Source: Aeromicrobium duanguangcaii | GTDB taxonomy: Bacteria > Actinomycetota > Actinomycetes > Propionibacteriales > Nocardioidaceae | Assembly (NCBI RefSeq): GCF_024508295.1 | Contig: NZ_CP101990.1 | Coordinates: 2,914,001 to 2,978,000, forward strand | Reading direction: 5' to 3' | DNA: 64,000 nucleotides | Part shown: piece by piece, positions 1 through 64,000 of the stretch | How the letters are laid out: each line of letters begins with the position of its first letter | Position numbering within the stretch: position 1 is the stretch's first letter | The notes under the pieces: model-generated | Database searches by the model: none | What the model was told of the DNA's origin: nothing | What the model saw: the letters and a program-made list of their open reading frames with translations, nothing else | Program-made: the position numbers and the translations under genes

Positions 1-1039
1 GGATCGGGTCGGGCGTCCGGGCGCCCTTGGGCCGCAGACCGGACGTCGGCATGGCGCCCAAGGTCGAGGGGTCCCCGACGACCTGGACTCCGCTCGCGGC
101 GATCCACTCACCCATCCGGCCGCCCAGCTCGGCCGCCTCGCGCGCGGCCCAGCGCGGCGTCAGCAGGCGCGGCTCGTCCGGCGCGGGGGTGCGCTGTTGG
201 AGGTACCGCGCAACGCCGAACCGGATGGCGTGGTGGTGCACCGTGCGGGGCAGGCCCGACTTCGCGAACTGGCGGTTGAACTCGCGCAGCAGCTCGATCT
301 CGGGCCAGGTCAGGGAGCGGTTGTCCACGACCGGAGTGGGCAGGGTCCCGGCCCGCAACGAGAAGAGCCCTTCGACGTCGCGCAGCAGCTGCTCGGGATC
401 GGACTCGTCGAGCACCACGACGACGACCCGGTCCGGCCCGACGACCTCGGCCCAGCGGGCGACGAGCCGGTCGTGCCGGTGGCGCCACCAGAACGACGGC
501 GTCAGCGTCGTGGTCTCGGGCTCGCGCAGCATCGCCTTGAGCCACTTGCCGTAGCCGGTCTTCATGCCGTTCTGGACGTACTGCTGCCACTGCGACGGCA
601 TGATCCGCGGCAACGGCCGCAGGGTCACCAGGACATAGGGGTCGTCCCCGCCGAGCTCGGCCACGGCGCGGCGGACGGCGGACTCGCGGGCGTCCGCGAA
701 GAACTCGCTGCTGACCAGCACGGTCCGGTCCTGCTGCGCGTTGACCTCCTTGACCAGGCGGCGCCACGGCCGGTCGGTGGACGGGGCATCGAACGGCGGC
801 CGGGGGTTCTCGCGCGCGAGCATCGACAGGACCTCGTCGATCGGCTGGCTGGTCGCGCCGGCGTAGTGCAACCCCTGGGCCGCCACCTCGTCGCGCGCGT
901 CGTGCAGGGACCGCTGGACCGAGGTCGTCCCCGTCTTGTGCGGGCCGATGTGCAGCACCCGCGCACCAGGCGGGAAGTGGAAGCTCGAACGGAGGGTCAC
1001 GTCAATCGAAGGTATCCCTGGCGCGGTGGCGCCGCCCAT
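1..1039 (-). CDS. Sulfotransferase-like protein (partial, C-terminus beyond window)
   Basis: About 346 codons are visible and the frame runs off the left edge without a stop. The ATG at 1039 overlaps the stop of the upstream metallophosphoesterase (TGATG), so translation is probably coupled. Residues 30-40 read HIGPHKTGTTS, a match to the 5'-phosphosulfate-binding loop of PAPS-dependent sulfotransferases, where a small residue and K-T-G-T follow a beta strand. Further on, an Arg-Pro-x-Pro-Arg stretch before Ser-Gln-Trp-Gln resembles the 3'-phosphate-binding region. Family role: transfer of sulfate from PAPS to carbohydrate or lipid hydroxyls. The acceptor cannot be deduced. An alternative GTG start lies at 1000 but lacks a ribosome binding site. 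Confidence 0.72.
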   Translation of the reverse strand, partial: MGGATAPGIPSIDVTLRSSFHFPPGARVLHIGPHKTGTTSVQRSLHDARDEVAAQGLHYAGATSQPIDEVLSMLARENPRPPFDAPSTDRPWRRLVKEVNAQQDRTVLVSSEFFADARESAVRRAVAELGGDDPYVLVTLRPLPRIMPSQWQQYVQNGMKTGYGKWLKAMLREPETTTLTPSFWWRHRHDRLVARWAEVVGPDRVVVVVLDESDPEQLLRDVEGLFSLRAGTLPTPVVDNRSLTWPEIELLREFNRQFAKSGLPRTVHHHAIRFGVARYLQQRTPAPDEPRLLTPRWAAREAAELGGRMGEWIAASGVQVVGDPSTLGAMPTSGLRPKGARTPDPI

Positions 1040-2553
1040 CAGGGAGTGGCCGCCACCGGCAGTGTCGTGTAGTCGCCCACGTCGATCACGCCGCCGGGCT
1101 TGAACGTGACGACCTGCAGTCCGACGACCCGGCTGTCCTCGAAGGTCAGCACGGCCACCTGCGCGTCGCGGCGCAGCTTCGTGCCGAGCGCGAACGCGTA
1201 CACCGCGCCGCCGGTGGAGCCGATCGTCAGCCGGGTCGACGTGCCGTTGGGCCCCTCGGTGCTGACGGGTCCCTCCTGGCGGTGCAGGTGGCCGCTGATC
1301 GCCAGGTCGACGCAGCCCTGAGCGACGGCCGCCTTCGCCGAGGCTGCGCTGTGGGTGAGCAGCAGACTGACATCACCGTCCTCGCACGCCGTCTCGGCCA
1401 GCGCCGTGTTCTGGTCGCGGATGGCGGCGATGTTGTCGTCCTCGTTGCCGTTGTAGCCGGCGGTCAGGCCCGAGCTGCGCGGGTCGCTCTCGCCGAGCAT
1501 GCGCACGCCCTCGACCTCGACGGGCTCGCCGTCGAGCACGATGAAGTCGCGGCGCTCCATCTCGTCCAGCACGTGGTCGCCGGTGTCATGGTTGCCCGCC
1601 ACGGCGACGATCGGCAGGTCGGCGAACGTCTGGCGCAGCGACTTGATGCTGAAGGCCTCCCACGAGGCCCCGTTCGAGGTGTCGTCGCCGAGGTCGATCA
1701 CGAAGGACGCGTTCGCGGCGTCGGCGACCTCACGGGCCACCGGGTCCATGCCGACGTTGTTGTGGCGGTCGGTGACGACCAGTGCGGTGGTCTGCCCGTC
1801 CTCGGGGGCGCGGACGGCGATGCCCCGCGTCTTCTCGGTCAGGTCGGAGTAGAACGACAGCGACGCCTGGTAGGTGTCGAGCGCGCCCTGGACGATGGCC
1901 TTGCTGGTGGCGGTGGCCGCCCCGCGCGAGATCTCGACCCGGTCCAGGCGTGGCTCGTCGGGCAGCTCGGGGAACTCCTGGCGGATCGGGACCCAGGCCA
2001 CCTCGCGCTCGGTGTCGGGGTCCTGCGCATAGGCCAGCGCCGCGCCCAGCACGACGAATCCCAGCACGCCCAGCACCAGCGCGGGGCGGGGGTCGGGCGG
2101 CCACGCCTCGCGCAGCTCGCGCCGGCGTCGCGGGCCCAGGGCCCACCAGACACCGCCGGCGATGACCATCGCGATGACACCGGCGGCGACGCCGCGCCGG
2201 AGCGCCGCGAGGGCCATCTGCGTCATCTCGGACGTCATGGCGGCGATCTCGCCCTCGGGCTGGCTGGCGATCGCGGCGTCCTGCGCCAGCACGCGCTGCA
2301 GGTCGGTGTCGGGGCTGTCGCGCAGCACGACCTCGGCGCCGACCCCCAGCGGCGCGTCCGAGAGCATGCGCAGCTCGGGCAGCAGCGGCCCGGCCACGAT
2401 CGTCACGTGGCCGTCGAACGTGGGGCTGGCCGTCGCGTTGTGCGCGCCGATGGTGACGACGCGCTCGCTGTCGAGGAACGTCGCCGCGGTGACGGGCCCC
2501 GCCACGACCAGGCCGACGACCGCGAGGGCGAGCGCCGCGAGGGCACGGCTCAC
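1039..2553 (-). CDS. Membrane-anchored metallophosphoesterase (calcineurin-like)
   Basis: 504 residues. The GTG start at 2553 overlaps the helicase stop (GTGA). Hydrophobic segments at about 5-23, 119-141 and 157-177 indicate a membrane protein with an extracytoplasmic or cytoplasmic C-terminal enzyme domain. That domain carries the metallophosphoesterase motifs in order: D262-R-H264, DLGDDT at 287-292, GNHD at 320-323, T-H at 400-401 and GHLH at 421-424, which supply the two-metal ligands. Family members hydrolyse phosphomonoesters or diesters; the substrate here is unknown. It sits between a HelD-type helicase and a sulfotransferase-like gene with overlaps on both sides, so all three should be co-translated. 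An open frame extends upstream of 2553, but that portion overlaps the helicase and has no protein-like composition. Confidence 0.85.
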   Translation of the reverse strand: MSRALAALALAVVGLVVAGPVTAATFLDSERVVTIGAHNATASPTFDGHVTIVAGPLLPELRMLSDAPLGVGAEVVLRDSPDTDLQRVLAQDAAIASQPEGEIAAMTSEMTQMALAALRRGVAAGVIAMVIAGGVWWALGPRRRRELREAWPPDPRPALVLGVLGFVVLGAALAYAQDPDTEREVAWVPIRQEFPELPDEPRLDRVEISRGAATATSKAIVQGALDTYQASLSFYSDLTEKTRGIAVRAPEDGQTTALVVTDRHNNVGMDPVAREVADAANASFVIDLGDDTSNGASWEAFSIKSLRQTFADLPIVAVAGNHDTGDHVLDEMERRDFIVLDGEPVEVEGVRMLGESDPRSSGLTAGYNGNEDDNIAAIRDQNTALAETACEDGDVSLLLTHSAASAKAAVAQGCVDLAISGHLHRQEGPVSTEGPNGTSTRLTIGSTGGAVYAFALGTKLRRDAQVAVLTFEDSRVVGLQVVTFKPGGVIDVGDYTTLPVAATP

Positions 2554-4637
2554 TCGGCCACCCGGTCCAGCCACCGGCGGGACGTGCCCACGGTGACGAG
2601 GCGCTGGGTCGCGCGGGTCAGCACGACGTAGAGCGTGCGCCAGCCCGACGCGGCCTCGGCGACGACGCCATCGGCGTCCACCAGCACGACGCCGTCGAAC
2701 TCCAGGCCCTTGGTGTCGAGCGGCTCCAGCACGCGGAGCCGGTCGTCGGCCGGCACGACTGCCGTGACCTCGGCCAGACGGCCCGCCGGGGCGACGACGG
2801 CGACGGTGCCCTCGACCTGCGCGAGCATCTCGGCGGCCTCGGCGGCGACGCGGGCGAGCAGCTCGCCGGCGGCGACGACCTCGTGGCGCGGATCGACGCC
2901 CGTCCGACGGACGGCCTCGGCCAGGTCGGGGCGCTCGATCGCGTGGGTCGCCACCCGGGCGGCGAACTCGTAGATCTCGGCGGAGTTGCGGTAGTTCGTC
3001 GACAGCCGGAAGCGGTGGACCGGCATCGTGCCGAGCGCCTCGTCGCGCGCGGCGGCCGACTCGGCGGGGACCGGCCAGGACGACTGCGCCTCGTCGCCCA
3101 CGATCGTCCAGCTGGCGGTGCGGCCGCGGCGGCCGAGCATCCGCCACTGCATCGGCGAGAGGTCCTGCGCCTCGTCGACCAGCACGTGCGCGTAGCCCAG
3201 GTCGTCGATGCTCCCGGTGGCCTGGACCCGGTCCTCGCGCTCGCGCTCCTCGAAGCTCATCATCTGCTTCGGCGTGGCCCAGTCGTCCTCAGCGCGCTCG
3301 GGAGCCTCGCCCAGGAGATGGCGCAGCTCGTCGATCAGCGGGATGTCCTCGATCGTGGGCTGGTCGGCCCACTCGCGGCGCAGGACCTGCTGCTCGAAGG
3401 ACGTGAAGAGATCGGACGCGACCTCACCCAGGCGCGATGGGACCGACCGCCAGACCTCGACCGGATCGAGCTCGGGCCACCAGGCGTCGACGAACGTCTC
3501 GAAGGTCAGGTCGCCGTCGAGCTGATCGGCGAACGCCTCCTCGCCGCGATCGAGACCGCGGTCGCCGGTGACGCGCTCCCACAGGGCCTTGACGAGCTCC
3601 TCACGTGCGGCCGCCTGGGTCGTGTTGGGCAGGCCGTTCGACAGCAGCCGGCGCCGGATGCGCGCCAGGTCGGAGGCCTCGAGGACGAGCCGGTCGTCGC
3701 GGTAGAACAGGTCGAAGCGGTGAGGGGCGCCGGCCTGCGGCGACCGGGCGACGCGGGACAGCACCTGCGCCATGCGGGCCAACCCCAGCAGGGCCGCCAT
3801 CTCGGGCGAGGCGTGACGGGTCGCGCGGATGCCGTCGACGACCTCGCCGATGGACCGCAGGACGACGCTGGTCTCGCCGAGGCTCGGCAGGACGCGCTCG
3901 ATGTAGTTCATGAACACGCCGGACGGGCCGACCACCAGGACGCCGCCGGACTCGAAGCGACGACGGTCCGTGTAGAGCAGGTAGGCCGCGCGGTGCAGCG
4001 CGACGACGGTCTTGCCCGTTCCGGGCCCGCCGCCGATGATCGTGGCGCCGCGAGCAGGGGCGCGGATGGCCTCGTCCTGCTCCTTCTGGATCGTGGCCAC
4101 GACCGAGTGCATCGAGCTGTCGCGAGCGCGGCTGAGGCTGGCCAGCAGGGCACCCTCGCCGATCACGACCATGTCGTCGGGCGCCGCCTCGGCGTCGAGC
4201 AGCTCGTCCTCGATGCCGACGACGCGGTCGCCGCGGCAGCGCAGCACCCGACGCCGGACGACGCCGGCCGGATCCTGGGCGGTGGCCTGGTAGAACACGG
4301 CGGCAGCCGGAGCACGCCAGTCGACGAGGATGATCTCGCGGTCCTCGTCGCGCACGCCGATGCGACCGATGTACCGGGCGTCGCCGCCGTTCAGGTCGAG
4401 GCGGCCGAACACGAGCCCGTCGTGGGCGGCGTGCAGGGCGCTCAGCCGGCGCGAGGCCTGGTAGACCATCGCGTCGCGCTCGACCAGACCGCCCTCGTGG
4501 CCGATGTGGCCCCGAGCCAGGCCCTCGACGACGAGCGACTGGGCGACCTTGGTGGACTCCTCCAGCCGCTGGTAGACCGTGTCGACGTACGCCTGCTCGT
4601 GCTCGAGCTCGCGTTCATCGGGTGAGGGGTTGCTCAT
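2550..4637 (-). CDS. HelD-family UvrD-like helicase / RNA polymerase recycling ATPase
   Basis: 695 residues, start ATG at 4637 with GAAGGA about 6 nt upstream. An N-terminal coiled-coil-like acidic stretch (about 8-45) precedes a superfamily 1 motor: Walker A GGGPGTGKT at 202-210, Walker B DEAQD at 488-492, the NYR of motif IV at 548-550, LDTKGLEFD (motif V) and a C-terminal Leu-Thr-Arg-Ala motif VI. This order with the large insertion between motifs is typical of HelD proteins, which bind RNA polymerase and release it from DNA; some actinobacterial members (HelR) help tolerate rifampicin. The TTG three nt upstream is a less likely start. It leads an overlapping three-gene operon. Assignment to HelD rather than another UvrD-like ATPase is by motif order, not alignment. 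Confidence 0.87.
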   Translation of the reverse strand: MSNPSPDERELEHEQAYVDTVYQRLEESTKVAQSLVVEGLARGHIGHEGGLVERDAMVYQASRRLSALHAAHDGLVFGRLDLNGGDARYIGRIGVRDEDREIILVDWRAPAAAVFYQATAQDPAGVVRRRVLRCRGDRVVGIEDELLDAEAAPDDMVVIGEGALLASLSRARDSSMHSVVATIQKEQDEAIRAPARGATIIGGGPGTGKTVVALHRAAYLLYTDRRRFESGGVLVVGPSGVFMNYIERVLPSLGETSVVLRSIGEVVDGIRATRHASPEMAALLGLARMAQVLSRVARSPQAGAPHRFDLFYRDDRLVLEASDLARIRRRLLSNGLPNTTQAAAREELVKALWERVTGDRGLDRGEEAFADQLDGDLTFETFVDAWWPELDPVEVWRSVPSRLGEVASDLFTSFEQQVLRREWADQPTIEDIPLIDELRHLLGEAPERAEDDWATPKQMMSFEEREREDRVQATGSIDDLGYAHVLVDEAQDLSPMQWRMLGRRGRTASWTIVGDEAQSSWPVPAESAAARDEALGTMPVHRFRLSTNYRNSAEIYEFAARVATHAIERPDLAEAVRRTGVDPRHEVVAAGELLARVAAEAAEMLAQVEGTVAVVAPAGRLAEVTAVVPADDRLRVLEPLDTKGLEFDGVVLVDADGVVAEAASGWRTLYVVLTRATQRLVTVGTSRRWLDRVAE

Positions 4638-4719
4638 CAACGTCCTTCGCTGGCATGGGGGAACTCTCCATTCTAGGCACCGCAGGCCAGCCGGTCGCCC
4701 CCATCGCCACGCTTCGGGC

Positions 4720-7131
4720 TCAGTTGATGCGCAGGACCTTCGTCACCGTCTTCTCCGCGACCTTGGCGTCGCCGCTGTAGGTGATGGAGAACGAGTGCTG
4801 ACCCTTCGGCAGGTTGCTCGCCGTCAGGATGCTCACGCCCAGGAAGACCCGGCCCTTCGCGACCGTCTTGTCACCGAGCCGGACCGTCACGGTGCCGGTC
4901 GGGACGGTGCCCTTCGCCGACACCCCGACGGTGAAGACCGCCGAGCGCCACAGACTCAGGGCGCCGACCTTGACCGTCGGCGCCAGCAGGACCGGACCAC
5001 TGGTCGGAGCCGTGGTCGGCTCGGTGGTCGGCTCGACCGTGAACTCGGTCGTCGGCACGGTGCTCGGTTCGGTCGTCGGCCCGGGCGTGGGTCCATCGGT
5101 CGGCTGTTCGTCGACCTCGAAGGCCCGGATCAGGCGGTCACTGGGTCCCGTGCAGCTCACGGACGACGGGACTTCATCGCTGGCCGTGTTCAGCGAGAGA
5201 TCCAGACGGAACGTGGCTGGCAGGCCGAACGTCACCACGCCGGCCACACCGCCCAGGGTCATCGGCATGATCTCGCCCTGTCCCGCCAACACCCACGGCT
5301 CGCCCACCTGCTGGGGCACGGGACTCAAGGGGAACTGCAGGGGTCGCATTGGAGCGTCGAACGGGGCCCCGTTGAACGTCACCGTCAAGGGCATCCCGGT
5401 GATCGAACCTGAGGATTCGCGTCCGCCCACGATGTCGGTGACGGCGCCACGCAGCAGCTCCGGCATGTGAAGACGCAGGAACAAGGGGCTTCCCGGCAGC
5501 GAGTCGCCCTGGAACGCCCCATAGTCCGTCGTCGCCGTGACCGCGACGTCCTGGGTGCCCAGCACCAGGCCACCGACGATCGTCTCGCAGCGGTACGTGA
5601 TCGTCCGTGAGAGCTGACCCAACCCCATGGGCACCTCGCCGCCGGGCTCACCGGGCGGGTCCGTGGGGAACGGCGGCGTGGTGGGGTCGGTCGGCGGCGT
5701 CGGCTCGGTCGGCGGCGTCGGCTCGGTCGGCTGGCTCGGGAGATCGAGGACGGGCGGCTCCGGGGCGGTCTGACCGGCCAGCGCGATGCCGCCGAGCAGG
5801 CGGTCCTGACCGGCGGCGCACGTCGCCACCATCGGGTACGTCGAGTTGTCCGCCTTGTACAAGACCTGGGTGATCGTGAAGTTGTCCGGCAGCCCCAGCC
5901 AGACCGCGCCGGTGGCGTCCTGCGGGACGGTGATCGCCGGGATCGTGGCGGTGCCCTGCATCGTCCACGGCGGGTCGGCCGTCTCGGAGACGGACGCCCG
6001 CGAGAATGCCAGCGCGGTCGGCTCGAGCTCGGTGGTCCGGCCCGCAGTGGTGACCGACAGCGCCGCATCGGCAGCGGTCCCCTCCGCCTCCGTCGCCCCG
6101 AGCAACAGCGCCACGGACTGCCGCAGCCGCTCGCTCGACGTCCACCGGACCGTCAGTTCACGCGCCGCCAACACGTCCCCGGGCGCCGCGGTCTCGGGGT
6201 AGTCGGCCGTGGCCGCGAGGGAGAAGGCCTGGGTGCCCAAGTTCAGACCTGCCGCGGTCACCGCGCACTGGTAGGAAGCGGCTCGGGACAACGTCCCGGG
6301 TCCGACCGGGACCGCTCCTCCGGGCCCGGGCACCGGGTCGGTCGGCGGATCGGTCGGGTCCGTCGGGTCAGTCGGCGGGTCGGTGGGATCGGTGGGGTCC
6401 GGGGACGGGTCGGTCGTCGGATCGGACGGCACGGGCTCGGTCGTGGGGTTGACCGTCGGACGGTCCGTCGGGGGCGTCGGGTTGGTCGCCCCTGCGACGC
6501 GGATACCGCCGATGGTGTGATCCTCCGGGGCCTCACATGTGAGCGACGTGGGGATGCTGCCGCCGTCAGCCGACACGAAGGATCCGGCGATGGCGAAGGT
6601 CCTCGGCAGTCCCAGCCAGAGCGCCTCGCGAGCATCGTCGGGCACGGTGATCGCCGGCACCGTGGCCTCGGCGTCCAGCGTCCAACTCCCCGATGCAGGC
6701 AGGTCGGCCCGCGCAATCGTCAGCGAGGTCGGCGGCAGACCGGACCAGCGGCCGGCGGTCTCGATGGCGAACTGGACACCGTCGGCCTCTCCCTCGAACG
6801 ACCTCGCACCCAGCAGGTCGTACGAGGCCTGCCTGATGAAGTCGGGAAGCACCACGGACATGTCGAGCGCCCGGGCGGGGAGCACGTCACCCGGTGCGGC
6901 GGTCTCGGGGTACGTCACCGACGGGGTCACGACGACCGGGCGAACTCCCAGGTCCAGGCCGCCGGACTCGACGTGGCAGTCGTAGAGCAGGTTCGTCGCC
7001 AACTCGCCCGGACCGACCGGCAGGTCGCCGGCAGCAGCTTGCGCCTGGGAACCGCCGAGGACCGCTGTCAGCGTGGCGGCGACGGTGGCCGCGGGTACAA
7101 CGGCGGCGATGAAGGACTTGACTGGCGACAC
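4720..7131 (-). CDS. Secreted protein with three DUF6801-like domains and an Ig-like domain
   Basis: 803 residues. The GTG at 7131 is preceded by AGGAG at suitable spacing. A signal peptide covers about 1-32 (basic start, hydrophobic core, AQA-type cleavage site). Three related domains of about 180 residues follow, each opening with a V-G-P/L-G-x-L segment and a Tyr-x-Cys, containing a PETAAPGD-like loop, and closing near a second Cys; this matches my memory of DUF6801, an actinobacterial extracellular domain. Pro/Thr/Asp-rich linkers (TDPTDPP-type) separate them. The last 80 or so residues form a bacterial Ig-like domain (GTVTVRLGDKTVAKG, then YSGDAKVAEKTV). No membrane anchor or sortase motif is visible, so it is probably released or bound through the Ig domain. 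Function unknown. Confidence 0.8.
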   Translation of the reverse strand: MSPVKSFIAAVVPAATVAATLTAVLGGSQAQAAAGDLPVGPGELATNLLYDCHVESGGLDLGVRPVVVTPSVTYPETAAPGDVLPARALDMSVVLPDFIRQASYDLLGARSFEGEADGVQFAIETAGRWSGLPPTSLTIARADLPASGSWTLDAEATVPAITVPDDAREALWLGLPRTFAIAGSFVSADGGSIPTSLTCEAPEDHTIGGIRVAGATNPTPPTDRPTVNPTTEPVPSDPTTDPSPDPTDPTDPPTDPTDPTDPPTDPVPGPGGAVPVGPGTLSRAASYQCAVTAAGLNLGTQAFSLAATADYPETAAPGDVLAARELTVRWTSSERLRQSVALLLGATEAEGTAADAALSVTTAGRTTELEPTALAFSRASVSETADPPWTMQGTATIPAITVPQDATGAVWLGLPDNFTITQVLYKADNSTYPMVATCAAGQDRLLGGIALAGQTAPEPPVLDLPSQPTEPTPPTEPTPPTDPTTPPFPTDPPGEPGGEVPMGLGQLSRTITYRCETIVGGLVLGTQDVAVTATTDYGAFQGDSLPGSPLFLRLHMPELLRGAVTDIVGGRESSGSITGMPLTVTFNGAPFDAPMRPLQFPLSPVPQQVGEPWVLAGQGEIMPMTLGGVAGVVTFGLPATFRLDLSLNTASDEVPSSVSCTGPSDRLIRAFEVDEQPTDGPTPGPTTEPSTVPTTEFTVEPTTEPTTAPTSGPVLLAPTVKVGALSLWRSAVFTVGVSAKGTVPTGTVTVRLGDKTVAKGRVFLGVSILTASNLPKGQHSFSITYSGDAKVAEKTVTKVLRIN

Positions 7132-7259
7132 GACGACTCCTGGCTCCCGCAGGCTCCCGAGGCCAGCCTGTCACTGATGTTTACATGTGACCGTACTCAC
7201 ATTCGGCCCGGGTGACCACCCCGATGTATCAGGGGCGGACGGGGGGTCTCACCAACGAC

Positions 7260-7314
7260 GGCGCCCCGCGAGCGCCCGGCCGCCGAGGGGGGACGGCTGG
7301 GCTCGCGGGGCGCC
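7260..7314 (-). terminator. Rho-independent-type hairpin after the NHL/Ig gene
   Basis: A perfect 14-bp inverted repeat, GGCGCCCCGCGAGC at 7260-7273 with GCTCGCGGGGCGCC at 7301-7314 and a 27-nt loop, lies 11 nt past the stop. There is no U tract, as is usual for high-GC actinobacteria. Confidence 0.6.
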
Positions 7315-7324
7315 TCGCGGAGGG

Positions 7325-10300
7325 TCACTTCGCGCGGTGGACGACCTTGACCTTCTTCACGTAGTCGACCTTGCCGCGCGAGTCGTACCCGCGGACCGTG
7401 ATGACACGCTTCTTGGAGACCAGACCGGCCTTGTACCGGATCTTGCGCACGATCCGGCCGTGGGAGTCGGCCTTGCCGGTGACCTTCTTGGTCCGCAGCG
7501 AGATGCGGTAACGCTGGCCCGGAGCCAGCCCCTGGGCACGGATCGTGAACTTCGCCGCACCCCGCACCTTCTTCGGCGACACCGTGACCTTCGCGGTCTC
7601 CTTGACCAGTCCCGTCTTCACGACCGTCGACCAGTCGGCGTAGCCGGGAGCCGTCACCGTCACCAGCGCACACACCGTGCGCCCGGCCATCGCCTTCGTC
7701 ACCGAGAACGACACCGCAGCCTTCGCCGGGCGGCACGTCGCGCCCTGCACGGCGTAACCCCACGAGACGGTCGTCTTCGCGCCGGCCGGCAGAGCCGTCG
7801 AGAACGTCGACGCCGTCAGCTTCGTGCCGACCTTCGGCGCCATCGGGCTGACCACCGCACGGATTGCGGGCAGCGTGCCTCGCACCACCGCGTTCTCGGC
7901 GACCACGGTCGTCTCGAACGCGAAGTGCCTCGCAGCGGTCACGGACACATCAGCGCACAGCACCTGCCCGACCTGGTCCGCGGTCGGGGTGAACGACTCA
8001 CTCGTCGCACCGGAGATCGCGACGCACTCCGTGCCATCGACCACGCCCCACTGCCGAACCAACTCAGCACCCTCAGGCGCCTCGGACAGATCCACCGGCA
8101 GCGACACGGCCACACCCACCGCCGGACGATCGGTGCTCAGCACCGGCGCCGCGACCTCGAGCCGGCCCTTCTCCACCTCGGCACTCAACACCGTCGACCA
8201 CTCGGCATAACCGGGGGCCGTCACCTCCACCAGCGCACACACCACACCGCCAGCCATCGCACCAGTGACCTCGAACGACGCGGCGACCTCGTCGGGCCGG
8301 CAATCCTCCGCGGTCGACGCATGACCCCATGTGACCCGCGTCGTCGCGCCCGCCGGCAGTTCGCCGGCCAGCAGCGACGCCGTCAACGTCGCGCCAGCCT
8401 TCGGGGACGTCGAACTCAGTGCCGCACGGATCGCGGGCAACGTGCCTCGCACCACCGCGTTCTCGGCGATCACAGTCATCTCGAACGCGAAGTGCCTCGC
8501 AGCGGTCACGGACACATCAGCGCACAGCACCTGCCCGACCTGGTCCGCGGTCGGGGTGAACGACTCACCCGTCGCACCGGAGATCGCGACGCACTCCGTG
8601 CCATCGACCACGCCCCACTGCCGAACCAGCTCAGCACCCTCAGGCGCCTCGGACAGATCCACCGGCAGCGACACGGCCACACCCACCGCCGGACGGTCGG
8701 TGCTCAGCACCGGCGCCGCGATCTGCAGCAGGCCCTTCTCCACCTCGGCACTCAACACCGTCGACCACTCGGCATAACCGGGGGCCGTCACCTCCACCAG
8801 CGCACACACCACACCGCCAGCCATCGCACCAGTGACCTCGAACGACGCGGCGACCTCGTCGGGCCGGCAATCCTCCGCGGTCGACGCATGACCCCATGTG
8901 ACCCGCGTCGTCGCGCCCGCCGGCAGTTCGCCGGCCAGCAGCGACGCCGTCAACGTCGCGCCAGCCTTCGGGGACGTCGAGCTCAACACAGCACTCATCG
9001 CGGGCAACGTGCCTCGCACCACCGCGTTCTCGACCGTGAAGATCGCCTCCATCGGCTCGTAGCCCGGCGCCGTGACGCTGACCACCACGCACAGGGGCTC
9101 ACCGACCTGAGCAGAGGTCGGCGTGAACGTGTCACCCTCGGCACCGCCGATCGCGACGCATTCGGCACCGTCGCGGGTGCCCCACTGCCAGTGCGCCTCG
9201 GCGCCCTCGGGCGCCTCGGCGAGGTCGACCGGCAGCGACACCGCCGTGCCCACCCTCGGGTGCGCGGTGTCGAAGGTCGGCTCCGGCACGCTCAGGCGAC
9301 CTGCCGCGATCTTCACCTGGTTCGACGTGGTCACGTCAGCGACGTATCCGCGAACGGTCGAGGTGACCGTCACGGACAGATCGTGGCCCTCGTCGGAGGC
9401 ACGCGGCGTGAAGGCCGCCTGCGTCGCACCGTCGATCGGGTCACCATCCAGGTTCCACTGGTACGCGCGATCGGCGCCGGCGGGGTCGCCGCCGGTCACC
9501 TCGGCGGACAGCTCCACACCGACCTGGGCCCAGTCCGAGAGGGTGACCGTCGGTGCCTGCCCGAACGTGCCGGCACCCACCGCACCCACGGTCACGGTCA
9601 CCTGCGCGTCGAGGTGGTGCGGCGCACTCACAGTCGCCGTCAGGCACAGCACCTTCTCGAAGTCGGACACGTCCGCGGCGAAGGTCCGTTCGTCCGCACC
9701 GGCGATGGCCACGCAGTCGCCGCCAGCGACGACACCCCACTGCCAGGACGTGACCTTCGCGCCCGCGGGTGCGTCAGCCAGATCGATCGACGCGGTGACC
9801 GACTGGCCCACGACCGGCGCCTTCGCGTCGATCGCCGAGGACGCCATGGTGAACGCGCCGACCGCGGTGGAGCTCGCCGTCGCGGTCTTCGTGAACGACT
9901 CGTGGCCGGCCGCCCCATAGGTCACCTCGGCGCAGAGCGTCGCTCCCGCGTCCCCGGCGACGACGGTGTACTCGTCGGCGGCGGCGCCTGCCACGACACA
10001 GTCCTGGCCAGCCAGGCGTCCCCAGCGGACCGATTCGGTCGCGCCTGCGGGAAGCGTGGACTCGTCGGCCTTCACGGTCAGCACGTCGCCGGACGTGGGC
10101 GCCGAATCCGGCGTGGAGTCGACGATGGTCACCGTCGTGTCCATCACCTTGCCCGTGATCGCCTTCGTGGCCGTCTCGGTTCGATCCTCCGGATCGCCGC
10201 CGGCGCCCTTCGCCGTCACCGAGACCGTGACCGTCTTGCCCTGGTCGGCCGCGGTGGGCGTGAACGTGGTCGTGTTCGAGCGCACGTCGGCACTGCCCGC

Positions 10301-11347
10301 GACCGTCCATGCGTAGGCCCACGAGGCCGGCTCCGGCGTCGTCGACGCAGACACCGTCAACGTGTCACCGACCCGACCCGAACCCGCGATCTGGGGCGTG
10401 AACGCGCCGAAGGCAGGGGACAGGCGGAACATCTGCACCGCGTCGATGTAGAAGTTGAGCACGTAGATCGTTCCGTCAGAGCCGAATGCCACTCCGTACG
10501 GCACCCCGTATGTCGGCCCCGACGGGTCCCAGGTCGCTTCCAGCGCACCGTCGGCGGAGAACACCGACACGCTGTCGCGGGCGCGGGCGATGTCCGTCAC
10601 CGCGATGCGCCCCTGTCCATCCGCCGCCACCCGGTACGGCCCGGCGAGCGAGCCGCCACCGACCTGGGTCATCTCGGACACGAAGGCGCCGCTGGCGTCG
10701 AGCTTCACCACTCTCGCGTTCCCGTAGTCGGCGACATGGACGGAGCCTGCGCCGTCCACGGCGATGCCATAGGGACTGGAGAAGGATCGGGAGTCGCCCG
10801 TGGCCTTGCTCCACGTGGCCAACAGCCGCCCACTGGAATCGAGTTTCTCGATGCGTGAGGCGCCCGTGTCGGTGACGTAGAGGTTGCCGGCGCGGTCCAC
10901 CGCGATGCCGAAGGCGCCGCCCGACCTGCGGATCTCGGTGTAGCTCTGCAGGCCCGAGGCGTACTTCAAGACCGAGCCCATGGAGTCCACTGCGTAGACC
11001 TGGCCGTCGTAGCCGACCGTCACTGCACTCACGAAGTAGCTGCGCACCGAGCTGCGGACGAACGCGCCCTCGGACGTGAACTCCTGGATGCGTTGGTTGG
11101 CGGCGTCGGCGACGTAGACGTGGCCGTTGGGCCCCACGGCCAGGTCATTCGCGCCGGAGAACTGGCCCGCACCGGAACCTGAGGAGCCGAAGGAACCCAT
11201 CGAGATCGGCCCGCTCGCGGCCTGCGCCGGCGCGGAGGTCGAGACCATACCGGCGAGAACCGTGAGCAGGACGAGCAGGAGAGCGAGCGGACGCGAGCCG
11301 CGGCGTGACGCGCGGGGACTCACGGGGCGCGTGGGCGAAGAGAGCAC
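7325..11347 (-). CDS. Large secreted NHL-repeat / Ig-like repeat protein
   Basis: 1340 residues. The GTG at 11347 lies 6 nt after TAGGTT, fitting a leaderless start. A basic N-terminus and hydrophobic core ending in APAQA (to about 44) form a signal peptide. Residues about 50-310 hold NHL-type beta-propeller repeats (NDLAVGPNGHVYVADAANQR and several IAVDGAGNVYVTD-like variants). From about 320 to 1230 come tandem Ig-like domains of 90-95 residues with recurring FTPTADQVGQ and LCA/VxVxVTAPGY motifs and paired Cys. The last 85 residues are Lys/Arg-rich. Two 189-residue blocks are almost identical, encoded by the 567-bp repeats. Likely a surface or extracellular adhesion or scaffold protein; the ligand is unknown. 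A strong hairpin lies just after the stop. Confidence 0.82.
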   Translation of the reverse strand: MLSSPTRPVSPRASRRGSRPLALLLVLLTVLAGMVSTSAPAQAASGPISMGSFGSSGSGAGQFSGANDLAVGPNGHVYVADAANQRIQEFTSEGAFVRSSVRSYFVSAVTVGYDGQVYAVDSMGSVLKYASGLQSYTEIRRSGGAFGIAVDRAGNLYVTDTGASRIEKLDSSGRLLATWSKATGDSRSFSSPYGIAVDGAGSVHVADYGNARVVKLDASGAFVSEMTQVGGGSLAGPYRVAADGQGRIAVTDIARARDSVSVFSADGALEATWDPSGPTYGVPYGVAFGSDGTIYVLNFYIDAVQMFRLSPAFGAFTPQIAGSGRVGDTLTVSASTTPEPASWAYAWTVAGSADVRSNTTTFTPTAADQGKTVTVSVTAKGAGGDPEDRTETATKAITGKVMDTTVTIVDSTPDSAPTSGDVLTVKADESTLPAGATESVRWGRLAGQDCVVAGAAADEYTVVAGDAGATLCAEVTYGAAGHESFTKTATASSTAVGAFTMASSAIDAKAPVVGQSVTASIDLADAPAGAKVTSWQWGVVAGGDCVAIAGADERTFAADVSDFEKVLCLTATVSAPHHLDAQVTVTVGAVGAGTFGQAPTVTLSDWAQVGVELSAEVTGGDPAGADRAYQWNLDGDPIDGATQAAFTPRASDEGHDLSVTVTSTVRGYVADVTTSNQVKIAAGRLSVPEPTFDTAHPRVGTAVSLPVDLAEAPEGAEAHWQWGTRDGAECVAIGGAEGDTFTPTSAQVGEPLCVVVSVTAPGYEPMEAIFTVENAVVRGTLPAMSAVLSSTSPKAGATLTASLLAGELPAGATTRVTWGHASTAEDCRPDEVAASFEVTGAMAGGVVCALVEVTAPGYAEWSTVLSAEVEKGLLQIAAPVLSTDRPAVGVAVSLPVDLSEAPEGAELVRQWGVVDGTECVAISGATGESFTPTADQVGQVLCADVSVTAARHFAFEMTVIAENAVVRGTLPAIRAALSSTSPKAGATLTASLLAGELPAGATTRVTWGHASTAEDCRPDEVAASFEVTGAMAGGVVCALVEVTAPGYAEWSTVLSAEVEKGRLEVAAPVLSTDRPAVGVAVSLPVDLSEAPEGAELVRQWGVVDGTECVAISGATSESFTPTADQVGQVLCADVSVTAARHFAFETTVVAENAVVRGTLPAIRAVVSPMAPKVGTKLTASTFSTALPAGAKTTVSWGYAVQGATCRPAKAAVSFSVTKAMAGRTVCALVTVTAPGYADWSTVVKTGLVKETAKVTVSPKKVRGAAKFTIRAQGLAPGQRYRISLRTKKVTGKADSHGRIVRKIRYKAGLVSKKRVITVRGYDSRGKVDYVKKVKVVHRAK
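7858..9035. repeat. Tandem 567-bp coding repeats (two near-identical units plus a partial third)
   Basis: Landmark CGTGCCTCGCACCACCGCG recurs at 7874, 8441 and 9008, an exact 567-bp period (189 codons). Units 1 and 2 differ at only a small number of positions by eye; the third diverges after about 30 nt. Each unit encodes two Ig-like domains. Such identity points to recent duplication or gene conversion. Confidence 0.88.
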
Positions 11348-11359
11348 CCGATGAACCTA
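11348..11359 (-). promoter_or_regulatory. -10 element for a leaderless start of the NHL/Ig gene
   Basis: On the minus strand TAGGTT is followed by six bases and then the GTG start. The TANNNT-N6-start pattern predicts a transcript beginning at or next to the start codon. Confidence 0.5.
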
Positions 11360-11468
11360 CGGGGCGAGTGATGCCCCCGAGAGCGTTTTCCCGTATCTCT
11401 CTTCACAAAGTGGAGAGAGATCTCCGTTTCTGCTGTGGCGCATGTTTCTCCCGGGATAGTTTTATTGA

Positions 11469-11762
11469 ACACTCACGTCCGGTGGACGCGCCACCTTCAC
11501 CACCAACGACAGGTGCGACGTCTTCAAGGGCGGCTTCGGCGTGAAGGACGGCATCAACGAGGACGCGTCCGTCACGACCTTCCACTCGACTCCGGGCTGG
11601 GGCAACGGCACCGAGCACGCCGTGGCGGCGAACGCTCCGGCCAAGAACCTGCGGTACACGATCAAGGGCGGCTACTGGTTCGGCATGGACGCCGGCGCGG
11701 GCGTCGTCACGGCGGTCAACCCGGCCATGCACTGCGCGGTGAACCGCCTCACCGCGAAGTAG
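11469..11762 (+). pseudogene. 5'-truncated secreted protein fragment
   Basis: The frame is open from 11469 (after a TGA at 11466) to the TAG at 11760, but has no ATG, GTG or TTG before a GTG at 11541, which lies well inside the protein-like part. The translated end (MHCAVNRLTAK) and an upstream Arg-Cys-Asp echo the C-terminus of the intact secreted protein at 11921 (VHCSVNALPQA, Ser-Cys-Asp). The 100 bases before it are unusually AT-rich for this genome. I read it as the remnant of a paralogue that lost its signal peptide and N-terminal half. A start at 11541 giving a 73-residue protein is possible but lacks a convincing ribosome binding site. Confidence 0.5.
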
Positions 11763-11782
11763 GTCCCTGACCACTGCGAGAC

Positions 11783-11819
11783 CGAGGGACGCCTCTCCCA
11801 GCCGGGAGGGCGTCCCTCG
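11783..11819 (+). terminator. Hairpin terminator
   Basis: CGAGGGACGCC at 11783-11793 pairs with GGCGTCCCTCG at 11809-11819, with a shorter inner stem, 20 nt after the fragment's stop codon. Confidence 0.6.
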
Positions 11820-11920
11820 TCAGGTGACCCTCCCCGTAACTCCGTGTTTCACACCCGCCACAGGGGAAACACTGCAAGGCTGGCGCCGCTGTGTGTTCCC
11901 CAACCCGAAGGATCCCCTTG

Positions 11921-12733
11921 ATGCGCACCCGCGCCCTTGCCATCGCAGTGACGACCGGACTGGTCCTCACCCTGGCGCCCGCCACTGCCCACGCCGCCAA
12001 GAAGCCCACCTTCAAGCTGAGCATCTCCACCTCCCGCTCCGTTGCCGACGTCGGTCAGACCATCGCGATCTCGGGCAAGGTCTCCGGCCCGAAGGCCGCG
12101 AAGAAGCGCCTGCTCGTCCAGCGCAAGGTCGGCGGCGGCGCTTGGAAGACGGTCCGAAAGATCACCACGACCTCGAAGCGTCGTTACGCCACGACCGTCC
12201 CGGTGACCACCGCCGGACAGCAGTACCTGCGCGTCGTCGCGCCGAAGTCGAAGAAGGCCCGCGCCGGGTCGAGCACCGCCCGCGGATTCGTCGGCTGGCG
12301 CTGGCTCGATGCCGGCGCCAGCGCTGCCACCGACGGCCTGACGCGCGGCTCGCTGCGCATCGACGGCAAGGTCCACGCCCCGACCTACGTCCCGACCCAG
12401 CACAATGACGACGGCTACCTGTTCATCGACACCGGCCGCTCATGCGATGCGCTCGTCGCAGGTCTCGCGGTCGAGGCTCCGACGGCCAACCAGGCCATGG
12501 TCTACGTGTTCCAGGGGCGTTCGATCACCGACGACCCGGAGAGCTTCTCCGTCAAGATGGTCTCGGGCAACTCCGGAGTCGTCGAGACGCGCTGGCCGAT
12601 CAAGCGTCAGAGCAGTCTCGTCGCGATGATGGTGGACGAGAACACGGACAACGCCGCACAGAGTGCCGGCCTGATCAAGCCCCGAGTGCACTGCTCGGTG
12701 AACGCGCTGCCCCAGGCGGTCCTGCCTCTCTGA
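11921..12733 (+). CDS. Secreted hypothetical protein
   Basis: 270 residues. The ATG at 11921 has GAAGGA eight nt upstream; an earlier in-frame GTG (11891) lacks one. Residues 1-25 form a classical signal peptide ending in TAHAA. Residues about 30-115 look like a beta-sandwich with Lys/Arg-rich strands, similar to the bacterial Ig-like or YDG-type domains of neighbouring secreted proteins (ISGKVSGPKAAKKRLLVQRK). The C-terminal half contains two Cys (in GRSCDAL and RVHCSVN) that may form a disulfide and is related to the decayed fragment just upstream. No enzymatic motif is recognisable. A strong bidirectional terminator follows. Confidence 0.72.
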   Translation: MRTRALAIAVTTGLVLTLAPATAHAAKKPTFKLSISTSRSVADVGQTIAISGKVSGPKAAKKRLLVQRKVGGGAWKTVRKITTTSKRRYATTVPVTTAGQQYLRVVAPKSKKARAGSSTARGFVGWRWLDAGASAATDGLTRGSLRIDGKVHAPTYVPTQHNDDGYLFIDTGRSCDALVAGLAVEAPTANQAMVYVFQGRSITDDPESFSVKMVSGNSGVVETRWPIKRQSSLVAMMVDENTDNAAQSAGLIKPRVHCSVNALPQAVLPL

Positions 12734-12750
12734 GGTTCCGCCCGACCCCT

Positions 12751-12797
12751 AGACGACGAGCGCCCCTCCCCGACCAGGGGAGGGGCGCTCGTCGTCT
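12751..12797. terminator. Bidirectional terminator between convergent genes
   Basis: A perfect 21-bp stem: the arm 12751-12771 (AGACGACGAGCGCCC then CTCCCC) is the reverse complement of 12777-12797, with a 5-nt loop. It separates the secreted protein from the convergent enoyl-CoA hydratase gene. Confidence 0.85.
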
Positions 12798-12805
12798 CAG
12801 CAGGT

Positions 12806-13552
12806 TCAGCCCTTGCGGGACAAGAAGGCCAGCATCGCCTCGCGGGCCTCGTCGCTGCCGAAGAGCCGCGCCGACTGCTCGGCCAGCTGGTCGCCCAGCC
12901 GGTCGATGCGCTCGACGAGGTCGTGGTTCAGCAGTGCCTTCGTCTCACGGAATCCCTGCGGGTAGCCCAGCGAGAGGTCGGCCAGCACGCTCTGCAGCGC
13001 CGCGTCGAGCTCACCGTCCTCGACGACCCGGGTGACCAGGCCGATCTCGGCGGCCTCGGCCGCGTCGAACTTGCGCCCCGTGAGGAACAGCTCGGACGCG
13101 GCACGCGGGGACAGCCGCGGCAGCAACGACGCACTGATGACCGCCGGCGCGAGCGCCAGCCGGACCTCGGTCAGCGCGAACGTGACCGGCCGCGTGGCCA
13201 GCACGATGTCGGCCGCGCCGACCAGCCCCAGACCGCCGGCGCGCACCGGCCCGCCGAGGACCACCACGACCGGCTTCGCGCTCGTGGCCAGTCGGCGCTG
13301 CAGGTCGATCAGCGTTGCCGCGCCCTGCTGCATCGAGCCCTCCGCCGCCTCCGACAGATCGGCGCCCGAGCAGAACACGCGGTGAGCCGAGCGCAGCACG
13401 ATCACCTTCGCGTCTGCGTCGGCCTCGGCGGCCTCGAGGTGCGCCCCCAGCTCGGTGACGAGCTGACGGCTCAGCGCATTGCGGTTGTGCTCACTGTCGA
13501 GGGTGATCGTCGCGACGCCGTCCGCGACGTCCAGGTGGACGAGTTCGGTCAT
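12806..13552 (-). CDS. Enoyl-CoA hydratase/isomerase family protein
   Basis: 248 residues, crotonase family of normal length. The ATG at 13552 follows a GGAGCACC-type ribosome binding site. Signature: ALSRQLVTEL near the start, VFCSGADLSEA at about 59-69 (CoA-binding and oxyanion region) and a second oxyanion segment VRAGGLGLVGAADIVLA around 105-121. The usual catalytic Glu positions are not obvious, so hydration, isomerisation or hydrolysis of an acyl-CoA cannot be distinguished. It is the last gene of the acyl-CoA catabolic run, 15 nt after the acyl-CoA dehydrogenase. In atu- or liu-type clusters the matching enzyme hydrates the carboxylated enoyl-CoA; that role is an inference from context. 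Confidence 0.85.
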   Translation of the reverse strand: MTELVHLDVADGVATITLDSEHNRNALSRQLVTELGAHLEAAEADADAKVIVLRSAHRVFCSGADLSEAAEGSMQQGAATLIDLQRRLATSAKPVVVVLGGPVRAGGLGLVGAADIVLATRPVTFALTEVRLALAPAVISASLLPRLSPRAASELFLTGRKFDAAEAAEIGLVTRVVEDGELDAALQSVLADLSLGYPQGFRETKALLNHDLVERIDRLGDQLAEQSARLFGSDEAREAMLAFLSRKG

Positions 13553-13566
13553 GGTGCTCCTCCGAC

Positions 13567-14730
13567 TCAGTAGGACTTCGGCAGGCCGAGCGAGAACTGG
13601 GCCACGAAGTTGAGGGCCATCTGCTTGCTCACCGGCGCAATGTTCGACAGGCGCGACGCGGCCAGGGCCTGCACGAGACCGTACTCGTTCGCCAGGCCGT
13701 TGCCGCCGTGGGTCTGGATCGCCGTGTCGACGGCCCGGGCGGCCGCGTCACCGGCGGCGACCTTGGCCATGTTGGCGGCCTCGCCGGCGCCCATCAGGTC
13801 GCCCGCGGCGTAGAGCGCCGCGGCCTTCTGGGTCAGCAGTCGCGTCATCTCGATGTCGATGTGCAGCTGCGCCAGCGGGTGGGCGATCGCCTGGTGCGCG
13901 CCGATCGGCTTGCCCCAGACGTCGCGCTCCTTGGCGTAGGCGACGGCCTTGTTGAGCGCCCAGCGCGCGGTGCCCGTGCCCATCGAGGCGGCCATGATGC
14001 GCTCGGGGTTGAGACCGGCGAACAGCTGCTCCAGGCCGGCGTCCTCGCTGCCGACCAGCGCGTCGGCCGGCAGGCGGATGTCGTCGAAGAAGAGGGTGAA
14101 CTGCTTCTCGGGACTCGTGATGCCCATCTCGATCTCCTGGGCGTTGAAGCCCTCGGCATCGGTCGGCACCATGAACAACGCGGGCTTGAGCTTGCCGCTC
14201 CTGGCGTCGGCCGTGCGACCGACGACCAGCACGTGGCTGGCCTCGTCGACGCCGGAGATGTAGGTCTTGCCGCCCTTGAGGATCCAGCCGCCGTCCTCGG
14301 TCTTCGTGGCCGTGGTGACCAGGTTGTGCGAGTTCGACCCGGCGTCCGGCTCGGTGATGCTGAACGCGTACGTCTCGGTGCCATCGGCCAGGCCGGGCAG
14401 CCAGCGCTGCTTCTGCTCGGGCGTGCCGTACTGCGCGATGACCGTGCCGACGATCGCCGGCGAGACCACCATCAACAGCAGCGGGCAGCCGGCGACCGCC
14501 AGCTCCTCGCACACTGCGGCGAGGTCGCCGATGTCGCCGCCACCGCCACCGAACTCCTCGGGGATCGAGACGCCGAGGTAGCCCAGCTTGCCCGCCTCGG
14601 ACCACAGCTCGGTGGTCTTGCGGCCGGAGTTCGCGGCGTCGTAGAAGTAGTGCTCGCCATACTTGGCGCCCAGGGCCGCGACGGCCTTGCGCAGCTCACG
14701 ACGCTCCTCGGACTCGGTGAAGTTGCTCAT
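13567..14730 (-). CDS. Acyl-CoA dehydrogenase family protein
   Basis: 387 residues. The ATG at 14730 overlaps the carboxylase alpha stop (ATGA) and has GAGGAG upstream. FAD- and substrate-contacting motifs are present: GVSIPEEFGGGGG (about 49-61), YAFSITEPDAGSN (about 115-127, the acyl-CoA dehydrogenase signature 1 region) and a C-terminal QTHGGNGLANEYG (signature 2 region). The catalytic base (Glu in most members) would lie near the latter; I cannot pin it down. The enzyme introduces an alpha,beta double bond into an acyl-CoA and passes electrons to ETF. Its coupling to a biotin-dependent carboxylase suggests a citronellyl-CoA- or isovaleryl-CoA-type substrate. Confidence 0.9.
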   Translation of the reverse strand: MSNFTESEERRELRKAVAALGAKYGEHYFYDAANSGRKTTELWSEAGKLGYLGVSIPEEFGGGGGDIGDLAAVCEELAVAGCPLLLMVVSPAIVGTVIAQYGTPEQKQRWLPGLADGTETYAFSITEPDAGSNSHNLVTTATKTEDGGWILKGGKTYISGVDEASHVLVVGRTADARSGKLKPALFMVPTDAEGFNAQEIEMGITSPEKQFTLFFDDIRLPADALVGSEDAGLEQLFAGLNPERIMAASMGTGTARWALNKAVAYAKERDVWGKPIGAHQAIAHPLAQLHIDIEMTRLLTQKAAALYAAGDLMGAGEAANMAKVAAGDAAARAVDTAIQTHGGNGLANEYGLVQALAASRLSNIAPVSKQMALNFVAQFSLGLPKSY

Positions 14731-16634
14731 TCTTGCTCCTCCTCGATGACGGCGAGGACGGCTCCGGCCTCGACCTGCTGCCCGACGGTGACCGCCAGGT
14801 TGCTGACGACGCCGTCGGACGGCGCCGTGATGGTGTGCTGCATCTTCATGGCCTCGAGGACGACGACGGGGTCGCCCTTCGAGACGCGATCGCCGTCGGC
14901 GACCTGGACCGCGGTGACCGCGGCCGGCATGGGCGCCAGCAGCGAGCCCTCGGCGACGACGTCGGCCGGGTCGACGAAGCGCGGCACGGGGGTCAGGCTC
15001 GTCGAACCCTCCGGACCGTCGACGTCGACGTGCTTCTCGCCGGTCTCTACCCAGTAGCGGCGGGTGACGCCGTCGGCCTCGAGCAGCACCTCGGCCGCGG
15101 AGCCGAACGTGTCGATCGAGACGAGGGTGACGCCGTCGACCGTGAGCCGGCCGGCCGCGCTGCGGTACCGCACGGGCTCGTGGCCCTCGTACTCGCGGGT
15201 GAGCGACTGGCTCGGGACGTTGCGGAACCCGGCGGGGATGCGCGAAAGCACCCGTCCGGAGGCGGCCGCGATCGTGGCCTCGGCCAGCGCCGCCGCGACG
15301 GGCACCAGCGGATCGCCGGCCTCCGTCGTGATCCACGCGTCGGCGTGCTCCTCCAGCATCGAGGTCCACAGGTCGGCGTCCTGCACCGGCTGGGCCTCGA
15401 GGATCTGACGCAGGGCCGACCGGTTCGTCGTGACACCGTGCACGCTCGAGCGACGCAGGGCGTCGACCAGGATGCGCAGCGCGGTGGTGCGGTCGGGGCC
15501 GTGCGCGATGACCTTCGCGATCATCGCGTCGTAGTGGATGCCCACGACGCTGCCCACCTCGACCGCGGAGTCGACGCGGACCGTCTCGGGGAAGTCGAAC
15601 GTGCGGATCGTGCCCGTCTGCGGCGACCAGTCGTCGGCCGGGTCCTCGGCGTAGAGGCGCACCTCGATCGAGTGGCCCTGCGGCGCGGAGACCTCGCCCT
15701 CGAGCGGCTTGCCCTCGGCGATCGCGATCTGCGCGGCGACGAGGTCGATGCCGTGCACCTGCTCGGTGACGGGGTGCTCGACCTGCAGCCGGGTGTTCAT
15801 CTCAAGGAAGAAGACCCGGTCGCCGTCGACGAGGAACTCGACCGTGCCGGCGCCGCGGTAGCTCACGGCCTCGGCGGCCGCACGGGCCGCGGTGTGCAGC
15901 GTCTTGCGTGCGGTGTCGGACAGGTTCGGCGCGGGCGCCTCCTCCACGACCTTCTGGTGACGGCGCTGGATCGAGCAGTCACGGTCGCCGACGGCCCAGA
16001 CGGTGCCGTGCGTGTCGGCCAGGATCTGCACCTCGACGTGACGGGCACGCGGCAGGTACGGCTCGACGAAGACGGTGCCGTCGCCGAACGCGGACTGGGC
16101 CTCGGCCTGCGCCTTGGCAAGCTCGCCGTCGAGGTCCTCGAGGCGCTCGACCACGCGCATGCCGCGGCCACCGCCGCCGGCGCTGGCCTTGACCAGCAGC
16201 GGCAGGTCGGCGTCGGTCGCCGAGGCGACGTCGACCGAGAGGATCGGCACGTCTGCCGCGGCCATGATCTCCTTGGCGCGGATCTTGCTGCCCATCTCGT
16301 CGATGGACTCCGGGCTCGGGCCGATCCAGACCAGCCCGGCCGCCTCGACGTCACGGGCGAAGGCGGCGTTCTCGGACAGGAAGCCGTAGCCGGGGTGGAT
16401 CGCGTCGGCGCCGGTGCGGCGTGCCGCGTCGATCACGAGGTCGCCGCGCAGGTAGGTCTCCGAGGGCGCGCTGCCGGGCAGGCGCACCGCGAGGTCCGCC
16501 TCGGCCACGAAGGGCATGTCGGCGTCGGCGTCGGAGAACACGGCGACCGTCTCGATGCCGAGGTCACGGGCCGTGCGGAACACGCGGCGGGCGATCTCGC
16601 CACGGTTGGCGACGAGGATTCTTCTGATGGTCAC
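14727..16634 (-). CDS. Acyl-CoA carboxylase alpha subunit (biotin carboxylase-BCCP fusion)
   Basis: 635 residues from the GTG at 16634, preceded by AAGGAG; the GTG at 16670 (36 nt earlier, overlapping the beta-subunit stop) is an alternative giving 647. The N-terminus RRILVANRGEIARRVFRTA starts the biotin carboxylase fold; then the ATP-grasp Gly-rich loop KASAGGGGRGMRVV (about 155-168), EVQILAD and FLEMNTRLQVEHPVTEQ. The C-terminus is a biotinyl domain with VLEAMKMQHTI, whose Lys in A-M-K-M carries biotin. This is the alpha chain of 3-methylcrotonyl-, geranyl- or propionyl-CoA carboxylase type, carboxylating biotin with ATP and bicarbonate. The beta chain lies immediately upstream. The neighbouring AtuA-like gene favours geranyl-CoA, which remains inference. 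Confidence 0.93.
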   Translation of the reverse strand: MTIRRILVANRGEIARRVFRTARDLGIETVAVFSDADADMPFVAEADLAVRLPGSAPSETYLRGDLVIDAARRTGADAIHPGYGFLSENAAFARDVEAAGLVWIGPSPESIDEMGSKIRAKEIMAAADVPILSVDVASATDADLPLLVKASAGGGGRGMRVVERLEDLDGELAKAQAEAQSAFGDGTVFVEPYLPRARHVEVQILADTHGTVWAVGDRDCSIQRRHQKVVEEAPAPNLSDTARKTLHTAARAAAEAVSYRGAGTVEFLVDGDRVFFLEMNTRLQVEHPVTEQVHGIDLVAAQIAIAEGKPLEGEVSAPQGHSIEVRLYAEDPADDWSPQTGTIRTFDFPETVRVDSAVEVGSVVGIHYDAMIAKVIAHGPDRTTALRILVDALRRSSVHGVTTNRSALRQILEAQPVQDADLWTSMLEEHADAWITTEAGDPLVPVAAALAEATIAAASGRVLSRIPAGFRNVPSQSLTREYEGHEPVRYRSAAGRLTVDGVTLVSIDTFGSAAEVLLEADGVTRRYWVETGEKHVDVDGPEGSTSLTPVPRFVDPADVVAEGSLLAPMPAAVTAVQVADGDRVSKGDPVVVLEAMKMQHTITAPSDGVVSNLAVTVGQQVEAGAVLAVIEEEQE

Positions 16635-16666
16635 CGGGTTGACTCCTTGCTGGACGGTGGAGGCGC

Positions 16667-18265
16667 TCACAGGCGGAACACCCCGTAGCCGCGGGCGCCC
16701 TCGACGGGCGCGTTGGCGATGGCGGACAGGCAGATGCCCAAGATGGTGCGGGTGTCGCGCGGGTCGATGACGCCGTCGTCGTAGCCCAGGCCGCTGGTGA
16801 AGTACGCCAGCGACTGCTCCTCGATCTGCTGCTCGACGAGGTCCTTGATGCCCTGGAACCCCTCGGCGTCGAACGGGATGCCCTTGGACTCCGAGGACTG
16901 GCGGGCGACGATCTCCATGACGCCGGCCAGCTGCGCCGGGCCCATGACTGCCGACTTCGCGCCGACCCAGCTGAACATGAAGCGCGGGTCGTAGGCGCGG
17001 CCGCTCATCCCGTAGTGACCGGCGCCGTACGAGGCGCCCATCACGATCGAGATGTGCGGGACCTTGCTGTTGGAGACGGCGTTGATCATCTGCGCGCCGT
17101 GCTTGATGATGCCGCCCTGCTCGTACTCGGCGCCGACCATGTAGCCGGTCGTGTTGTGCAGGAACAGCAGCGGTGTGTCGATCTGGTTGGCCAGCTGGAT
17201 GAACTGCGCGGCCTTCTGGGCCTCCTGGCTGAACAGCACGCCCTGGGCGTTGGCCAGGATGCCGATCGGGTGGCCGTGCAGCTGGGCGAACCCGGTGACG
17301 AGGCTCTGGCCGTAGAGCGGCTTGAACTCGTCGAACTCGCTGCCGTCGACCAGGCGCGCGATGACCTCACGCGGGTCGAACGGCACCTTGAGGTCGGTCG
17401 GGACGATGCCCAGCAGGTCCTCCTGGTCCAGCAGCGGCTCGCTGTAGACCGAGGCGGGGACGGGGCCGGCCTTGCGCCAGTTGATGCGACGCATGATCTG
17501 GCGGCCGAGTCGGATCGCATCGCGCTCGTCGACGGCCAGGTAGTCGGCCAGGCCGGACTGCTTGGCGTGCATCTGCGCGCCGCCGAGCGACTCGTCGTCG
17601 GACTCCTCGCCGGTGGCCATCTTCACCAGCGGCGGGCCGCCGAGGAAGACCTTGGCGCCGCCGTCGACCATGACGACGTAGTCGCTCATGCCGGGCACGT
17701 ACGCGCCGCCGGCGGTGGAGTTGCCGAACACCAGCGCCACGGTGGGACGGCGGTCCTCACTGGCCTGCGTGATGTTGCGGAAGCTGGCGCCGCCGGGGAT
17801 GAAGATGTCCTTCTGCGTCGGCAGGTCGGCGCCGCCGGACTCGACCAGGTTGATCGTGGGCAGCCGGTTCTCGGCCGCGATCTGCGCGGCGCGGAAGCCC
17901 TTCTTGACCGTGACCGGGTTGGACGAGCCGCCCTTCACCGTGGGGTCGTTGGCGATGATCATGCACTCGACGCCCTCGACGACACCGATGCCGGTGATGA
18001 TCGAGCCGCCGACGGTGAAGTCGGTGCCCCAGCCGGCCAGCGCGCCCAGTTCGAGGAACGGCGCGTCCGGGTCGACGAGCAGCTCGATGCGCTCGCGCGC
18101 GGTCAGCTTGCCTCGGCTGTGATGACGGTCCACGTACTTCTCGCCGCCGCCGGCCAGCGCCTTGGCGTGCTGCTCGGCGAGGTCGGCGACGCGTTCGAGC
18201 GCCGCCTCCCGGTTCTGGGCGTACGCGGCCGACGTCGGGTCGACGGCGGTCCTGACTGCACTCAT
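16667..18265 (-). CDS. Acyl-CoA carboxylase beta subunit (carboxyltransferase)
   Basis: 532 residues. The ATG at 18265 overlaps the preceding stop (ATGA) and follows GGAAGGA. It has the full two-half crotonase-type carboxyltransferase: KLTARERIELLVDPDAPFLE near the start, an N-half oxyanion region at VFGNSTAGGAYVPGMSDY, and a C-half biotin/CoA region FLHNTTGYMVG, then GASYGAGHYGMSGRAYDPRF. The GAGHYGMSGRAY stretch is characteristic of methylcrotonyl/geranyl-CoA carboxylase beta chains rather than propionyl-CoA carboxylases (usually GGAYDVM). It transfers carboxyl from biotin to the 4-carbon or methyl branch of an enoyl-CoA. It works with the alpha chain encoded directly downstream. Confidence 0.92.
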   Translation of the reverse strand: MSAVRTAVDPTSAAYAQNREAALERVADLAEQHAKALAGGGEKYVDRHHSRGKLTARERIELLVDPDAPFLELGALAGWGTDFTVGGSIITGIGVVEGVECMIIANDPTVKGGSSNPVTVKKGFRAAQIAAENRLPTINLVESGGADLPTQKDIFIPGGASFRNITQASEDRRPTVALVFGNSTAGGAYVPGMSDYVVMVDGGAKVFLGGPPLVKMATGEESDDESLGGAQMHAKQSGLADYLAVDERDAIRLGRQIMRRINWRKAGPVPASVYSEPLLDQEDLLGIVPTDLKVPFDPREVIARLVDGSEFDEFKPLYGQSLVTGFAQLHGHPIGILANAQGVLFSQEAQKAAQFIQLANQIDTPLLFLHNTTGYMVGAEYEQGGIIKHGAQMINAVSNSKVPHISIVMGASYGAGHYGMSGRAYDPRFMFSWVGAKSAVMGPAQLAGVMEIVARQSSESKGIPFDAEGFQGIKDLVEQQIEEQSLAYFTSGLGYDDGVIDPRDTRTILGICLSAIANAPVEGARGYGVFRL

Positions 18266-19305
18266 GAAGCGTCCTTCCACTGCAGGTCGACGGTGGTGTC
18301 GAGGTGGTCGATGAGCGAGGCGGCATCGGACTCGATGCGCTCGCGGTCGGTGGGCGAGAGGGCTCGCACGGGGGTGATCTCGAGCAGGACCGGGTCGGCC
18401 TTGCGCGTGGGCTTGAGGCGACGCCAGGTCGCGGCGACGACGCCGTCGATCAGGGCCAGGTTGCCGCCCCAGACGTCGATGACTCCGTCGCGCGCCGTGG
18501 GCACCTCGTAGTGCGAGCGGTCCTGGTAGGCGATGACGAGCTCGTCGAAGAGGCTCAGCAGGAACGTGGTGCCGTCCGAGGTGGGCGCGTCGAACGCCTC
18601 GGGCTCGACCTGCTCGAACGCGCGCCGCGCGTCGGTGAGGGTCAGGCCGGCCCACCAGGCGAAGTCGCGGGCGGTGGCGGGCGCGTGGCCGGCCAGGTAC
18701 ATCGACGCGAGACGGACGAGCGCCTCGTCGCGGTCGAGGTCGCTGGCCGGGATGCGCGAGGCGTAGGGAACGAAGGTGTCCCAGCTGCCGCGGCGAGGGC
18801 CGGTCGTGACGACCTTGTCCAGCTCGGCGCCCATCGTGACGTGCCCGAGCGCCATGCCCTTGAGCTCGACCCCGCGCTCGGCCAGGGCCGCTCCGATCTC
18901 CTTGCGGGTCAGCGGGGCGTCCGCGGCCTCGACGATCTGGCCGACCACGGCGACGAACCGGTCGCGGTCCTCGAGCAGACCGGTGGACCGCAGCTGCGGG
19001 CGCGACTGCGCGCGGATCCGGTCGGCCGTCAGGTCGAGCATCCAGCCGAGGTCCTCGACGCGGACGACGTGCCACGTCGGGCGCAGCACGTGGTGCCGCA
19101 CCAGCGAGCCCTCGGCGATCTCCGTGGCGATCGCCTCACGTGAGGGCTTGTCCTTCGTGCGCCGGGCCAGCGACCACAGCGAGTCCTCGAACTCCTGGAA
19201 CTGCACCGCGCCGAGGGTTCCGACGCACGTGGCGAGGTCCGGGAACGGCTCGCCGATCAACCGTTGCCGAGCCATCCGCTCTCCGCGGACCTGTGCTGGG
19301 CTCAT
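18262..19305 (-). CDS. Winged helix DNA-binding domain protein (HTH_42 / AlkZ-like)
   Basis: 347 residues from the ATG at 19305; the reading frame stays open upstream, but that part is the palindromic repeat element. The protein begins with MSPAQVRGERMARQRLIG and shows the HTH_42 arrangement (three winged-helix modules): LVRHHVLRPTWHVV near residue 90, a middle module with LTRKEIGAAL, and a C-terminal part with LIDGVVAATWRR. This superfamily includes AlkZ/YcaQ DNA glycosylases, but the diagnostic catalytic motif of those (QxD/QxQ) is not evident. A DNA-repair or regulatory role is therefore open. It overlaps the carboxyltransferase gene, so it belongs to that transcript. Confidence 0.8.
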   Translation of the reverse strand: MSPAQVRGERMARQRLIGEPFPDLATCVGTLGAVQFQEFEDSLWSLARRTKDKPSREAIATEIAEGSLVRHHVLRPTWHVVRVEDLGWMLDLTADRIRAQSRPQLRSTGLLEDRDRFVAVVGQIVEAADAPLTRKEIGAALAERGVELKGMALGHVTMGAELDKVVTTGPRRGSWDTFVPYASRIPASDLDRDEALVRLASMYLAGHAPATARDFAWWAGLTLTDARRAFEQVEPEAFDAPTSDGTTFLLSLFDELVIAYQDRSHYEVPTARDGVIDVWGGNLALIDGVVAATWRRLKPTRKADPVLLEITPVRALSPTDRERIESDAASLIDHLDTTVDLQWKDAS

Positions 19306-19320
19306 GTCCGCCACCCCTCT

Positions 19321-19383
19321 CCACTTTTGGAAACGGTGACACCGTCCACGGACGAAAACGCGTGGATCCGTTTCCAAAAGTGG
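19321..19383. repeat. 63-bp palindromic element, copy A (intergenic)
   Basis: Outer arms CCACTTTTGGAAACGG (19321-19336) and CCGTTTCCAAAAGTGG (19368-19383) are perfect inverted repeats. The element lies between the acyl-CoA dehydrogenase stop and the winged-helix start, with the same length and ends as copy B at 20910. AT-rich arms stand out from their surroundings. Confidence 0.88.
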
Positions 19384-19409
19384 CTCGAGGGTGGGCGGTT
19401 GGGAGTCAC

Positions 19410-20561
19410 TCAGTACCCCAGCAGCTTCGCGGCGAGGTCCTTCATGACCTCGGTGGCGCCGCCGCCGATGCCCAGGATGCGGGCGTCGCGGTAGTGGCGG
19501 TCGATCTCGGACTCGCGCATGTAACCCATGCCGCCGAAGATCTGGACGGCCTCGTGGACGACGTATTCGGCGCAGGCGACGGCCTGGTTCTTGGCCACGA
19601 CAGCGTCGAGGATCAGGGTCGGGTCGGACTTGGGGGTGTCGACGGCGCGCTCGACGACCTCGCGGGTCAGGGCGCGGGCGGCGGCCGTGCGCGAGTGCAT
19701 CTCGACCAGCTTGTGGCGGATGACCTGCCGGGCGATGAGCGGCTTGCCGAACGTCTCGCGCTCCTTGGCGTACGCGGCGGCGAGGTCGAGGGCGCGCTGC
19801 GCGGTGGCGTAGGACTGCGTCGCGAGGTTGATCCGCTCGCCGACGAACTGCTGGGCGATCAGGTAGAAGCCGCTGTTCTCCTCGCCGACGACGTTCTCGA
19901 CGGGGACGCGCACGTCCTCGAAGGACAGCTCGGCGGTGTCGGAGCAGTGCCAGCCCATCTTGCGCAGGCTGCGGCCGACGGTGAAGCCGGGCGTGTCCTT
20001 GTCGATGACCAGCAGGCTGATGCCGCCGTGGCCCTCATCGCCCGTGCGGACGGCGGTGGTCACGAAGTCGGCGCGCACGCCGCTGGTGATGAAGGTCTTG
20101 GCGCCGTTGACGACGTAGTGGTCGCCGTCGCGGACGGCGCGGGTGCGGATGTTGGCCACGTCGGAGCCGCCGCCGGGCTCGGTGACGCCGAGGGCGCCGA
20201 TCATCTCGCCGGCGAGCGTCGGGCGGACGTACCGGTCGATCAGGTCGGCGTTGCCCGAGTCGATGATGTGCGGCGTTGCGATCGCGTGGGTGAACAGGCT
20301 TGCCTGCAGGCCCGTCGATCCGCCCGCGGCGAGCATCGCCTCGGTGGCGATGCCGGCGTCGATCATGTCGCCACCGTCGCCGCCGACCTCCTCGGGGAAC
20401 CCGACGGCCAGGAAGCCCGCCTTGGCGGTCTTGCGGTGCAGCTCGCGCGGGAGCTCGCCGTCGTCCTCCCACTGGGCGAGGTGCGGCGCGATCTCGGCGC
20501 GGGTGAAGGCCTCGACGGCCTGGCGCAGCGCCTGCCGCTCGTCGGTGTTCCAGGGGTTCAT
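19410..20561 (-). CDS. Acyl-CoA dehydrogenase family protein
   Basis: 383 residues. The ATG at 20561 overlaps the AtuA-like gene's stop (ATGA). Motifs: GFPEEVGGDGG (about 54-64), GALGVTEPGGGSDVANIRT (signature 1, about 123-141), and near the C-terminus QIFGGMGYMRESEIDRHYRD followed by DARILGIGGGATEVM. The R-D-A-R-I-x-x-I-x-x-G-A/T-x-E stretch is the canonical signature 2 with the catalytic Glu region of short-chain and branched acyl-CoA dehydrogenases. It catalyses alpha,beta-desaturation with FAD and ETF. Two dehydrogenases in one cluster match atu/liu gene sets, where one acts on citronellyl-CoA and the other later in the pathway. Confidence 0.91.
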   Translation of the reverse strand: MNPWNTDERQALRQAVEAFTRAEIAPHLAQWEDDGELPRELHRKTAKAGFLAVGFPEEVGGDGGDMIDAGIATEAMLAAGGSTGLQASLFTHAIATPHIIDSGNADLIDRYVRPTLAGEMIGALGVTEPGGGSDVANIRTRAVRDGDHYVVNGAKTFITSGVRADFVTTAVRTGDEGHGGISLLVIDKDTPGFTVGRSLRKMGWHCSDTAELSFEDVRVPVENVVGEENSGFYLIAQQFVGERINLATQSYATAQRALDLAAAYAKERETFGKPLIARQVIRHKLVEMHSRTAAARALTREVVERAVDTPKSDPTLILDAVVAKNQAVACAEYVVHEAVQIFGGMGYMRESEIDRHYRDARILGIGGGATEVMKDLAAKLLGY

Positions 20562-22294
20562 GCGAGCAGCTCCTCGGGGATGGTCACGATGCGGGCGCGC
20601 AGCCATTCGCCGAGCGCCTTGGCCTGGGGGTCGAAGCGCGTCGACGAGGCGACGCCCTCCCCCAACAGGCCGTGCAGGATCAGGTTGATGCCGGACAGGT
20701 TCGGCAGCGGGTGGACGTCGATCGCCAGGTCGGCCGCCTCGGGCAACAGCTCGCGGACGCGATCCTCGGTCAGGAAGGTCTCGAGCCAGGCGTAGGCCTG
20801 CTCGCGGCGCGGGTGGCTCGAGGGGATCCAGACGCCGACGTTGGCGTTGCCGCCCTTGTCGCCCGAGCGCGCGTGGACCAGGCGGCCCAGCGCGCTCGGC
20901 CGCCCCTCGCCACTTTTGGAAACGGATCCACCATTCTCTGCCGAACTTGCGTGGATCCGGTTCCAAAAGTGGCTCTCAGGGTCGGCCGTGACGGCGGGCG
21001 GGGCGATCTCCGTGCGCGAGCCGTCGGCGTGCACGACCACGTGGGGCACCTCGGCCTGCGGCACGTACGCCGCGCGGTAGATCCCGTAGGGGGCGCCGCG
21101 GCCGGGAGGCGCGGTCATCGTGAAGCCGGGGTACGACGCGAGGGCGACCTCGACGGCGGCGCCGCTGAAGCCGCGGCCGACCAAGTTCAGGTCGGCGTCC
21201 TTGACGTGGCAGCGCAGGATCGCGGCGGCCTCGGGCTGGGAGGCCGGGTCGCGGTGGTCGGTGCGCGCGAGGTCCCAGACAATCTCGGCGGGCGGGTTGC
21301 CAGCCAGGGCCGTCTCGATCTGGCGGCGCACCCAGGCGGCCTTCTCCTCGATGTCGAGGCCGGTCAGGACGAACTCCACGTTGTTGCGGAACCCGCCGAA
21401 CGCGTTGAGGCAGACCTTCGTGGTCGCCGGCGGCGCACCGCCGCGGACGCCGGAGATGCGCACGCGATCGTCGCCGTCGGCGGCCAGGTCGATGCTGGTC
21501 AGGTCGACCACGACGTCGGGGTTCAGGTACCGCTGGTCCTGGATCTCGTAGACGAGCTGCGCGGTGACGGTGTCGACCGTGACCGCGCCGCCGGTGCCTT
21601 CGTGCTTGGTGATGACGACGTCGCCGGTCTCGCTGATCTCGGCGATGGGGAAGCCGAGCGGCCGGGTGGTGTCGATGTCGAGGAAGCCGCTGAAGTTGCC
21701 GCCCGTCGCCTGCGCGCCGCACTCGATGACATGGCCTGCCACGACCGCGCCGGCGAGCCGGTCGAAGTCCTCGCGCCCCCAGCCGAACTCGGCGATCGCG
21801 GGCCCGACGACGACGGAGGCGTCCGTGACGCGGCCGGTGACGACGATGTCGGCGCCGGCCTGCAGCGCCTCGGCGATGCCGAACGCGCCGAGGTAGGCGT
21901 TGGCGGTCAGCGCGTCACCGAAGCCGAACTCGGCCGAGCGCGCCACCAGGTCGTCGCCCTCGACGTGCGCAACGGAGACCTCGACGCCCTGCTCGGCGGC
22001 GACCTTGCGGATGGCGTCGGCCAGGCCGGCCGGGTTGAGGCCGCCGGCGTTGGCGACGACCTTGACGCCGCGCTCCTTCGCCAGCGCGAGGTTCTCGGTC
22101 AGCTGCTTGAGGAACGTCTTGGCGTACCCGAGATCGGTGTCCTTCATCCGGTCGCGGCCCAGGATCAGCATCGTCAGCTCGGCGAGGTAGTCGCCGGTGA
22201 GGTAGTCGAGCTCGCCGCCCTCGAGCATCTCGCGCATCGCCGAGAAGCGATCGCCGTAGAAGCCCGAGCAGTTGCCGACACGAAGAGTACGCAC
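20558..22294 (-). CDS. AtuA-like protein (acyclic terpene utilisation family, DUF1446) with in-frame palindromic insertion
   Basis: 578 residues from the GTG at 22294, six nt after a GACACT hexamer that itself lies 17 nt from TTGACT, so a leaderless start; a GTG at 22315 would add seven residues but sits inside the promoter. The N-terminus TLRVGNCSGFYGDRFSA, then GGELDYLTGDYLAELTM and VANAGGLNP, is the AtuA family signature. A C-terminal domain begins at GRLVHARSGDKGG. Between them, about residues 441-462 are encoded by a 63-bp palindromic element inserted in frame. AtuA is required for growth on citronellol and geraniol in Pseudomonas, with no established reaction. The gene heads the acyl-CoA run and supports a terpenoid or branched-chain acid pathway. 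Confidence 0.86.
   Translation of the reverse strand: MRTLRVGNCSGFYGDRFSAMREMLEGGELDYLTGDYLAELTMLILGRDRMKDTDLGYAKTFLKQLTENLALAKERGVKVVANAGGLNPAGLADAIRKVAAEQGVEVSVAHVEGDDLVARSAEFGFGDALTANAYLGAFGIAEALQAGADIVVTGRVTDASVVVGPAIAEFGWGREDFDRLAGAVVAGHVIECGAQATGGNFSGFLDIDTTRPLGFPIAEISETGDVVITKHEGTGGAVTVDTVTAQLVYEIQDQRYLNPDVVVDLTSIDLAADGDDRVRISGVRGGAPPATTKVCLNAFGGFRNNVEFVLTGLDIEEKAAWVRRQIETALAGNPPAEIVWDLARTDHRDPASQPEAAAILRCHVKDADLNLVGRGFSGAAVEVALASYPGFTMTAPPGRGAPYGIYRAAYVPQAEVPHVVVHADGSRTEIAPPAVTADPESHFWNRIHASSAENGGSVSKSGEGRPSALGRLVHARSGDKGGNANVGVWIPSSHPRREQAYAWLETFLTEDRVRELLPEAADLAIDVHPLPNLSGINLILHGLLGEGVASSTRFDPQAKALGEWLRARIVTIPEELLA
20910..20972. repeat. 63-bp palindromic element, copy B (inside the AtuA-like gene)
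   Basis: Starts CCACTTTTGGAAACGGATCC and ends GGATCCGGTTCCAAAAGTGG, a near-perfect inverted repeat, exactly 63 bp like copy A. It adds 21 codons without disturbing the frame, encoding a Ser-His-Phe-Trp-Asn-Arg-Ile-His segment at an interdomain linker. Confidence 0.9.
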
Positions 22295-22309
22295 GGGACG
22301 AGTGTCCCG
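22294..22309. promoter_or_regulatory. Candidate operator over the AtuA-like gene promoter
   Basis: Perfect inverted repeat CGGGAC-GAGT-GTCCCG overlaps the predicted -10 (22301-22306) and touches the start codon. A TetR-type gene lies at 22716-23354 and could act here; the assignment is inferential. Confidence 0.4.
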
Positions 22310-22369
22310 CGTCACAAAGAAACAGTCAAGCCTGCTTTTTAGTTTCCACAGCTTCGTTCCCGGCGACCG

Positions 22370-22675
22370 TCAGTCCGTACCGAGGTCCAGGCTCCCGAAG
22401 TAGGCAGTCAGCGCCACGGCGGTCGCAGCCCCACTCACCGCCACGACCTTCTTCTCGCGGGCCGATCCGTCGTGGCCACGCAGCAGAGCCGCGCCGAGCG
22501 CCAGGTTGGCTGCACTCCACGCCAGATTCGGCACGCGCCCGGACAGGCCTCTGCCGGGAGGGTCGGCGAAGGGAGTGGGGAAAGGCCGACCGATCAGGCC
22601 CGCGACGCCGTGGGGCACGGCGTTCACCAGCAGCGCGCCGGCAGCGGCTCGGGTCAGGGTGCTGCGAGAGCTCAT
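22370..22675 (-). CDS. Small membrane protein of unknown function
   Basis: 101 residues, ATG at 22675 with AGGAGG seven nt upstream. Three hydrophobic stretches are visible: about 7-27 (LTRAAAGALLVNAVPHGVAG), 49-66 and 77-96. A conserved-looking loop PFPTPFADPPGRGLSG lies between the first and second. Actinobacteria often carry small three- or four-helix proteins with this F-A-D-P-P-G-x-G-x-S loop, but I do not know their function. It lies between the TetR regulator and the AtuA-like gene, with 41 nt to the former, suggesting co-transcription with the regulator. Confidence 0.75.
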   Translation of the reverse strand: MSSRSTLTRAAAGALLVNAVPHGVAGLIGRPFPTPFADPPGRGLSGRVPNLAWSAANLALGAALLRGHDGSAREKKVVAVSGAATAVALTAYFGSLDLGTD

Positions 22676-22715
22676 GCATCCTCCTGGACGACACGGGGCG
22701 CGAGTGGGTTCACTC

Positions 22716-23354
22716 TCACACGTCGGGCCGTGAGTTGTCTGCCGCCATGTCCGAGGTGATGGGCGCCTGCAGCAGTCCGGCGAGCGCGTCACACAAGAAG
22801 GTGCCCGCCTCGGCCCAGCGCGCCGGTTGGCCGGACTGCTCGGCGAGCTCCTCGATCTGCGCGCACGTGGTGCTGATGATCTGTGCCGTCAGTTGGGCCC
22901 GCGCCCGGACCACGTTCGCGTCGAGGTGGGCCAGCCGCTGGACGACGGAGCGCGCGACGGCGCCTGCCATCGGGTTGCCCAACGGCCCGGACCGCAGCAG
23001 CTCGGCCGTCGGCGGGTCGTGGAGCGCCTGGTCGAGGAAGCGCGCGCGCCAGGATGGCGTCGGCAGCTCCGCCAAGGCCGACGTCAGCGGGATCACCGCT
23101 GACCGGATGTCGCCCAGCAACGAGTCCGACTCCTCGAACATCGCGCGACGACGTGGCTCGAGACCTGCTTGGTGCCGTTCGAGGAGGGCCTCGATCAGGC
23201 CGCGACGACCACCGAAGTAGTAACTCACCGCCGAGTGGTTGGTGTTGCCGGCGGCGTCGGCGATCTGACGGTCCGAGACCGTCGAAATGCCGTGCTCGGC
23301 GAACAGGCGCTCGGCGGCGTCGAGCAGGAGATTCCGGGCGTTGGGGCGCGCCAT
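22716..23354 (-). CDS. TetR/AcrR family transcriptional regulator
   Basis: 212 residues, ATG at 23354 with GGAAGGA upstream. The N-terminal helix-turn-helix is clear: LLLDAAERLFAEHGISTVSD, then RQIADAAGNTNHSAVSYYFG (recognition helix ending in the usual Y-Y/H-F) and GRRGLIEALLERH. The C-terminal two-thirds are a ligand-binding helical bundle without identifiable ligand motif. It is transcribed away from the duplicated membrane protein at 23501; a near-palindrome at 23411-23426 lies between them. It may control the membrane protein, the acyl-CoA cluster downstream, or both. Acyl-CoA is a plausible but unproven effector. Confidence 0.9.
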   Translation of the reverse strand: MARPNARNLLLDAAERLFAEHGISTVSDRQIADAAGNTNHSAVSYYFGGRRGLIEALLERHQAGLEPRRRAMFEESDSLLGDIRSAVIPLTSALAELPTPSWRARFLDQALHDPPTAELLRSGPLGNPMAGAVARSVVQRLAHLDANVVRARAQLTAQIISTTCAQIEELAEQSGQPARWAEAGTFLCDALAGLLQAPITSDMAADNSRPDV

Positions 23355-23410
23355 GAGTTCCTTCCGCGAGCCGAGGTGACGAGGACAACCCTAGCGAGAC
23401 CCCGCCGAAT

Positions 23411-23426
23411 TAAGCCAAGTGCCTTA
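23411..23426. promoter_or_regulatory. Candidate TetR operator overlapping a -10 element
   Basis: TAAGCCAAGTGCCTTA is palindromic except at two symmetric pairs and overlaps TACGCT (23425-23430), a likely -10 for the plus-strand membrane protein gene. Confidence 0.4.
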
Positions 23427-23500
23427 CGCTGGGACGTGGCCGTTCCACCGGCCGTCCCCCTTTCACCCTTCGCGCCCACGCGCGATCCGAGGAGTCACCT

Positions 23501-25696
23501 GTGTCAGCAACCCCAGCGACGGCCGAGCCGCGCGCCCACGAGAAGTACCCGCCGCCCCCGCCGGAGACGCCGGCTGAGCGCAAGGGCCGCCTCATCGCGC
23601 TGTTCGTCATGCCGTTCCTGATCGTCACGATGATGTACGCGACGTACATGGGGACGATGCACAACCCGCACCCGCGCGACCTTCCGGTCGCCGTCGTCGG
23701 TCAGGGCGAGGTCGCGCAACAGTTCGCCGACAAGCTCGAGGCCGACTCCGACGGTGCCCTCGACGTTCGCCGCGTCGATGACGCCGCGGCGGCTGCGGAG
23801 CTGATCCGTGACCAGGAGATCGGCGGCGCGATCGAGATCCCGGTGACCGGCACGGTCGCGAAGGTTCACCACGCCATGGCCTCCGGTGCCTCGCAGGCCA
23901 CCACCGTCGACAAGCTCCTCGTGCCGGCAGCGGTCGCCAACGGGTGGCAGGTCGAGACCAACGACCTCGTGCCCCTGCCGGAGTCCGACGGCACGGGCAC
24001 CATGGTGCTGTTCGCGGCGATGGGCATGATGTTGGCCGGATACGTGCCGCTGAGCACGCTCCTCGCCGGCCTGCCGAACCTGCTGCGCGTGCGGCGCTTC
24101 CTTCCGATCGCCGTCGGCTGGGGCGCCCTGACCAGCTCGCTGATCTGGCTCATCCTGGGACCCCTCGTCGGAGCGGTGGACGGGCACTACCCGCTGTTCC
24201 TGGGCGTCGGAACGCTCGCGGTGACGGCGGTGGGCGTCTCGCAGTTGCTGTTCACCAAGGTGCTCGGACCGTTCGCCGTCCTCCTGGGCATGCTGATGTG
24301 GGTGATCTTCGGCGTCCCGTCGTCGAACCTGGCGATGTCGGTCCACACCATGCCCGAGTTCTTCCAGTGGCTGCACGAGATCCTGCCGCTGCCTGCCGCC
24401 GGTGAGGCGCTCCGGTCAGTCATCTACTTCGATGGCGACGGCTTCGGCAGGCACGTGCTGACGCTCGCCGCATGGCTGGTCGTCGCGCTCACCCTGGCGA
24501 TCGTGAAGGAGCGCCGCTCCGGCCACCTCGTCGTGGGCGGCCCGCTCTACACCGAGCCGGACGCACCGCTGGCCGCCCTGCCGGGAGGTCCCGTGGCGCC
24601 CTACCGCACGCGCTTGGTGGCGGTCGCGATGTTCCCGCTGGCCATCATGATCACGGTCGTCACCTTGATGAGCTTCTCGATGCACGAGGCCAAGGTCGCC
24701 GACATGCCCGTCGCCGTGGTCGGCCCCGCCGCCCAGGCCGGTGCCTTCGTCGACGGCGTCGAGCCGCAGCTCGGCGAGTTCGTCGACCTGCGGGTCGTGG
24801 ACTCCGCGGCCGAGGCCGAGGACCTGGTCCGCAGCCAGGAGATCGTGGCGGCCTACGTGCTGCCGTCGGCGGCCGGTCAGGATCCGACGCTGGTCACGGC
24901 CGGTGGCGCGGGCTCCAGTCAGCAGTCGGCCGTCACGCAGATGTTCGACGCCGTCGCCGCCGGGTCGGGTTCTGAGCTGGCGCACGATGACATCGCCCCG
25001 CTGAGCGACGACGACGTCAACGGCAGCAACAGCCTGTACGTCGGCATGGGCTGGATCATGGCGGGCTTCCTGTTCTTCGCCGTGATGCGCGGTGGCGCCC
25101 CGGACCTGACCCGCACGCGCCAGCTGTTGCCGCTAGTGGCGGGCTGGTCCGTGGGGATCTCGGTGTGGCTCTGGTTCCTCTACGACGTCCTGATCGGCGC
25201 CGTGAACGGCCACGCCCTCGAGCTGATCGGCTTCGGCGCCCTGACGGTCTTCGCCGTCGCCTGGGCGAGCGCGGCGGTGATCCGGGTCTTCGGACTGGGT
25301 GGCCTGGTCCCGGTGATGATCGTCGTGATGCTGGCCGGCGTGCCGGCCTCCGGCGGCGGCCTGTCGCTCTACATGGTGCCGGAGTTCTTCCGTCCGCTCG
25401 CCGACATCCTGCCGTTGCCCGCAGCCGTCGACATCGCCCGTTCGGCGGTCTATCTGGACGGAGTCGGCATCGGTCGCGACGTCATGGTCATCGCGATCTG
25501 GGGCCTGGTCGGCCTCGCGGTGAACTTCCTCGTCGTGGATCCCTGGCTTAACCGGAACGGGGCGCGCCCGCCGGCGCCCCTGGGCCCGCGCCACATGCCC
25601 GAGCGGGGCAAGGCGAAGGCACCCGTCGACACCGAGGACGACCTCGTCGTCGCCGGCGCTGAACCGCGCCGCCCGGGGTCGCGCCGCCGGAACTGA
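23501..25696 (+). CDS. Internally duplicated ABC-2/DUF3533-like membrane protein
   Basis: 731 residues; GTG at 23501 with GAGGAG seven nt upstream. The protein is two copies of one unit (about 25-350 and 365-690). Each has an N-terminal transmembrane helix, a soluble loop starting LPVAVVG or MPVAVVG, an EIGGAIEIP/EIVAAYVLP strand, then about five helices beginning M-x-L-A-G-Y / W-I-M-A-G-F, and a P-E-F-F...ILPLPAA...S-V/A-x-Y motif. This topology resembles the YhgE/Pip and DUF3533 families and ABC-2 type permeases, which are linked to export of lipids or toxic compounds; two fused halves would form a complete transmembrane pair. No ATPase is adjacent. Divergent from the TetR gene, hence a likely target. 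Confidence 0.75.
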   Translation: MSATPATAEPRAHEKYPPPPPETPAERKGRLIALFVMPFLIVTMMYATYMGTMHNPHPRDLPVAVVGQGEVAQQFADKLEADSDGALDVRRVDDAAAAAELIRDQEIGGAIEIPVTGTVAKVHHAMASGASQATTVDKLLVPAAVANGWQVETNDLVPLPESDGTGTMVLFAAMGMMLAGYVPLSTLLAGLPNLLRVRRFLPIAVGWGALTSSLIWLILGPLVGAVDGHYPLFLGVGTLAVTAVGVSQLLFTKVLGPFAVLLGMLMWVIFGVPSSNLAMSVHTMPEFFQWLHEILPLPAAGEALRSVIYFDGDGFGRHVLTLAAWLVVALTLAIVKERRSGHLVVGGPLYTEPDAPLAALPGGPVAPYRTRLVAVAMFPLAIMITVVTLMSFSMHEAKVADMPVAVVGPAAQAGAFVDGVEPQLGEFVDLRVVDSAAEAEDLVRSQEIVAAYVLPSAAGQDPTLVTAGGAGSSQQSAVTQMFDAVAAGSGSELAHDDIAPLSDDDVNGSNSLYVGMGWIMAGFLFFAVMRGGAPDLTRTRQLLPLVAGWSVGISVWLWFLYDVLIGAVNGHALELIGFGALTVFAVAWASAAVIRVFGLGGLVPVMIVVMLAGVPASGGGLSLYMVPEFFRPLADILPLPAAVDIARSAVYLDGVGIGRDVMVIAIWGLVGLAVNFLVVDPWLNRNGARPPAPLGPRHMPERGKAKAPVDTEDDLVVAGAEPRRPGSRRRN

Positions 25697-25714
25697 GCGG
25701 TCGGCTCGAGTCTC

Positions 25715-25759
25715 ATTGGGGAGGATTGCGGTCATTCAGTGACTGCGATCCTCCCCAAT
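25715..25759 (+). terminator. Hairpin terminator after the duplicated membrane protein
   Basis: ATTGGGGAGGAT at 25715 pairs with ATCCTCCCCAAT ending at 25759, extended inward by GCGGTCA/TGACTGC; stem of about 20 bp with one bulge. Confidence 0.65.
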
Positions 25760-25862
25760 CTTCTGGGTCCTCCTTCGGTTGTCCGCACCGCAGGGCGTAC
25801 GAATTCGCTCGTGACCGTCTCTCCATCGACGACACCAGCGGCTCACGAAGATGGAGAATCCC

Positions 25863-26519
25863 ATGCCCAGCTATCGAGCGACCACGAACGTCCACCGCGC
25901 CTCAGGCACGAACCGTCCATTCATCCGCAGCCTTCTGCTTTCGCTTGCGATCGCGGTGGGCCTGCTCGCCGGGGCGCCGACCGCCCAGGCACAGGAGCGC
26001 GCCACGACCGATCCGCTCGGCGGCGGGTCGAGCGCCCTCGACCTCTACCAGGTCAAGGTGGTCAACAACGCCAAGGGCGTGCGGATCACCGTGAAGATGA
26101 AGGCAGTCGACTGGGAGTCGGAGTCCACCCCCGTGGGCGAGTTCCGCCTGCTGCTCGACACGAACCACCGCTCGCGCGGTGCCGAGTTCGCCGAAGAGGT
26201 CGGCATCCCGGGTGACGGCGGCTTCCGCGCGCTCACGGGGTCGAAGAAGCACCGCACCAGCTGGCGGACCTACCCGTTCGCCGGGAAGTGCGGCAAGACG
26301 GTGCGCGAACGGTACGACCTCGAGGCCGGCAAGGTCGTCGTTCACGTCAAGCCGAAGAAGGGCTGCCTGTACCACCCGAAGTACGTCCGGGTGAACGTGC
26401 GGACCATCCAGTCCGGGCAGATCGACGAGTTCGGCTACCACGAGTACACACCGGCTCGCATCGATCACCTGCCGTACAAGAAGACGTTCACGCCGCGGGT
26501 GAAGTACTCACGGAAGTGA
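25863..26519 (+). CDS. Secreted hypothetical protein
   Basis: 218 residues. The ATG at 25863 is preceded by GGAGA; the ATG at 25851 contains that same site, so it is less likely. A signal peptide spans about 1-43 (long basic N-region, hydrophobic LLLSLAIAVGLLAGA, cleavage after AQAQ). The mature part is about 175 residues with a repetitive beta-strand pattern (YQVKVVNNAKGVRITVKMKA, later RLLLDTNHRSRGAEF) and two Cys, in GKCGKT and KKGCLYH. It resembles other small secreted actinobacterial beta-sandwich proteins, with no recognised catalytic motif. A terminator hairpin follows within 10 nt. Confidence 0.7.
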   Translation: MPSYRATTNVHRASGTNRPFIRSLLLSLAIAVGLLAGAPTAQAQERATTDPLGGGSSALDLYQVKVVNNAKGVRITVKMKAVDWESESTPVGEFRLLLDTNHRSRGAEFAEEVGIPGDGGFRALTGSKKHRTSWRTYPFAGKCGKTVRERYDLEAGKVVVHVKPKKGCLYHPKYVRVNVRTIQSGQIDEFGYHEYTPARIDHLPYKKTFTPRVKYSRK

Positions 26520-26524
26520 CCCCA

Positions 26525-26561
26525 GCACGAAGCGCACGGTGGCTTGCCGGGCGCTTCGTGC
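26525..26561 (+). terminator. Hairpin terminator
   Basis: GCACGAAGCGC (26525-26535) is the reverse complement of GCGCTTCGTGC (26551-26561); it follows the secreted protein stop directly. Confidence 0.7.
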
Positions 26562-26777
26562 CTTCGCGGCGAGTTCGTCGAGTCACAGACGTTGCGCGGA
26601 TTCGCTTCCGACCCAACTGGCGACTGCCCGGGTAACCTCCCGTCAGCATGAGCGGACCTCAGACTCGGCCGCGTTCGAAGGTAGTCCTGTGGCCGGAGAC
26701 AAGATCCTCTCCAGAACGAAGTAGTTGCTCTACTCGTAAAGGCATCAAAACCTCCGCACCGAGGAGCTTCCGCCGCT

Positions 26778-26789
26778 TAGCCTGACGGC
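26778..26789 (+). promoter_or_regulatory. -10 element for a leaderless GIY-YIG gene
   Basis: TAGCCT at 26778-26783, six bases, then the GTG at 26790. The 215 bases before this are lower in GC than average and hold no gene I can support. Confidence 0.5.
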
Positions 26790-27707
26790 GTGCTACACCC
26801 TGCCTCGACGGCCTCCGTGACAACGCCCTCGCAGCCCGCTTCATTGAAGCTTGGACACATCTTCGTCGGCCTCGGCGGCGAACACGATCCGCCGATCGCG
26901 CTCGAGGACATCCATGTCATCCGGCACAGCTTCAATCCCGGTTCACACGACGGACTCCGGGGTCCCGAGGACCTGGGACTGGAGCGCGTCCTCGCCTACA
27001 CGCGTCAGCAGAGCGTGCTGACCAGGCGATTCCCGGCGGATCCCCCGCGCTACTGGGTGATCCTCATCGCTGACGGGCAGAAGCGGTCCCGTCTTTTCGG
27101 CACGTTCGAGAACCGAGGCGAGTTAACCGAGCTCCGTGACGACACGCACCGAACGTTCGACCTCGGCCCCAGCGATTTCCTCGCTCCCTTGGCGGGCCGA
27201 CTCGTCGTCGAGTGGAACAGTCCACGTAACTGGCACCGCAGGGCAGCGAGTGCCGCGAGGCTGCCCGTGCTGGAGATCGCCGACCGCGACAAGGTCCCCT
27301 TCCCCGGGTTCGACGGCGTGCGCCTGACCTTCCACGAGCTACAGGAAATGGTTGAGAGCCACCGGCATGAGGATTGGCGATCCGCGCTGCGGGAGGTCCA
27401 GGGCATCTACCTGATCACCGACTCGACGAACGGTAAGCAGTATGTGGGCAAGGCTGACGGCGCCGAGCGGATCCTCGGACGCTGGACGGCCTACGCCAAG
27501 GACGGGCACGGCGGAAACGTCGGCTTGCGCGAACTTGCCTACGAGAGTGTGGGTGGTGACGTCGCGAAGACCGTGCACGCTCGCCACTTCGTGTTCAGCA
27601 TCCTTCGAGTTTTCGGTCCGAGCACGCCGGCGTCCGAGGTCAACGCAGCAGAGTCGCACTTCAAGGAGAGCCTGCTGACGCGCGAATTCGGTTTGAACCG
27701 GAACTGA
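26790..27707 (+). CDS. GIY-YIG nuclease family protein
   Basis: 305 residues from a leaderless GTG. The N-terminal 190 residues have no motif I recognise. The C-terminal domain opens with GIYLITDSTNGKQYVGKADG (GIY at about 205-207, Y-V-G at 218-220), then an Arg in ILGRW and a late Glu in the AAESHFKESLL helix, the minimal set for a GIY-YIG endonuclease fold. Such domains occur in homing, restriction and repair nucleases and in stand-alone proteins of unknown target. GC content is lower than around it and the next genes are damaged, suggesting horizontally acquired DNA. No methyltransferase or other restriction partner is nearby. Nuclease activity is inferred from fold only. Confidence 0.8.
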   Translation: MLHPASTASVTTPSQPASLKLGHIFVGLGGEHDPPIALEDIHVIRHSFNPGSHDGLRGPEDLGLERVLAYTRQQSVLTRRFPADPPRYWVILIADGQKRSRLFGTFENRGELTELRDDTHRTFDLGPSDFLAPLAGRLVVEWNSPRNWHRRAASAARLPVLEIADRDKVPFPGFDGVRLTFHELQEMVESHRHEDWRSALREVQGIYLITDSTNGKQYVGKADGAERILGRWTAYAKDGHGGNVGLRELAYESVGGDVAKTVHARHFVFSILRVFGPSTPASEVNAAESHFKESLLTREFGLNRN

Positions 27708-27868
27708 TCGGCACTCGGCCATGACGATCGACACCGACTTCGACGTGCGGCTCGACGTTCGAACTCCACACCGACACGCCGGGCGTTTACCTGCACCATC
27801 GATCCGACAAGGGCGATTTCTGGCTCTCCAGCGACTCGATCATCCCAACGTTCACGACGCAGGCAGCG

Positions 27869-28330
27869 ATGCAGCCGATCATCGGCTGTGCCGACCCAGC
27901 GAGCATCGAGAGCTTTGTCCACCTCGCGTACACGGTCGGCGGTTTCATCATCTGGCCCGGCCAGCGAGTCGACGGAAAGCAGACACTGAACGGCGCGCGA
28001 GGATTCCACCCGCACATCAAGGACCGCATGGACCTAACTCTCGAGTGCATCCGCCGTCACTATTGCGGCCTGCCGAGTCCACTTGGGGAGACGTTAAACC
28101 GATACACGGACTTCTTCGAGTTGTTCAACGGCTTCGCCGGTTACGTCGAGTTCTTCCTGCTGCAGGACCTGCTCACGCCCGACGATGGGGTCGACTTCTT
28201 CCTGCCCTTCGAAGATTTCCGAGGGCCGGCCGTGCCCCGTGACCTCGATGGCTACATGGCCTACCGCGAACGGACTATTGCGTTCATCGCTCATAGAAAC
28301 GAACGGATGCTCTCTTCCCAGGGCCAGTGA
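27869..28330 (+). CDS. DUF6994-like protein, C-terminal part; 5' end apparently disrupted
   Basis: 153 residues from the ATG at 27869, but protein-like sequence in the same frame begins about 27755 (FELHTDTPGVYLHHRSDKGD), where no start codon exists before 27869. An ATG at 27721 begins MTIDTDFDVRLD in the neighbouring frame. From memory DUF6994 proteins start with a D-x-x-F-D-V-R motif and continue, after a linker, into F-E-L...G-x-Y-L-H-H-R-S-x-x-G-x-F-x-L-S-S-D. The two pieces therefore look like one gene with an internal deletion and frameshift near 27755. The intact part contains NRYTDFFELFNGFAGYVEFF. Function of the family is unknown. If translated, only the 153-residue form is possible. 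Confidence 0.6.
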   Translation: MQPIIGCADPASIESFVHLAYTVGGFIIWPGQRVDGKQTLNGARGFHPHIKDRMDLTLECIRRHYCGLPSPLGETLNRYTDFFELFNGFAGYVEFFLLQDLLTPDDGVDFFLPFEDFRGPAVPRDLDGYMAYRERTIAFIAHRNERMLSSQGQ

Positions 28331-28354
28331 GTTCGCGGTTTTGGCGCAGAGACG

Positions 28355-28690
28355 TCAGCCAGCGGCAAGCTTGCGGACCACGTACCAGTTGGGGCTGATG
28401 TGCTCTTGCGCCGCATGCATCGCCAACGAGCGCCGGTGCATGTTCTCGCCGATGCGGGCATTGAAGGTCCCGAGTACCGGCGCTCAGCGAGCGGCTTCGG
28501 GACTGACTCGCCGTTCTCCTGGATGGCTTCGACGACGGCGGCCACGAGCGCCTCCAGTTTGTCGACCACATCAGCTCGCGACTTCGCCAGCCACGACGGT
28601 GACAGAAACTCCAAGCACGTGGTGACCCGCTCGCCGTCTTCGTCCGACCCCGTCACGCGGTACGTGTTGTACGCGACGTTGCGTCGCCCT
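28355..28690 (-). pseudogene. HicB-family antitoxin, frameshifted
   Basis: Read on the minus strand from about 28690, the frame encodes a HicB-type fold: TYRVTGSDEDGERVTTCLEF, then SPSWLAKSRADVVDKLEALV and VEAIQENGESVPKPLAERRY-SG. Normal family members continue with a K/T-F-x-V-R-I ribbon-helix-helix; here that part (FNARIGENMHRRSLAMHAAQ then EHISPNWYVVRKLAAG and a stop at 28355) lies in another reading frame, so a single-base deletion occurred near 28457. No clear start codon remains and no HicA toxin gene is beside it. HicB antitoxins bind DNA and neutralise the HicA ribonuclease; this copy should be inactive. Confidence 0.65.
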
Positions 28691-28832
28691 AGTGTGCTCC
28701 GGACCTGGCCCTCTTCTTGTCGATCGCGCCCTCGACACCCTGGCGTCGACCTGCGCACCTTTCAGCACGGGTTCGGTGCGCAAGTCCACACATCTCGGCC
28801 GGGCGCTGCGCGCGGCCGGACTCAGCCAGCGG
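28691..28832. other. Gene-free stretch
   Basis: No supported gene, repeat or strong hairpin. It separates the HicB relic from the TIGR03084-like gene and marks the right side of the lower-GC patch. Confidence 0.4.
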
Positions 28833-29624
28833 TCAGCGCTCGGCCAACGGCTTGGGGTCGTTGCCCGGCAGGCCGGCGAAGGCCTGGACGATGTCGAGCC
28901 AGTGGTCGGCGGCGGGGCCCTCGGCGGTGACGTCGACGTCGGAGCGGTGACGTCGACGGGTGGCCAGCAGGGCGAAGTCCCAGGCGTCGCCGGTGACGCG
29001 CTCGGGCGAGTCCTCGGGGCCCCAGGTCCACACCTCGCCGGACGGGGCGGTCAGCTCGACGCGCGGCTGGACGTCGGGCGCCTCCTCGCCGCGCATCATG
29101 TGCGTGAACGTGAACGTGCGGACGCCGATGTGGCACACGTGCTTGACGCGATCGGTGCGCGGCACCGAGATGCCGAGCGCCTCGGCGACGTCGTGGCTGT
29201 GCGCCCAGGTCTCCATCAGTCGGGCGGTGACCATCGAGACAGGGCTCATCGGCGGGCCGAACCACGGGATCTTCTGGCCCTCGGGAACGGACTTCAGCGC
29301 CTCGACGAGAGCCGCGCGGCCGGCTCGCCACGCCGGCAGCAGCGATTCCGGCGGCTCGAGCGCGAGCTCGTCGGTGGCCTGGTCGATGTAGCCCTCGGGG
29401 TTCTCCAGCGCCGCCATGATCAGCGCGTCGAACGCCGCCTTGTCATTGATGGCGTGCGTCGAGGTGACGTCGGTCCAGTGCAGGTGCGCGACCTGGTGGG
29501 CGACGGTCCAGCCCTCGGGCGTGGTGACCGTGGCCCACTCGTCGGGCTTCAGGCCGGCGACCCAGCCGTCCAGCTGCAGCGATTCGGCGGCCAGGTCGTC
29601 CAGGACGGTGTCAAGAGTGGTCAT
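28833..29624 (-). CDS. TIGR03084-type protein (DinB / maleylpyruvate isomerase-like fold)
   Basis: 263 residues. The ATG at 29624 overlaps the TetR stop (ATGA). Residues about 1-160 match the mycothiol-dependent maleylpyruvate isomerase/DinB helical bundle: LDDLAAESLQLDGWVAGLKP, EGWTVAHQVAHLHWTD (with His ligands) and ETWAHSHDVAEALG (W-A-H-x-x-D motif). The C-terminal 90 residues form a small domain with FTFTHMMRG and the P-G-E/S-G-E-V-W-x-W-G-P pattern seen in actinobacterial TIGR03084 proteins. Likely a metal-binding mycothiol- or other thiol-dependent enzyme; substrate unknown. Transcribed with the TetR gene that probably regulates it. Confidence 0.82.
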   Translation of the reverse strand: MTTLDTVLDDLAAESLQLDGWVAGLKPDEWATVTTPEGWTVAHQVAHLHWTDVTSTHAINDKAAFDALIMAALENPEGYIDQATDELALEPPESLLPAWRAGRAALVEALKSVPEGQKIPWFGPPMSPVSMVTARLMETWAHSHDVAEALGISVPRTDRVKHVCHIGVRTFTFTHMMRGEEAPDVQPRVELTAPSGEVWTWGPEDSPERVTGDAWDFALLATRRRHRSDVDVTAEGPAADHWLDIVQAFAGLPGNDPKPLAER

Positions 29625-30223
29625 CGTTCCAGTTCTCGGTCGAGGGTTTCGGCCCAGGCGTCGAGGATCGAGGCCCGGCGGGTGGAGTCGTCGGTCAGGG
29701 TCGCCGCGAGGCCGAGGCCACGCAGCAGGTCGAGGGTGGCCTGGACCAGTTGACGGTTGCGTCCACGCGACTCGTCGACCTGGAGCAGCTCCACGGCGCG
29801 GGCGTGCGTCTCGCGGCCCACGCGGCGCTCGAACGGGGCGACCTTGGCCTGCAGGTCGGGATCGGTGCGCGCCGCGACCCACAGCTCGAGAGCGGCGAGG
29901 AAGACCGGCGAGGTGAACTGGCCGGCCAACAGATCCAGGACGGCCCGCGTGCGGCCCTGCTCCGGCAGCAGGTCGAGGTCGACGAACAGCTCCTCGCGGC
30001 GTCGCTCGGCGATGTACTCGACGGCGGCGACCACGAGGTCCTGCTTGCTGGGGAAGTGGTGCAGCTGGGCGCCGCGGCTGACGCCGGCCCGCTGGCTGAC
30101 CACGGTGGTCGACGTGCCGGCCCAGCCGAACTCGACGAGGCAGTCGACCGTGGCCTCCAGGAGGCGCTGCCGCATGAGCCGCGTGCGCTCGGGCTGCGGC
30201 GTCCTCGTGGGGCTGTCGGTCAC
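29621..30223 (-). CDS. TetR family transcriptional regulator
   Basis: 200 residues from the GTG at 30223. The frame stays open 78 nt further, but that stretch contains a fine promoter (TTGACG, 17 nt, CATGCT) six nt before this GTG, so the shorter leaderless start is preferred. The HTH reads RQRLLEATVDCLVEFGWAGT, then VVSQRAGVSRGAQLHHFPSK, ending in the typical H-F-x-S-K. The C-terminal domain has LLAGQFTSPVFLAALELWVAARTD, common to the TetR subgroup with TetR_C-type dimerisation. It overlaps the TIGR03084-like gene and likely autoregulates this two-gene operon. Confidence 0.88.
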   Translation of the reverse strand: MTDSPTRTPQPERTRLMRQRLLEATVDCLVEFGWAGTSTTVVSQRAGVSRGAQLHHFPSKQDLVVAAVEYIAERRREELFVDLDLLPEQGRTRAVLDLLAGQFTSPVFLAALELWVAARTDPDLQAKVAPFERRVGRETHARAVELLQVDESRGRNRQLVQATLDLLRGLGLAATLTDDSTRRASILDAWAETLDRELER

Positions 30224-30258
30224 CGGCCCAGCATGCTCGACGACACACTTACCGTCAA
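30224..30258 (-). promoter_or_regulatory. Promoter of the TetR/TIGR03084 operon
   Basis: On the minus strand TTGACG, a 17-nt spacer, CATGCT, six bases, then GTG. It is the most complete sigma-A-type promoter in the window. Confidence 0.55.
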
Positions 30259-30332
30259 GCCTGTCGGTTTCTTCTGGTGCAGCGAGTGCAAAAGTAGTCA
30301 CGAGTGATGGTTGTGGCTCAATAATGCTCGTG

Positions 30333-30355
30333 TGACCTAGGTCATCCCTAGGGTT
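30333..30355. promoter_or_regulatory. Palindromic candidate operator
   Basis: TGACCTAGGTCA (30333-30344) is a perfect 12-bp palindrome directly followed by TCCCTAGGGTT. A similar CCTAGG/CCCTAGGGT pair occurs at 41480. It sits upstream of the secreted Ig-domain gene. Confidence 0.4.
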
Positions 30356-30402
30356 TTGGAGGCCGAGCTTCCGTTCGGCACCCCCGACGAGAGTGAAACC
30401 CG

Positions 30403-32541
30403 ATGCTGAAGCGCGTCACCTCGATCGCGACGAGCGGAGCCCTCGGGCTCGCCGCCGCGGTGGCCCTGCTCCCCGCGAGTGCCCACGCCGCCCCTGCACC
30501 CGCCACCTACATGGGTCACGTCCAAGTCGTGAGTGACGACGGAAACATCGTCGGTTGCGTCGCTCCAGGCCCGAGCTACACGCTCCGCGGAACCGACAAC
30601 GCCTTCGTGGTCACCGCGACACCGGGGTCACGCCAGAATCTCATGATCGAGGGTTCGCCCGACCTGGCCCTCGGTGTCGATTCCTCGGCCTACCCCCAGA
30701 TGTCCTCTGGGTCACCGAGTGCCTACACCTTCCTCAAGGAGGGGTCGCCGACCCCGGTCGGGTCCAGCTCCGTCGGCGGCCGCCAGACCGCCATCTGGAC
30801 CATCGACCCGGCAACCCGGGAACTGTCCGCCGACTATGTGTGGGAGGACCTGTCCTCCGAGCGGGTCGCGCCCTGGTACTCGATCTCCGGTTGGCAGGGC
30901 GTGACCAGGAGCGTCTCCGCCTTGCACAGCAGGTTCCCTTGGGAGATCTACGGCGCCAGGTTCCGCGTGGGAGGCAACTGCTCGGGCTCCGTCGCGGACG
31001 ACGTCCCGTTCGGTCGACAGGCGATCACCTTCACGTCGTCCGCCCCCAGCCCCGCCTACCCCGGCAAGACGTACGACATCACCGCCACCGGTGGCGCGTC
31101 CGGCAAGCCGGTGACGCTGTCATCGACCACCGCCGAGCACTGCACGATCGACGGGTCCACCGTCACGTTCGGCACGCCCGGCACCTGCACGATCGAGGCC
31201 GGCCAGGCCGGCTCCGCCAGTTACACGGCGGCACCGAGCGTCACGCAGGACATCACGGTCAGCGCGATCCCCAGCACTGTCACCGTGAACCTCGCACTGC
31301 CCTCGGTGGTCACGGGCCAGAGCACGACGGCCACCGCCGTCGTCGACGTCGCGGCGGGCTCGCTCGCCGCAGCCGGCGGCACCGTGCAGTTCACGGTCGA
31401 CGGCACCGCGGTCGGCTCCCCCGTCGCGATCGACGCCGACGGTCATGCCGTCAGCGAGGAGCTCGGCGGCCGTGTCGGCCCGCGCCAGGTCGTCGCGACC
31501 TACGTGCCGGCGGACAGCACGCACTACGTGGGCTCGAGCAACGCGGCGGCTCTGACCGTCGCGGCGGCGGACACCACCACGAAGGCCTCCGTCACCGCGT
31601 CCGAGATCACCGCCACGGTGCAACCGGTCGCCCCCGGTGCCGGAACCCCGACCGGTGAGGTCACGTTCCACGTCGACGGCACGAAGGTCGGCACCGCCAC
31701 CCTCGACGGCGGCACCGCGAAGCTCCGTTACGCCGTCCCGACCGACACGACGCACGCGGTCTCGGCCGAGTACGCCGGTGATGCGGACTTCACGGCCTCG
31801 TCGACCTCGACGTCGCGCGCGAACCCCGGCATCACCGCCAAGGTCAGCTCGAGCAAGAAGTCGCGCAACGGCTGGTACCGCACCCCGGTGAAGGTCACCT
31901 TCACCTGCGACGCGAAGGGCGCCGAGCTGGTCACCCCCTGCCCGAAGCCCGTCACCGTCAGCAAGCAGGGCGCCAGCAGCGTCAGCCGCACGATCCGCAC
32001 GGCCGACGGCGGCATCGCCACCGCGACCGCCGCGGTGAAGGTGGACCGCAGCAAGCCGCGCGTCTCCATCAAGGGCGTCAAGGCCCGACGCGGCTACTTC
32101 GACGCGCCGAAGCCCACCTGCAAGGTCACGGACTCTGTGTCGGGCGTGCAGACGTGCAAGGTCACCTCGAAGCGTCGAGGCACCAAGGTCGTCGTCACCG
32201 CGAAGGCCACGGACGTCGCCGGCAACGTTCGCACCAAGCGCGTGACGTACCGCCTCGCGAAGTTCACGATCCGCGGCGCGAAGAAGGTCGGCAACACGTA
32301 CCGCGTGAAGCAGGGCAAGACCTACACGCTGCAGGTGCGCGGCGCGAAGGCTCGCTACGTCTACGCGACGCCGGCCCCGGGCAAGCCGAACCGCGGCTCG
32401 GTGCCCTTCAAGAAGGCGGGCAAGAACACCTGGACGCTCGGCGTGACGATGTCGATGACGACGAGCGGGACCCGCTCGTGGAACCTCGGCTACACGCAGA
32501 ACGGCAAGCTGCACGTCATCAAGGTGAAGGTCACGGGCTGA
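30403..32541 (+). CDS. Secreted multi-domain Ig-like protein
   Basis: 712 residues, ATG at 30403 after a GAGAG site. Signal peptide 1-30 ending in SAHAAPA. Residues about 35-205 form an unassigned N-terminal domain with two Cys (IVGCVAPG, GGNCSGS). About 210-290 is an Ig-like module with a C-x(n)-G-T-C-T-I-E motif. Two Big_3_5 type Ig domains follow (GTVQFTVDGTAVGSPVAI, GEVTFHVDGTKVGTATLDGG). Residues about 480-620 contain VTFTCDAKGAELVTPCP and a KPTCKVTDSVSGVQTCKV segment, the 'chitobiase/PxKF-like' disulfide module. The C-terminus is very basic. Expected to be extracellular, binding cell wall or surfaces; no enzyme domain seen. It converges on the esterase gene with one nt between stops. 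Confidence 0.8.
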   Translation: MLKRVTSIATSGALGLAAAVALLPASAHAAPAPATYMGHVQVVSDDGNIVGCVAPGPSYTLRGTDNAFVVTATPGSRQNLMIEGSPDLALGVDSSAYPQMSSGSPSAYTFLKEGSPTPVGSSSVGGRQTAIWTIDPATRELSADYVWEDLSSERVAPWYSISGWQGVTRSVSALHSRFPWEIYGARFRVGGNCSGSVADDVPFGRQAITFTSSAPSPAYPGKTYDITATGGASGKPVTLSSTTAEHCTIDGSTVTFGTPGTCTIEAGQAGSASYTAAPSVTQDITVSAIPSTVTVNLALPSVVTGQSTTATAVVDVAAGSLAAAGGTVQFTVDGTAVGSPVAIDADGHAVSEELGGRVGPRQVVATYVPADSTHYVGSSNAAALTVAAADTTTKASVTASEITATVQPVAPGAGTPTGEVTFHVDGTKVGTATLDGGTAKLRYAVPTDTTHAVSAEYAGDADFTASSTSTSRANPGITAKVSSSKKSRNGWYRTPVKVTFTCDAKGAELVTPCPKPVTVSKQGASSVSRTIRTADGGIATATAAVKVDRSKPRVSIKGVKARRGYFDAPKPTCKVTDSVSGVQTCKVTSKRRGTKVVVTAKATDVAGNVRTKRVTYRLAKFTIRGAKKVGNTYRVKQGKTYTLQVRGAKARYVYATPAPGKPNRGSVPFKKAGKNTWTLGVTMSMTTSGTRSWNLGYTQNGKLHVIKVKVTG

Positions 32542-32542
32542 C

Positions 32543-33607
32543 CTAGTCCGCGAGCTCGCCCTTGAGCAGGTCGGGCTGAGCCCCCGTGTCGTCGACCCCG
32601 ACGGCCGGGGGCTCTCCGATGTGCGTCAGGGCGAACTCCGCGGCCAGTTCGATCGCCAGGTCGGCGTCGGGCAGGTACCCGGCCATGATCGGGAACGCGT
32701 GCAGCTGCCCGCGCCACAGGTGCACGTCGACCTCGACGCCCTTGTCGTCGAGCAGCAGCGCGAAGGCCTCGACCTCGGGGCGCAGGAACTCGTCCTCGAC
32801 GGCCACCAGGTGCGTGGGCGAGGTGATGTAGGCGGTCGCGTGCAGCGGATCGGCGAACCCCTCGATGATCGCGTCGTCCGACAACCACAGCCGGCGCAGC
32901 GCCGCGACCCGCGCGATCGGCAGGATCGCCTCGCGGACCTTGTCGACCCGCATCACGTTCTTGTCCTGGCGGTCGGGCTCGAGGCTCAGCAACGGCGAGA
33001 AGGCGATCAGCGCGGCGGGCGCGGGGAGGCCGCGCCGGCGGGCCAGCTCGGCGACCTTCATCACCAGGTAGCCGCCCGCGGAGTCGCCCGCCACCACCAC
33101 CTTCTCGGGGTTGCCGGCCCGTTCGAGCACATCGGCGTAGGCGCTGATGGCGTCCTGGACCGAGTCGGCGACGGGGTGGCCCGGCAGCTTGCGGTAGTCG
33201 ATCGCGTAGATGGTGCCGCCCGTGACGCGCACGATCTCCTCGAGCATCGAACGGTAGGAGTGGACGCTGCCGGTGAAGAACCCCCCGCCGTGCAGGTAGA
33301 GCAGGTGCAGTCCGGTCGTCGGGCCGTCGCCGGGCGTCAGCACCTCGCCGGGCACGCCACCGATCTCGCCGACCTCGGCCGCGATGTCGGACGATCCGCC
33401 GCGGTTGACCGCCGCCGAGAACCGCTGGAGCCGGCGGAACGTGCGCTCGTGCACCGGCGCGAGCCGCAACAGCGGCTTGACCGTCATCCGCGCGCCCCGA
33501 TCCACCATCCTGGCCAGCGGCGTGGGGTCGTCGTGGAGCGTCGCAGCAGTGTGCACGGCACGCATCGGACGACGGCGTCCGGAGCCGGAATGCGAGCGAT
33601 GAGCCAC
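32543..33607 (-). CDS. Alpha/beta hydrolase, hormone-sensitive lipase type
   Basis: 354 residues from a GTG at 33607 that follows TACAGT by six nt (leaderless). Oxyanion motif HGGGFFTGS (about 105-113), nucleophile elbow GDSAGG (about 174-179; Ser catalytic), an Asp in VAVEDEFLRPE and a His in WRGQLHAFPIM complete the HSL-family (PF07859) triad. It should hydrolyse short-chain esters or similar. No signal peptide, so cytoplasmic. The HGGG plus GDSAGG pair separates it clearly from the GxSxG cutinase-like gene at 37724. Monocistronic. Confidence 0.9.
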   Translation of the reverse strand: MAHRSHSGSGRRRPMRAVHTAATLHDDPTPLARMVDRGARMTVKPLLRLAPVHERTFRRLQRFSAAVNRGGSSDIAAEVGEIGGVPGEVLTPGDGPTTGLHLLYLHGGGFFTGSVHSYRSMLEEIVRVTGGTIYAIDYRKLPGHPVADSVQDAISAYADVLERAGNPEKVVVAGDSAGGYLVMKVAELARRRGLPAPAALIAFSPLLSLEPDRQDKNVMRVDKVREAILPIARVAALRRLWLSDDAIIEGFADPLHATAYITSPTHLVAVEDEFLRPEVEAFALLLDDKGVEVDVHLWRGQLHAFPIMAGYLPDADLAIELAAEFALTHIGEPPAVGVDDTGAQPDLLKGELAD

Positions 33608-33619
33608 GACTTCACTGTA
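33608..33619 (-). promoter_or_regulatory. -10 element, leaderless esterase
   Basis: Minus strand TACAGT plus six bases immediately before the GTG at 33607. Confidence 0.5.
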
Positions 33620-33692
33620 CGGCGGGGCACCGTCGGACGCCGTCCGCGAGCGGCCGGATCACACGAGACACGTGCGAATCCCACTGCTCCGA

Positions 33693-33704
33693 TAGCCTGA
33701 GGGT
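33693..33704 (+). promoter_or_regulatory. -10 element, leaderless 6-phosphofructokinase
   Basis: TAGCCT at 33693-33698, six bases, then GTG at 33705. Confidence 0.5.
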
Positions 33705-35027
33705 GTGGTGACGCTCGAGGAACTACAGGTCCGCACTCTCGGCGAGTGCCGATACGACTCGCCGCTGTCCGAGTACGTCGCGAACCGCACCACCAACACC
33801 TACTACGTCGCCGAGACCGATCGCGTCCTCATCGACGACACGATCTCGCTGCTGGCGGCCCGCGGCGACACCCCCTTGACCGAGGTGCCCTCGTTCGAGC
33901 CCGGCGGCCCGCGCCGCAAGATCTTCTTCGACCCGAAGAAGACGAAGGTCGGCATCGTCACCTGCGGCGGCCTGTGCCCCGGCCTCAACGACGTCATCCG
34001 CGCCATCGTGCTGGAGCTGTTCGAGCACTACGGCGTCACCGACATCACCGGGTTCAGGAACGGCTACGCCGGCCTCGTGCCCGGCAAGGCCCCGGACCCG
34101 GTCACCCTGACCCCCTCGTTCGTCGACACGATCACCGATCGCGGCGGCACGGTGCTGGGCTCGTCGCGCGGCAGCCAGAACGTCCCGCAGATCGTCGACA
34201 ACCTGGTCCACCGCCAGATCGACATCCTCTTCGTCATCGGTGGCGACGGCTCGATGCGCGGCGCCCACGCGATCGCCGAGGAGACCCTCGCCCGCGAGCT
34301 CGACATCGCCGTCGTGGGCGTGCCCAAGACGATCGACAACGACATCCCGCTGATCGGCACGAGCTTCGGCTTCCAGACCGCGTACGCCAAGGCCGCCGAG
34401 TCCATCAAGGGCGCGCGCGTCGAGGTCGAGGCGGCCATCGGCGGCGTCGGCGTCGTCAAGGTCATGGGCCGCGCCGCCGGATTCATCGCCTGCTACTCGG
34501 CGCTGGCCAACCACGACGCCGACTTCGTGCTGATCCCCGAGGTCCCGTTCAGCCTCTCGGGCGAGAACGGACTGCTCGCGTCGCTGCGCAAGCGCGTCAA
34601 GGAGCGTGGCAGCGCGGTCATCGTGCTGGCCGAGGGCGCCGGGCAGGACCTGGTCCCGGCCAGCCGCCGCAAGGACGCCAGCGGCAACCCGATCCTGGGC
34701 GACTTCGCCGGATTCCTGCGGGCCCAGATCGCCCGTGAGTTCAAGGACCACGACGAGCCGCTGACGCTGCGCTACTTCGACCCGGGCTACATGATCCGCT
34801 CGGTCCCGGCCGACGCCGCCGACTCGGTGTACTGCACCCGCTTGGCCCAGGCGGCCGTCCACGCCGCCATGGCCGGACGCACCGACATGGTGATCGGACG
34901 ACCGCGGCACCGCTTCGCCCACGTGCCGATCTCGGTGGTCGTCAAGAACACCCAGAACGTCAACCCCGACGGCGATCTGTGGCTGTCGGTGCTCGAGTCC
35001 ACGGCCCAGCCGTTCGACATGTCCTGA
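33705..35027 (+). CDS. pfkA: ATP-dependent 6-phosphofructokinase (group with PKTIDND loop)
   Basis: 440 residues. GTG at 33705. An 80-residue N-terminal extension precedes the core, as in the longer actinobacterial, plant and trypanosomatid enzymes. Core motifs: VTCGGLCPGLN (about 85-95), GGDGS at 179-183 and PKTIDND at 207-213, with the catalytic Asp in T-I-D. The Gly after GGD favours ATP over pyrophosphate, while Lys in PKTIDND is shared with PPi-type and trypanosome ATP enzymes; phosphoryl donor is therefore ATP with some doubt. It phosphorylates fructose 6-phosphate in glycolysis. The metY gene begins 119 nt downstream. Confidence 0.9.
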   Translation: MVTLEELQVRTLGECRYDSPLSEYVANRTTNTYYVAETDRVLIDDTISLLAARGDTPLTEVPSFEPGGPRRKIFFDPKKTKVGIVTCGGLCPGLNDVIRAIVLELFEHYGVTDITGFRNGYAGLVPGKAPDPVTLTPSFVDTITDRGGTVLGSSRGSQNVPQIVDNLVHRQIDILFVIGGDGSMRGAHAIAEETLARELDIAVVGVPKTIDNDIPLIGTSFGFQTAYAKAAESIKGARVEVEAAIGGVGVVKVMGRAAGFIACYSALANHDADFVLIPEVPFSLSGENGLLASLRKRVKERGSAVIVLAEGAGQDLVPASRRKDASGNPILGDFAGFLRAQIAREFKDHDEPLTLRYFDPGYMIRSVPADAADSVYCTRLAQAAVHAAMAGRTDMVIGRPRHRFAHVPISVVVKNTQNVNPDGDLWLSVLESTAQPFDMS

Positions 35028-35102
35028 TCGGCGCAGCCTGGTCGAGTTCTGAGGGGCGGACGCCGTTCCCACATCATGAGACACCCGGAAGGCTCAGGCG
35101 AA

Positions 35103-35127
35103 GGGTGACAGGCTCGACCTGTCACCC
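35103..35127 (+). promoter_or_regulatory. Leader hairpin before metY
   Basis: GGGTGACAGG (35103-35112) pairs perfectly with CCTGTCACCC (35118-35127) around a 5-nt loop, 20 nt before the metY start. A CACCC at 35082-35086 could pair with the same GGGTG, an alternative fold. No known SAM riboswitch consensus is recognised. Confidence 0.4.
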
Positions 35128-35146
35128 CGACGCCGAAGGAGCACGT

Positions 35147-36436
35147 ATGAGCGAGAACTGGTCGTTCGAGACCAAGCAGATCCATGCCGGCCAGACGCCC
35201 GACCCCACCACGGGTGCGCGCGCGCTGCCGATCTACCAGACCACCTCGTACCAGTTCCGCGACACCCAGCACGCCGCCGACCTCTTCGGTCTGGCCGAGC
35301 CGGGCAACATCTACACGCGCATCATGAACCCGACCCAGGGTGTCGTCGAGGAGCGCCTCGCGGCCCTCGAGGGCGGCGTCGGCGCGCTGCTCGTGGCCTC
35401 GGGCCAGGCCGCCACGACCGGTGCGCTCACCAACGTCGCCGAGGCCGGCGACCACATCGTCGCCTCGGCCAGCCTCTACGGCGGCACCGACTCGCTGCTG
35501 CGCCACACGTTCCCGAAGCTGGGCATCCAGGTCACCTTCGTCGAGGACAACAACGACCCGGCCGCCTGGCGCGCCGCCGTCCAGGACAACACGAAGGTGT
35601 TCTTCGGCGAGACCATCGGCAACCCCAAGGGCGACATCCTCGATCTCGAGGCGATCAGCGCAGTGGCGAAGGAGGTCGGCGTGCCGTTCATCGTCGACAA
35701 CACCGTCGCGACGCCGTACCTGCTCAACCCGCTCAAGCACGGCGCCGACACGGTCGTGCACTCGGCGACGAAGTACATCGGCGGCCACGGCACGGCGATC
35801 GCCGGCGTCGTCATCGACGGCGGCACCTTCGACTACGCCGCGCACGGCGACAAGTTCCCCGGCTTCACCACGCCCGACGCCAGCTACCACGGCCTCGTGT
35901 TCGCCGAGGCCCTCGGCCCGGCCGCGTACATCACGAAGCTGCGCGTGCAGTACCTGCGCAACGTGGGTCCGGCCGTCGCCCCGTTCAACGCGTTCCTCAT
36001 CGCCCAGGGCCTCGAGACCCTGAGCCTGCGGATCGAGCGCCACATCGAGAACACCCGCAAGGTCGCCGAGTGGCTGCAGGCGCGCGAGGACGTCGCCAAG
36101 GTCACCTGGGCCTCGCTCGACGGCAACCCCTACAAGGAGCTGGCCGACAAGTACACGCCGCGCGGCTCCGGCGCGGTGCTCACGTTCGAGCTGCCCGGCG
36201 GCATCGACGCGGGCCGTCGCTTCATCGACGCGCTCGAGCTGTTCAGCCACGTCGCGAACATCGGCGACGTCCGCTCGCTGGCGATCCACCCGGCCAGCAC
36301 GACCCACTCGCAGGGCACGCCCGAGGAGCACGCCGCCACCGGCGTCACGCCCGGTCTGGTCCGCCTGGCGATCGGCATCGAGGGGATCGACGACATCCTC
36401 GCCGACCTGGACGCCGGCTTCCGCGCAGCGAAGTAG
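35147..36436 (+). CDS. metY: O-acetylhomoserine sulfhydrylase (O-acetylhomoserine aminocarboxypropyltransferase)
   Basis: 429 residues; ATG at 35147 with GAAGGAG upstream. A Cys/Met-metabolism PLP enzyme (fold type I). It starts FETKQIHAGQTPDPTTGARA, then the Y-T-R-I-M-N-P-T phosphate-contact motif (about 56-63), and SATKYIGGHG with the PLP Schiff-base Lys at 209. Length above 420 with the large loop after GGHGTAIAGVVIDGG separates MetY from cystathionine synthases and lyases. It makes homocysteine from O-acetylhomoserine and sulfide (methanethiol also possible). metX follows after three nt, giving an adjacent two-step unit of methionine biosynthesis. Confidence 0.95.
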   Translation: MSENWSFETKQIHAGQTPDPTTGARALPIYQTTSYQFRDTQHAADLFGLAEPGNIYTRIMNPTQGVVEERLAALEGGVGALLVASGQAATTGALTNVAEAGDHIVASASLYGGTDSLLRHTFPKLGIQVTFVEDNNDPAAWRAAVQDNTKVFFGETIGNPKGDILDLEAISAVAKEVGVPFIVDNTVATPYLLNPLKHGADTVVHSATKYIGGHGTAIAGVVIDGGTFDYAAHGDKFPGFTTPDASYHGLVFAEALGPAAYITKLRVQYLRNVGPAVAPFNAFLIAQGLETLSLRIERHIENTRKVAEWLQAREDVAKVTWASLDGNPYKELADKYTPRGSGAVLTFELPGGIDAGRRFIDALELFSHVANIGDVRSLAIHPASTTHSQGTPEEHAATGVTPGLVRLAIGIEGIDDILADLDAGFRAAK

Positions 36437-36439
36437 TCC

Positions 36440-37423
36440 GTGAGCACCATCCAGCCGCTGGGAGACCTCACCCTCGAAGGGGGTGAGGTCCTCCCGCGTC
36501 TGGAGGTCGCGTACGACACCTGGGGCGAGTTCACCGGCGACAACGCCGTCCTCGTCCTGCACGCCCTGACCGGCGACTCGATCGTGGCCGGCCCGGACGG
36601 TTGGTGGAACCGGGTCGTCGGCCCCGGCCTGGGCATCGACACCGACCGCTTCTTCGTCGTCGCGGCCAACATCCTGGGCGGCTGCAAGGGCACGACGGGT
36701 CCGGCCTCCGAGGGCCCCGACGGCCGGGTCTGGGGCAACCGCTTCCCCGCCGTCACCGTGCGCGACCAGGTGACGGCCGAGGTGATGCTCGCCGACCAGC
36801 TGGGCATCGACCGCTGGCACGCCGTGATCGGCGGCTCCGCCGGCGGCATGCGCGCCGTCGAGTGGGCGGTCATGCACCCCGAGCGGGTGCAGCGGCTGTT
36901 CCTGCTGGCGTCCTCGGCCTACGCCTCGGCCGAGCAGATCGCCTGGACCACGACACAGGCCGACATCATCCGTGCGGCCGGGCCCGTCGCCGGACTCGAG
37001 CTGGCCCGCCGGATCGCGCACACCACCTACCGCAGCGAGGCCGAGCTGGCCGAGCGGTTCGGCCGCGAGGTCCAGGCCGACAGTCGCTACGCCGTCCAGT
37101 CCTACCTGCAGCACCACGGCGAGAAGCTGGTCAAGCGTTTCGACGCCTGGTCGTACATCGCCCTCGGCGACGCCATGAACAGCCACGACGTCGGCCGTGG
37201 CCGCGGCGGGCTCGCGGCCGCCCTGGGCCGGGTCACCGCGCGCACCGTCGTGGCGGCGATCGACTCGGACCGGCTCTACCCGCCGTACCAGCAGCAGGAG
37301 CTGGCCGATCTCATCCCGACAGCCGAGCCGCTGGCCGTCGTGACCTCGCCGCACGGCCACGACGGGTTCCTCATCGAGCACGAACAGGTCGGCGCGCTGG
37401 CCCACGACCTCTTGGTGAACTGA
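36440..37423 (+). CDS. metX: Homoserine O-acetyltransferase
   Basis: 327 residues from the GTG at 36440, three nt after metY. Alpha/beta hydrolase fold acyltransferase: LHALTGDS oxyanion region (about 40-47), ILGGCKGTTGPAS (about 79-91), nucleophile elbow GGSAGGMRAVEW with catalytic Ser at 133, Asp in IDSDRLYPP and His in HGHDGFL near the C-terminus. It transfers acetyl from acetyl-CoA to homoserine, supplying O-acetylhomoserine to MetY. It is shorter than many MetX proteins (350-380), lacking an N-terminal extension; no earlier start exists without entering metY. Confidence 0.93.
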   Translation: MSTIQPLGDLTLEGGEVLPRLEVAYDTWGEFTGDNAVLVLHALTGDSIVAGPDGWWNRVVGPGLGIDTDRFFVVAANILGGCKGTTGPASEGPDGRVWGNRFPAVTVRDQVTAEVMLADQLGIDRWHAVIGGSAGGMRAVEWAVMHPERVQRLFLLASSAYASAEQIAWTTTQADIIRAAGPVAGLELARRIAHTTYRSEAELAERFGREVQADSRYAVQSYLQHHGEKLVKRFDAWSYIALGDAMNSHDVGRGRGGLAAALGRVTARTVVAAIDSDRLYPPYQQQELADLIPTAEPLAVVTSPHGHDGFLIEHEQVGALAHDLLVN

Positions 37424-37637
37424 CCGCTCCTCGCCCGGATGCGAGTCCCGGCGGTGCGTCATCTCGAACGCCGCCGCCCGAGACGGCAGGAAGGCCGTCG
37501 GCAAGCGGGGCGGCAGCTCGCCGGCCTACGAGGACCGGACCGTCGACGACCTGCGCAAGCGCGCCCAGGAGATCGGGCTGTCGGGCCACTCGGGCAAGAA
37601 GAAGTCCGAGCTGATCGACATGCTGCGCGACTCCTGA
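37419..37637 (+). pseudogene. DUF7218-like C-terminal remnant
   Basis: Frame open from 37419 to the TGA at 37635 without any usable start codon before 37623. It encodes VISNAAARDGRKAVGKRGGS, then a short helix-extended-helix: YEDRTVDDLRKRAQEIGLSG and HSGKKKSELIDMLRDS, a Rho-N/SAP-like module. Intact DUF7218 proteins begin about 30 residues earlier (a K-E-K-A-A-x-I-S-N-A-A-A segment). Bases just upstream in another frame (Asp-Ala-Ser-Pro-Gly) suggest a frameshift. A remnant rather than an active gene. Confidence 0.5.
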
Positions 37638-37643
37638 CAGCAC

Positions 37644-37683
37644 GCGTCCGGCCGCCGACCACGTGGGGTCGACGGCCGGACGC
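37644..37683. terminator. Hairpin terminator between metYX and the polyesterase gene
   Basis: GCGTCCGGCC (37644-37653) pairs with GGCCGGACGC (37674-37683), extended inward. It can serve both converging transcripts. Confidence 0.6.
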
Positions 37684-37691
37684 GCCGTTCA

Positions 37692-37720
37692 GGGGGACAG
37701 GGGGACAGGGGGACGGGGGG
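37692..37720 (+). repeat. G-quadruplex-capable tandem repeat
   Basis: Four G runs (5, 5, 5 and 6 G) at 37692, 37700, 37708 and 37715, separated by only 2-3 nt, as an 8-bp repeat GGGGGACA. It begins four bases past the polyesterase stop codon. Confidence 0.8.
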
Positions 37721-37723
37721 ACG

Positions 37724-38584
37724 TCAGTCGATCCGGTACGCCGAGACCCCGCTGGAGATCGAGGGCGTCGGGCCGGGAGTGATGAACTGCTCGTAGCGGG
37801 TGTCATCGTCGACGTAGCGCTTGAGCCAGGCGATCGAGTACTTCGCGATCGTCGTGTTGCTGGTGTTGGGCGCGAAGTGGCTGGCACCGCGCAGCTCCAG
37901 GTACGCACGCCGCTCGGCGTTCGTCAGCGACTCGTAGAACGGGATCGCGTGTGAGCGCGGGGGCGCGACCGAGTCGTTCTGGGCACCGATCTCGAGCGAA
38001 GCGGCCTCGACCTCGGGCCACGACTTGTCGAGATTCCACGGGGTCATCCCGATCGTCGCCTCGAGCGAGCGACGCGACTTCGCGGCCTCGAGGGTTCCGC
38101 CGCCACCCATCGAGTGACCCATCACGGCCTGGCGCGATGCGTCGATCCGACCGCGGACGGTCGTGTCGGCGATCGTCTGATCGAGCGCCGCGAGCAGCTG
38201 GTTGCCACGCGATCCGGGCTGGTCGAACCGGCTGTTCGTGTCGATCGTGATGACGACGAACCCCTGCGAGGCGATGCGCGGGCCGAGCCACGAGATCGTG
38301 GATTGCCCCGCCGTGTACCCCGGCGAGACCGCGACGACGCCGAAGGTGCCCTCCGAGGTGGAGGTCGGGTAGTAGATCGTGCCACCACCGAACCCGCGGG
38401 CCGACAGCGACGAGATCGTCTTCGTGCTGACCGCGAACGGGCCGCGCGACGCCTCGATGCTGCTGTTCGTCGGGTTCGGACCGCGCTCGTACGGGTTGTC
38501 GGCCGCCGCGACCGGCTGGGTTGCCGCACCCACGGTGAGTGCCGCGCTGGCGAAGGCCATCGCGATCAGTCTGGACAGTTTCAT
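37724..38584 (-). CDS. Secreted cutinase / PETase-like polyester hydrolase
   Basis: 286 residues; ATG at 38584 after AAGGAG. Signal peptide 1-28, then DNPYERGPNPT, the N-terminal hallmark of Thermobifida-type cutinases. Triad: Ser158 in GHSMGGGG, Asp204 in GAQNDSVAP, His236 in GASHFAP; the spacing (46 and 78 residues after Ser) equals that of TfCut2 (S130, D176, H208). Oxyanion Tyr90 (SPGYTA) and the subsite Trp183 (TPWNL) are conserved. The two C-terminal Cys of TfCut2 are absent, so the stabilising disulfide is lost. Family members hydrolyse cutin, triglycerides and aromatic polyesters including PET. Activity on PET here is an inference. Confidence 0.93.
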   Translation of the reverse strand: MKLSRLIAMAFASAALTVGAATQPVAAADNPYERGPNPTNSSIEASRGPFAVSTKTISSLSARGFGGGTIYYPTSTSEGTFGVVAVSPGYTAGQSTISWLGPRIASQGFVVITIDTNSRFDQPGSRGNQLLAALDQTIADTTVRGRIDASRQAVMGHSMGGGGTLEAAKSRRSLEATIGMTPWNLDKSWPEVEAASLEIGAQNDSVAPPRSHAIPFYESLTNAERRAYLELRGASHFAPNTSNTTIAKYSIAWLKRYVDDDTRYEQFITPGPTPSISSGVSAYRID

Positions 38585-38708
38585 GCTCGTCTCCTTTGAC
38601 GGTCTGGATCGAACCGCCGGGACGAGCTCGTCTCAAACACGTGGCTTGCCCCCCGATGACGGGCCGATCCAAGTATCTGCACACCCTGTGCCGATAGTTG
38701 CTGCACTC

Positions 38709-38738
38709 ACCATGCGTACGAGCGCCGGCGAATGTCAA
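38709..38738 (-). promoter_or_regulatory. Putative promoter of the polyesterase gene
   Basis: Minus strand TTGACA (38733-38738) is a perfect -35, with CATGGT (38709-38714) 18 nt away as a weak -10. A 12-bp palindrome GACGAGCTCGTC lies nearer the gene at 38621-38632. Nothing else is seen in 38585-38797. Confidence 0.35.
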
Positions 38739-38797
38739 GGGCCTGTTGTGACGTGGGCCACATCACGAGACGGCAGCTTGCGCGGGTCACGAAACGC

Positions 38798-38831
38798 CAC
38801 GAGGGCCCCGGCGTGTGCCGGGGCCCTCGTG
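38798..38831 (-). terminator. Hairpin terminator of the DEAD-box helicase gene
   Basis: A perfect 15-bp stem with a 4-nt loop (CACGAGGGCCCCGGC / GCCGGGGCCCTCGTG), 21 nt after the stop. Confidence 0.75.
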
Positions 38832-38851
38832 GGGATGTCGTGCGTGGGAGG

Positions 38852-40261
38852 TCAGTTGCTCCGCGCGCTGGTCGGAGCGCTGGTGGGCGCGCCGTCGCGG
38901 CGACGACCGGGGGTACGCGAGCCCTGGGGCCGGCCGCCGGGGCCACCCGGACGGCCGCGACCCTGACCGCCACGGCCGGCGCCGCCACGGTTGCCCTGGC
39001 CACCACGGCTCTGACCGCCGCGAGACTGGCCGCCGCCGTTGCGCGAGCGCGAGTCGTTCGCCATCTCGGGCGCGTCGGTGCCGGAGGTCGAGAGCGACTC
39101 GGCCGTCATCGGCAGCGTGGCCGTCGACGCGTTGTGGTGACGAGCGGTGACGCCCGCCTTGCGCTGCAGCATCATGACGTCGCGCAGGTCGGCGGGCGTG
39201 GTCATCGTGACGACCGATCCCGACTCACCGGCGCGGGCGGTACGGCCCGAGCGATGCAGGTACGCCTTGTGCTCGGCGGGGGCGTCGTAGTGCACGACCA
39301 GGCCGATGCCGTCCACGTGGATGCCACGCGCGGCGACGTCGGTCGCGACGATGACGGACGCGTCGCCGCGGCTGAACTGCGCCAGGTTGCGCTCGCGGTG
39401 ACGCTGCGAGAGGTCGCCGTGCATGTCGACGGCGGTGACGCCCTTCATGGTCAGCTGCTTGGCCAGGCGGGTCGCGCCACGACGGGTGCGGGTGAACACG
39501 ATGCTGCGCGGGTTGGCGCTCAGCAGCTCGTAGGCCGCGCGGGTCTTGTCGGTCGCCTCGGTGACGAGCACGTGGTGCTCCATCGTCTCGACGTTGTCGT
39601 CGGTGGAGTCCACCTCGAACAGCGCGTGCTGCGGCAGGTGGCGACGGACGAGCTTGTCGACGTCACCGTCGAGCGTGGCCGACAGCAGCAGTCGCTGGCT
39701 GTTCGCCGGGGTGCGCGACAGCAGCGCGTCGATCGGCTTGAAGAAGCCGAGGTCGCACAGGTGGTCGGCCTCGTCGAGGACGGTGATCTCGATGGCGTCG
39801 AGCGTCATGCAGCGACGGTCGAGCAGGTCGGTCAGGCGACCGGGGGTCGCGATGACCAGGTCGACGCCGGTCTTCATGGCGTTGATCTGCTTGTTGATCG
39901 GCACACCGCCGTAGACGGTGGTGTGCTTCAGGCCGAGCTTCTGCACGAGCGGCAGCAGGGCGGTGTGCACCTGGATGGCCAGCTCGCGGGTGGGCAGCAG
40001 GATGAGCGCGCGGGGCGCCTTCGGGCGGCTGGTGCCTCCGGCGAGGCGAGCCAGGACCGGCAGGCCGAACGCGAGCGTCTTGCCCGATCCGGTGCGGGCG
40101 CGGCCGAGGACGTTGCGGCCCTCGAGGGCCGCGGGGATCACGGCCTGCTGGATGGGGCTCGGGTTGACGATCTCCTGCTGCGCGAGCTTGCGCACGAGGC
40201 CGTCGGCGAGGTTGAAGTCGTTGAACGTGGGCAGCACAGGGCTGCTGTCAATCAGGGTCAA
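38852..40261 (-). CDS. DEAD-box RNA helicase
   Basis: 469 residues from a TTG at 40261 (a GTG at 40237 is an alternative; neither has a clear ribosome binding site). All SF2 DEAD-box motifs occur in order: Q-motif with NPSPIQQAVIP, I ARTGSGKT, Ia PTRELA, Ib TPGRL, II DEAD, III SAT, IV IVFTRTRR, V ARGIHVDGIGLVVHYD and VI HRSGRTARAG. The C-terminal 90 residues are a disordered Gly/Arg/Gln/Ser-rich tail (GGQSRGGQGNRGG) typical of RNA-binding tails in cold-shock and ribosome-assembly helicases. A short leaderless upstream reading frame overlaps its start and may couple translation. Confidence 0.92.
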   Translation of the reverse strand: MTLIDSSPVLPTFNDFNLADGLVRKLAQQEIVNPSPIQQAVIPAALEGRNVLGRARTGSGKTLAFGLPVLARLAGGTSRPKAPRALILLPTRELAIQVHTALLPLVQKLGLKHTTVYGGVPINKQINAMKTGVDLVIATPGRLTDLLDRRCMTLDAIEITVLDEADHLCDLGFFKPIDALLSRTPANSQRLLLSATLDGDVDKLVRRHLPQHALFEVDSTDDNVETMEHHVLVTEATDKTRAAYELLSANPRSIVFTRTRRGATRLAKQLTMKGVTAVDMHGDLSQRHRERNLAQFSRGDASVIVATDVAARGIHVDGIGLVVHYDAPAEHKAYLHRSGRTARAGESGSVVTMTTPADLRDVMMLQRKAGVTARHHNASTATLPMTAESLSTSGTDAPEMANDSRSRNGGGQSRGGQSRGGQGNRGGAGRGGQGRGRPGGPGGRPQGSRTPGRRRDGAPTSAPTSARSN

Positions 40262-40352
40262 GGGGTCTCAATCGATGATGTGCCCGCTTGCCAGGGGCGC
40301 GATTCTCCGCGCAACATCGTCGGGCCGGAACAGCGCTCAGAGGCGCGTTCAC
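40248..40352 (-). CDS. Putative leaderless leader peptide ahead of the DEAD-box helicase
   Basis: 34 codons from the GTG at 40352, six nt after TAGAGT, to a TGA that overlaps the helicase start by 14 nt. The product (MNAPLSAVPARRCCAENRAP and a basic tail) resembles no protein I know. Its start architecture is the same as in many genes of this window, while the helicase has none of its own. Translational coupling is an inference. Confidence 0.4.
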   Translation of the reverse strand: MNAPLSAVPARRCCAENRAPGKRAHHRLRPLDPD

Positions 40353-40364
40353 CTTTCGACTCTA
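40353..40364 (-). promoter_or_regulatory. -10 element before the helicase leader ORF
   Basis: Minus strand TAGAGT followed by CGAAAG and GTG. It is the only promoter-like signal between the helicase and the next gene upstream. Confidence 0.45.
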
Positions 40365-40433
40365 GCAGTCGAACGGCCCGATGCCCCCATCGTGACGACG
40401 TGAGACCGGACTCCCCCGGCCCCGCAAACGCCA

Positions 40434-40462
40434 GAGGACCCCGGCGCGAAGCCGGGGTCCTC
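40434..40462 (-). terminator. Hairpin terminator of the phosphotriesterase gene
   Basis: GAGGACCCCGGC / GCCGGGGTCCTC, a perfect 12-bp stem with a 5-nt loop, 19 nt after the stop. Confidence 0.75.
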
Positions 40463-40480
40463 CAGGTTCGAGCGGGAGGA

Positions 40481-41437
40481 TCACTCGAAGTATCGGCGCG
40501 GGTTCTTCACCAGCATCGTGTCGATGTCGTCCTCGCTGACGCCCTTCTCCAGCAGCATCGGCAGCACGTCCTCGGGGATGTGGCGGAAGTTCCAGTTCGG
40601 CTGGACCTCGGCCTTGGCCTTGGGGTCGAAGTAGTCGATGAAGCACGAGGCGTCGTGGGCCAGCGTGATCTTCTCGACGTAGCCGCGGCGCACCAGTTCG
40701 ACGATCGTGTCGACGCGCTTCTCGGTGCTGAGGTAGACGTCCAGGCCGAACCGGTCCATGCCCAGCAGCGAGCCGTTCTCGGCCAGCTCGCTGAGGTAGT
40801 CGATGTCATCGGAGTCGCCGGAGTGACCGAGCACGATCTTGGCCGGGTCGACGCCCTCCTCACCCAGGACCTTCTGCGCCACGAGACCCGAGCGGGTGTG
40901 CGGGTTGGTGTGGACCGTGACCGGCGCGCCGGTCTGCGAGCTGGTCTGGCCGACGGCGCGCATGACGCGCTCGACGCCGGGGGTCAGGCCCGGCTCCTCG
41001 ATGACGCACTTGAGGAACGCGGCCTTCACGCCGGTGTCGGCGATGCCCTCGTTGATGTCCTTGAGGAACATCTCGACCAACGGCTCGGGCTGGTCGAACA
41101 GCAGGCCCGGGCCGCGGTGCTCGAACTGGTGCGGCACGTCGTTGTAGGTGTAGAGCCCCGTGGCCACCACGATGTTCAGATCGGTCTGCGCGGCGACCTT
41201 CTGGATGCGCGGGATGTAGCGGCCCAGACCCAGGACGGTGGGGTCGAAGATCGTGTCGATGCCGGCGGCCTTGAGGTCGTTCAGGTCACGGATCGCATCC
41301 GCGACCTTCTGGTCCTCGTCCCAGTCCTCGTAGTTGAGTCGGTACTCCTCGCCGAGCACGAAGACGTGCTCGTGGACCAGGGTCCGGCCCAACTCGCTGC
41401 TGTCGATCGGGCCCTTGACGGTCTGGACGGTCGCCAT
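40481..41437 (-). CDS. Phosphotriesterase family protein (probable lactonase)
   Basis: 318 residues, ATG at 41437 with AAGGAG upstream. Amidohydrolase superfamily TIM barrel with the binuclear metal set: H-E-H in LVHEHVF (about 21-27), carboxylated Lys in AFLKCVIEE (about 140-148), His in VTVHTNPHT, His in LGHSGDSDD and Asp in LAHDASCF. Phosphotriesterase-like lactonases (PLL) with this layout hydrolyse acyl-homoserine or other lactones and weakly organophosphates. An Arg-Tyr-Phe C-terminus (NPRRYFE) is typical. Divergent from an oxidoreductase pair, with a palindrome between. Confidence 0.9.
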   Translation of the reverse strand: MATVQTVKGPIDSSELGRTLVHEHVFVLGEEYRLNYEDWDEDQKVADAIRDLNDLKAAGIDTIFDPTVLGLGRYIPRIQKVAAQTDLNIVVATGLYTYNDVPHQFEHRGPGLLFDQPEPLVEMFLKDINEGIADTGVKAAFLKCVIEEPGLTPGVERVMRAVGQTSSQTGAPVTVHTNPHTRSGLVAQKVLGEEGVDPAKIVLGHSGDSDDIDYLSELAENGSLLGMDRFGLDVYLSTEKRVDTIVELVRRGYVEKITLAHDASCFIDYFDPKAKAEVQPNWNFRHIPEDVLPMLLEKGVSEDDIDTMLVKNPRRYFE

Positions 41438-41479
41438 GCGCACTCCTTGGATGATCACTCTTGATGTGCCGTGTGTCAC

Positions 41480-41498
41480 ACCCTAGGATCCCTAGGGT
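41480..41498. promoter_or_regulatory. Palindromic candidate operator in a divergent promoter region
   Basis: ACCCTAGG-ATC-CCTAGGGT is a perfect 8-bp inverted repeat between the phosphotriesterase gene and the plus-strand oxidoreductase. It resembles the element at 30333. Confidence 0.45.
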
Positions 41499-41543
41499 AC
41501 TGAACTTGAGTCCGAATTCAACTGCTGTCCGAGAGGATTTCCC

Positions 41544-41639
41544 GTGAGCGCCCGATCCGCCCTCGAACCGCCCGTATCCGCCGCCCAGATCGCGAGCGTG
41601 TGCGCCGCCGTCTCGACCGAGTACGGTCGTGAAGCATGA
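41544..41639 (+). CDS. Putative small ORF coupled to the oxidoreductase gene
   Basis: 31 residues (MSARSALEPPVSAAQIASVC and eleven more) from the GTG at 41544, with GAGAGGA at good spacing. Its stop overlaps the ATG of the next gene (ATGA). The overlap and the ribosome binding site are the evidence; there is no homologue I can name. Confidence 0.4.
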   Translation: MSARSALEPPVSAAQIASVCAAVSTEYGREA

Positions 41640-42637
41640 CCACCACCGAGCGCATCACCCTCGCCCAGCGACCCTCCGGCCTCCCCGACGACAGCACGTG
41701 GGCCAGCGAGACCGTGGACCTTCCCGCCCCCGGTGACGGCGAGTTCCTCGTGAAGGTCGACCACATCTCGCTCGATCCCGCGATGCGCGGCTGGCTCAAC
41801 GACGTCCGCTCGTACCTGCCGCCGGTCGGGATCGGTGAGGTCATGCGCGCCGCCGCCACCGGCACCGTCGTCGAGTCGAACCACCCCGACTTCGCCGTCG
41901 GCGACGCCGTCACGGGCAACCTCGGCGTCACCGAGTACGCCGTCACCGACGGCACGGGCGTCCAGAAGATCGACACCTCCGTCGCGGGCCCCGCCACGTG
42001 GCTCGGCGCCCTCGGCATGCCCGGCCTCACGGCGTACCACGGCCTGCACGAGGTCGGTGAGATGAAGTCCGGCGACACGGTCGTGATCTCGGCCGCCGCC
42101 GGTGCCGTCGGCAGCGTCGCCGGCCAGCTGGCCAAGGCCAAGGGCTGCACGGTGATCGGCATCGCCGGTGGCCCCGAGAAGTGCGCATGGCTCAAGGAGA
42201 TCGGCTTCGACGAGGTCATCGACTACAAGAACGAGAACGTGCTCAAGCGCCTGCGCGAGGTCGCGCCGAAGGGCATCGACGTCTACTTCGACAACGTCGG
42301 CGGCGACATCCTCGACGCCGCCCTGGCCAACCTGCGCCGTGGCGCCCGCGTCATCATCTGCGGCGCCGTCTCGACGTACAACGACGAGCAGCTGGCCCCC
42401 GGCCCGAAGCGCTACATGTCGCTGCTGGTCTTCCGCGCCAAGATGCAGGGCTTCCTGGTCTTCGACTACCCGGACAAGGACGCGGCGGCGATCGCCGAGA
42501 TGTCCGACCTGATCTCCTCGGGCAAGCTCGTCGCCCGCGAGACCGTGGTCGAGGGCGGGGTCGAGGACTTCGGCCGCACCCTGCTGGGCCTGTTCGAGGG
42601 CCGCAACACCGGCAAGCTCGTCCTCAAGATCGCGTGA
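41636..42637 (+). CDS. NADP-dependent oxidoreductase (medium-chain reductase, zinc-independent)
   Basis: 333 residues, ATG at 41636. The N-terminal GroES-like half has DPAMRGWLNDVRSYLPPVGI and GEVMRA, typical of 2-alkenal/15-oxoprostaglandin-type reductases (leukotriene B4 12-hydroxydehydrogenase group, e.g. CurA). The Rossmann half has SAAAGAVGSVAGQLAKAKG (about 143-161), with VYFDNVGGDILDAAL later. It should reduce alpha,beta-unsaturated carbonyls with NADPH. No zinc-binding Cys set is present. The nitroreductase gene overlaps its stop, so the two are co-transcribed. Confidence 0.9.
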   Translation: MTTTERITLAQRPSGLPDDSTWASETVDLPAPGDGEFLVKVDHISLDPAMRGWLNDVRSYLPPVGIGEVMRAAATGTVVESNHPDFAVGDAVTGNLGVTEYAVTDGTGVQKIDTSVAGPATWLGALGMPGLTAYHGLHEVGEMKSGDTVVISAAAGAVGSVAGQLAKAKGCTVIGIAGGPEKCAWLKEIGFDEVIDYKNENVLKRLREVAPKGIDVYFDNVGGDILDAALANLRRGARVIICGAVSTYNDEQLAPGPKRYMSLLVFRAKMQGFLVFDYPDKDAAAIAEMSDLISSGKLVARETVVEGGVEDFGRTLLGLFEGRNTGKLVLKIA

Positions 42638-43368
42638 CCACGAACGACGTGGCTCCGCAGGAGCTGGCCGCCCTCGGCGAGGGAGATCGCGCGTCGCTGC
42701 GCGATCTCCTGCGGGGGCGGCGCAGCATCCGCGGCTACCGGCCCGATCCGGTCCCGCAGGAGCTGATCCGCGAGGTCCTGGCCGATGCCACGTTGGCTCC
42801 CTCGTCGATGAACACCCAGCCGTGGAAGTTCCACGTGCTGACCGGCGGCGTGCTGGACCGCATCCGCGCCGAGAACTCGCGGCTGATGCTCAGCGGCGCC
42901 GCGATCCAGCGCGAGATCACGGTGGCCGAGAAGTACGAGGGCGTCCACCGCGACCGCCAGGTCGACATCGCCAAGCGATTGTTCGCCGCGATGGGCATCG
43001 CCCGCGACGACACCGACGGGCGCCTCGACTGGACGATGCGCGGGTTCCGCCAGTTCGACGCACCGGTCTCGATCGTCGTGGCGTTCGACCGCAGTCTCGA
43101 GCCGATCGGCCCCGTCGCGCACTTCGACCTCGGCGCCGTCGTCCACGCGCTGGTGCTGTCGGCGTGGTCGCACGGCCTCGGCACGGTCATCAACAGCCAG
43201 GGCATCATGCAGGGCGCCGTGGTGCGCCGCGAGGCGCAGATCCCCGATGACCAGACCATCTTCACGGCCGTGGCGATGGGCTACCCCGACCCCGACTTCC
43301 AGGCCAATCTGGTGCGATCGGCTCGCGAGTCCGTCGACGACGTGACGCGGTTCGTCGGCTTCGACTGA
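42634..43368 (+). CDS. Nitroreductase family protein
   Basis: 244 residues from the GTG at 42634, overlapping the oxidoreductase stop (GTGA). FMN-binding features: RGRRSIRGYRPDPVP at about 25-39 (R-R-S-x-R phosphate contacts), APSSMNTQPWKFHVL at 51-65, and SAWSHGLGTVINSQG, then A-V-A-M-G-Y-P-D-P-D at the C-terminus. These enzymes reduce nitroaromatics, quinones or flavins, or act as dehydrogenases, using NAD(P)H. Longer than minimal nitroreductases by an inserted region at about 85-130. Co-expression with an enone reductase suggests detoxification of electrophiles. Confidence 0.88.
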   Translation: MTTNDVAPQELAALGEGDRASLRDLLRGRRSIRGYRPDPVPQELIREVLADATLAPSSMNTQPWKFHVLTGGVLDRIRAENSRLMLSGAAIQREITVAEKYEGVHRDRQVDIAKRLFAAMGIARDDTDGRLDWTMRGFRQFDAPVSIVVAFDRSLEPIGPVAHFDLGAVVHALVLSAWSHGLGTVINSQGIMQGAVVRREAQIPDDQTIFTAVAMGYPDPDFQANLVRSARESVDDVTRFVGFD

Positions 43369-43371
43369 GCC

Positions 43372-44130
43372 TCAGACGAGCTTGCGGACGACCGACAGCG
43401 GGGCGTGCTTCATGACCTTGCCGATCGGGGCCCACGGCCACGCGGGCACGGCCGCCTCGGCGACCTCCTTCTCGATGTACTTCACCATCGCGGCGGTGCC
43501 CGTCTTCGTGTCGACCATGAGCCGCTGCTCCTGCTCGACCTGCTCGTTCATCTCGCTGGCGATGTAGCCCGGGTAGAGCGTGGTCACCTTGATCTCGAGG
43601 CCCGACCGGCCGATGAGGTCCGAGCGGATGCCCTCGGCGATGTGAGCGACCCCGGCCTTGGTGGCCGCGTACGTCGTCATCGACGAGGGCATGCCGCGCA
43701 TCGCGGACACCGACGAGATCACCACGAGGTGTCCGGTCTTGCGCTCGTAGAAGTGCTGCATCGCGGCCTCGCACTGGGCCAGCGCGGCGACGAAGTTCGT
43801 CATCGCGGTCTCGCGGTTGGCCTCGAACTTGCCGGTGCCGATGCGCCCGCCCTTGCCCAGTCCGGCGTTGACGATCACCCGGTCGAGGCCGCCGAGCTCG
43901 GCGGCGGCCTCACCGAAGACACGGAAGACGGCGTCGTGATCGTTGACGTCGAGCGCGTGCACCGAGACCTCGATCCCGGGGTGCGCGGCGACCAGCTCGG
44001 CCTTGAGGGCCTCGAGCCGCTCGACGCGTCGAGCCGTGATGGCCAGGTGGTGACCGGAGGCGGCCAGGTGGCGCGCCATCCCCTCACCCAGGCCCGAGCT
44101 GGCTCCCGTGATCAGCGTGTTCCGTCGCAT
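43372..44130 (-). CDS. Short-chain dehydrogenase/reductase
   Basis: 252 residues, ATG at 44130 with GAGGAG upstream. Classical SDR: cofactor motif TLITGASSGLGEGMAR (TGxxxGxG, about 5-20), ITARRVERLEAL after the second strand (Arg-Arg suggests NADPH), VNAGLG (about 86-91), active-site Ser in VVISSVSAMRG and YAATKAG (Tyr-x-x-x-Lys). Substrate unknown. It ends next to the nitroreductase with convergent orientation and is followed upstream by the phosphatase gene of the same strand, 19 nt away. Confidence 0.9.
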   Translation of the reverse strand: MRRNTLITGASSGLGEGMARHLAASGHHLAITARRVERLEALKAELVAAHPGIEVSVHALDVNDHDAVFRVFGEAAAELGGLDRVIVNAGLGKGGRIGTGKFEANRETAMTNFVAALAQCEAAMQHFYERKTGHLVVISSVSAMRGMPSSMTTYAATKAGVAHIAEGIRSDLIGRSGLEIKVTTLYPGYIASEMNEQVEQEQRLMVDTKTGTAAMVKYIEKEVAEAAVPAWPWAPIGKVMKHAPLSVVRKLV

Positions 44131-44149
44131 GTCGCTCCTCGTGTGTCGC

Positions 44150-44818
44150 TCAGCGGAAGGTGACGTCCGCCGCGGGCAGGTGCCCATGATCGTTGAAGGT
44201 CAGCACCCGCGGACCGGTGGCCCCGACCATGAGCGTGGTGACGCTGGAGTTCACGACGACGTCGTTGAGCTTCTGGAACGCCGAGTCGTCACCGGTGATC
44301 AGGTGCGAGACCACCATCGCGATGGGTCCGCCCGAGGTGAAGACCAGCACGCGCCGGCCCTTCTGCGAGGCCAGCTCGACGGCCTCTGCGAACCCGGCCA
44401 TGACGCGGTCCCGGAAGACGGCGTACGGCTCGGCGAAGTCGCCCTCGCCGCGGCGCCAGACGGTGATGGCCTCGTTGAGGGCGGCTTGGAACTCCTTGGA
44501 GTTCTTCTGCAGCGCGCCGGGGTCGAACGCCGTGGCGACGGCGAGGTGGTCGTACTCGTTCCACCGCGCGTCGACGTCGTAGCCCGAGAGACCGGGATCG
44601 GCGTCCTCCTCCCCCAGCCCGCTGGCGTCGATCGCCGCGATGGCGGTCTGGGCGTGCCGCAGCATCCCGCCCGCGATCGCGTCGGTGAAGACGGCTCCCC
44701 CGGCCTCCCACGACGTGCCGAGCGCGGCGGACTGGCGCGTTCCCAGCTCGCTCAGGCGGTCGTAGTCGTCGGTGCCGAAGGACGCCTGACCGTGGCGGAC
44801 CAGGTGCAGGGTTCCCAC
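44150..44818 (-). CDS. Histidine phosphatase family protein
   Basis: 222 residues from the GTG at 44818. The catalytic motif LVRHGQASFG is at about 6-15 (His9 the phosphate acceptor), MLRHAQTA supplies the second Arg-His region at about 52-59, and FTSGGPIAMVV near 163-173 takes the place of the usual S-H-G-G/x motif, keeping G-G but with Ser-Gly instead of Ser-His. That substitution may affect the second catalytic His, so activity should be treated with some caution. Family members dephosphorylate sugars, proteins or nucleotides. It is four nt from the reductase gene upstream, forming a three-gene minus-strand unit with the SDR. Confidence 0.85.
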   Translation of the reverse strand: MGTLHLVRHGQASFGTDDYDRLSELGTRQSAALGTSWEAGGAVFTDAIAGGMLRHAQTAIAAIDASGLGEEDADPGLSGYDVDARWNEYDHLAVATAFDPGALQKNSKEFQAALNEAITVWRRGEGDFAEPYAVFRDRVMAGFAEAVELASQKGRRVLVFTSGGPIAMVVSHLITGDDSAFQKLNDVVVNSSVTTLMVGATGPRVLTFNDHGHLPAADVTFR

Positions 44819-44822
44819 GCGC

Positions 44823-45794
44823 TCAGACCTCCAGGACGAGCTTGCCGGTGGCCTGCGCCCGGTCGAGGGTCAGCAGCGCCTCCGTCGCACGATCGAGCGG
44901 GAACGTCTGGCCGACGACCGGACGCAGCGCGCCCGAGGCGAGGTGCTCGGCCATGGCCTCCCACTGCTGCTTGATCAGGCCGGGACGCTTCATCGCGTAC
45001 GCGCCCCAGCCCACGCCGACGGCGGAGAGGTTGTTCAGCAGCAGGCGGTTGGCGGCGATCTTGGGGATCTCGCCGGCCGTGAAGCCGATGATCAGGATCC
45101 GGCCGTCGTCGTTGAGGCAGCGCAACGAGTCGGTGAAGCGGTCGCCCTCGGGGGCGTTGCCGACCGGGTCGACGACGATGTCGACGCCGCCGGTGGCCTT
45201 GACGGCGTCCTTGAAGCCCGCGGAGAGCACGTACTCGTCGGCGCCCGCGGCGATCGCGATCTCGCCCTTCTCGTCGGTCGAGGTGACGGCGATGACGCGA
45301 CCGGCACCGAACGCCTTCGCGACCTGGATCGAGGCGGTGCCGATACCACCGGAGGCGCCGTGGACCAGCACGCGCTCACCCGGCGCGAGGGCGCCGCGGT
45401 TGACGAGACCGAAGTACGCGGTGCCGTAGTTGAAGATGAAGGACGCGCCCTCGGCGAACGTGACGTCGTCGGGCAGCGGGAAGGTCAGGTCCACGTCGGC
45501 GATGACCTGCTCGGCGAAGCCGCCCAGCATCGGCAGCGCAGCGACGCGGTCGCCCGGCGCGAAGCCGGAGTCGACCGGGGCCTCGACGACGACACCGGCG
45601 ATCTCGGCGCCCGGGACGAAGGGAAGCGGCGGCTTGAGCTGGTACATGCCGCGGCTCTGCAGCAGCTCGGGGAACGCCACGCCGGCGGCCTTGACGTCGA
45701 TGAGGACCTGGTCCTCACCGCGCTCCGGGGCCTGGATCTCGACGAGTTCGACGGCTTCGGGGCCGTCCAGGGATGTGATCTGGATCGCTCGCAT
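44823..45794 (-). CDS. NADPH:quinone oxidoreductase-type medium-chain reductase
   Basis: 323 residues, ATG at 45794, six nt after TAGGCT (leaderless). GroES-like start with VLIDVKAAGVAFPELLQSRG, KPPLPFVPGAEIAGVV (about 54-69), then Rossmann motif VLVHGASGGIGTASIQVAKA (about 142-161). No structural or catalytic zinc ligands, so it belongs to the quinone oxidoreductase/zeta-crystallin group. Such enzymes in Nocardioidaceae often sit with acyl-CoA genes under TetR control, and a TetR-like palindrome lies in its promoter. Confidence 0.9.
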   Translation of the reverse strand: MRAIQITSLDGPEAVELVEIQAPERGEDQVLIDVKAAGVAFPELLQSRGMYQLKPPLPFVPGAEIAGVVVEAPVDSGFAPGDRVAALPMLGGFAEQVIADVDLTFPLPDDVTFAEGASFIFNYGTAYFGLVNRGALAPGERVLVHGASGGIGTASIQVAKAFGAGRVIAVTSTDEKGEIAIAAGADEYVLSAGFKDAVKATGGVDIVVDPVGNAPEGDRFTDSLRCLNDDGRILIIGFTAGEIPKIAANRLLLNNLSAVGVGWGAYAMKRPGLIKQQWEAMAEHLASGALRPVVGQTFPLDRATEALLTLDRAQATGKLVLEV

Positions 45795-45806
45795 GGAGTG
45801 AGCCTA
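45795..45806 (-). promoter_or_regulatory. -10 element, leaderless quinone oxidoreductase
   Basis: Minus strand TAGGCT, six bases (CACTCC), then the ATG. Confidence 0.5.
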
Positions 45807-45814
45807 GCGGATCT

Positions 45815-45830
45815 CTAAGCGCTTGCTTAG
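45815..45830. promoter_or_regulatory. TetR-type operator candidate
   Basis: CTAAGC-GCTT-GCTTAG is a perfect inverted repeat just upstream of the -10 of the minus-strand reductase gene. Its form resembles operators of acyl-CoA-responsive TetR regulators; the regulator is not next to it. Confidence 0.5.
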
Positions 45831-45844
45831 ACAATCTCACCGTA

Positions 45845-45862
45845 CGTGAGGGTATCCTCACG
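45845..45862. promoter_or_regulatory. Inverted repeat over a -10 element
   Basis: CGTGAGG-GTAT-CCTCACG, perfect 7-bp arms, covers TATCCT (45853-45858), which lies seven nt before the ATG at 45866. A repressor site is likely; the downstream gene is leaderless. Confidence 0.5.
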
Positions 45863-45865
45863 TTC

Positions 45866-47269
45866 ATGGCAACCGGAGTCCGCTTTCCCACTGACAGCTC
45901 CACCGCGACGGCGCGGCACGTCGTGGCCGACGCGCTGCGCAAGGTCGACCCCGTCGGCGCGCGCTCCGTCGAGCAGGAGACGAACTGGCGGCGCGGTTAC
46001 CTGACCCACTTCTCCCGCCTCGTCGAAGCCGGCCTCGGCGCACCCGAGGATGCGGTGACGATCGCAGCCGAGGGGCTGCGGAGCATGAACGAGCAGATGC
46101 TCTGCGGGGACACCTCGCTGGCGGAGGCCGTGGCCACGCCGGTGATCGCCGACGATCCGTGGACCACGGTCGCGATCCAGGGCGAGGCCGACCCCGAGAC
46201 GGAGCTGAGCGTCCCCTACCGCGGTCGACGACTGACCGGGTCCGAGCTCGACGCGCAGCTCGACGACTGGGTCCGGCGCGGTGTCGTCGAACCCACCTTC
46301 TCCGAGGCGATCCGCGAGGTCGCCGCCCACCCGGAGTGGCTGCGGCTCGAGGGCGACACCGTGGTCGTCCTGGGCGCCGGCGCCGAGATGGGTCCGTACC
46401 GGTCCCTGCTGCGCTGGGGCGCCGACGTGGTCGCGGTCGACCTGCCCCGTGCTGACGTCCAGCAGCGGATCCGGGGTCACGCGCGAGAGGGAGCCGGCCG
46501 CGTGCGGCTGCCCGTCGGTGGCCGCGAGACCGGGGCCGACCTGCTGCACAGCCTCCCCGAGCTGACCCACTGGCTGGAGGACCTCGACGGCCGCCTCGTG
46601 CTCGGCACGTACTGCTACGCCGACGGCGCCACCCACGTGCGGGTGTCGATGGCCGCCGACGCGATCGCCACCCGACTGCTGGCCGAGCGTCCCGACACCG
46701 CGCTGGCCTATCTGGCCACCCCGACCGACGTGTTCGCCGTGCCGGCCGGCGCGGTCACCACGTCCAACGAGGCGTACTCCGCGGGCCGGCGGATCGTTCG
46801 TGCGCCCTTCCGAGCCCTGAGCGGCGGCCGGCTGCTGCAGCGGAACTACCCGCCGGACGCCGAGATCGGCGTGTGCGACTCCCTCGTGCCGCAGCAGGGA
46901 CCGAACTACGCGATGGCCAAGCGACTGCAGCGGTGGCGCGCCGCCGTCGCCCGCCACGAGGGCGCGACCGTCTCGCTCAACGTGGCGCCCGCGACCCGGA
47001 CGGCCTCGGTCGTCAAGAACCGGGCGCTCGCGGCCGCCTATGCGGGTGCGCACCGCTTCGGGGTCGAGATCTTCGAGCCCGCGACGAGCAACGTGCTGAT
47101 GGCCGCCCTGCTGGTCCACGACCTGCGCGGCGACCGAACCCCGTCGGACGAGCCGTGGCGCGAGGAGGCCTTCGCGGCCGCGCACGGCGGGCTGTGGACC
47201 GCGGGCTACCACCCCCGGTCGGCACTCGGGCTGGCCGCGGTGCTGGGACTCGCCGGTTCCCGCGCCTGA
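45866..47269 (+). CDS. Conserved Rossmann-like protein of unknown function
   Basis: 467 residues, leaderless ATG at 45866. A Gly-rich nucleotide-binding motif VVVLGAGAEMGPYRSLLRWG (about 168-187) followed by VVAVDLPRADV resembles a methyltransferase or dehydrogenase Rossmann fold with an acidic end of strand 2. Other recognisable segments are ETNWRRGYLTHFSRLVEAG (about 40-58), NEQMLCGDTSLAEA, GTYCYADGATHVRVSMAADA and ATSNVLMAALLVHDLR near the C-terminus. I cannot name the family. No signal peptide or membrane helix. It has its own operator-like repeat and stands alone, divergent from the quinone reductase. Confidence 0.75.
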   Translation: MATGVRFPTDSSTATARHVVADALRKVDPVGARSVEQETNWRRGYLTHFSRLVEAGLGAPEDAVTIAAEGLRSMNEQMLCGDTSLAEAVATPVIADDPWTTVAIQGEADPETELSVPYRGRRLTGSELDAQLDDWVRRGVVEPTFSEAIREVAAHPEWLRLEGDTVVVLGAGAEMGPYRSLLRWGADVVAVDLPRADVQQRIRGHAREGAGRVRLPVGGRETGADLLHSLPELTHWLEDLDGRLVLGTYCYADGATHVRVSMAADAIATRLLAERPDTALAYLATPTDVFAVPAGAVTTSNEAYSAGRRIVRAPFRALSGGRLLQRNYPPDAEIGVCDSLVPQQGPNYAMAKRLQRWRAAVARHEGATVSLNVAPATRTASVVKNRALAAAYAGAHRFGVEIFEPATSNVLMAALLVHDLRGDRTPSDEPWREEAFAAAHGGLWTAGYHPRSALGLAAVLGLAGSRA

Positions 47270-47304
47270 CCCCACGCGGCGTTCCGCCCCGGTAGAACGG
47301 GGGC

Positions 47305-49119
47305 ATGAGTCGACCCCGGTGGATCGACGTCGTCGCCCTCGCGGGCGGGACGTGGCTGCTGCTGGACCTGCTGCGGGCGTGGACGCCGACGCTCATCACG
47401 ATCTTCGGCCAGGCGGCCTCGACGCCGCCTGAGCTGATCGGTGGGTTCGCCCTCGCCTGCATGATCGTTCCGGTGGTCCTGGCCCTGATCGGGACGCGCC
47501 GCCGGATCTCGCACGCCGCCGCGAGCATCGCCCTGGCGGCAGCCGTGCTGAGTCGCGTCGGTCTCGAGCTGACCGACGGCGGACGGCCGCACCTCGTGCT
47601 CGCGTCCGGCGGTGTGGTCGCCGCGGTCACCTGGCTGGCTCTGGTCCTCCCCCGCCATCGCGAGGCGGCCGTCACGGGCGTCGTGGCGGGACTGGCGCTC
47701 TCGGTCACCACCCACGCCGCGCTCGGCACGTGGGGCGCGGTCTGGCGCTCCGACGGCTGGGCATGGGCGCTGCTCGTGGTCCAGGTCGGCTGTCTCGTGC
47801 CCGCGTTCACCCATCGCGGTCACGAGGAGGGCATCGGCCGGCCCCTGGCTCTCACGCTGTTTCCCGGACTGTTCCTCGGCGGGGTGATCGTGGCCAATGC
47901 CGCCCGCGCCTCGGCCGTGGCGGACGGCCTCGGAGCCGCAGCGACCGCGTTCGGGGCGACCCTGGCGATCGCCGCGACGCTCGTCCCGGTGCGCCGGTGG
48001 TCGGCCGTGCTCGCCGCCCTTCTGCTCGTGCTCGCGGTCGGCGTCTCGGCGCTCGTGACCGACGGGGACGGGCTCCTGCCCGTGTGGACGGTCGCGGCGT
48101 TCGTCGTGGGGATGCCCGCGCTCGCTCACGTGTGGCAGGCGGCGAACACCGGCCGTCGCGGCGGCGCGGTCACGATCGCCGTGGGCGGCGTCGTCTGGGT
48201 CGCCCTGCTGTTCGCCTACTACGCCGGGTACGACCTGGGCTACCGCGCGGACTGGCTACTGGTGGCCGCAGCGGCGGTCATCGGACTCGTCGGCGCGACC
48301 GCCGCGCCGGCCTCCGGGCCCACGGCCCGGCCGGCCGTTCTCGTCGGGATCGCGGGTGCCGCGGTGGTCGCCGGCGCACTGGCCCTGGTCGGTCCGGCCG
48401 TGACCATCCGCCCGCTCGACACCCGCCAACCGAGCGACGACCAGGTGCGGGTGGCCGCCTACAACCTGCGCATGGGCTACGGCATGGACGGGGTCTTCCG
48501 GCCGCGCGAGGTCGCCTCCGTCCTGGCGGACGCCGACGTCGCCCTGGTCAGCGAGATCGACCGCGGCTGGTTCCTCAACGGCGGGCAGGACCAGCTGGCG
48601 ATCCTGGCGCGGCTCACCGGTCGCACGGCCTGGTTTGGCGCGGCCGCGGATCCGGTGTGGGGCGACGGCGTGCTGGCCGACGCCGACCGCGCCGAGGTGA
48701 GGCGCCACCGGCTGCCGTCCCACGGCGCCGTCACCGGCGCGCAGGTCATCGCGGTGCGACCCGACGGCCCCTGGTCGTCCACGTGGTTCGTCTCGACGCA
48801 CCTGCAGCCCGTCGACAACGACGAAGGCGTCACGGCCCAGGCCGCCGACCTCGCGGAGTGGATGCGCGCGCTCGACGGCGACGTCGTCCTCGGGGGCGAC
48901 TTCAACATGCGCGAGGGCAGCGCCGCCCACGGCACGGTGACGTCCCTCGGCCTGACCGATGCCGCGCCCGGCGGCGCTCCGACCAGTCCGGCCGACCGGC
49001 CGGTGAAGCGGATCGACTACCTCTTCTCGAGTCCCGGCCTGACGGCCTCGGACGTCGAGGTGCCCGGCCTGGAGGCCTCGGACCACCTCCCGGTGATCGC
49101 GACCTTCACGCGACGGTGA
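47305..49119 (+). CDS. Membrane protein with C-terminal endonuclease/exonuclease/phosphatase domain
   Basis: 604 residues, ATG at 47305. The N-terminal 370 residues carry about ten hydrophobic helices. The last 230 are an EEP-fold domain: VRVAAYNLRMGYGMDG (Asn metal/phosphate contact), VALVSEIDRGW with the catalytic Glu, THLQPVD, LGGDFNMREG with the Asp-x-Asn pair, IDYLFSS and the terminal SDHLPVIATF Asp-His. This matches Mg-dependent phosphoesterases such as nucleases, sphingomyelinase-type or PGAP2-interacting-like enzymes. With the membrane anchor a lipid or extracellular nucleic acid substrate is possible, but not shown. Converges on the enoyl-CoA hydratase gene with one nt between. Confidence 0.85.
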   Translation: MSRPRWIDVVALAGGTWLLLDLLRAWTPTLITIFGQAASTPPELIGGFALACMIVPVVLALIGTRRRISHAAASIALAAAVLSRVGLELTDGGRPHLVLASGGVVAAVTWLALVLPRHREAAVTGVVAGLALSVTTHAALGTWGAVWRSDGWAWALLVVQVGCLVPAFTHRGHEEGIGRPLALTLFPGLFLGGVIVANAARASAVADGLGAAATAFGATLAIAATLVPVRRWSAVLAALLLVLAVGVSALVTDGDGLLPVWTVAAFVVGMPALAHVWQAANTGRRGGAVTIAVGGVVWVALLFAYYAGYDLGYRADWLLVAAAAVIGLVGATAAPASGPTARPAVLVGIAGAAVVAGALALVGPAVTIRPLDTRQPSDDQVRVAAYNLRMGYGMDGVFRPREVASVLADADVALVSEIDRGWFLNGGQDQLAILARLTGRTAWFGAAADPVWGDGVLADADRAEVRRHRLPSHGAVTGAQVIAVRPDGPWSSTWFVSTHLQPVDNDEGVTAQAADLAEWMRALDGDVVLGGDFNMREGSAAHGTVTSLGLTDAAPGGAPTSPADRPVKRIDYLFSSPGLTASDVEVPGLEASDHLPVIATFTRR

Positions 49120-49120
49120 C

Positions 49121-49870
49121 TCAGCTGCCGGTGAAGCTCGCCGAGCGCTTCTCGGTGAAGGCGGCGACGCCCTCGGCGAAGTCGGCACTGGCACCGAGGA
49201 CGGCCTGCTCGGCCGCCTCGGTCCTCAGCGTCTGGTCGAGATTCATCAGCGACGCCGCGTTGATGGTCGACTTGATCCGCGCGTAGGCCATCGTCGGGCC
49301 GGTGCGCAGCTTCTCGACCAGCGCCTCGACCGTGGACTGCCACTCGTCGGGACTGACGCAGTGCGTGATGAGTCCGGCGGCGAACGCCTCGGCGTTGGGG
49401 AACTTCTCGCCGAGCATCAACAGCCGGGTCGCGCGGGCCCGGCCGATCGAGGCGGCGATCAGCTCGTGCGCCGCGCCGTCGCCCATCAGGCCGACGTTGA
49501 CGAACGCCTGGAGGATGTAGTCGGTGTCCTTGGCGACCTGGAAGTCGGCGGCCAGCGCCAGCGAGGACCCGATGCCGGCGGTCAGCCCGTTGAGCGCCGC
49601 GACGACCGGGAACGGCGCCTCGGTGACGAGGTGGATCAACCGGTCGGCGGCCTCGAGGATGCCGGTGTTGGTCGCGTCCGGGCGCATCACGGCTCCGGAG
49701 CAGAAGGCGCGGCCCTCGCCGGTGATCACGGCGACGCGGACCCCGTCGGCGTCGGCCAGCGCGTCGCTCATTGCCTCGAACATCTCGGTGGTGACCGAGT
49801 TCAGCCGCTCGGGGCAGTTGAGCGTGAGCCGCAGGACACCGTCCGTGCGGTCGACGAGTAGATCGGTCAT
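49121..49870 (-). CDS. Enoyl-CoA hydratase/isomerase family protein
   Basis: 249 residues. The ATG at 49870 has GGAGGA just upstream and overlaps the hydrolase stop (ATGA); the ATG 12 nt earlier contains that site. Crotonase signatures: CPERLNSVTTEMFEAM (about 19-34), GRAFCSGAVM (oxyanion, about 57-66) and ALNGLTAGIGSSLALAADF (about 95-113). The Asp/Glu pair used in enoyl hydratases (often E-x-x-x-E after the second oxyanion region) is not seen, resembling instead the non-hydratase crotonases. Third gene of a nitroreductase-hydrolase-crotonase operon. Confidence 0.86.
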   Translation of the reverse strand: MTDLLVDRTDGVLRLTLNCPERLNSVTTEMFEAMSDALADADGVRVAVITGEGRAFCSGAVMRPDATNTGILEAADRLIHLVTEAPFPVVAALNGLTAGIGSSLALAADFQVAKDTDYILQAFVNVGLMGDGAAHELIAASIGRARATRLLMLGEKFPNAEAFAAGLITHCVSPDEWQSTVEALVEKLRTGPTMAYARIKSTINAASLMNLDQTLRTEAAEQAVLGASADFAEGVAAFTEKRSASFTGS

Positions 49871-50733
49871 CGTCTCCTCCATTGTCCGAGCAACGTCTGC
49901 AGCACCGCGATCAGCGCCGTGGGCTGGTCCAGCATGATGTGGTGACCCGAGTCAGGGATCACGGTCACGGGCACGTTCCCGCCGAGCCTCGATCGGATCT
50001 CCTCGGTGATGTCCGTGGTGGCCATGCCGCGCTCGCCGCGCAGCAGCGCGACCTCGCACTGGCTGCGGGCCACGTCGTCGGGCTCCATCATCGAGCGCAG
50101 GAAGACGCGAGGATCGAACTTCCACGTCCATCCCGTGCCGTCGGGGCGGTCGACATGACGGATCGAGCCGCGGGCGATGTGGTCGCGGATGTACGGCAGG
50201 CACGAGGGGTCCTCGGGCAGCGTCCGGAACCGGCTGACCATGGTGGCCGCGTCCGGGTAGAGCGGCATCGACAGCACCGCGCGGTCTGCCCGCCACGAGC
50301 GCGCCTCGGGCGAGACGGCCTGGACCGGCGAGTCGATCGCGGCGGCGCCGAGCAGGTCGGCCCCGTGTTCGCGGGCGGCCGTGAGGGCGACGAACCCGCC
50401 CATGCTGTGCCCGAACACGACCGGCTTCTCGGCCGACTCCGCCGCGGCGACGGCGAGGATCTCGCGGGCCCACACCTCGAGCGTGTACGCGTCGCGACGG
50501 CCGCTGTCGCCGTGCCCGCTCAGGTCGGGCGCCAGGACCCGGTGCCCGACCGCGAGGTGGGGTGCGACGTGGTCCCACCAGCCCGCGTGCGCGGCGCCAC
50601 CGTGGACCAGCACCGCGACGGGGTCGCCCGGGTCACCCCAGGCGCGGTAGGCGATCGGGACGCCGTCGACCTCGACCTCGAGGTGCTGGGGCTTCTGGTC
50701 CAGTGCCCAGCGGAACCACTCGGGAACGGTCAC
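49867..50733 (-). CDS. Alpha/beta hydrolase
   Basis: 288 residues from the GTG at 50733, overlapping the nitroreductase stop (GTGA). Alpha/beta hydrolase core: VLVHGGAAHAGWWDHVAPHL oxyanion region (about 42-61), LSGHGDSGRRDAY, nucleophile elbow FGHSMGGFVAL with Ser at about 111, acidic residue region in VALLRGERG, and C-terminal VIPDSGHHIMLDQP with catalytic His. Substrate could be an ester, epoxide or C-C bond; the motif set cannot tell. Overlaps on both sides mean strict co-translation with its neighbours. Confidence 0.88.
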   Translation of the reverse strand: MTVPEWFRWALDQKPQHLEVEVDGVPIAYRAWGDPGDPVAVLVHGGAAHAGWWDHVAPHLAVGHRVLAPDLSGHGDSGRRDAYTLEVWAREILAVAAAESAEKPVVFGHSMGGFVALTAAREHGADLLGAAAIDSPVQAVSPEARSWRADRAVLSMPLYPDAATMVSRFRTLPEDPSCLPYIRDHIARGSIRHVDRPDGTGWTWKFDPRVFLRSMMEPDDVARSQCEVALLRGERGMATTDITEEIRSRLGGNVPVTVIPDSGHHIMLDQPTALIAVLQTLLGQWRRR

Positions 50734-51401
50734 CGGTGGAACCTCGCCAGCTCGTGCACCGGCGCGCGATCGGCACGGAACGTGTTCGCCGGGTGGTCGG
50801 GGTCGGCGTAGCCGAACGAGATCCCGCAGACGATCGAGCGGTCCTCGGGGATGGCGAGCCGGTCACGCAGGAATTCGGACTTCTGGGCCAGCGCCGCCTG
50901 GGCGACGGTCGCGATGCCGCGAGCCTGCGCCGCCAGCAGGAACGACTGGACGAACAGGCCGCAGTCGATGGCGGCGTAGACCCCCAGTTGCGTGGGCGCC
51001 GAGATGACGGCGATGTGCGGCGCGTCGAAGAACTCGAAGTTGCGCAGCATCTCGCGCATCGAGGCCTCACGGTCGCCCTTCTGGACGCCGACGGCCTCGT
51101 AGAGCTGCCAGCCGACCGCGCGGCGACGCTCGGCGTGGACGCCCTCGTACCCCGGGGGGAACGGGTAGTCGGAGCCCAGGGAGGCGTCGAGGGCCAGGTC
51201 CCTGCGCATCCGCGCGAGGGCGTCACCGGAGACGATGTCGACGTGCCACGGCTGGACGTTGCACCACGACGGAGTGCGCGACGCCGAGCGCAGGACCGCC
51301 CGGATGTCGTCCTCGGGAACCTCGTCGGAGCGGAACCCACGGCAACTGAATCGCGCCGCCAGCAACCGGTCCAGCACCTCGGCGTCTGCCTCGTCGACCA
51401 T
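50730..51401 (-). CDS. Nitroreductase family protein
   Basis: 223 residues, ATG at 51401 six nt after TACGGT (leaderless); a longer open frame upstream is promoter DNA. FMN motifs: LLAARFSCRGFRSDEVPEDD at about 12-31, TPSWCNVQPWHVDIV at 43-57, AAQARGIATVAQAAL and C-G-I-S-F-G-Y-A-D-P near the end. The Cys in S-W-C-N-V-Q-P-W and the G-Y-A-D-P-D-H-P ending are typical of a nitroreductase subgroup near acyl-CoA enzymes. First gene of the operon with the hydrolase and the crotonase. Confidence 0.88.
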   Translation of the reverse strand: MVDEADAEVLDRLLAARFSCRGFRSDEVPEDDIRAVLRSASRTPSWCNVQPWHVDIVSGDALARMRRDLALDASLGSDYPFPPGYEGVHAERRRAVGWQLYEAVGVQKGDREASMREMLRNFEFFDAPHIAVISAPTQLGVYAAIDCGLFVQSFLLAAQARGIATVAQAALAQKSEFLRDRLAIPEDRSIVCGISFGYADPDHPANTFRADRAPVHELARFHR

Positions 51402-51413
51402 GGGGACACCGTA
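51402..51413 (-). promoter_or_regulatory. -10 element, leaderless nitroreductase operon
   Basis: Minus strand TACGGT, six bases (GTCCCC), then ATG. Confidence 0.5.
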
Positions 51414-51465
51414 CCCGCGGACCGTCACTTCCGGTCACCCGTGACGGTTTCTTCGCGGGTCCGGA

Positions 51466-51906
51466 TCACTGCTGGCTGGCGCGCACCTGCACGACCCGGA
51501 CGGGCGAGGCCGACTCGATGGTCTGGCTGACGGTGCACAGTTGGTGCGACTTCTCCATCGCCGAGGGCACCCGCTCGGCCATGGCGCGGCCGTCCTCGTC
51601 ATGGGCGAAGGTGATGTCGATCGTCACGACGAGGTCGTCCAGGATCGTGCCGCCGCCGGACTGCTCGCGCTTCTGGCCCTCGACCGCGACGTCGAAGCGG
51701 GTGGGCTCGGCACGCTTGGTCAGGGCCTCGATCGTCAGCGCGTTGCATCCGCCGAGCGCGGCCAGCAGCAGCTCGACGGGGGTGAAGTCGGTGTTCTGTC
51801 CCTCGCCGAAGGCGATCACGCCGCCGCGCGGATTCTCGGCACGGTATTCCTGCGGGCCCGTGCGGACGAGATGGACACTGCGCATGGAGGAGGATTCGTC
51901 GCTCAT
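51466..51906 (-). CDS. OsmC family protein
   Basis: 146 residues, ATG at 51906, leaderless (TAGGGT plus six nt). OsmC/Ohr fold: F-T-P-V-E-L-L-L-A-A-L-G-G-C-N-A-L-T-I-E (about 41-60) has the peroxidatic Cys; the second conserved Cys is in HQLCTVSQTI (about 120-129). An Arg-rich early strand is reduced, so this fits the general OsmC branch, not Ohr. Role: reduction of organic peroxides with thiols. Single gene with its own promoter, upstream of the PTS genes on the same strand but separated by an 88-nt gap. Confidence 0.9.
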   Translation of the reverse strand: MSDESSSMRSVHLVRTGPQEYRAENPRGGVIAFGEGQNTDFTPVELLLAALGGCNALTIEALTKRAEPTRFDVAVEGQKREQSGGGTILDDLVVTIDITFAHDEDGRAMAERVPSAMEKSHQLCTVSQTIESASPVRVVQVRASQQ

Positions 51907-51918
51907 GCTTCGACCCTA
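51907..51918 (-). promoter_or_regulatory. -10 element, leaderless OsmC gene
   Basis: Minus strand TAGGGT, CGAAGC, then ATG. Confidence 0.5.
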
Positions 51919-51993
51919 GGACCGGGCCGACACGGCGGCACCCCCATCGCGCACCCGGCTCCCGCCCACGCGGGGCGGGAACCGGCGGGCGAA

Positions 51994-52257
51994 TCAGGCG
52001 TCGGCGTCCAGGTCGGCCTCGACGAGCGCGGCGATCTTGGCGAGGGTCGCCTCGTCGTCGCTCTGGACCGTGACCTCGGCGCCCTGACCGGCGCCGAGCG
52101 TCATGATCAACAGCGCGGAGCCGGCGTCGACGGGGTCGCCACCGGGGACCGCGAGGGTGACGGGGATGCCGGACTCGCTGACGGCGGCGGCGATCGTGGC
52201 GGCCGGACGGGCGTGCAGGCCGACGGCGGATCCGACGGTGACGGTCTTGCTGGGCAT
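51994..52257 (-). CDS. ptsH: Phosphocarrier protein HPr
   Basis: 87 residues, ATG at 52257. Phosphorylatable His15 lies in GLHARPAAT, as in all HPr proteins. The regulatory-Ser loop appears as DAGSALLIMTLGA (Ser47), though actinobacteria generally lack HPr kinase. It relays phosphate from enzyme I (55498) to the IIA domain of the fructose permease encoded 11 nt upstream. Last gene of the fruK-fruA-ptsH unit. Confidence 0.95.
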   Translation of the reverse strand: MPSKTVTVGSAVGLHARPAATIAAAVSESGIPVTLAVPGGDPVDAGSALLIMTLGAGQGAEVTVQSDDEATLAKIAALVEADLDADA

Positions 52258-52268
52258 GTGAGGTCCTC

Positions 52269-54380
52269 TCAGACGGTGACGGGGTCATCGGCGGCAGCGG
52301 TGGCCGCCGCCTTCTTGGAGTGACCGACCTGTTTGAGGACGGTCACGAGGAAGCCTGCCACCAGTGTCCCGATGACGAGCGACACGAAGAACCACAGCAC
52401 GTGGTCCACCGCGAAGAACACGAAGATGCCGCCGTGCGGCGCCACCAGGGTCACGCCGAAGGCCTCCGACAGCGCGCCGGTGACGACGCCGCCGGCCATC
52501 ATCGCCGGAATCACCCGGAACGGGTCGGCGGCGGCGAACGGAATGGCGCCCTCGGAGATGAAGGAGGCGCCCAGCAGCCAGGCGGCCTTGCCGTTCTCGC
52601 GCTCGGCCGGCGTGTAGAGCTGGGGCCGGATGGCGGTGGACAGGGCCATCGCCAGCGGCGGCACCATGCCGGACAGCATCACCGCCGCCATGATCTTGGA
52701 CTGCGACGAGCCCGGATCGAGGGCGCCGGCCGTCGACAGGCCAGTGACCGCGAAGACGTAGGCCGCCTTGTTGACCGGGCCGCCGAGGTCGAAGCACATC
52801 ATCAGGCCCAGGATCGCGCCCAGCAGGATCGCCGAGCTGCCGGTCATCGAGTTCAGGCCGTCGACGAGGGCCTCGTTCAGCCACGCCAGCGGCTTGGCCA
52901 GCACCAGGATCAGCGCCATGCCGACCACGAAGGTGGTCACGAGCGGGATCACGACGACGGGCATGAGGCCGGCGAGCCACCGGGGCACTCCGCGGTTGGC
53001 GAACCAGGCGGCCACGATGCCGGCCAGCAGGCCGCCGACGATGCCGCCGATGAAGCCGGCGCCGTTCGGGTTGGTGTCGGTGATGCCGATCTGGGTCGCG
53101 GCGAAGCCCATGACGAAGCCGGGCGCGATGCCGGGGCGGTCGGCGATTGCGTAGGCGATGTAGCCGGCCAGCGCCGGGACGAGGAAGCTGAACGCCCACG
53201 AGCCGAGCAGGTAGACCAGGGCGCCGAAGTAGTAGGCCAGCCCGCTGTCGAACAGCGCGTGGTCGCCCGCGGACGGCAGGTTCGCCAGGGTGTTGTCCGC
53301 GAGGATCTTCGTGGCGGTGTCGCCGCTGGAGATGTCGTAGCCGGCGAGCAGGAAGCCCAGGGCGATCAGCAGGCCGCCCGCGGCGACGAACGGGATCATG
53401 TAGCTGACGCCCGTCAGCAGCCACCGCTGCAGCTTCTTGCCCGCGCCCTCGTTCTCGCCGCCGCCGGTCTCGGTGCCGGTCTCGTCGGCGTCGCCCTCGA
53501 CCCGACGGGCCGACGGGTCGTGCGCGGCCGCGACGGCCTCGTCGAGCATCGCGCGCGGCTCGTTGATGGCGCGCTTGACGCCGCTGCGGATCACCGGCTT
53601 GCCGGCGAACCTGGCCTGGTCCTTGACGCCCACGTCGGTCGCGAAGATCACCGCGTCGGCCGCGGCGATCTGCTCCGGGGTCAGCGGGGTGCTGCCGGAC
53701 GAGCCCTGCGGCTCGACGGCCAGGTCGATCCCGGCGTCACTGGCTGCCTGGGCGAGCGCGTCGGCCGCCATGTAGGTGTGCGCGATGCCGGTCGTGCAGG
53801 CGGTGACGGCCACGACGTGCGGGGTCTCGCCACCGGCCACCCGGGTTCCGGTGTGTTCGGCCGTCGCCGATGTCTCGCTGGTCTCGGCGGGCGCCGGGGC
53901 GTCCGGAGTGCCGGCCGGCTGGAGGTTGGTGCTGGAGGTGACCTCCTCGACGAGCGAGACGATCTGGTCGGGCGACTGGGCATCGCGCAGCGCCTGGGTG
54001 AAGTCGGGGCGCACGAGCGCCCGCGCCAGCGACGAGAGCAGCTTGAGGTGTGCGTCCCCGGCACCCTCGGGGGCGGCGATCATGAAGACGATGTCGGCCG
54101 GCCCGTCCGGCGCGCCGAAGTCGGCGCGGTTCGTCAGCCGCGCGAAGGCCAGCGTCGGAGTCGTGACGGTCGCGGTGCGGCAGTGCGGGATCGCGATGCC
54201 ACCGGGCACGCCGGTGCCGGCCTGCGACTCGCGCGCCTTCGCGGCATCGGCCAGCTCATCGGCCGAGCCGGCGCGTCCGACCGACGTGATGCGGGCGGCC
54301 AGCGCCTCGATGACCGACGAGGAGTCCGTGCCGAGGTCGACGTCCAGAGAGACGAGGTCGGGAGTGATCAGTTGTTCCAT
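52269..54380 (-). CDS. fruA: Fructose-specific PTS permease, fused IIABC
   Basis: 703 residues, ATG at 54380 after GAGGAC; a longer open frame exists but overlaps fruK. Domain order IIA-IIB-IIC: IIA His66 in GGIAIPHCRT; IIB with phosphocysteine Cys195 in VTACTTGIAHTYMAA, after an Ala/Pro/Thr linker (about 152-184); IIC from about 335 with eight to ten membrane helices, including the loop with GPVNKAAYVFA and SEGAIPFAA (typical IIC-Fru motif). It imports fructose with phosphorylation to fructose 1-phosphate, the substrate of FruK. A second linker rich in Glu/Gly separates IIB and IIC. Confidence 0.95.
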   Translation of the reverse strand: MEQLITPDLVSLDVDLGTDSSSVIEALAARITSVGRAGSADELADAAKARESQAGTGVPGGIAIPHCRTATVTTPTLAFARLTNRADFGAPDGPADIVFMIAAPEGAGDAHLKLLSSLARALVRPDFTQALRDAQSPDQIVSLVEEVTSSTNLQPAGTPDAPAPAETSETSATAEHTGTRVAGGETPHVVAVTACTTGIAHTYMAADALAQAASDAGIDLAVEPQGSSGSTPLTPEQIAAADAVIFATDVGVKDQARFAGKPVIRSGVKRAINEPRAMLDEAVAAAHDPSARRVEGDADETGTETGGGENEGAGKKLQRWLLTGVSYMIPFVAAGGLLIALGFLLAGYDISSGDTATKILADNTLANLPSAGDHALFDSGLAYYFGALVYLLGSWAFSFLVPALAGYIAYAIADRPGIAPGFVMGFAATQIGITDTNPNGAGFIGGIVGGLLAGIVAAWFANRGVPRWLAGLMPVVVIPLVTTFVVGMALILVLAKPLAWLNEALVDGLNSMTGSSAILLGAILGLMMCFDLGGPVNKAAYVFAVTGLSTAGALDPGSSQSKIMAAVMLSGMVPPLAMALSTAIRPQLYTPAERENGKAAWLLGASFISEGAIPFAAADPFRVIPAMMAGGVVTGALSEAFGVTLVAPHGGIFVFFAVDHVLWFFVSLVIGTLVAGFLVTVLKQVGHSKKAAATAAADDPVTV

Positions 54381-55333
54381 GTCGTCCTCCAAGAGGCTGG
54401 TTCGACGGCCACCGCGGTCGGCGGTGGTGGCAGATCGGCCGGCCCGGGGAGGGCCGAGCCGGGAAGGGATGCCGCGGCGGCTCCGTGCGCGGCGGCGCTG
54501 GCGAGGCACTCGGCCGGCGGACGGCCGGCGACCTCGGCGACGAGGTAACCGGCGAGCGACGAGTCGCCGGCGCCGACCGTGCTGCGCTGGGTGATCGCGA
54601 CGGGCGGACAGAACCAGGAGCCCTCGGCGGTCGCCAGGACGGCTCCGTCGCCACCGAGGGTCAGCAGGACGGTGCCCACTCCCGCGGTGTCGCGCAGCTG
54701 CTGCGCGCGACCCGCGGCCTGGCCGTGGTCGCGCTCGATCTCGGCGGCGTCGCACCCGAGCAGCTCGGCGAGCTCGTCGGAGTTGGGCTTGAGCAGATCG
54801 GGCGACGAATGCTCGACGGTCAGCCCGAGGGCGTCACCGGAGGTGTCGACGGCGACCCGGACGCCGGCCTGCTTCAGCGCGTTGGTCGTGGCGGCGTACC
54901 AGTCGGCGGGCACGCCGGGCGGCAGCGAGCCGCTCAGCACCGCCCAGTCGCCCGCGCCGACGGCATCGACGAGTGCCTCGGTGAGCTGCTTCAGCTCGGC
55001 CTCGTCCAGGGTCGGACCCGGGGAGTTGATCTTGGTCGTGGTGCCGTCGGGGTCGGCCAGCGTGAGGTTCACCCGCAGTCGCTCGCGGACCGGGACGGCG
55101 CGGTAGGACAGCCCCAGGTCGTCGAGCGCGGCCAGCAGGGGCTCGTCCGGCGAGCCCGGCAGCACGGCCGTCGCGGGCACACCCGCCGCGTGCAGCACGC
55201 GCGCGACGTTGATGCCCTTGCCGCCGGGATCGTCGTGGGCCGCCTCGCTGCGCAGGACCGCGCCGCGCTCGAGCGGCTCGAGCAGGCTGATCAACCTGTC
55301 GGTTGCGGGATTGGCGGTGACGGTGACGATCAC
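54368..55333 (-). CDS. fruK: 1-phosphofructokinase
   Basis: 321 residues from the GTG at 55333, with AAGGGGG upstream. PfkB/ribokinase fold: ANPATDRLISL near the start, DPGGKGINVARVL (about 35-47, sugar binding), KINSPGPTLDEAEL, LSGSLPPGV, VLLTLGGDGAVLA and the second signature STVGAGDSSLAGYL with the catalytic Asp (about 249). Converts fructose 1-phosphate to fructose 1,6-bisphosphate with ATP. Its end overlaps fruA by 13 nt. First gene of the unit; no DeoR-type fruR gene is present beside it. Confidence 0.94.
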   Translation of the reverse strand: MIVTVTANPATDRLISLLEPLERGAVLRSEAAHDDPGGKGINVARVLHAAGVPATAVLPGSPDEPLLAALDDLGLSYRAVPVRERLRVNLTLADPDGTTTKINSPGPTLDEAELKQLTEALVDAVGAGDWAVLSGSLPPGVPADWYAATTNALKQAGVRVAVDTSGDALGLTVEHSSPDLLKPNSDELAELLGCDAAEIERDHGQAAGRAQQLRDTAGVGTVLLTLGGDGAVLATAEGSWFCPPVAITQRSTVGAGDSSLAGYLVAEVAGRPPAECLASAAAHGAAAASLPGSALPGPADLPPPPTAVAVEPASWRTTWNN

Positions 55334-55390
55334 GACGGCCCCCTTTCGGTCCCCTGTTTCCACGGTCACACGCCCGCGAGACTTCCGCGA

Positions 55391-55420
55391 TGTGGGTCTA
55401 TGTGGCTTTCGTGTGGTCTT
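55391..55420. promoter_or_regulatory. Tandem TGTGG repeats between fruK and ptsI
   Basis: TGTGGGTCT, TGTGGCTTT and TGTGGTCTT start at 55391, 55401 and 55412, about one DNA turn apart. Such direct repeats are typical for DeoR- or LacI-like fructose regulators. Placed in the shared divergent promoter region. Confidence 0.45.
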
Positions 55421-55485
55421 GCCTTGTTTTATGTCCAATCCGCACAGATGTCAAGGCTCCCCTGTGCGGCCGATCACGCGAGGGA

Positions 55486-55497
55486 TACCGTCGAAGG
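55486..55497 (+). promoter_or_regulatory. -10 element, leaderless ptsI
   Basis: TACCGT at 55486-55491, CGAAGG, then GTG at 55498. The AAGG could also act as a weak ribosome binding site. Confidence 0.5.
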
Positions 55498-57147
55498 GTG
55501 ACCAGCCTCTACTCCGGAACCGCCGTCGTCCCCGGAATCGGTGTCGGCCCGGCCGTTCGTCCGGCTCCTCGTCCCACCGCGCCCGAGAACGAACCAGCCG
55601 GTGACCCCTCTGCCACGACCGTCGCGTTCGGCTCGGCCGCCGCCGAGGTCGCGCGACGTCTGCGCGCCCGCTCCGACGCCGCCAGCGGCGCCGCGTCCGA
55701 GGTGCTCGCCGCGACCGCCGCCCTGGCCGAGGACCGTGGCCTGGCCACGTTCGTCACCAAGCACGCCGCCGCCGGCTCCGGCCCGGCCACGGCCACCTCG
55801 AAGGCCATCGACGAGCTCGCCGCCATGTTCACGGCGGCCGGCGGCCTGATGGCCGAGCGCGTCACCGACCTCTACGACGTGCGCGACCGGATCGTCGCCG
55901 AGCTCCTGCACCTGCCCGAGCCGGGCATCCCCGTCCCGGACGAGCCCGTCGTCCTGCTGGCCGAGGACCTCGCGCCGGCCGACACCGCCGGCCTCGACCC
56001 GACCAAGATCGTGGCGATCGCCACCGAGCTGGGCGGCTCGACCAGCCACACCGCGATCATCGCGCGGCAGCTGGGCATCCCCTGCGTCGTCGCCGTCACC
56101 AACCTCAAGGAGGTCCCCGCCGGCGGGCGCGTCGCCGTCGATGGCACCTCCGGCAACGTGACCGTCGATCCGGACGAGGACGAGATCAACGCCCTCATCG
56201 AGCAGGATCGCCGCAGTCGCGCGGCGGCCGAGGGCTGGACCGGACCCGGCCGGACCTCCGACGGCCATTCCATCGAGATCCTGGCCAACGTCCAGGACGG
56301 CCCGGGCGCCCGGGTCGCCGCCGAGCAGCCCATCCAGGGTGTCGGCCTGTTCCGCACCGAGCTGCTCTTCCTCGAGCGCACCACCGAGCCGACCGTCGAC
56401 GAGCAGGTCGAGCTCTACTCCGCCGTCTTCGAGGCGCTGGACGGCAAGAAGGTCATCGTCCGCACCCTCGATGCCGGCTCGGACAAGCCGCTGGCCTTCG
56501 CGACGCAGCCCGACGAGCCGAACCCGGCCCTGGGCGTGCGCGGCCTGCGCATCGGCCTGGCCGACCCGGGGATCCTCGATCGCCAGCTGGACGGCATCGC
56601 CGCGGCCCGTGAGCGGACCAACGCGGACGTGCGCGTCATGGCGCCGATGGTCACCACCGAGGCCGAGGCGCAGTGGTTCGCCGAGCGGGTCCGGGCGCGC
56701 GGCATGCGGGCCGGGATCATGATCGAGACCCCCTCGACCGTGCTGCTGGCCGACCGACTCTTCCGGCACCTGGACTTCGTCTCGATCGGCACCAACGACC
56801 TGTCGCAGTACACCTTCGCGGCCGACCGGATGGCTCCCACGCTGAGCAACCTGACCGACCCGTGGCAGCCCGCGCTGCTGGCCTCGATCAAGCTCGTGGC
56901 CGACGCCGGCCGCCGGGCCGGCAAGCCCGTCGGGATCTGCGGCGAGGCGGCGGCGCACCCGCTGCTCGCCTGCGTGCTGACGGGCCTGGGCGTGACGTCG
57001 CTGTCCTGCGCGGCCACCGCCGTCCGCGCCGTCGGGGCCCGCATCTCGCAGGTCACGCTGGCGCAGTGCGAGGAGGCCGCCGCGGCCGCCCTCGAGGCCA
57101 CCGACAACCTCACGGCCGCCAAGGCGGCCAAGGACGTCCTGCAGTAG
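55498..57147 (+). CDS. ptsI: PTS enzyme I (phosphoenolpyruvate-protein phosphotransferase)
   Basis: 549 residues from the GTG at 55498; the open frame upstream is promoter DNA. N-terminal HPr-binding helices, then the swivelling phosphohistidine domain with GGSTSHTAIIARQLGIP (His184 phosphorylated), and a C-terminal PEP-binding TIM barrel with GVGLFRTELLFLE, RTLDAGSDKPL, MIETPSTVLLADRL, SIGTNDLSQYTFAADR and VGICGEAAA with the active-site Cys. It starts the phosphorelay from PEP to HPr. Divergent from fruK, so a single regulatory region could control the whole fructose system. Slightly shorter than the usual 570. Confidence 0.95.
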   Translation: MTSLYSGTAVVPGIGVGPAVRPAPRPTAPENEPAGDPSATTVAFGSAAAEVARRLRARSDAASGAASEVLAATAALAEDRGLATFVTKHAAAGSGPATATSKAIDELAAMFTAAGGLMAERVTDLYDVRDRIVAELLHLPEPGIPVPDEPVVLLAEDLAPADTAGLDPTKIVAIATELGGSTSHTAIIARQLGIPCVVAVTNLKEVPAGGRVAVDGTSGNVTVDPDEDEINALIEQDRRSRAAAEGWTGPGRTSDGHSIEILANVQDGPGARVAAEQPIQGVGLFRTELLFLERTTEPTVDEQVELYSAVFEALDGKKVIVRTLDAGSDKPLAFATQPDEPNPALGVRGLRIGLADPGILDRQLDGIAAARERTNADVRVMAPMVTTEAEAQWFAERVRARGMRAGIMIETPSTVLLADRLFRHLDFVSIGTNDLSQYTFAADRMAPTLSNLTDPWQPALLASIKLVADAGRRAGKPVGICGEAAAHPLLACVLTGLGVTSLSCAATAVRAVGARISQVTLAQCEEAAAAALEATDNLTAAKAAKDVLQ

Positions 57148-57170
57148 GCGCCCGCCTAGCCGCGGGCGCC
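57147..57170. terminator. Hairpin between convergent ptsI and the membrane protein gene
   Basis: GGCGCCCGC / GCGGGCGCC with a 6-nt loop; overlaps the end of the minus-strand coding region. Confidence 0.5.
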
Positions 57171-57680
57171 GTGGGCGCGCAGCACCTGCACGAACGCCGT
57201 GGCGTAGCTCGCCTGGCGCATCGTCTTGATGCTGTTCCGCGAGAAGCGGTTGATGTGCTCGATGCTGACGCTGCAGCGCACGACGCCCATCGGCCCCTGG
57301 AGCGTCACCGCGTTCTGCGACAGCACCCCGTGGCGGGTCACCGTCAGATCGGCGCATCGCACCTGCCACGCGGGCGCGATCTCGCCGTTCGGCGTGAACG
57401 CGAGGACGCCGTCGCGCAGATCGAAGCGGCCGAAGGTCGAGCGCAGGCTGCCGCCGGCCATGCCGACGAGCCCGTCGCTCATGACCTCGGCGTTCCAGGA
57501 GCCGGAGCCCGCAACGCTCGGCGGCCGGGGCGCCCCCTGCCAGCCGGGCTGCTGGACGGTGCTCGCCGGGGTGTTCGTGGCCCGCACCAGCAGGAGGACG
57601 GCCCCCACGGCGAACAGTCCGAACACGAGCGTGATGACGACGGACAGCAGGATCAGGAGCGCGGACACGGAACCCATCAT
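57156..57680 (-). CDS. Single-pass membrane protein of unknown function
   Basis: 174 residues from the first of two consecutive ATGs at 57680. One long hydrophobic segment (about 7-32, ALLILLSVVITLVFGLFAVG and on) anchors the N-terminus, followed by a short Pro/Gly-rich linker. The soluble domain (about 60-170) has FGRFDLRDGVLAFTPNGE and the ending MRQASYATAFVQVLRAHG. The pattern W-x-V-R-C-A-D-L-x-V-x-R and two Cys (one in VVRCSVSIE) suggest a PH-like beta barrel, but I have no family name. Stands alone between ptsI and an SDR gene. Confidence 0.72.
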   Translation of the reverse strand: MMGSVSALLILLSVVITLVFGLFAVGAVLLLVRATNTPASTVQQPGWQGAPRPPSVAGSGSWNAEVMSDGLVGMAGGSLRSTFGRFDLRDGVLAFTPNGEIAPAWQVRCADLTVTRHGVLSQNAVTLQGPMGVVRCSVSIEHINRFSRNSIKTMRQASYATAFVQVLRAHGARG

Positions 57681-57736
57681 GAGGCACCGGAACCCCACGC
57701 ACCGCCGCACCACCGGCTCCCCCGGGTGCGGGGACC

Positions 57737-59221
57737 ATGACGGGCCCTGAGACTCGGACCATGCGCTGTCTCGTCACCGGCTCGACCGGATACGTCGGGG
57801 GCCGACTGGTCCCCGAGCTCCTGGCCGCCGGCCACGAGGTCCGGGTCCTGGTCCGCGACGAGCGGAAGGCGCGAGCCCATCCGTGGGCCGACCACGTCGA
57901 GATCGTCGTGGGCGACGCGACCGACGCCGACGACGTCCGGCGGGCCTGCGAGGGCATCGACGTCTTCTACTACCTGCTGCACTCGATCGGATCGAAGGGC
58001 GATCTGGTGCGCACCGAGCACGACATGGCCACCACGATCGCCCGCGCCGCCGAGGACGCCGGCGTGGGCCGATTCGTCTACCTGTCGGGCATGGCGCCCG
58101 AGAACGAGGAGCTGTCCGAGCACCTGCGTTCGCGCGACGAGGTCGCCCGGGTGCTGCTGGACTCGAAGGTTCCGACGGCGGTCCTGCAGGCCGGGATCAT
58201 CATCGGCTCGGGCTCGGCGTCCTTCGAGATGCTGCGCTACCTGACGGAGCGGCTGCCGGTCATGGTCACGCCGCGATGGGTCCAGTCGCGCATCCAGCCG
58301 ATCGCGATCCGCGACGTGCTGCACCTCCTGGTCGGCTGCGCCGACCTGCCGCCGGACGTGAACCGGCGCTTCGACATCGGCGGACCGGACGTCCTGACGT
58401 ACCTCGACATGATGCAGCGGTACGCGAAGGTGGCCCAGCTGCCGCCGCGGCGCATCCTGCCGGTTCCCGTCCTGTCCCCCAGCATCTCCAGCCTCTGGGT
58501 CGGGTTCGTCACCCCGGTGCCCTCCGGTCTGGCACGGCCCCTGGTCGAGAGCCTGCGCAACAACGTCGTGGCGCAGGAGGACGACATCAGCCGCTACGTC
58601 CACCTGCCCCCGGGTGGACGCACCGGCTTCGAGCGCTCCGTCGAGCTGGCCCTGACGAAGATCCGCGACCTCGACGTCCCCACCCGGTGGTCGTCGGCGT
58701 CGACCGGCGGCGCCCCGTCCGAGCCGCTGCCCCTCGACCCGGACTGGGCCGGCGGCTCGCTCTACGTCGATGAGCGGACGATCGAGGTCAAGGCGACTCC
58801 CGAGCAGCTCTGGTCCGTCATCGAGGGCATCGGCGGCGACCACGGCTGGTACTCCTGGTCGCTGGCCTGGGAGGTCCGCGGCCTGATCGACCGGGCGTTC
58901 GGAGGTCCCGGGCTGCGCCGGGGCCGGCGCGACCACAGCCGGCTCGTGGTCGGCGATGCCGTGGACTTCTGGCGCGTCGAGGATGAGGAGGAGGGCTCCT
59001 TCCTGCGGCTGCGGGCCGAGATGAAGGTCCCCGGACTGGCCTGGCTCGAGCTGCGGGTCGGATCCGACGACTCCGGCACGACCTCCTTCCACCAGCGCGC
59101 CCTGTTCCACCCGCGCGGCCTGCTCGGCCACCTCTACTGGTGGGTGGTGTGGCCGTTCCACGGCATCATCTTCGGCGACATGCAGCGCAACGTGGCGAAG
59201 GCGGCCGAGGCCCAGACCTGA
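57737..59221 (+). CDS. NAD(P)-binding SDR (NmrA/atypical) fused to a DUF2867-type SRPBCC domain
   Basis: 494 residues from the ATG at 57737 (GGGGA close by; an ATG at 57761 is possible). Residues 9-300: extended/atypical SDR with CLVTGSTGYVGGRLVPELLA (about 11-30), YYLLHSIGSKGD, VYLSGM and IQPIAIRDVLHLLVG. Residues about 345-494: a START-like domain of DUF2867 (IEVKATPEQLWSVIEGIGGD then HGWYSW, later SFHQRALFHPRGLLGHLYWW). Fusions like this are common in actinobacteria and annotated only as oxidoreductases; a lipophilic substrate held in the START pocket is a reasonable guess. Confidence 0.86.
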   Translation: MTGPETRTMRCLVTGSTGYVGGRLVPELLAAGHEVRVLVRDERKARAHPWADHVEIVVGDATDADDVRRACEGIDVFYYLLHSIGSKGDLVRTEHDMATTIARAAEDAGVGRFVYLSGMAPENEELSEHLRSRDEVARVLLDSKVPTAVLQAGIIIGSGSASFEMLRYLTERLPVMVTPRWVQSRIQPIAIRDVLHLLVGCADLPPDVNRRFDIGGPDVLTYLDMMQRYAKVAQLPPRRILPVPVLSPSISSLWVGFVTPVPSGLARPLVESLRNNVVAQEDDISRYVHLPPGGRTGFERSVELALTKIRDLDVPTRWSSASTGGAPSEPLPLDPDWAGGSLYVDERTIEVKATPEQLWSVIEGIGGDHGWYSWSLAWEVRGLIDRAFGGPGLRRGRRDHSRLVVGDAVDFWRVEDEEEGSFLRLRAEMKVPGLAWLELRVGSDDSGTTSFHQRALFHPRGLLGHLYWWVVWPFHGIIFGDMQRNVAKAAEAQT

Positions 59222-59266
59222 CGGTGACGGTTGCAACCCGGTCTCGGGAGGGCCAGCATCGAGGCC

Positions 59267-60730
59267 ATGAACCTGTTCCGCACGAAGAGCATCGAGCAGT
59301 CGATCGCGGAGACCGAAGAACCGGAGCACCAGCTCAAGCGCGACCTGACGACGAAGGACCTCATCGTCTTCGGCATCGGCGTCATCATCGGCACCGGCAT
59401 CTTCGTGCTGACGGGCCAGGAGGCGCACAACCACGCGGGCCCCGCGATCGTCATCAGCTTCCTCATCGCCGGAGCCGTCTGCGCCCTGGCCGCGCTCTGT
59501 TACGCCGAGTTCGCCGCCACGGTGCCGGTGGCCGGCAGCGCCTACACCTTCAGCTACGCGACCCTGGGTGAGTTCATCGCCTGGATCATCGGCTGGGACC
59601 TGCTGCTCGAGCTGGCTCTCGGCGCGGCGGTGGTCGCGCGCGGGTGGTCGGGCTACCTGCAGGAGCTGCTCGAGCTGCCCACCGCCTTCGCCGGGGACAA
59701 GGCCGTGGTCGACGTCGCGGCCATCGCGATCGTCATGATCCTGGCGTTCCTCGTGATCGCGGGCACCAAGCTGTCCAGCTCGGTCTCGAGCGTCTTCGTC
59801 CTGATCAAGGTGAGCGTCGTCCTGTTCGTCGTCATCGCCGGCCTGTTCTACATCAAGGCCGCGAACTACTCGCCGTTCATCCCGCCGTCGGAGCCGACCG
59901 AGCTGGCCAAGGGCGCCGACCAGACCCTGCTGCAGGCGGTCTTCGGCATGGCGCCGACCGCGTTCGGCGTCATGGGCATCGTCGCGGCCGCCTCGGTGGT
60001 CTTCTTCAGCTACATCGGCTTCGACGTCGTCGCCACGACGGCCGAGGAGACGAGGAATCCGCAGCGCGACGTGCCCCGCGGCATCCTGGGCTCGCTGCTG
60101 ATCTGCACGCTGCTCTACATGGCGGTCTCGTTCGTGATCACGGGCATGCTGCCGTACACCGACAAGCGGATGGACACGAGCGCGCCGCTGGCCGAGGCGT
60201 TCTCCGCGAACGGGGTCGAGTGGGCCGCCAACCTCATCTCACTGGGCGCGGTCGCCGGCATGATCACGACGATCCTGGTGCTGCTGCTGGGGCAGTCGCG
60301 CATCCTCTTCGCGATGTGCCGCGACGGCCTGCTGCCGCGCCAGCTGGCGAAGGTGCACCCGAAGTACGGCACCCCGCACCGCATCACGCTCATCACGTCG
60401 GTGGTCGTCGCGGGCCTGGCCGGGTTCGTCCCGCTGGCCGAGCTGAGTCACCTGGTCAGCATCGGCACGCTGTTCGCGTTCGCGCTCGTGTCGGCCGGCG
60501 TGCTGATCCTGCGCCGGACGCGCCCGGACCTGCCACGCGCGTTCCGTGTGAAGTGGGCGCCGCTCGTGGCCGGCGGCGCGATCCTGACCTGCGTCTGGCT
60601 GATGCTGAACCTGTCCCTGCTGACGTGGGAGCGCTTCATCATCTGGATGGCCCTCGGCATCGTGATCTACGCCGTGTACGGGCGCACGCACTCGCGACTG
60701 GGCCAGCAGGCCGCGTCGACGGAGCAGTGA
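59267..60730 (+). CDS. APC-family amino acid permease
   Basis: 487 residues, ATG at 59267 with GGGAGG about 14 nt and GAGG two nt upstream. Twelve predicted membrane helices. The N-terminal LKRDLTTKDLIVFGIGVIIG, then TGIFVLTG is the unwound-helix substrate motif of the cationic amino-acid transporter subgroup (YfnA/CAT). FFSYIGFDVVATTAEETRNP (about 248-267) is the signature of helix 6 and its following loop, and LLLGQSRILFAMCRDGLLP that of helix 8. Expected to import an amino acid with a proton; substrate unresolved. Monocistronic, after a 45-nt gap. Confidence 0.92.
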   Translation: MNLFRTKSIEQSIAETEEPEHQLKRDLTTKDLIVFGIGVIIGTGIFVLTGQEAHNHAGPAIVISFLIAGAVCALAALCYAEFAATVPVAGSAYTFSYATLGEFIAWIIGWDLLLELALGAAVVARGWSGYLQELLELPTAFAGDKAVVDVAAIAIVMILAFLVIAGTKLSSSVSSVFVLIKVSVVLFVVIAGLFYIKAANYSPFIPPSEPTELAKGADQTLLQAVFGMAPTAFGVMGIVAAASVVFFSYIGFDVVATTAEETRNPQRDVPRGILGSLLICTLLYMAVSFVITGMLPYTDKRMDTSAPLAEAFSANGVEWAANLISLGAVAGMITTILVLLLGQSRILFAMCRDGLLPRQLAKVHPKYGTPHRITLITSVVVAGLAGFVPLAELSHLVSIGTLFAFALVSAGVLILRRTRPDLPRAFRVKWAPLVAGGAILTCVWLMLNLSLLTWERFIIWMALGIVIYAVYGRTHSRLGQQAASTEQ

Positions 60731-60770
60731 GGACGGCCGCCATCACGTCGGAACGTCCTCACCGCCGTCC

Positions 60771-62534
60771 TCATCGGGACTGACGTCCCTTACGGCGCGT
60801 CAGGATGAGTCCGAGTCCGGCCAGCAGGGCGACCAGGCCGGTCGCGACGATGGCCGGCGTCGCCCCGGAGCCGGTCGCCGCCAACAGGCCGTCGGGGCCG
60901 CCATCGCGGCGGTCGTCACCCGACGCCGACTGATCGGGGTCGTCGCTGTCGCCCGACCCACCCACGGCGGTGGGCTCGGTGGTCGGAGCGGTCGCCGGCT
61001 CGGTGGTGGGCTGCGTCGTGGGAGCGGTGGTCGGAGCGGTCGCCGGCTCGGTGGTGGGCTGCGTCGTGGGAGCGGTGGTCGGTGCGGTCGCCGGCTCGGT
61101 GGTCGGAGCCGTGGTCGGTGCGGTCGTCGGCTCGGTGGTCGGAGCCGTGGTCGGCTGCGTCGTCGGAGCAGTCGTCGGCTGCGTCGTCGGCGCACTGGTC
61201 GGAGCGGTCGTCGGAACGGTCGTCGGCTCGGTAGTCGGAGCGGTCGTCGGCTCGGTAGTCGGCTCCGTCGTCGGCTCGGTAGTCGGCTCCGTCGTGGGAG
61301 TCGTTGTGGGCTGCGTCGTCGGTCCGGTGGTCGGCTCGGTGGTCGGCTCGGCGGTCGGCTCCGTCGTCGGAGCAGTCGTGGGCTGAGCCCCCGCCGCGCA
61401 CGGGAGCGCCGCGTCGAACACGTGGTGGTGGATCTCGCCGCGCGCCGGCCCGGTGGTCACGTTCCCCGCGAACCACTGACCGTTCGTGGTGACGTTGGAG
61501 TCGAAGACCAGGTCCGCGTCGGGCGCCCACACCGCGCCCATCGTCAGGCCGTCGATCCGCACCGTGCCCGAGACCTCGGACAGGTCGATCAGGATGTGGC
61601 GGGCGAAGGCCTGGTCGCGGCTGCTGTCGGCGCTCCACCCCTCGATGTCGAGGGCGCCGATCCGCGTGGTTCCGGCCGGCACCTTGATGACCAGCGGCGC
61701 CTGCGCCGTGGGGACGTAGCCACCGGCCCGGTCCATCTTGATCGTCTTGCCGGCGGCGGCCGCGTAGTCCAGCACGTTCGGCCGGGTCGTCGAGAATCCC
61801 TCGGGGAAGAGCATCCCGTGCTCCTCGCGCGCGGTCACGACGCTGACCAGATCGTTGGCCGGGTCGTACATCGACACCAGGCAGTCATCGATCCGGGCGA
61901 GATCGGTCGCCAGGCCCGGGAAGTAGTCCGCCACGGCGGGCCGAGCGGTCTTCAGGCCGGCCACCGACGAGGTCGCGAACGGCTCGATCTTCAGGTCGAG
62001 GATGCCGCCGGACGGGTTCGTCACGCGCAGGAAGTCCTGCCCCGCGGCCGCCCAGGCGCCGCCGCCACGCGCGGAACCGGTCAATCCGGTGACGTCGGCG
62101 AGCCTGACGCTCGCGCGAGCCTCGTCCGACCCGGCGGTGATCGTGTTGCCCTGATCGCGGTTGGAGACGTCGAAGGCGCCCGAGCCGACGAAGCGGTCCG
62201 CGAGGATGCGCACCGGCGTCCCGTCGATCGACGGCACGCCGTAGTCGCCCATGCCCGCGACGGTGTGCACCACGGGGTACCCGTTCCGCTCGGATGAGGA
62301 GATGCTGCCGAACGCGGCGATCGATCCCTCGATCTCACCGTTGCCCAGCACCGCGTCGCCGCGAGAGACCACGCTGAATCCACGATTGACGGAGAACGGG
62401 TTGAACGTCTCTGTCGTCGCCGTCGCCGCGGGCGCCGCGATCACGGCCAGGCCCGCACCTGCTGCCACGGTGACCGCCACCGTCAGCGCCGTCCAGCGGT
62501 TCGCGTTCTTCCGTACCCGAGTCGTGCTCTCCAC
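60771..62534 (-). CDS. Choice-of-anchor A surface protein with Thr/Pro stalk and LAATG sorting signal
   Basis: 587 residues from the GTG at 62534 (GGAGGA five nt upstream; the frame stays open beyond it without a better signal). Signal peptide to about residue 40 (AAPAATATTE). Residues about 42-370 are a choice-of-anchor A domain: FNPFSVNRGFSVVSRGDAVL, GEIEGSIAAFGSIS, later GTTRIGALDIEGWS and FVSG-like NVTTNGQWFAGNV. Residues about 375-520 are a PTTEPTT/APTTQPTT stalk. The end has LLAATGSGATPAIVATGLVA and a basic RRKGRQSR tail, an LAxTG signal for class E sortase, then a membrane helix. Wall-anchored adhesin-like protein. Confidence 0.87.
   Translation of the reverse strand: MESTTRVRKNANRWTALTVAVTVAAGAGLAVIAAPAATATTETFNPFSVNRGFSVVSRGDAVLGNGEIEGSIAAFGSISSSERNGYPVVHTVAGMGDYGVPSIDGTPVRILADRFVGSGAFDVSNRDQGNTITAGSDEARASVRLADVTGLTGSARGGGAWAAAGQDFLRVTNPSGGILDLKIEPFATSSVAGLKTARPAVADYFPGLATDLARIDDCLVSMYDPANDLVSVVTAREEHGMLFPEGFSTTRPNVLDYAAAAGKTIKMDRAGGYVPTAQAPLVIKVPAGTTRIGALDIEGWSADSSRDQAFARHILIDLSEVSGTVRIDGLTMGAVWAPDADLVFDSNVTTNGQWFAGNVTTGPARGEIHHHVFDAALPCAAGAQPTTAPTTEPTAEPTTEPTTGPTTQPTTTPTTEPTTEPTTEPTTEPTTAPTTEPTTVPTTAPTSAPTTQPTTAPTTQPTTAPTTEPTTAPTTAPTTEPATAPTTAPTTQPTTEPATAPTTAPTTQPTTEPATAPTTEPTAVGGSGDSDDPDQSASGDDRRDGGPDGLLAATGSGATPAIVATGLVALLAGLGLILTRRKGRQSR
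60967..61386. repeat. Degenerate 12-bp tandem repeats encoding the Thr/Pro stalk
   Basis: Units of GTCGGNNCNGTN, e.g. GTCGGCTCGGTG and GTCGGAGCCGTG, recur about 35 times, giving (P-T-T-E/A/Q) on the minus strand. Nested 60-bp near-identical blocks at 60970-61090 suggest recent expansion. Confidence 0.85.
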
Positions 62535-62663
62535 GAGTTCCTCCACCGTGACAAGACCGCCACGACGTTGTGGCGGTCGAGTCGAACCTAGGCACGGTCG
62601 GGGCGAGAACGGCCGGCCTTCCCGGGAAACCACCCCTGCCTCCCACCCCTGTCGTGAAGGGCG

Positions 62664-64000
62664 TCACAGGCCGAAGCGGTGGGTGGCCGCCACGAGCCGG
62701 TCGCGGGTGTCCACGTCGAACTTCCGGTAGAGGTTGGCGCGGTGGAACTTGACGGTGTTCACCGAGAGGAAGAGGCTCTCGGCGATCTCCTTGTTCGTCC
62801 GTCCCGAGCGCACCAGCGCCAGCACCTCGCGCTCGCGCTCGGACAGGGTCGGCGCCCGGTCTCGGGTGCGGCCGATGGCCACCACCTCGTCCAGCACCTC
62901 GGCGACCCGGTGCACGTCGTGACCCGTGCCCGCCGCGACGTACTCACGCAGTCGCGCCAGATCGGTCGGAGCCGCCGTGCCGAGCAGCACCCGCACGAGA
63001 CCGGATCCGGGCGCGCACTCACTGGCCCGTGCCAACGCCGCCAGCGCACGTTCCGGCTCTCCGGCACGCACGGCGCGGGTCGTCTCCATCACCAGGGCCA
63101 TCTCCTGGGCCCGCGGCTCGAGCGCATCGAGGTCGAGGGCCGGGTCGTCGTTGGTCAGCCGGTCGTTCAGCGGGAGGGGTCGCCCGGTCGCCTCGGCGAT
63201 CGACGGCTCCAGCCGGACGCGGACCGGTGGGGCGGCACCCTGCTCGTCGCCGGAGGGCCAGACCCGCAGGACCCGGACGGCCAGCGCGTCCAACGCCCTC
63301 GCGGACACGCCCGTTCGCGTCGGCGTGAGGTGGCGGGAGCGCCAGCGACGGCCCTTCAGGTATCGGGCCCACACCCGGTCCAGCTCGTCGAGTCGGCCCG
63401 CCCCCGCGGCCGAGAGCGCATGCGCCACGAGCAGCAGCGGCCAGTCCACCGGATCGACCTGTGTCATGGCCGAGCCGGTCAGGTCGACAGCACGCTCGGG
63501 ATCTCCGGCGTCCAGTGCCTCCCAGGCCCGCAACACCGCATCAGCGACCACGTCCATCTCACGGCACGGGTCCACCGCGATGCTCGGCGCCGGACCTCGG
63601 GCCAGCACCTCGAGGTCTCCGATGTGCCGGGCGCACATCTCCAGCACCAGCTCCGCGTGAGCGCGGCGCGACCCCGCGGGGTCGGTGCGGCTGCCTGCAT
63701 CCAGCTCGAGTGCCCGGACCGCCTGGCGGGCAGCCGCCGCGGCCAGGTCGATCCGGTCGATCCTGACCAGGGCCTCGATCGCCAACAACAGGTCCGACAC
63801 CGAGCCGGTGTCCATGTCCAGGTCGGACCACAGCTCCGCGAACCCGCCGAGCTCGTGGATCGCCCCGTGGGCCAGCTCCAGCTCACCGAGCCGCACGGCG
63901 ACGTAGAAGGCCATCACGCGGTGGTGGAAGCGGTCGGCCGGTGACGTGCTGCCCGACGGGGGCGTCCGGCGCTCCAGCTCGCGGATCACCGTGCTCCGGG
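62664..64000 (-). CDS. LuxR-family transcriptional regulator (partial, N-terminus beyond window)
   Basis: At least 444 codons visible; the frame continues past the right edge, so the true start is outside. The C-terminus is a GerE/LuxR helix-turn-helix: LSEREREVLALVRSGRTNKE, then IAESLFLSVNTVKFHRANLY and RKFDVDTRDRLV, with all conserved residues. The visible upstream part is all-helical with Ala/Leu/Arg repeats (RAGEPERALAALARASECAP) as in the TPR-like region of MalT/LAL regulators, whose AAA ATPase would lie further upstream. If so the full protein would be 800-900 residues. It may control the adjacent surface protein, transcribed in the same direction 129 nt away. Confidence 0.88.
   Translation of the reverse strand, partial: RSTVIRELERRTPPSGSTSPADRFHHRVMAFYVAVRLGELELAHGAIHELGGFAELWSDLDMDTGSVSDLLLAIEALVRIDRIDLAAAAARQAVRALELDAGSRTDPAGSRRAHAELVLEMCARHIGDLEVLARGPAPSIAVDPCREMDVVADAVLRAWEALDAGDPERAVDLTGSAMTQVDPVDWPLLLVAHALSAAGAGRLDELDRVWARYLKGRRWRSRHLTPTRTGVSARALDALAVRVLRVWPSGDEQGAAPPVRVRLEPSIAEATGRPLPLNDRLTNDDPALDLDALEPRAQEMALVMETTRAVRAGEPERALAALARASECAPGSGLVRVLLGTAAPTDLARLREYVAAGTGHDVHRVAEVLDEVVAIGRTRDRAPTLSEREREVLALVRSGRTNKEIAESLFLSVNTVKFHRANLYRKFDVDTRDRLVAATHRFGL

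Follow-up and report, generated by a model that had tools for sequence, protein, structure and literature searches.

The two 63-bp palindromes of the window (the whole stretch of DNA analysed here, 64,000 nucleotides) are members of a family scattered over the entire genome. We regard it as likely that these are the dispersed recognition elements of a nuclease lineage that joins an AbiEi-like winged-helix domain to a Vsr/EDxHD nuclease, together forming a replicator similar to REPIN/RAYT. The arms of the elements match those of a pair flanking the nuclease gene, and many of the nuclease relatives examined are flanked by pairs of their own type, which makes repeats and enzyme look like a co-evolving, copy-spreading system.

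A dispersed family of 63-bp palindromes

The coordinates of both copies (Table 1), their length of 63 bp and their shared ends (CCACTTTTGGAAACGG...CCAAAAGTGG) are exactly as given in a preliminary description of this DNA. Its further statements, that AT-rich arms lie in high-GC DNA (GC 0.54 and 0.52 for the elements vs 0.707 for the window) and that the inner parts differ, were borne out as well: the arms pair over 22 nt around a variable centre of 19 nt, in which pairing is no higher than in shuffles. As a bare palindrome, copy B scores 21 and exceeds five block-shuffled windows (best 13–17). Copy A scores 16 and does not; palindromy alone is insufficient here, and the proof of copy A is repetition, copy B as query retrieving it at E 9.8e-11. 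Absent from the preliminary description are the C-run and G-run flanks ~4–7 nt outside the element, whose consensus over the copies read is CCCCYCY on the left and the mirror G-run on the right. Flank complementarity (548) is no better than with shuffled partners (mean 547), so the paired structure stops at 63 bp. Elsewhere in the window (12751–12797) lies a near-perfect, GC-rich 47-bp hairpin, probably an ordinary terminator and outside the 63-bp family.

Table 1. Positions of the features in the window.
Feature	Position	Strand	Remarks
Copy B	20910..20972	.	63-bp palindromic element, read in frame in the AtuA linker
Copy A	19321..19383	.	63-bp element past the stop codon of the acyl-CoA dehydrogenase gene and ahead of the AlkZ-like gene start
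C-rich left flank of copy B	20903..20909	.	Profile over both arms; outside the paired structure
AtuA gene	20558..22315	-	585 aa; PF07287 core and PF23544 ferredoxin-like domain (Pfam)
Acyl-CoA dehydrogenase gene	19410..20561	-	Copy A lies 26 bp past its stop codon
AlkZ-like gene	18262..19305	-	PF06224; start, as chosen in the analysis, just past copy A

The search of the whole genome for further copies was positive: a covariance model built from 13 copies finds 14 sites, each 63 bp long, in the genome of the window (G000; Aeromicrobium, a single contig of 3.13 Mb). One extra weak match (E 0.045) fits another palindrome type. A pattern of both ends finds 10 sites in the genome and its reversed control none. 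Among 58 genomes, the model matches six: G000, A. senzhongii (G018), A. flavum (G007), G006, G012 and G036. G060 and G068 match in a second covariance search, in which G059 does not; the model searches covered 40 of the 49 genus genomes that entered the later tests. An exact pattern matches 11 stretches of a genome collection, all of A. flavum, a result from which the records nearest to G000 were perhaps omitted, and no viral contig. Arm sequence varies by lineage: the home clade carries CCACTTTTGGAAnnnGATCCAC, G068 CCACTTYTGGAACGCGTTGCAC, G036 CGAGATYTGGCC and G012 CCAGATTTGCGG. The arms of G036 and G012 we regard as separate types within one kind of element.

Altogether, 120 copies from eight genomes were read, 24 of them in A. 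flavum. Since 98 of them fall into 29 orthologous groups spanning at least two species, with 22 single copies, recent jumping is not seen. Copy A, for example, is common to G018, G006 and G060 and absent in G007 and G059, and in G068 its left part alone is readable (by eye). None of 119 sites is bordered by a direct repeat of at least 3 nt (mean of 1.9 in shuffles), so the target-site duplication expected of a MITE of a DDE transposon is missing.

Convergent gene pairs are strongly enriched around the copies (57 convergent, 54 co-directional, 4 divergent, 3 intragenic and 2 at locus edges) relative to the background gene pairs of the same loci (28 convergent, 131 co-directional and 39 divergent; Fisher 3e-11), gene finder and palindrome caller both being home-made. 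Most copies sit 10–40 bp downstream of stop codons, the closest stop codon upstream being a median of 24 bp away at convergent and 27 bp at co-directional sites. At one convergent site G018 (L240) has, by eye, an ordinary GC-rich hairpin where G000 (L012) has the 63-bp element, and at another orthologous convergent site G059 likewise carries an ordinary GC hairpin (by eye).

The arms are conserved in place. Between orthologous copies of G000 and G018, changes affect 9/528 arm positions vs 26/228 central and 58/283 flanking positions, and pairing within a copy exceeds same-species shuffles at positions 1–12 (reached by 1/2000 shuffles) as well as at positions 13–15 and 16–22 (0/2000), with no excess in the centre of the element. 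Over 57 sites read in transcript orientation, G-U mismatches number 25 and A-C mismatches 29, so there is no RNA-strand bias. Arm conservation, arm pairing and the lack of this bias together argue that the arms are kept in place at the DNA level; template-switch correction between the arms is an alternative source of their covariation.

Nuclease genes between matching palindromes

G000, G018, G006 and G007 all have one and the same gene set between two 63-bp elements that are ~1.1 kb apart; in G000 it lies outside the window (C1:947305-948228) with an element on either side. Its product consists of an AbiEi-like DNA-binding domain and a Vsr/EDxHD (homing-endonuclease-type) nuclease, recognised by its fold and its conserved E, D, H and D residues; PADLOC AbiEi profiles match the N-terminus in all four proteins scanned. 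Pfam matches of the flanked product are weak for DUF559/MTES_1575, with AbiEi_4 in two of three; at E 0.01, DUF559 is found in 12/13 and MTES_1575 in 11/13 members, the DUF559 scores lying near or below the cut-off in some. The protein family is present in 46 of the 49 genus genomes, and the few annotation names given among the 50 matches listed are “very-short-patch-repair endonuclease”, which appears a single time, “hypothetical protein” and “DUF559 domain-containing protein”. The partner expected of an AbiE toxin–antitoxin pair, a gene of AbiEii type, was not found at E 1e-5 among ten neighbouring genes of five nuclease loci (LepA, Phytase-like, FtsK, Ddl, AIRS, a Lactamase_B fold, Crp, UPF0047, HAD and one without a match), a scan that passed over the short ORF predicted next to L295.

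Another palindrome family, CGAGTGGYGC..., occurs in 24/49 genomes and, among the matches listed, is 57 bp long save for nested 77-bp readings in G034. Relatives of the nuclease (25–30% identity) lie between pairs of this family in G034 and, frameshifted, in G058. As other such pairs there flank ordinary genes, the association was tested from the protein side. Palindromes stand on both sides of 39 of the 52 nuclease loci of the genus, on one side of 12 and on neither side of one, and 36 loci have matching arms. Setting aside eight loci known or expected to have palindromes, including those from which the covariance model was built, leaves 31 two-sided and 28 matched loci (n=44). By comparison, among 111 control genes from stretches of G059, G018 and G000, ten are two-sided and none is matched. 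When gene boundaries were drawn differently, in a first pass over the 52 loci, 35 were two-sided, 15 one-sided and two without palindromes. In a second set, 15 of 20 loci were two-sided and ten matched. The centres of a pair are a median of 1112 bp apart (sd 72).

Across the class, 107/148 genomes contain the protein, 4 of these from Aeromicrobium. Outside the genus, 18 of 26 loci are two-sided and 14 matched by the genus rule; a looser rule gives 21 two-sided and 17 matched, vs 17 two-sided and none matched among the 111 control genes, which come from the genus alone. Under the strict rule, no matched pair is found at 16/52 genus loci, 10/20 loci of the second set and 12/26 loci outside the genus, and 3/39 two-sided genus loci are unmatched. 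The GATCATGGAGAA type is dispersed in six of the seven genomes of its genus (8–45 copies) and in 0/13 others; G190, of the same genus as the carriers, has no copy. At L330 (G212, another genus of the family), the nuclease gene has, on one side, a tandem row of three palindromes of the same type.

Protein and palindrome diverge together: protein identity predicts arm similarity between genomes (Mantel r 0.69, 0/999 permutations; kinship of species ignored). The CTTTTGTGACG type is found in 3/49 genomes (eight copies in G006, five in G060 and one in G068), and the nuclease gene that it flanks is present in G006 and G060. The AtuA linker type of G020 also stands on both sides of nuclease L362, that of G011 resembles the flank of nuclease L363, and the dispersed type of G012 resembles the sole palindrome beside L300. 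A second nuclease of G000 (L312) is flanked by GATTTGCTCC-like palindromes; allowing one mismatch at each end, this type recurs at C1:921267 and in another stretch of G000, as well as in G018 and G068. Besides the cognate gene, G000 thus contains two more nuclease genes of the family, either one with a palindrome type of its own (C1:921267-921329, which is L046; L241:12060-12116; L312; L313). Within the 57-bp family, a single genome can contain both sub-types, CGAGTGGTGC and CGAGTGGCGC, each around a different nuclease gene (L246, L268, L306, L269; G034, G008), and many copies of this family have the asymmetric loop GGGACGGCGTGTC conserved.

G060 and G068 kept 63-bp copies, though nothing closely related to the cognate nuclease was found in them, so the family can outlast its nuclease. 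Outer-arm agreement is 0.934 in G060 and 0.880 in G068 vs 0.944–0.982 in the four genomes with the gene, a contrast in decay that is weakened by A. flavum, which at 0.944 is close to G060.

From these observations, palindrome type and nuclease lineage very probably form one co-evolving unit, and the nuclease probably binds its own palindrome. That it also spreads the copies is the best mechanism on offer, one that we hold with a little more belief than doubt. A dimer of the nuclease would bind the two 22-bp arms of a symmetric site of ~60 bp and would nick or cut at the site or beside it. Repair or replication could then copy or re-seed the element elsewhere, mostly at gene 3′ ends that tolerate insertion, and continued recognition would keep the arms conserved and paired.

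Palindromes in the AtuA linker

As the preliminary description had it, copy B lies in frame and free of stops in the AtuA reading frame, at about residues 448–469 and between the two domains of the product. It also asked whether relatives lack the insertion: the 63-bp type is missing at 26 of the 30 AtuA loci examined, but copy B is not a clean gain of 21 residues over element-free homologues, since linker length varies. Homologues of AtuA occur in 47/49 genomes. Across the 30 loci examined, the linker holds the 63-bp type in G000 and, as orthologues of copy B, in A. senzhongii (G018) and A. flavum (G007), with a decayed copy in G068.

At 11 of these 30 loci a linker palindrome beats all 200 shuffles, in several types and with open reading frames: AACTTTTGTGACG in G006 and G060, CCAGATTTGCTGACTTCGCC in G020 and the 57-bp CGAGTGG type in G058. 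The linker is a repeated landing place for palindromes, and copy B may be a copy that landed in this flexible stretch and was then translated. The divisibility of 63 by 3, to which meaning had been attached, looks incidental, because other palindrome types span ~50–75 bp.

Alternative explanations and known systems

The rival that survives best, though we consider it unlikely, holds that the palindromes are operators or protected sites of an AbiEi-type regulator or of a restriction or defence nuclease, selected for their benefit to the host and not replicators. Arms so strongly conserved in place are compatible with a host function, the sites are common to several species, the N-terminal AbiEi matches suit a regulator, and a palindrome stands upstream of the nuclease gene where an operator could sit. 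However, placement is at 3′ ends and not at promoters (4/115 classifiable intergenic sites are divergent vs 39/198 background pairs), the neighbouring genes are many and unrelated, and the AbiEii-type partner is missing from the ten neighbours scanned at five nuclease loci. Several types in the AtuA linker of different species, moreover, look like insertion.

It is rather less probable still that the elements are bidirectional terminators or 3′-end RNA hairpins sharing their sequence by chance. Their usual position 10–40 bp past stop codons, the 57/120 copies between convergent genes and the ordinary GC hairpins that replace the element at orthologous sites in G018 and G059 (by eye) would suit such a role. 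Against it, the 3′ flank is G-rich and has no U tract, and the pairing is not tuned to RNA, as G-U mismatches are no commoner than A-C. Conservation of sequence exceeds what a hairpin needs, the element is also found inside the AtuA gene, and its type follows the nuclease lineage.

Rickettsia palindromic elements are palindromes read in frame in proteins, with habitual in-frame insertion in many genes. The preliminary description likened copy B to them, and the AtuA copy is indeed in frame, as are other palindromes in the same linker of other species. The likeness is superficial, however, since in-frame insertion is not a habit of the family: 3/120 copies are intragenic, every one at the same orthologous AtuA site, which largely contradicts such a reading, and the spans of other types are not restricted to multiples of 3. 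We consider inserts of this kind very improbable; REPIN/RAYT, with a different enzyme, is the closer parallel. Classical REPINs moved by a Y1 (RAYT) transposase have next to no probability, although inverted arms, a variable centre and 3′-end placement are the layout described for REPs in the available part of PMC3733652: the Y1 domain PF01797 was found in 0/49 genus genomes at E 1e-3 (control genomes positive in 5/14), the flanked gene is a different one, and the GTAG or CGTC tag is absent from the ends, the 63-bp, G036, G012 and G068 types ending in CCAC/CGAG/CCAG with a C-rich flank.

With recognition elements of the nuclease as the preferred reading, the evidence tips, if only just, towards an intragenomic replicator class of Actinobacteria not described before. 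In it, a homing-type EDxHD/Vsr nuclease, domesticated and bearing an AbiEi domain, would maintain palindromes of ~50–75 bp and spread them, with several enzyme–palindrome pairs per genome and elements under selection across species, convergent with REPIN/RAYT by different chemistry. A literature search returned no report of a palindrome–nuclease pairing, and the strings “actinobacteri”, “Streptomyces” and “Mycobacterium” have 0 occurrences in the available text of PMC3733652. The findings bear on whether bacterial palindromic repeats may have a dedicated enzyme other than RAYT. They also give a widespread protein family a testable role, with probable DNA targets readable from its own flanks, and the natural palindrome dialects are ready nuclease–site pairs for work on specificity. 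The AtuA linker, in turn, illustrates palindromic repeats turning into protein.

REPs and REPINs, in the parts of PMC3116915 and PMC3733652 available, are inverted repeats that form hairpins and are scattered close to stop codons, some of them intragenic, with several types per genome, each beside its own gene. The 63-bp family resembles them in its inverted arms, variable centre, dispersal and mostly extragenic position near stop codons, and here too each repeat type neighbours the gene of its own enzyme and diverges in step with it, but the enzyme is of another family: an AbiEi domain with an EDxHD/Vsr-type nuclease in place of the Y1 (HUH) transposase. As the search of the 49 genus genomes for that defining enzyme came up empty, the system is not a member of REPIN/RAYT; its unit is a single palindrome of ~50–75 bp without the GTAG/CGTC tag, in Actinobacteria. 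CGTC-tagged REPs, apparently without a dedicated transposase according to PMC3733652, are likewise palindromic repeats without RAYT; unlike them, the present elements lack the tag and have a candidate enzyme, found by flanking and co-divergence. Rickettsia palindromic elements, which PMC3733652 mentions in the part available, share with copy B the reading within a protein, whereas the 63-bp family is overwhelmingly intergenic. Compared with the AbiE antitoxin AbiEi (PDB: 6y8q), the AbiEi-like domain is here fused to a nuclease, with no AbiEii-type gene among the ten neighbours of five loci. Compared with the EDxHD homing endonuclease I-Bth0305I (PDB: 3r3p), as described in the available part of PMC3943268, the nuclease is here joined to an AbiEi-like domain and its gene is flanked by palindromes dispersed over the genome.
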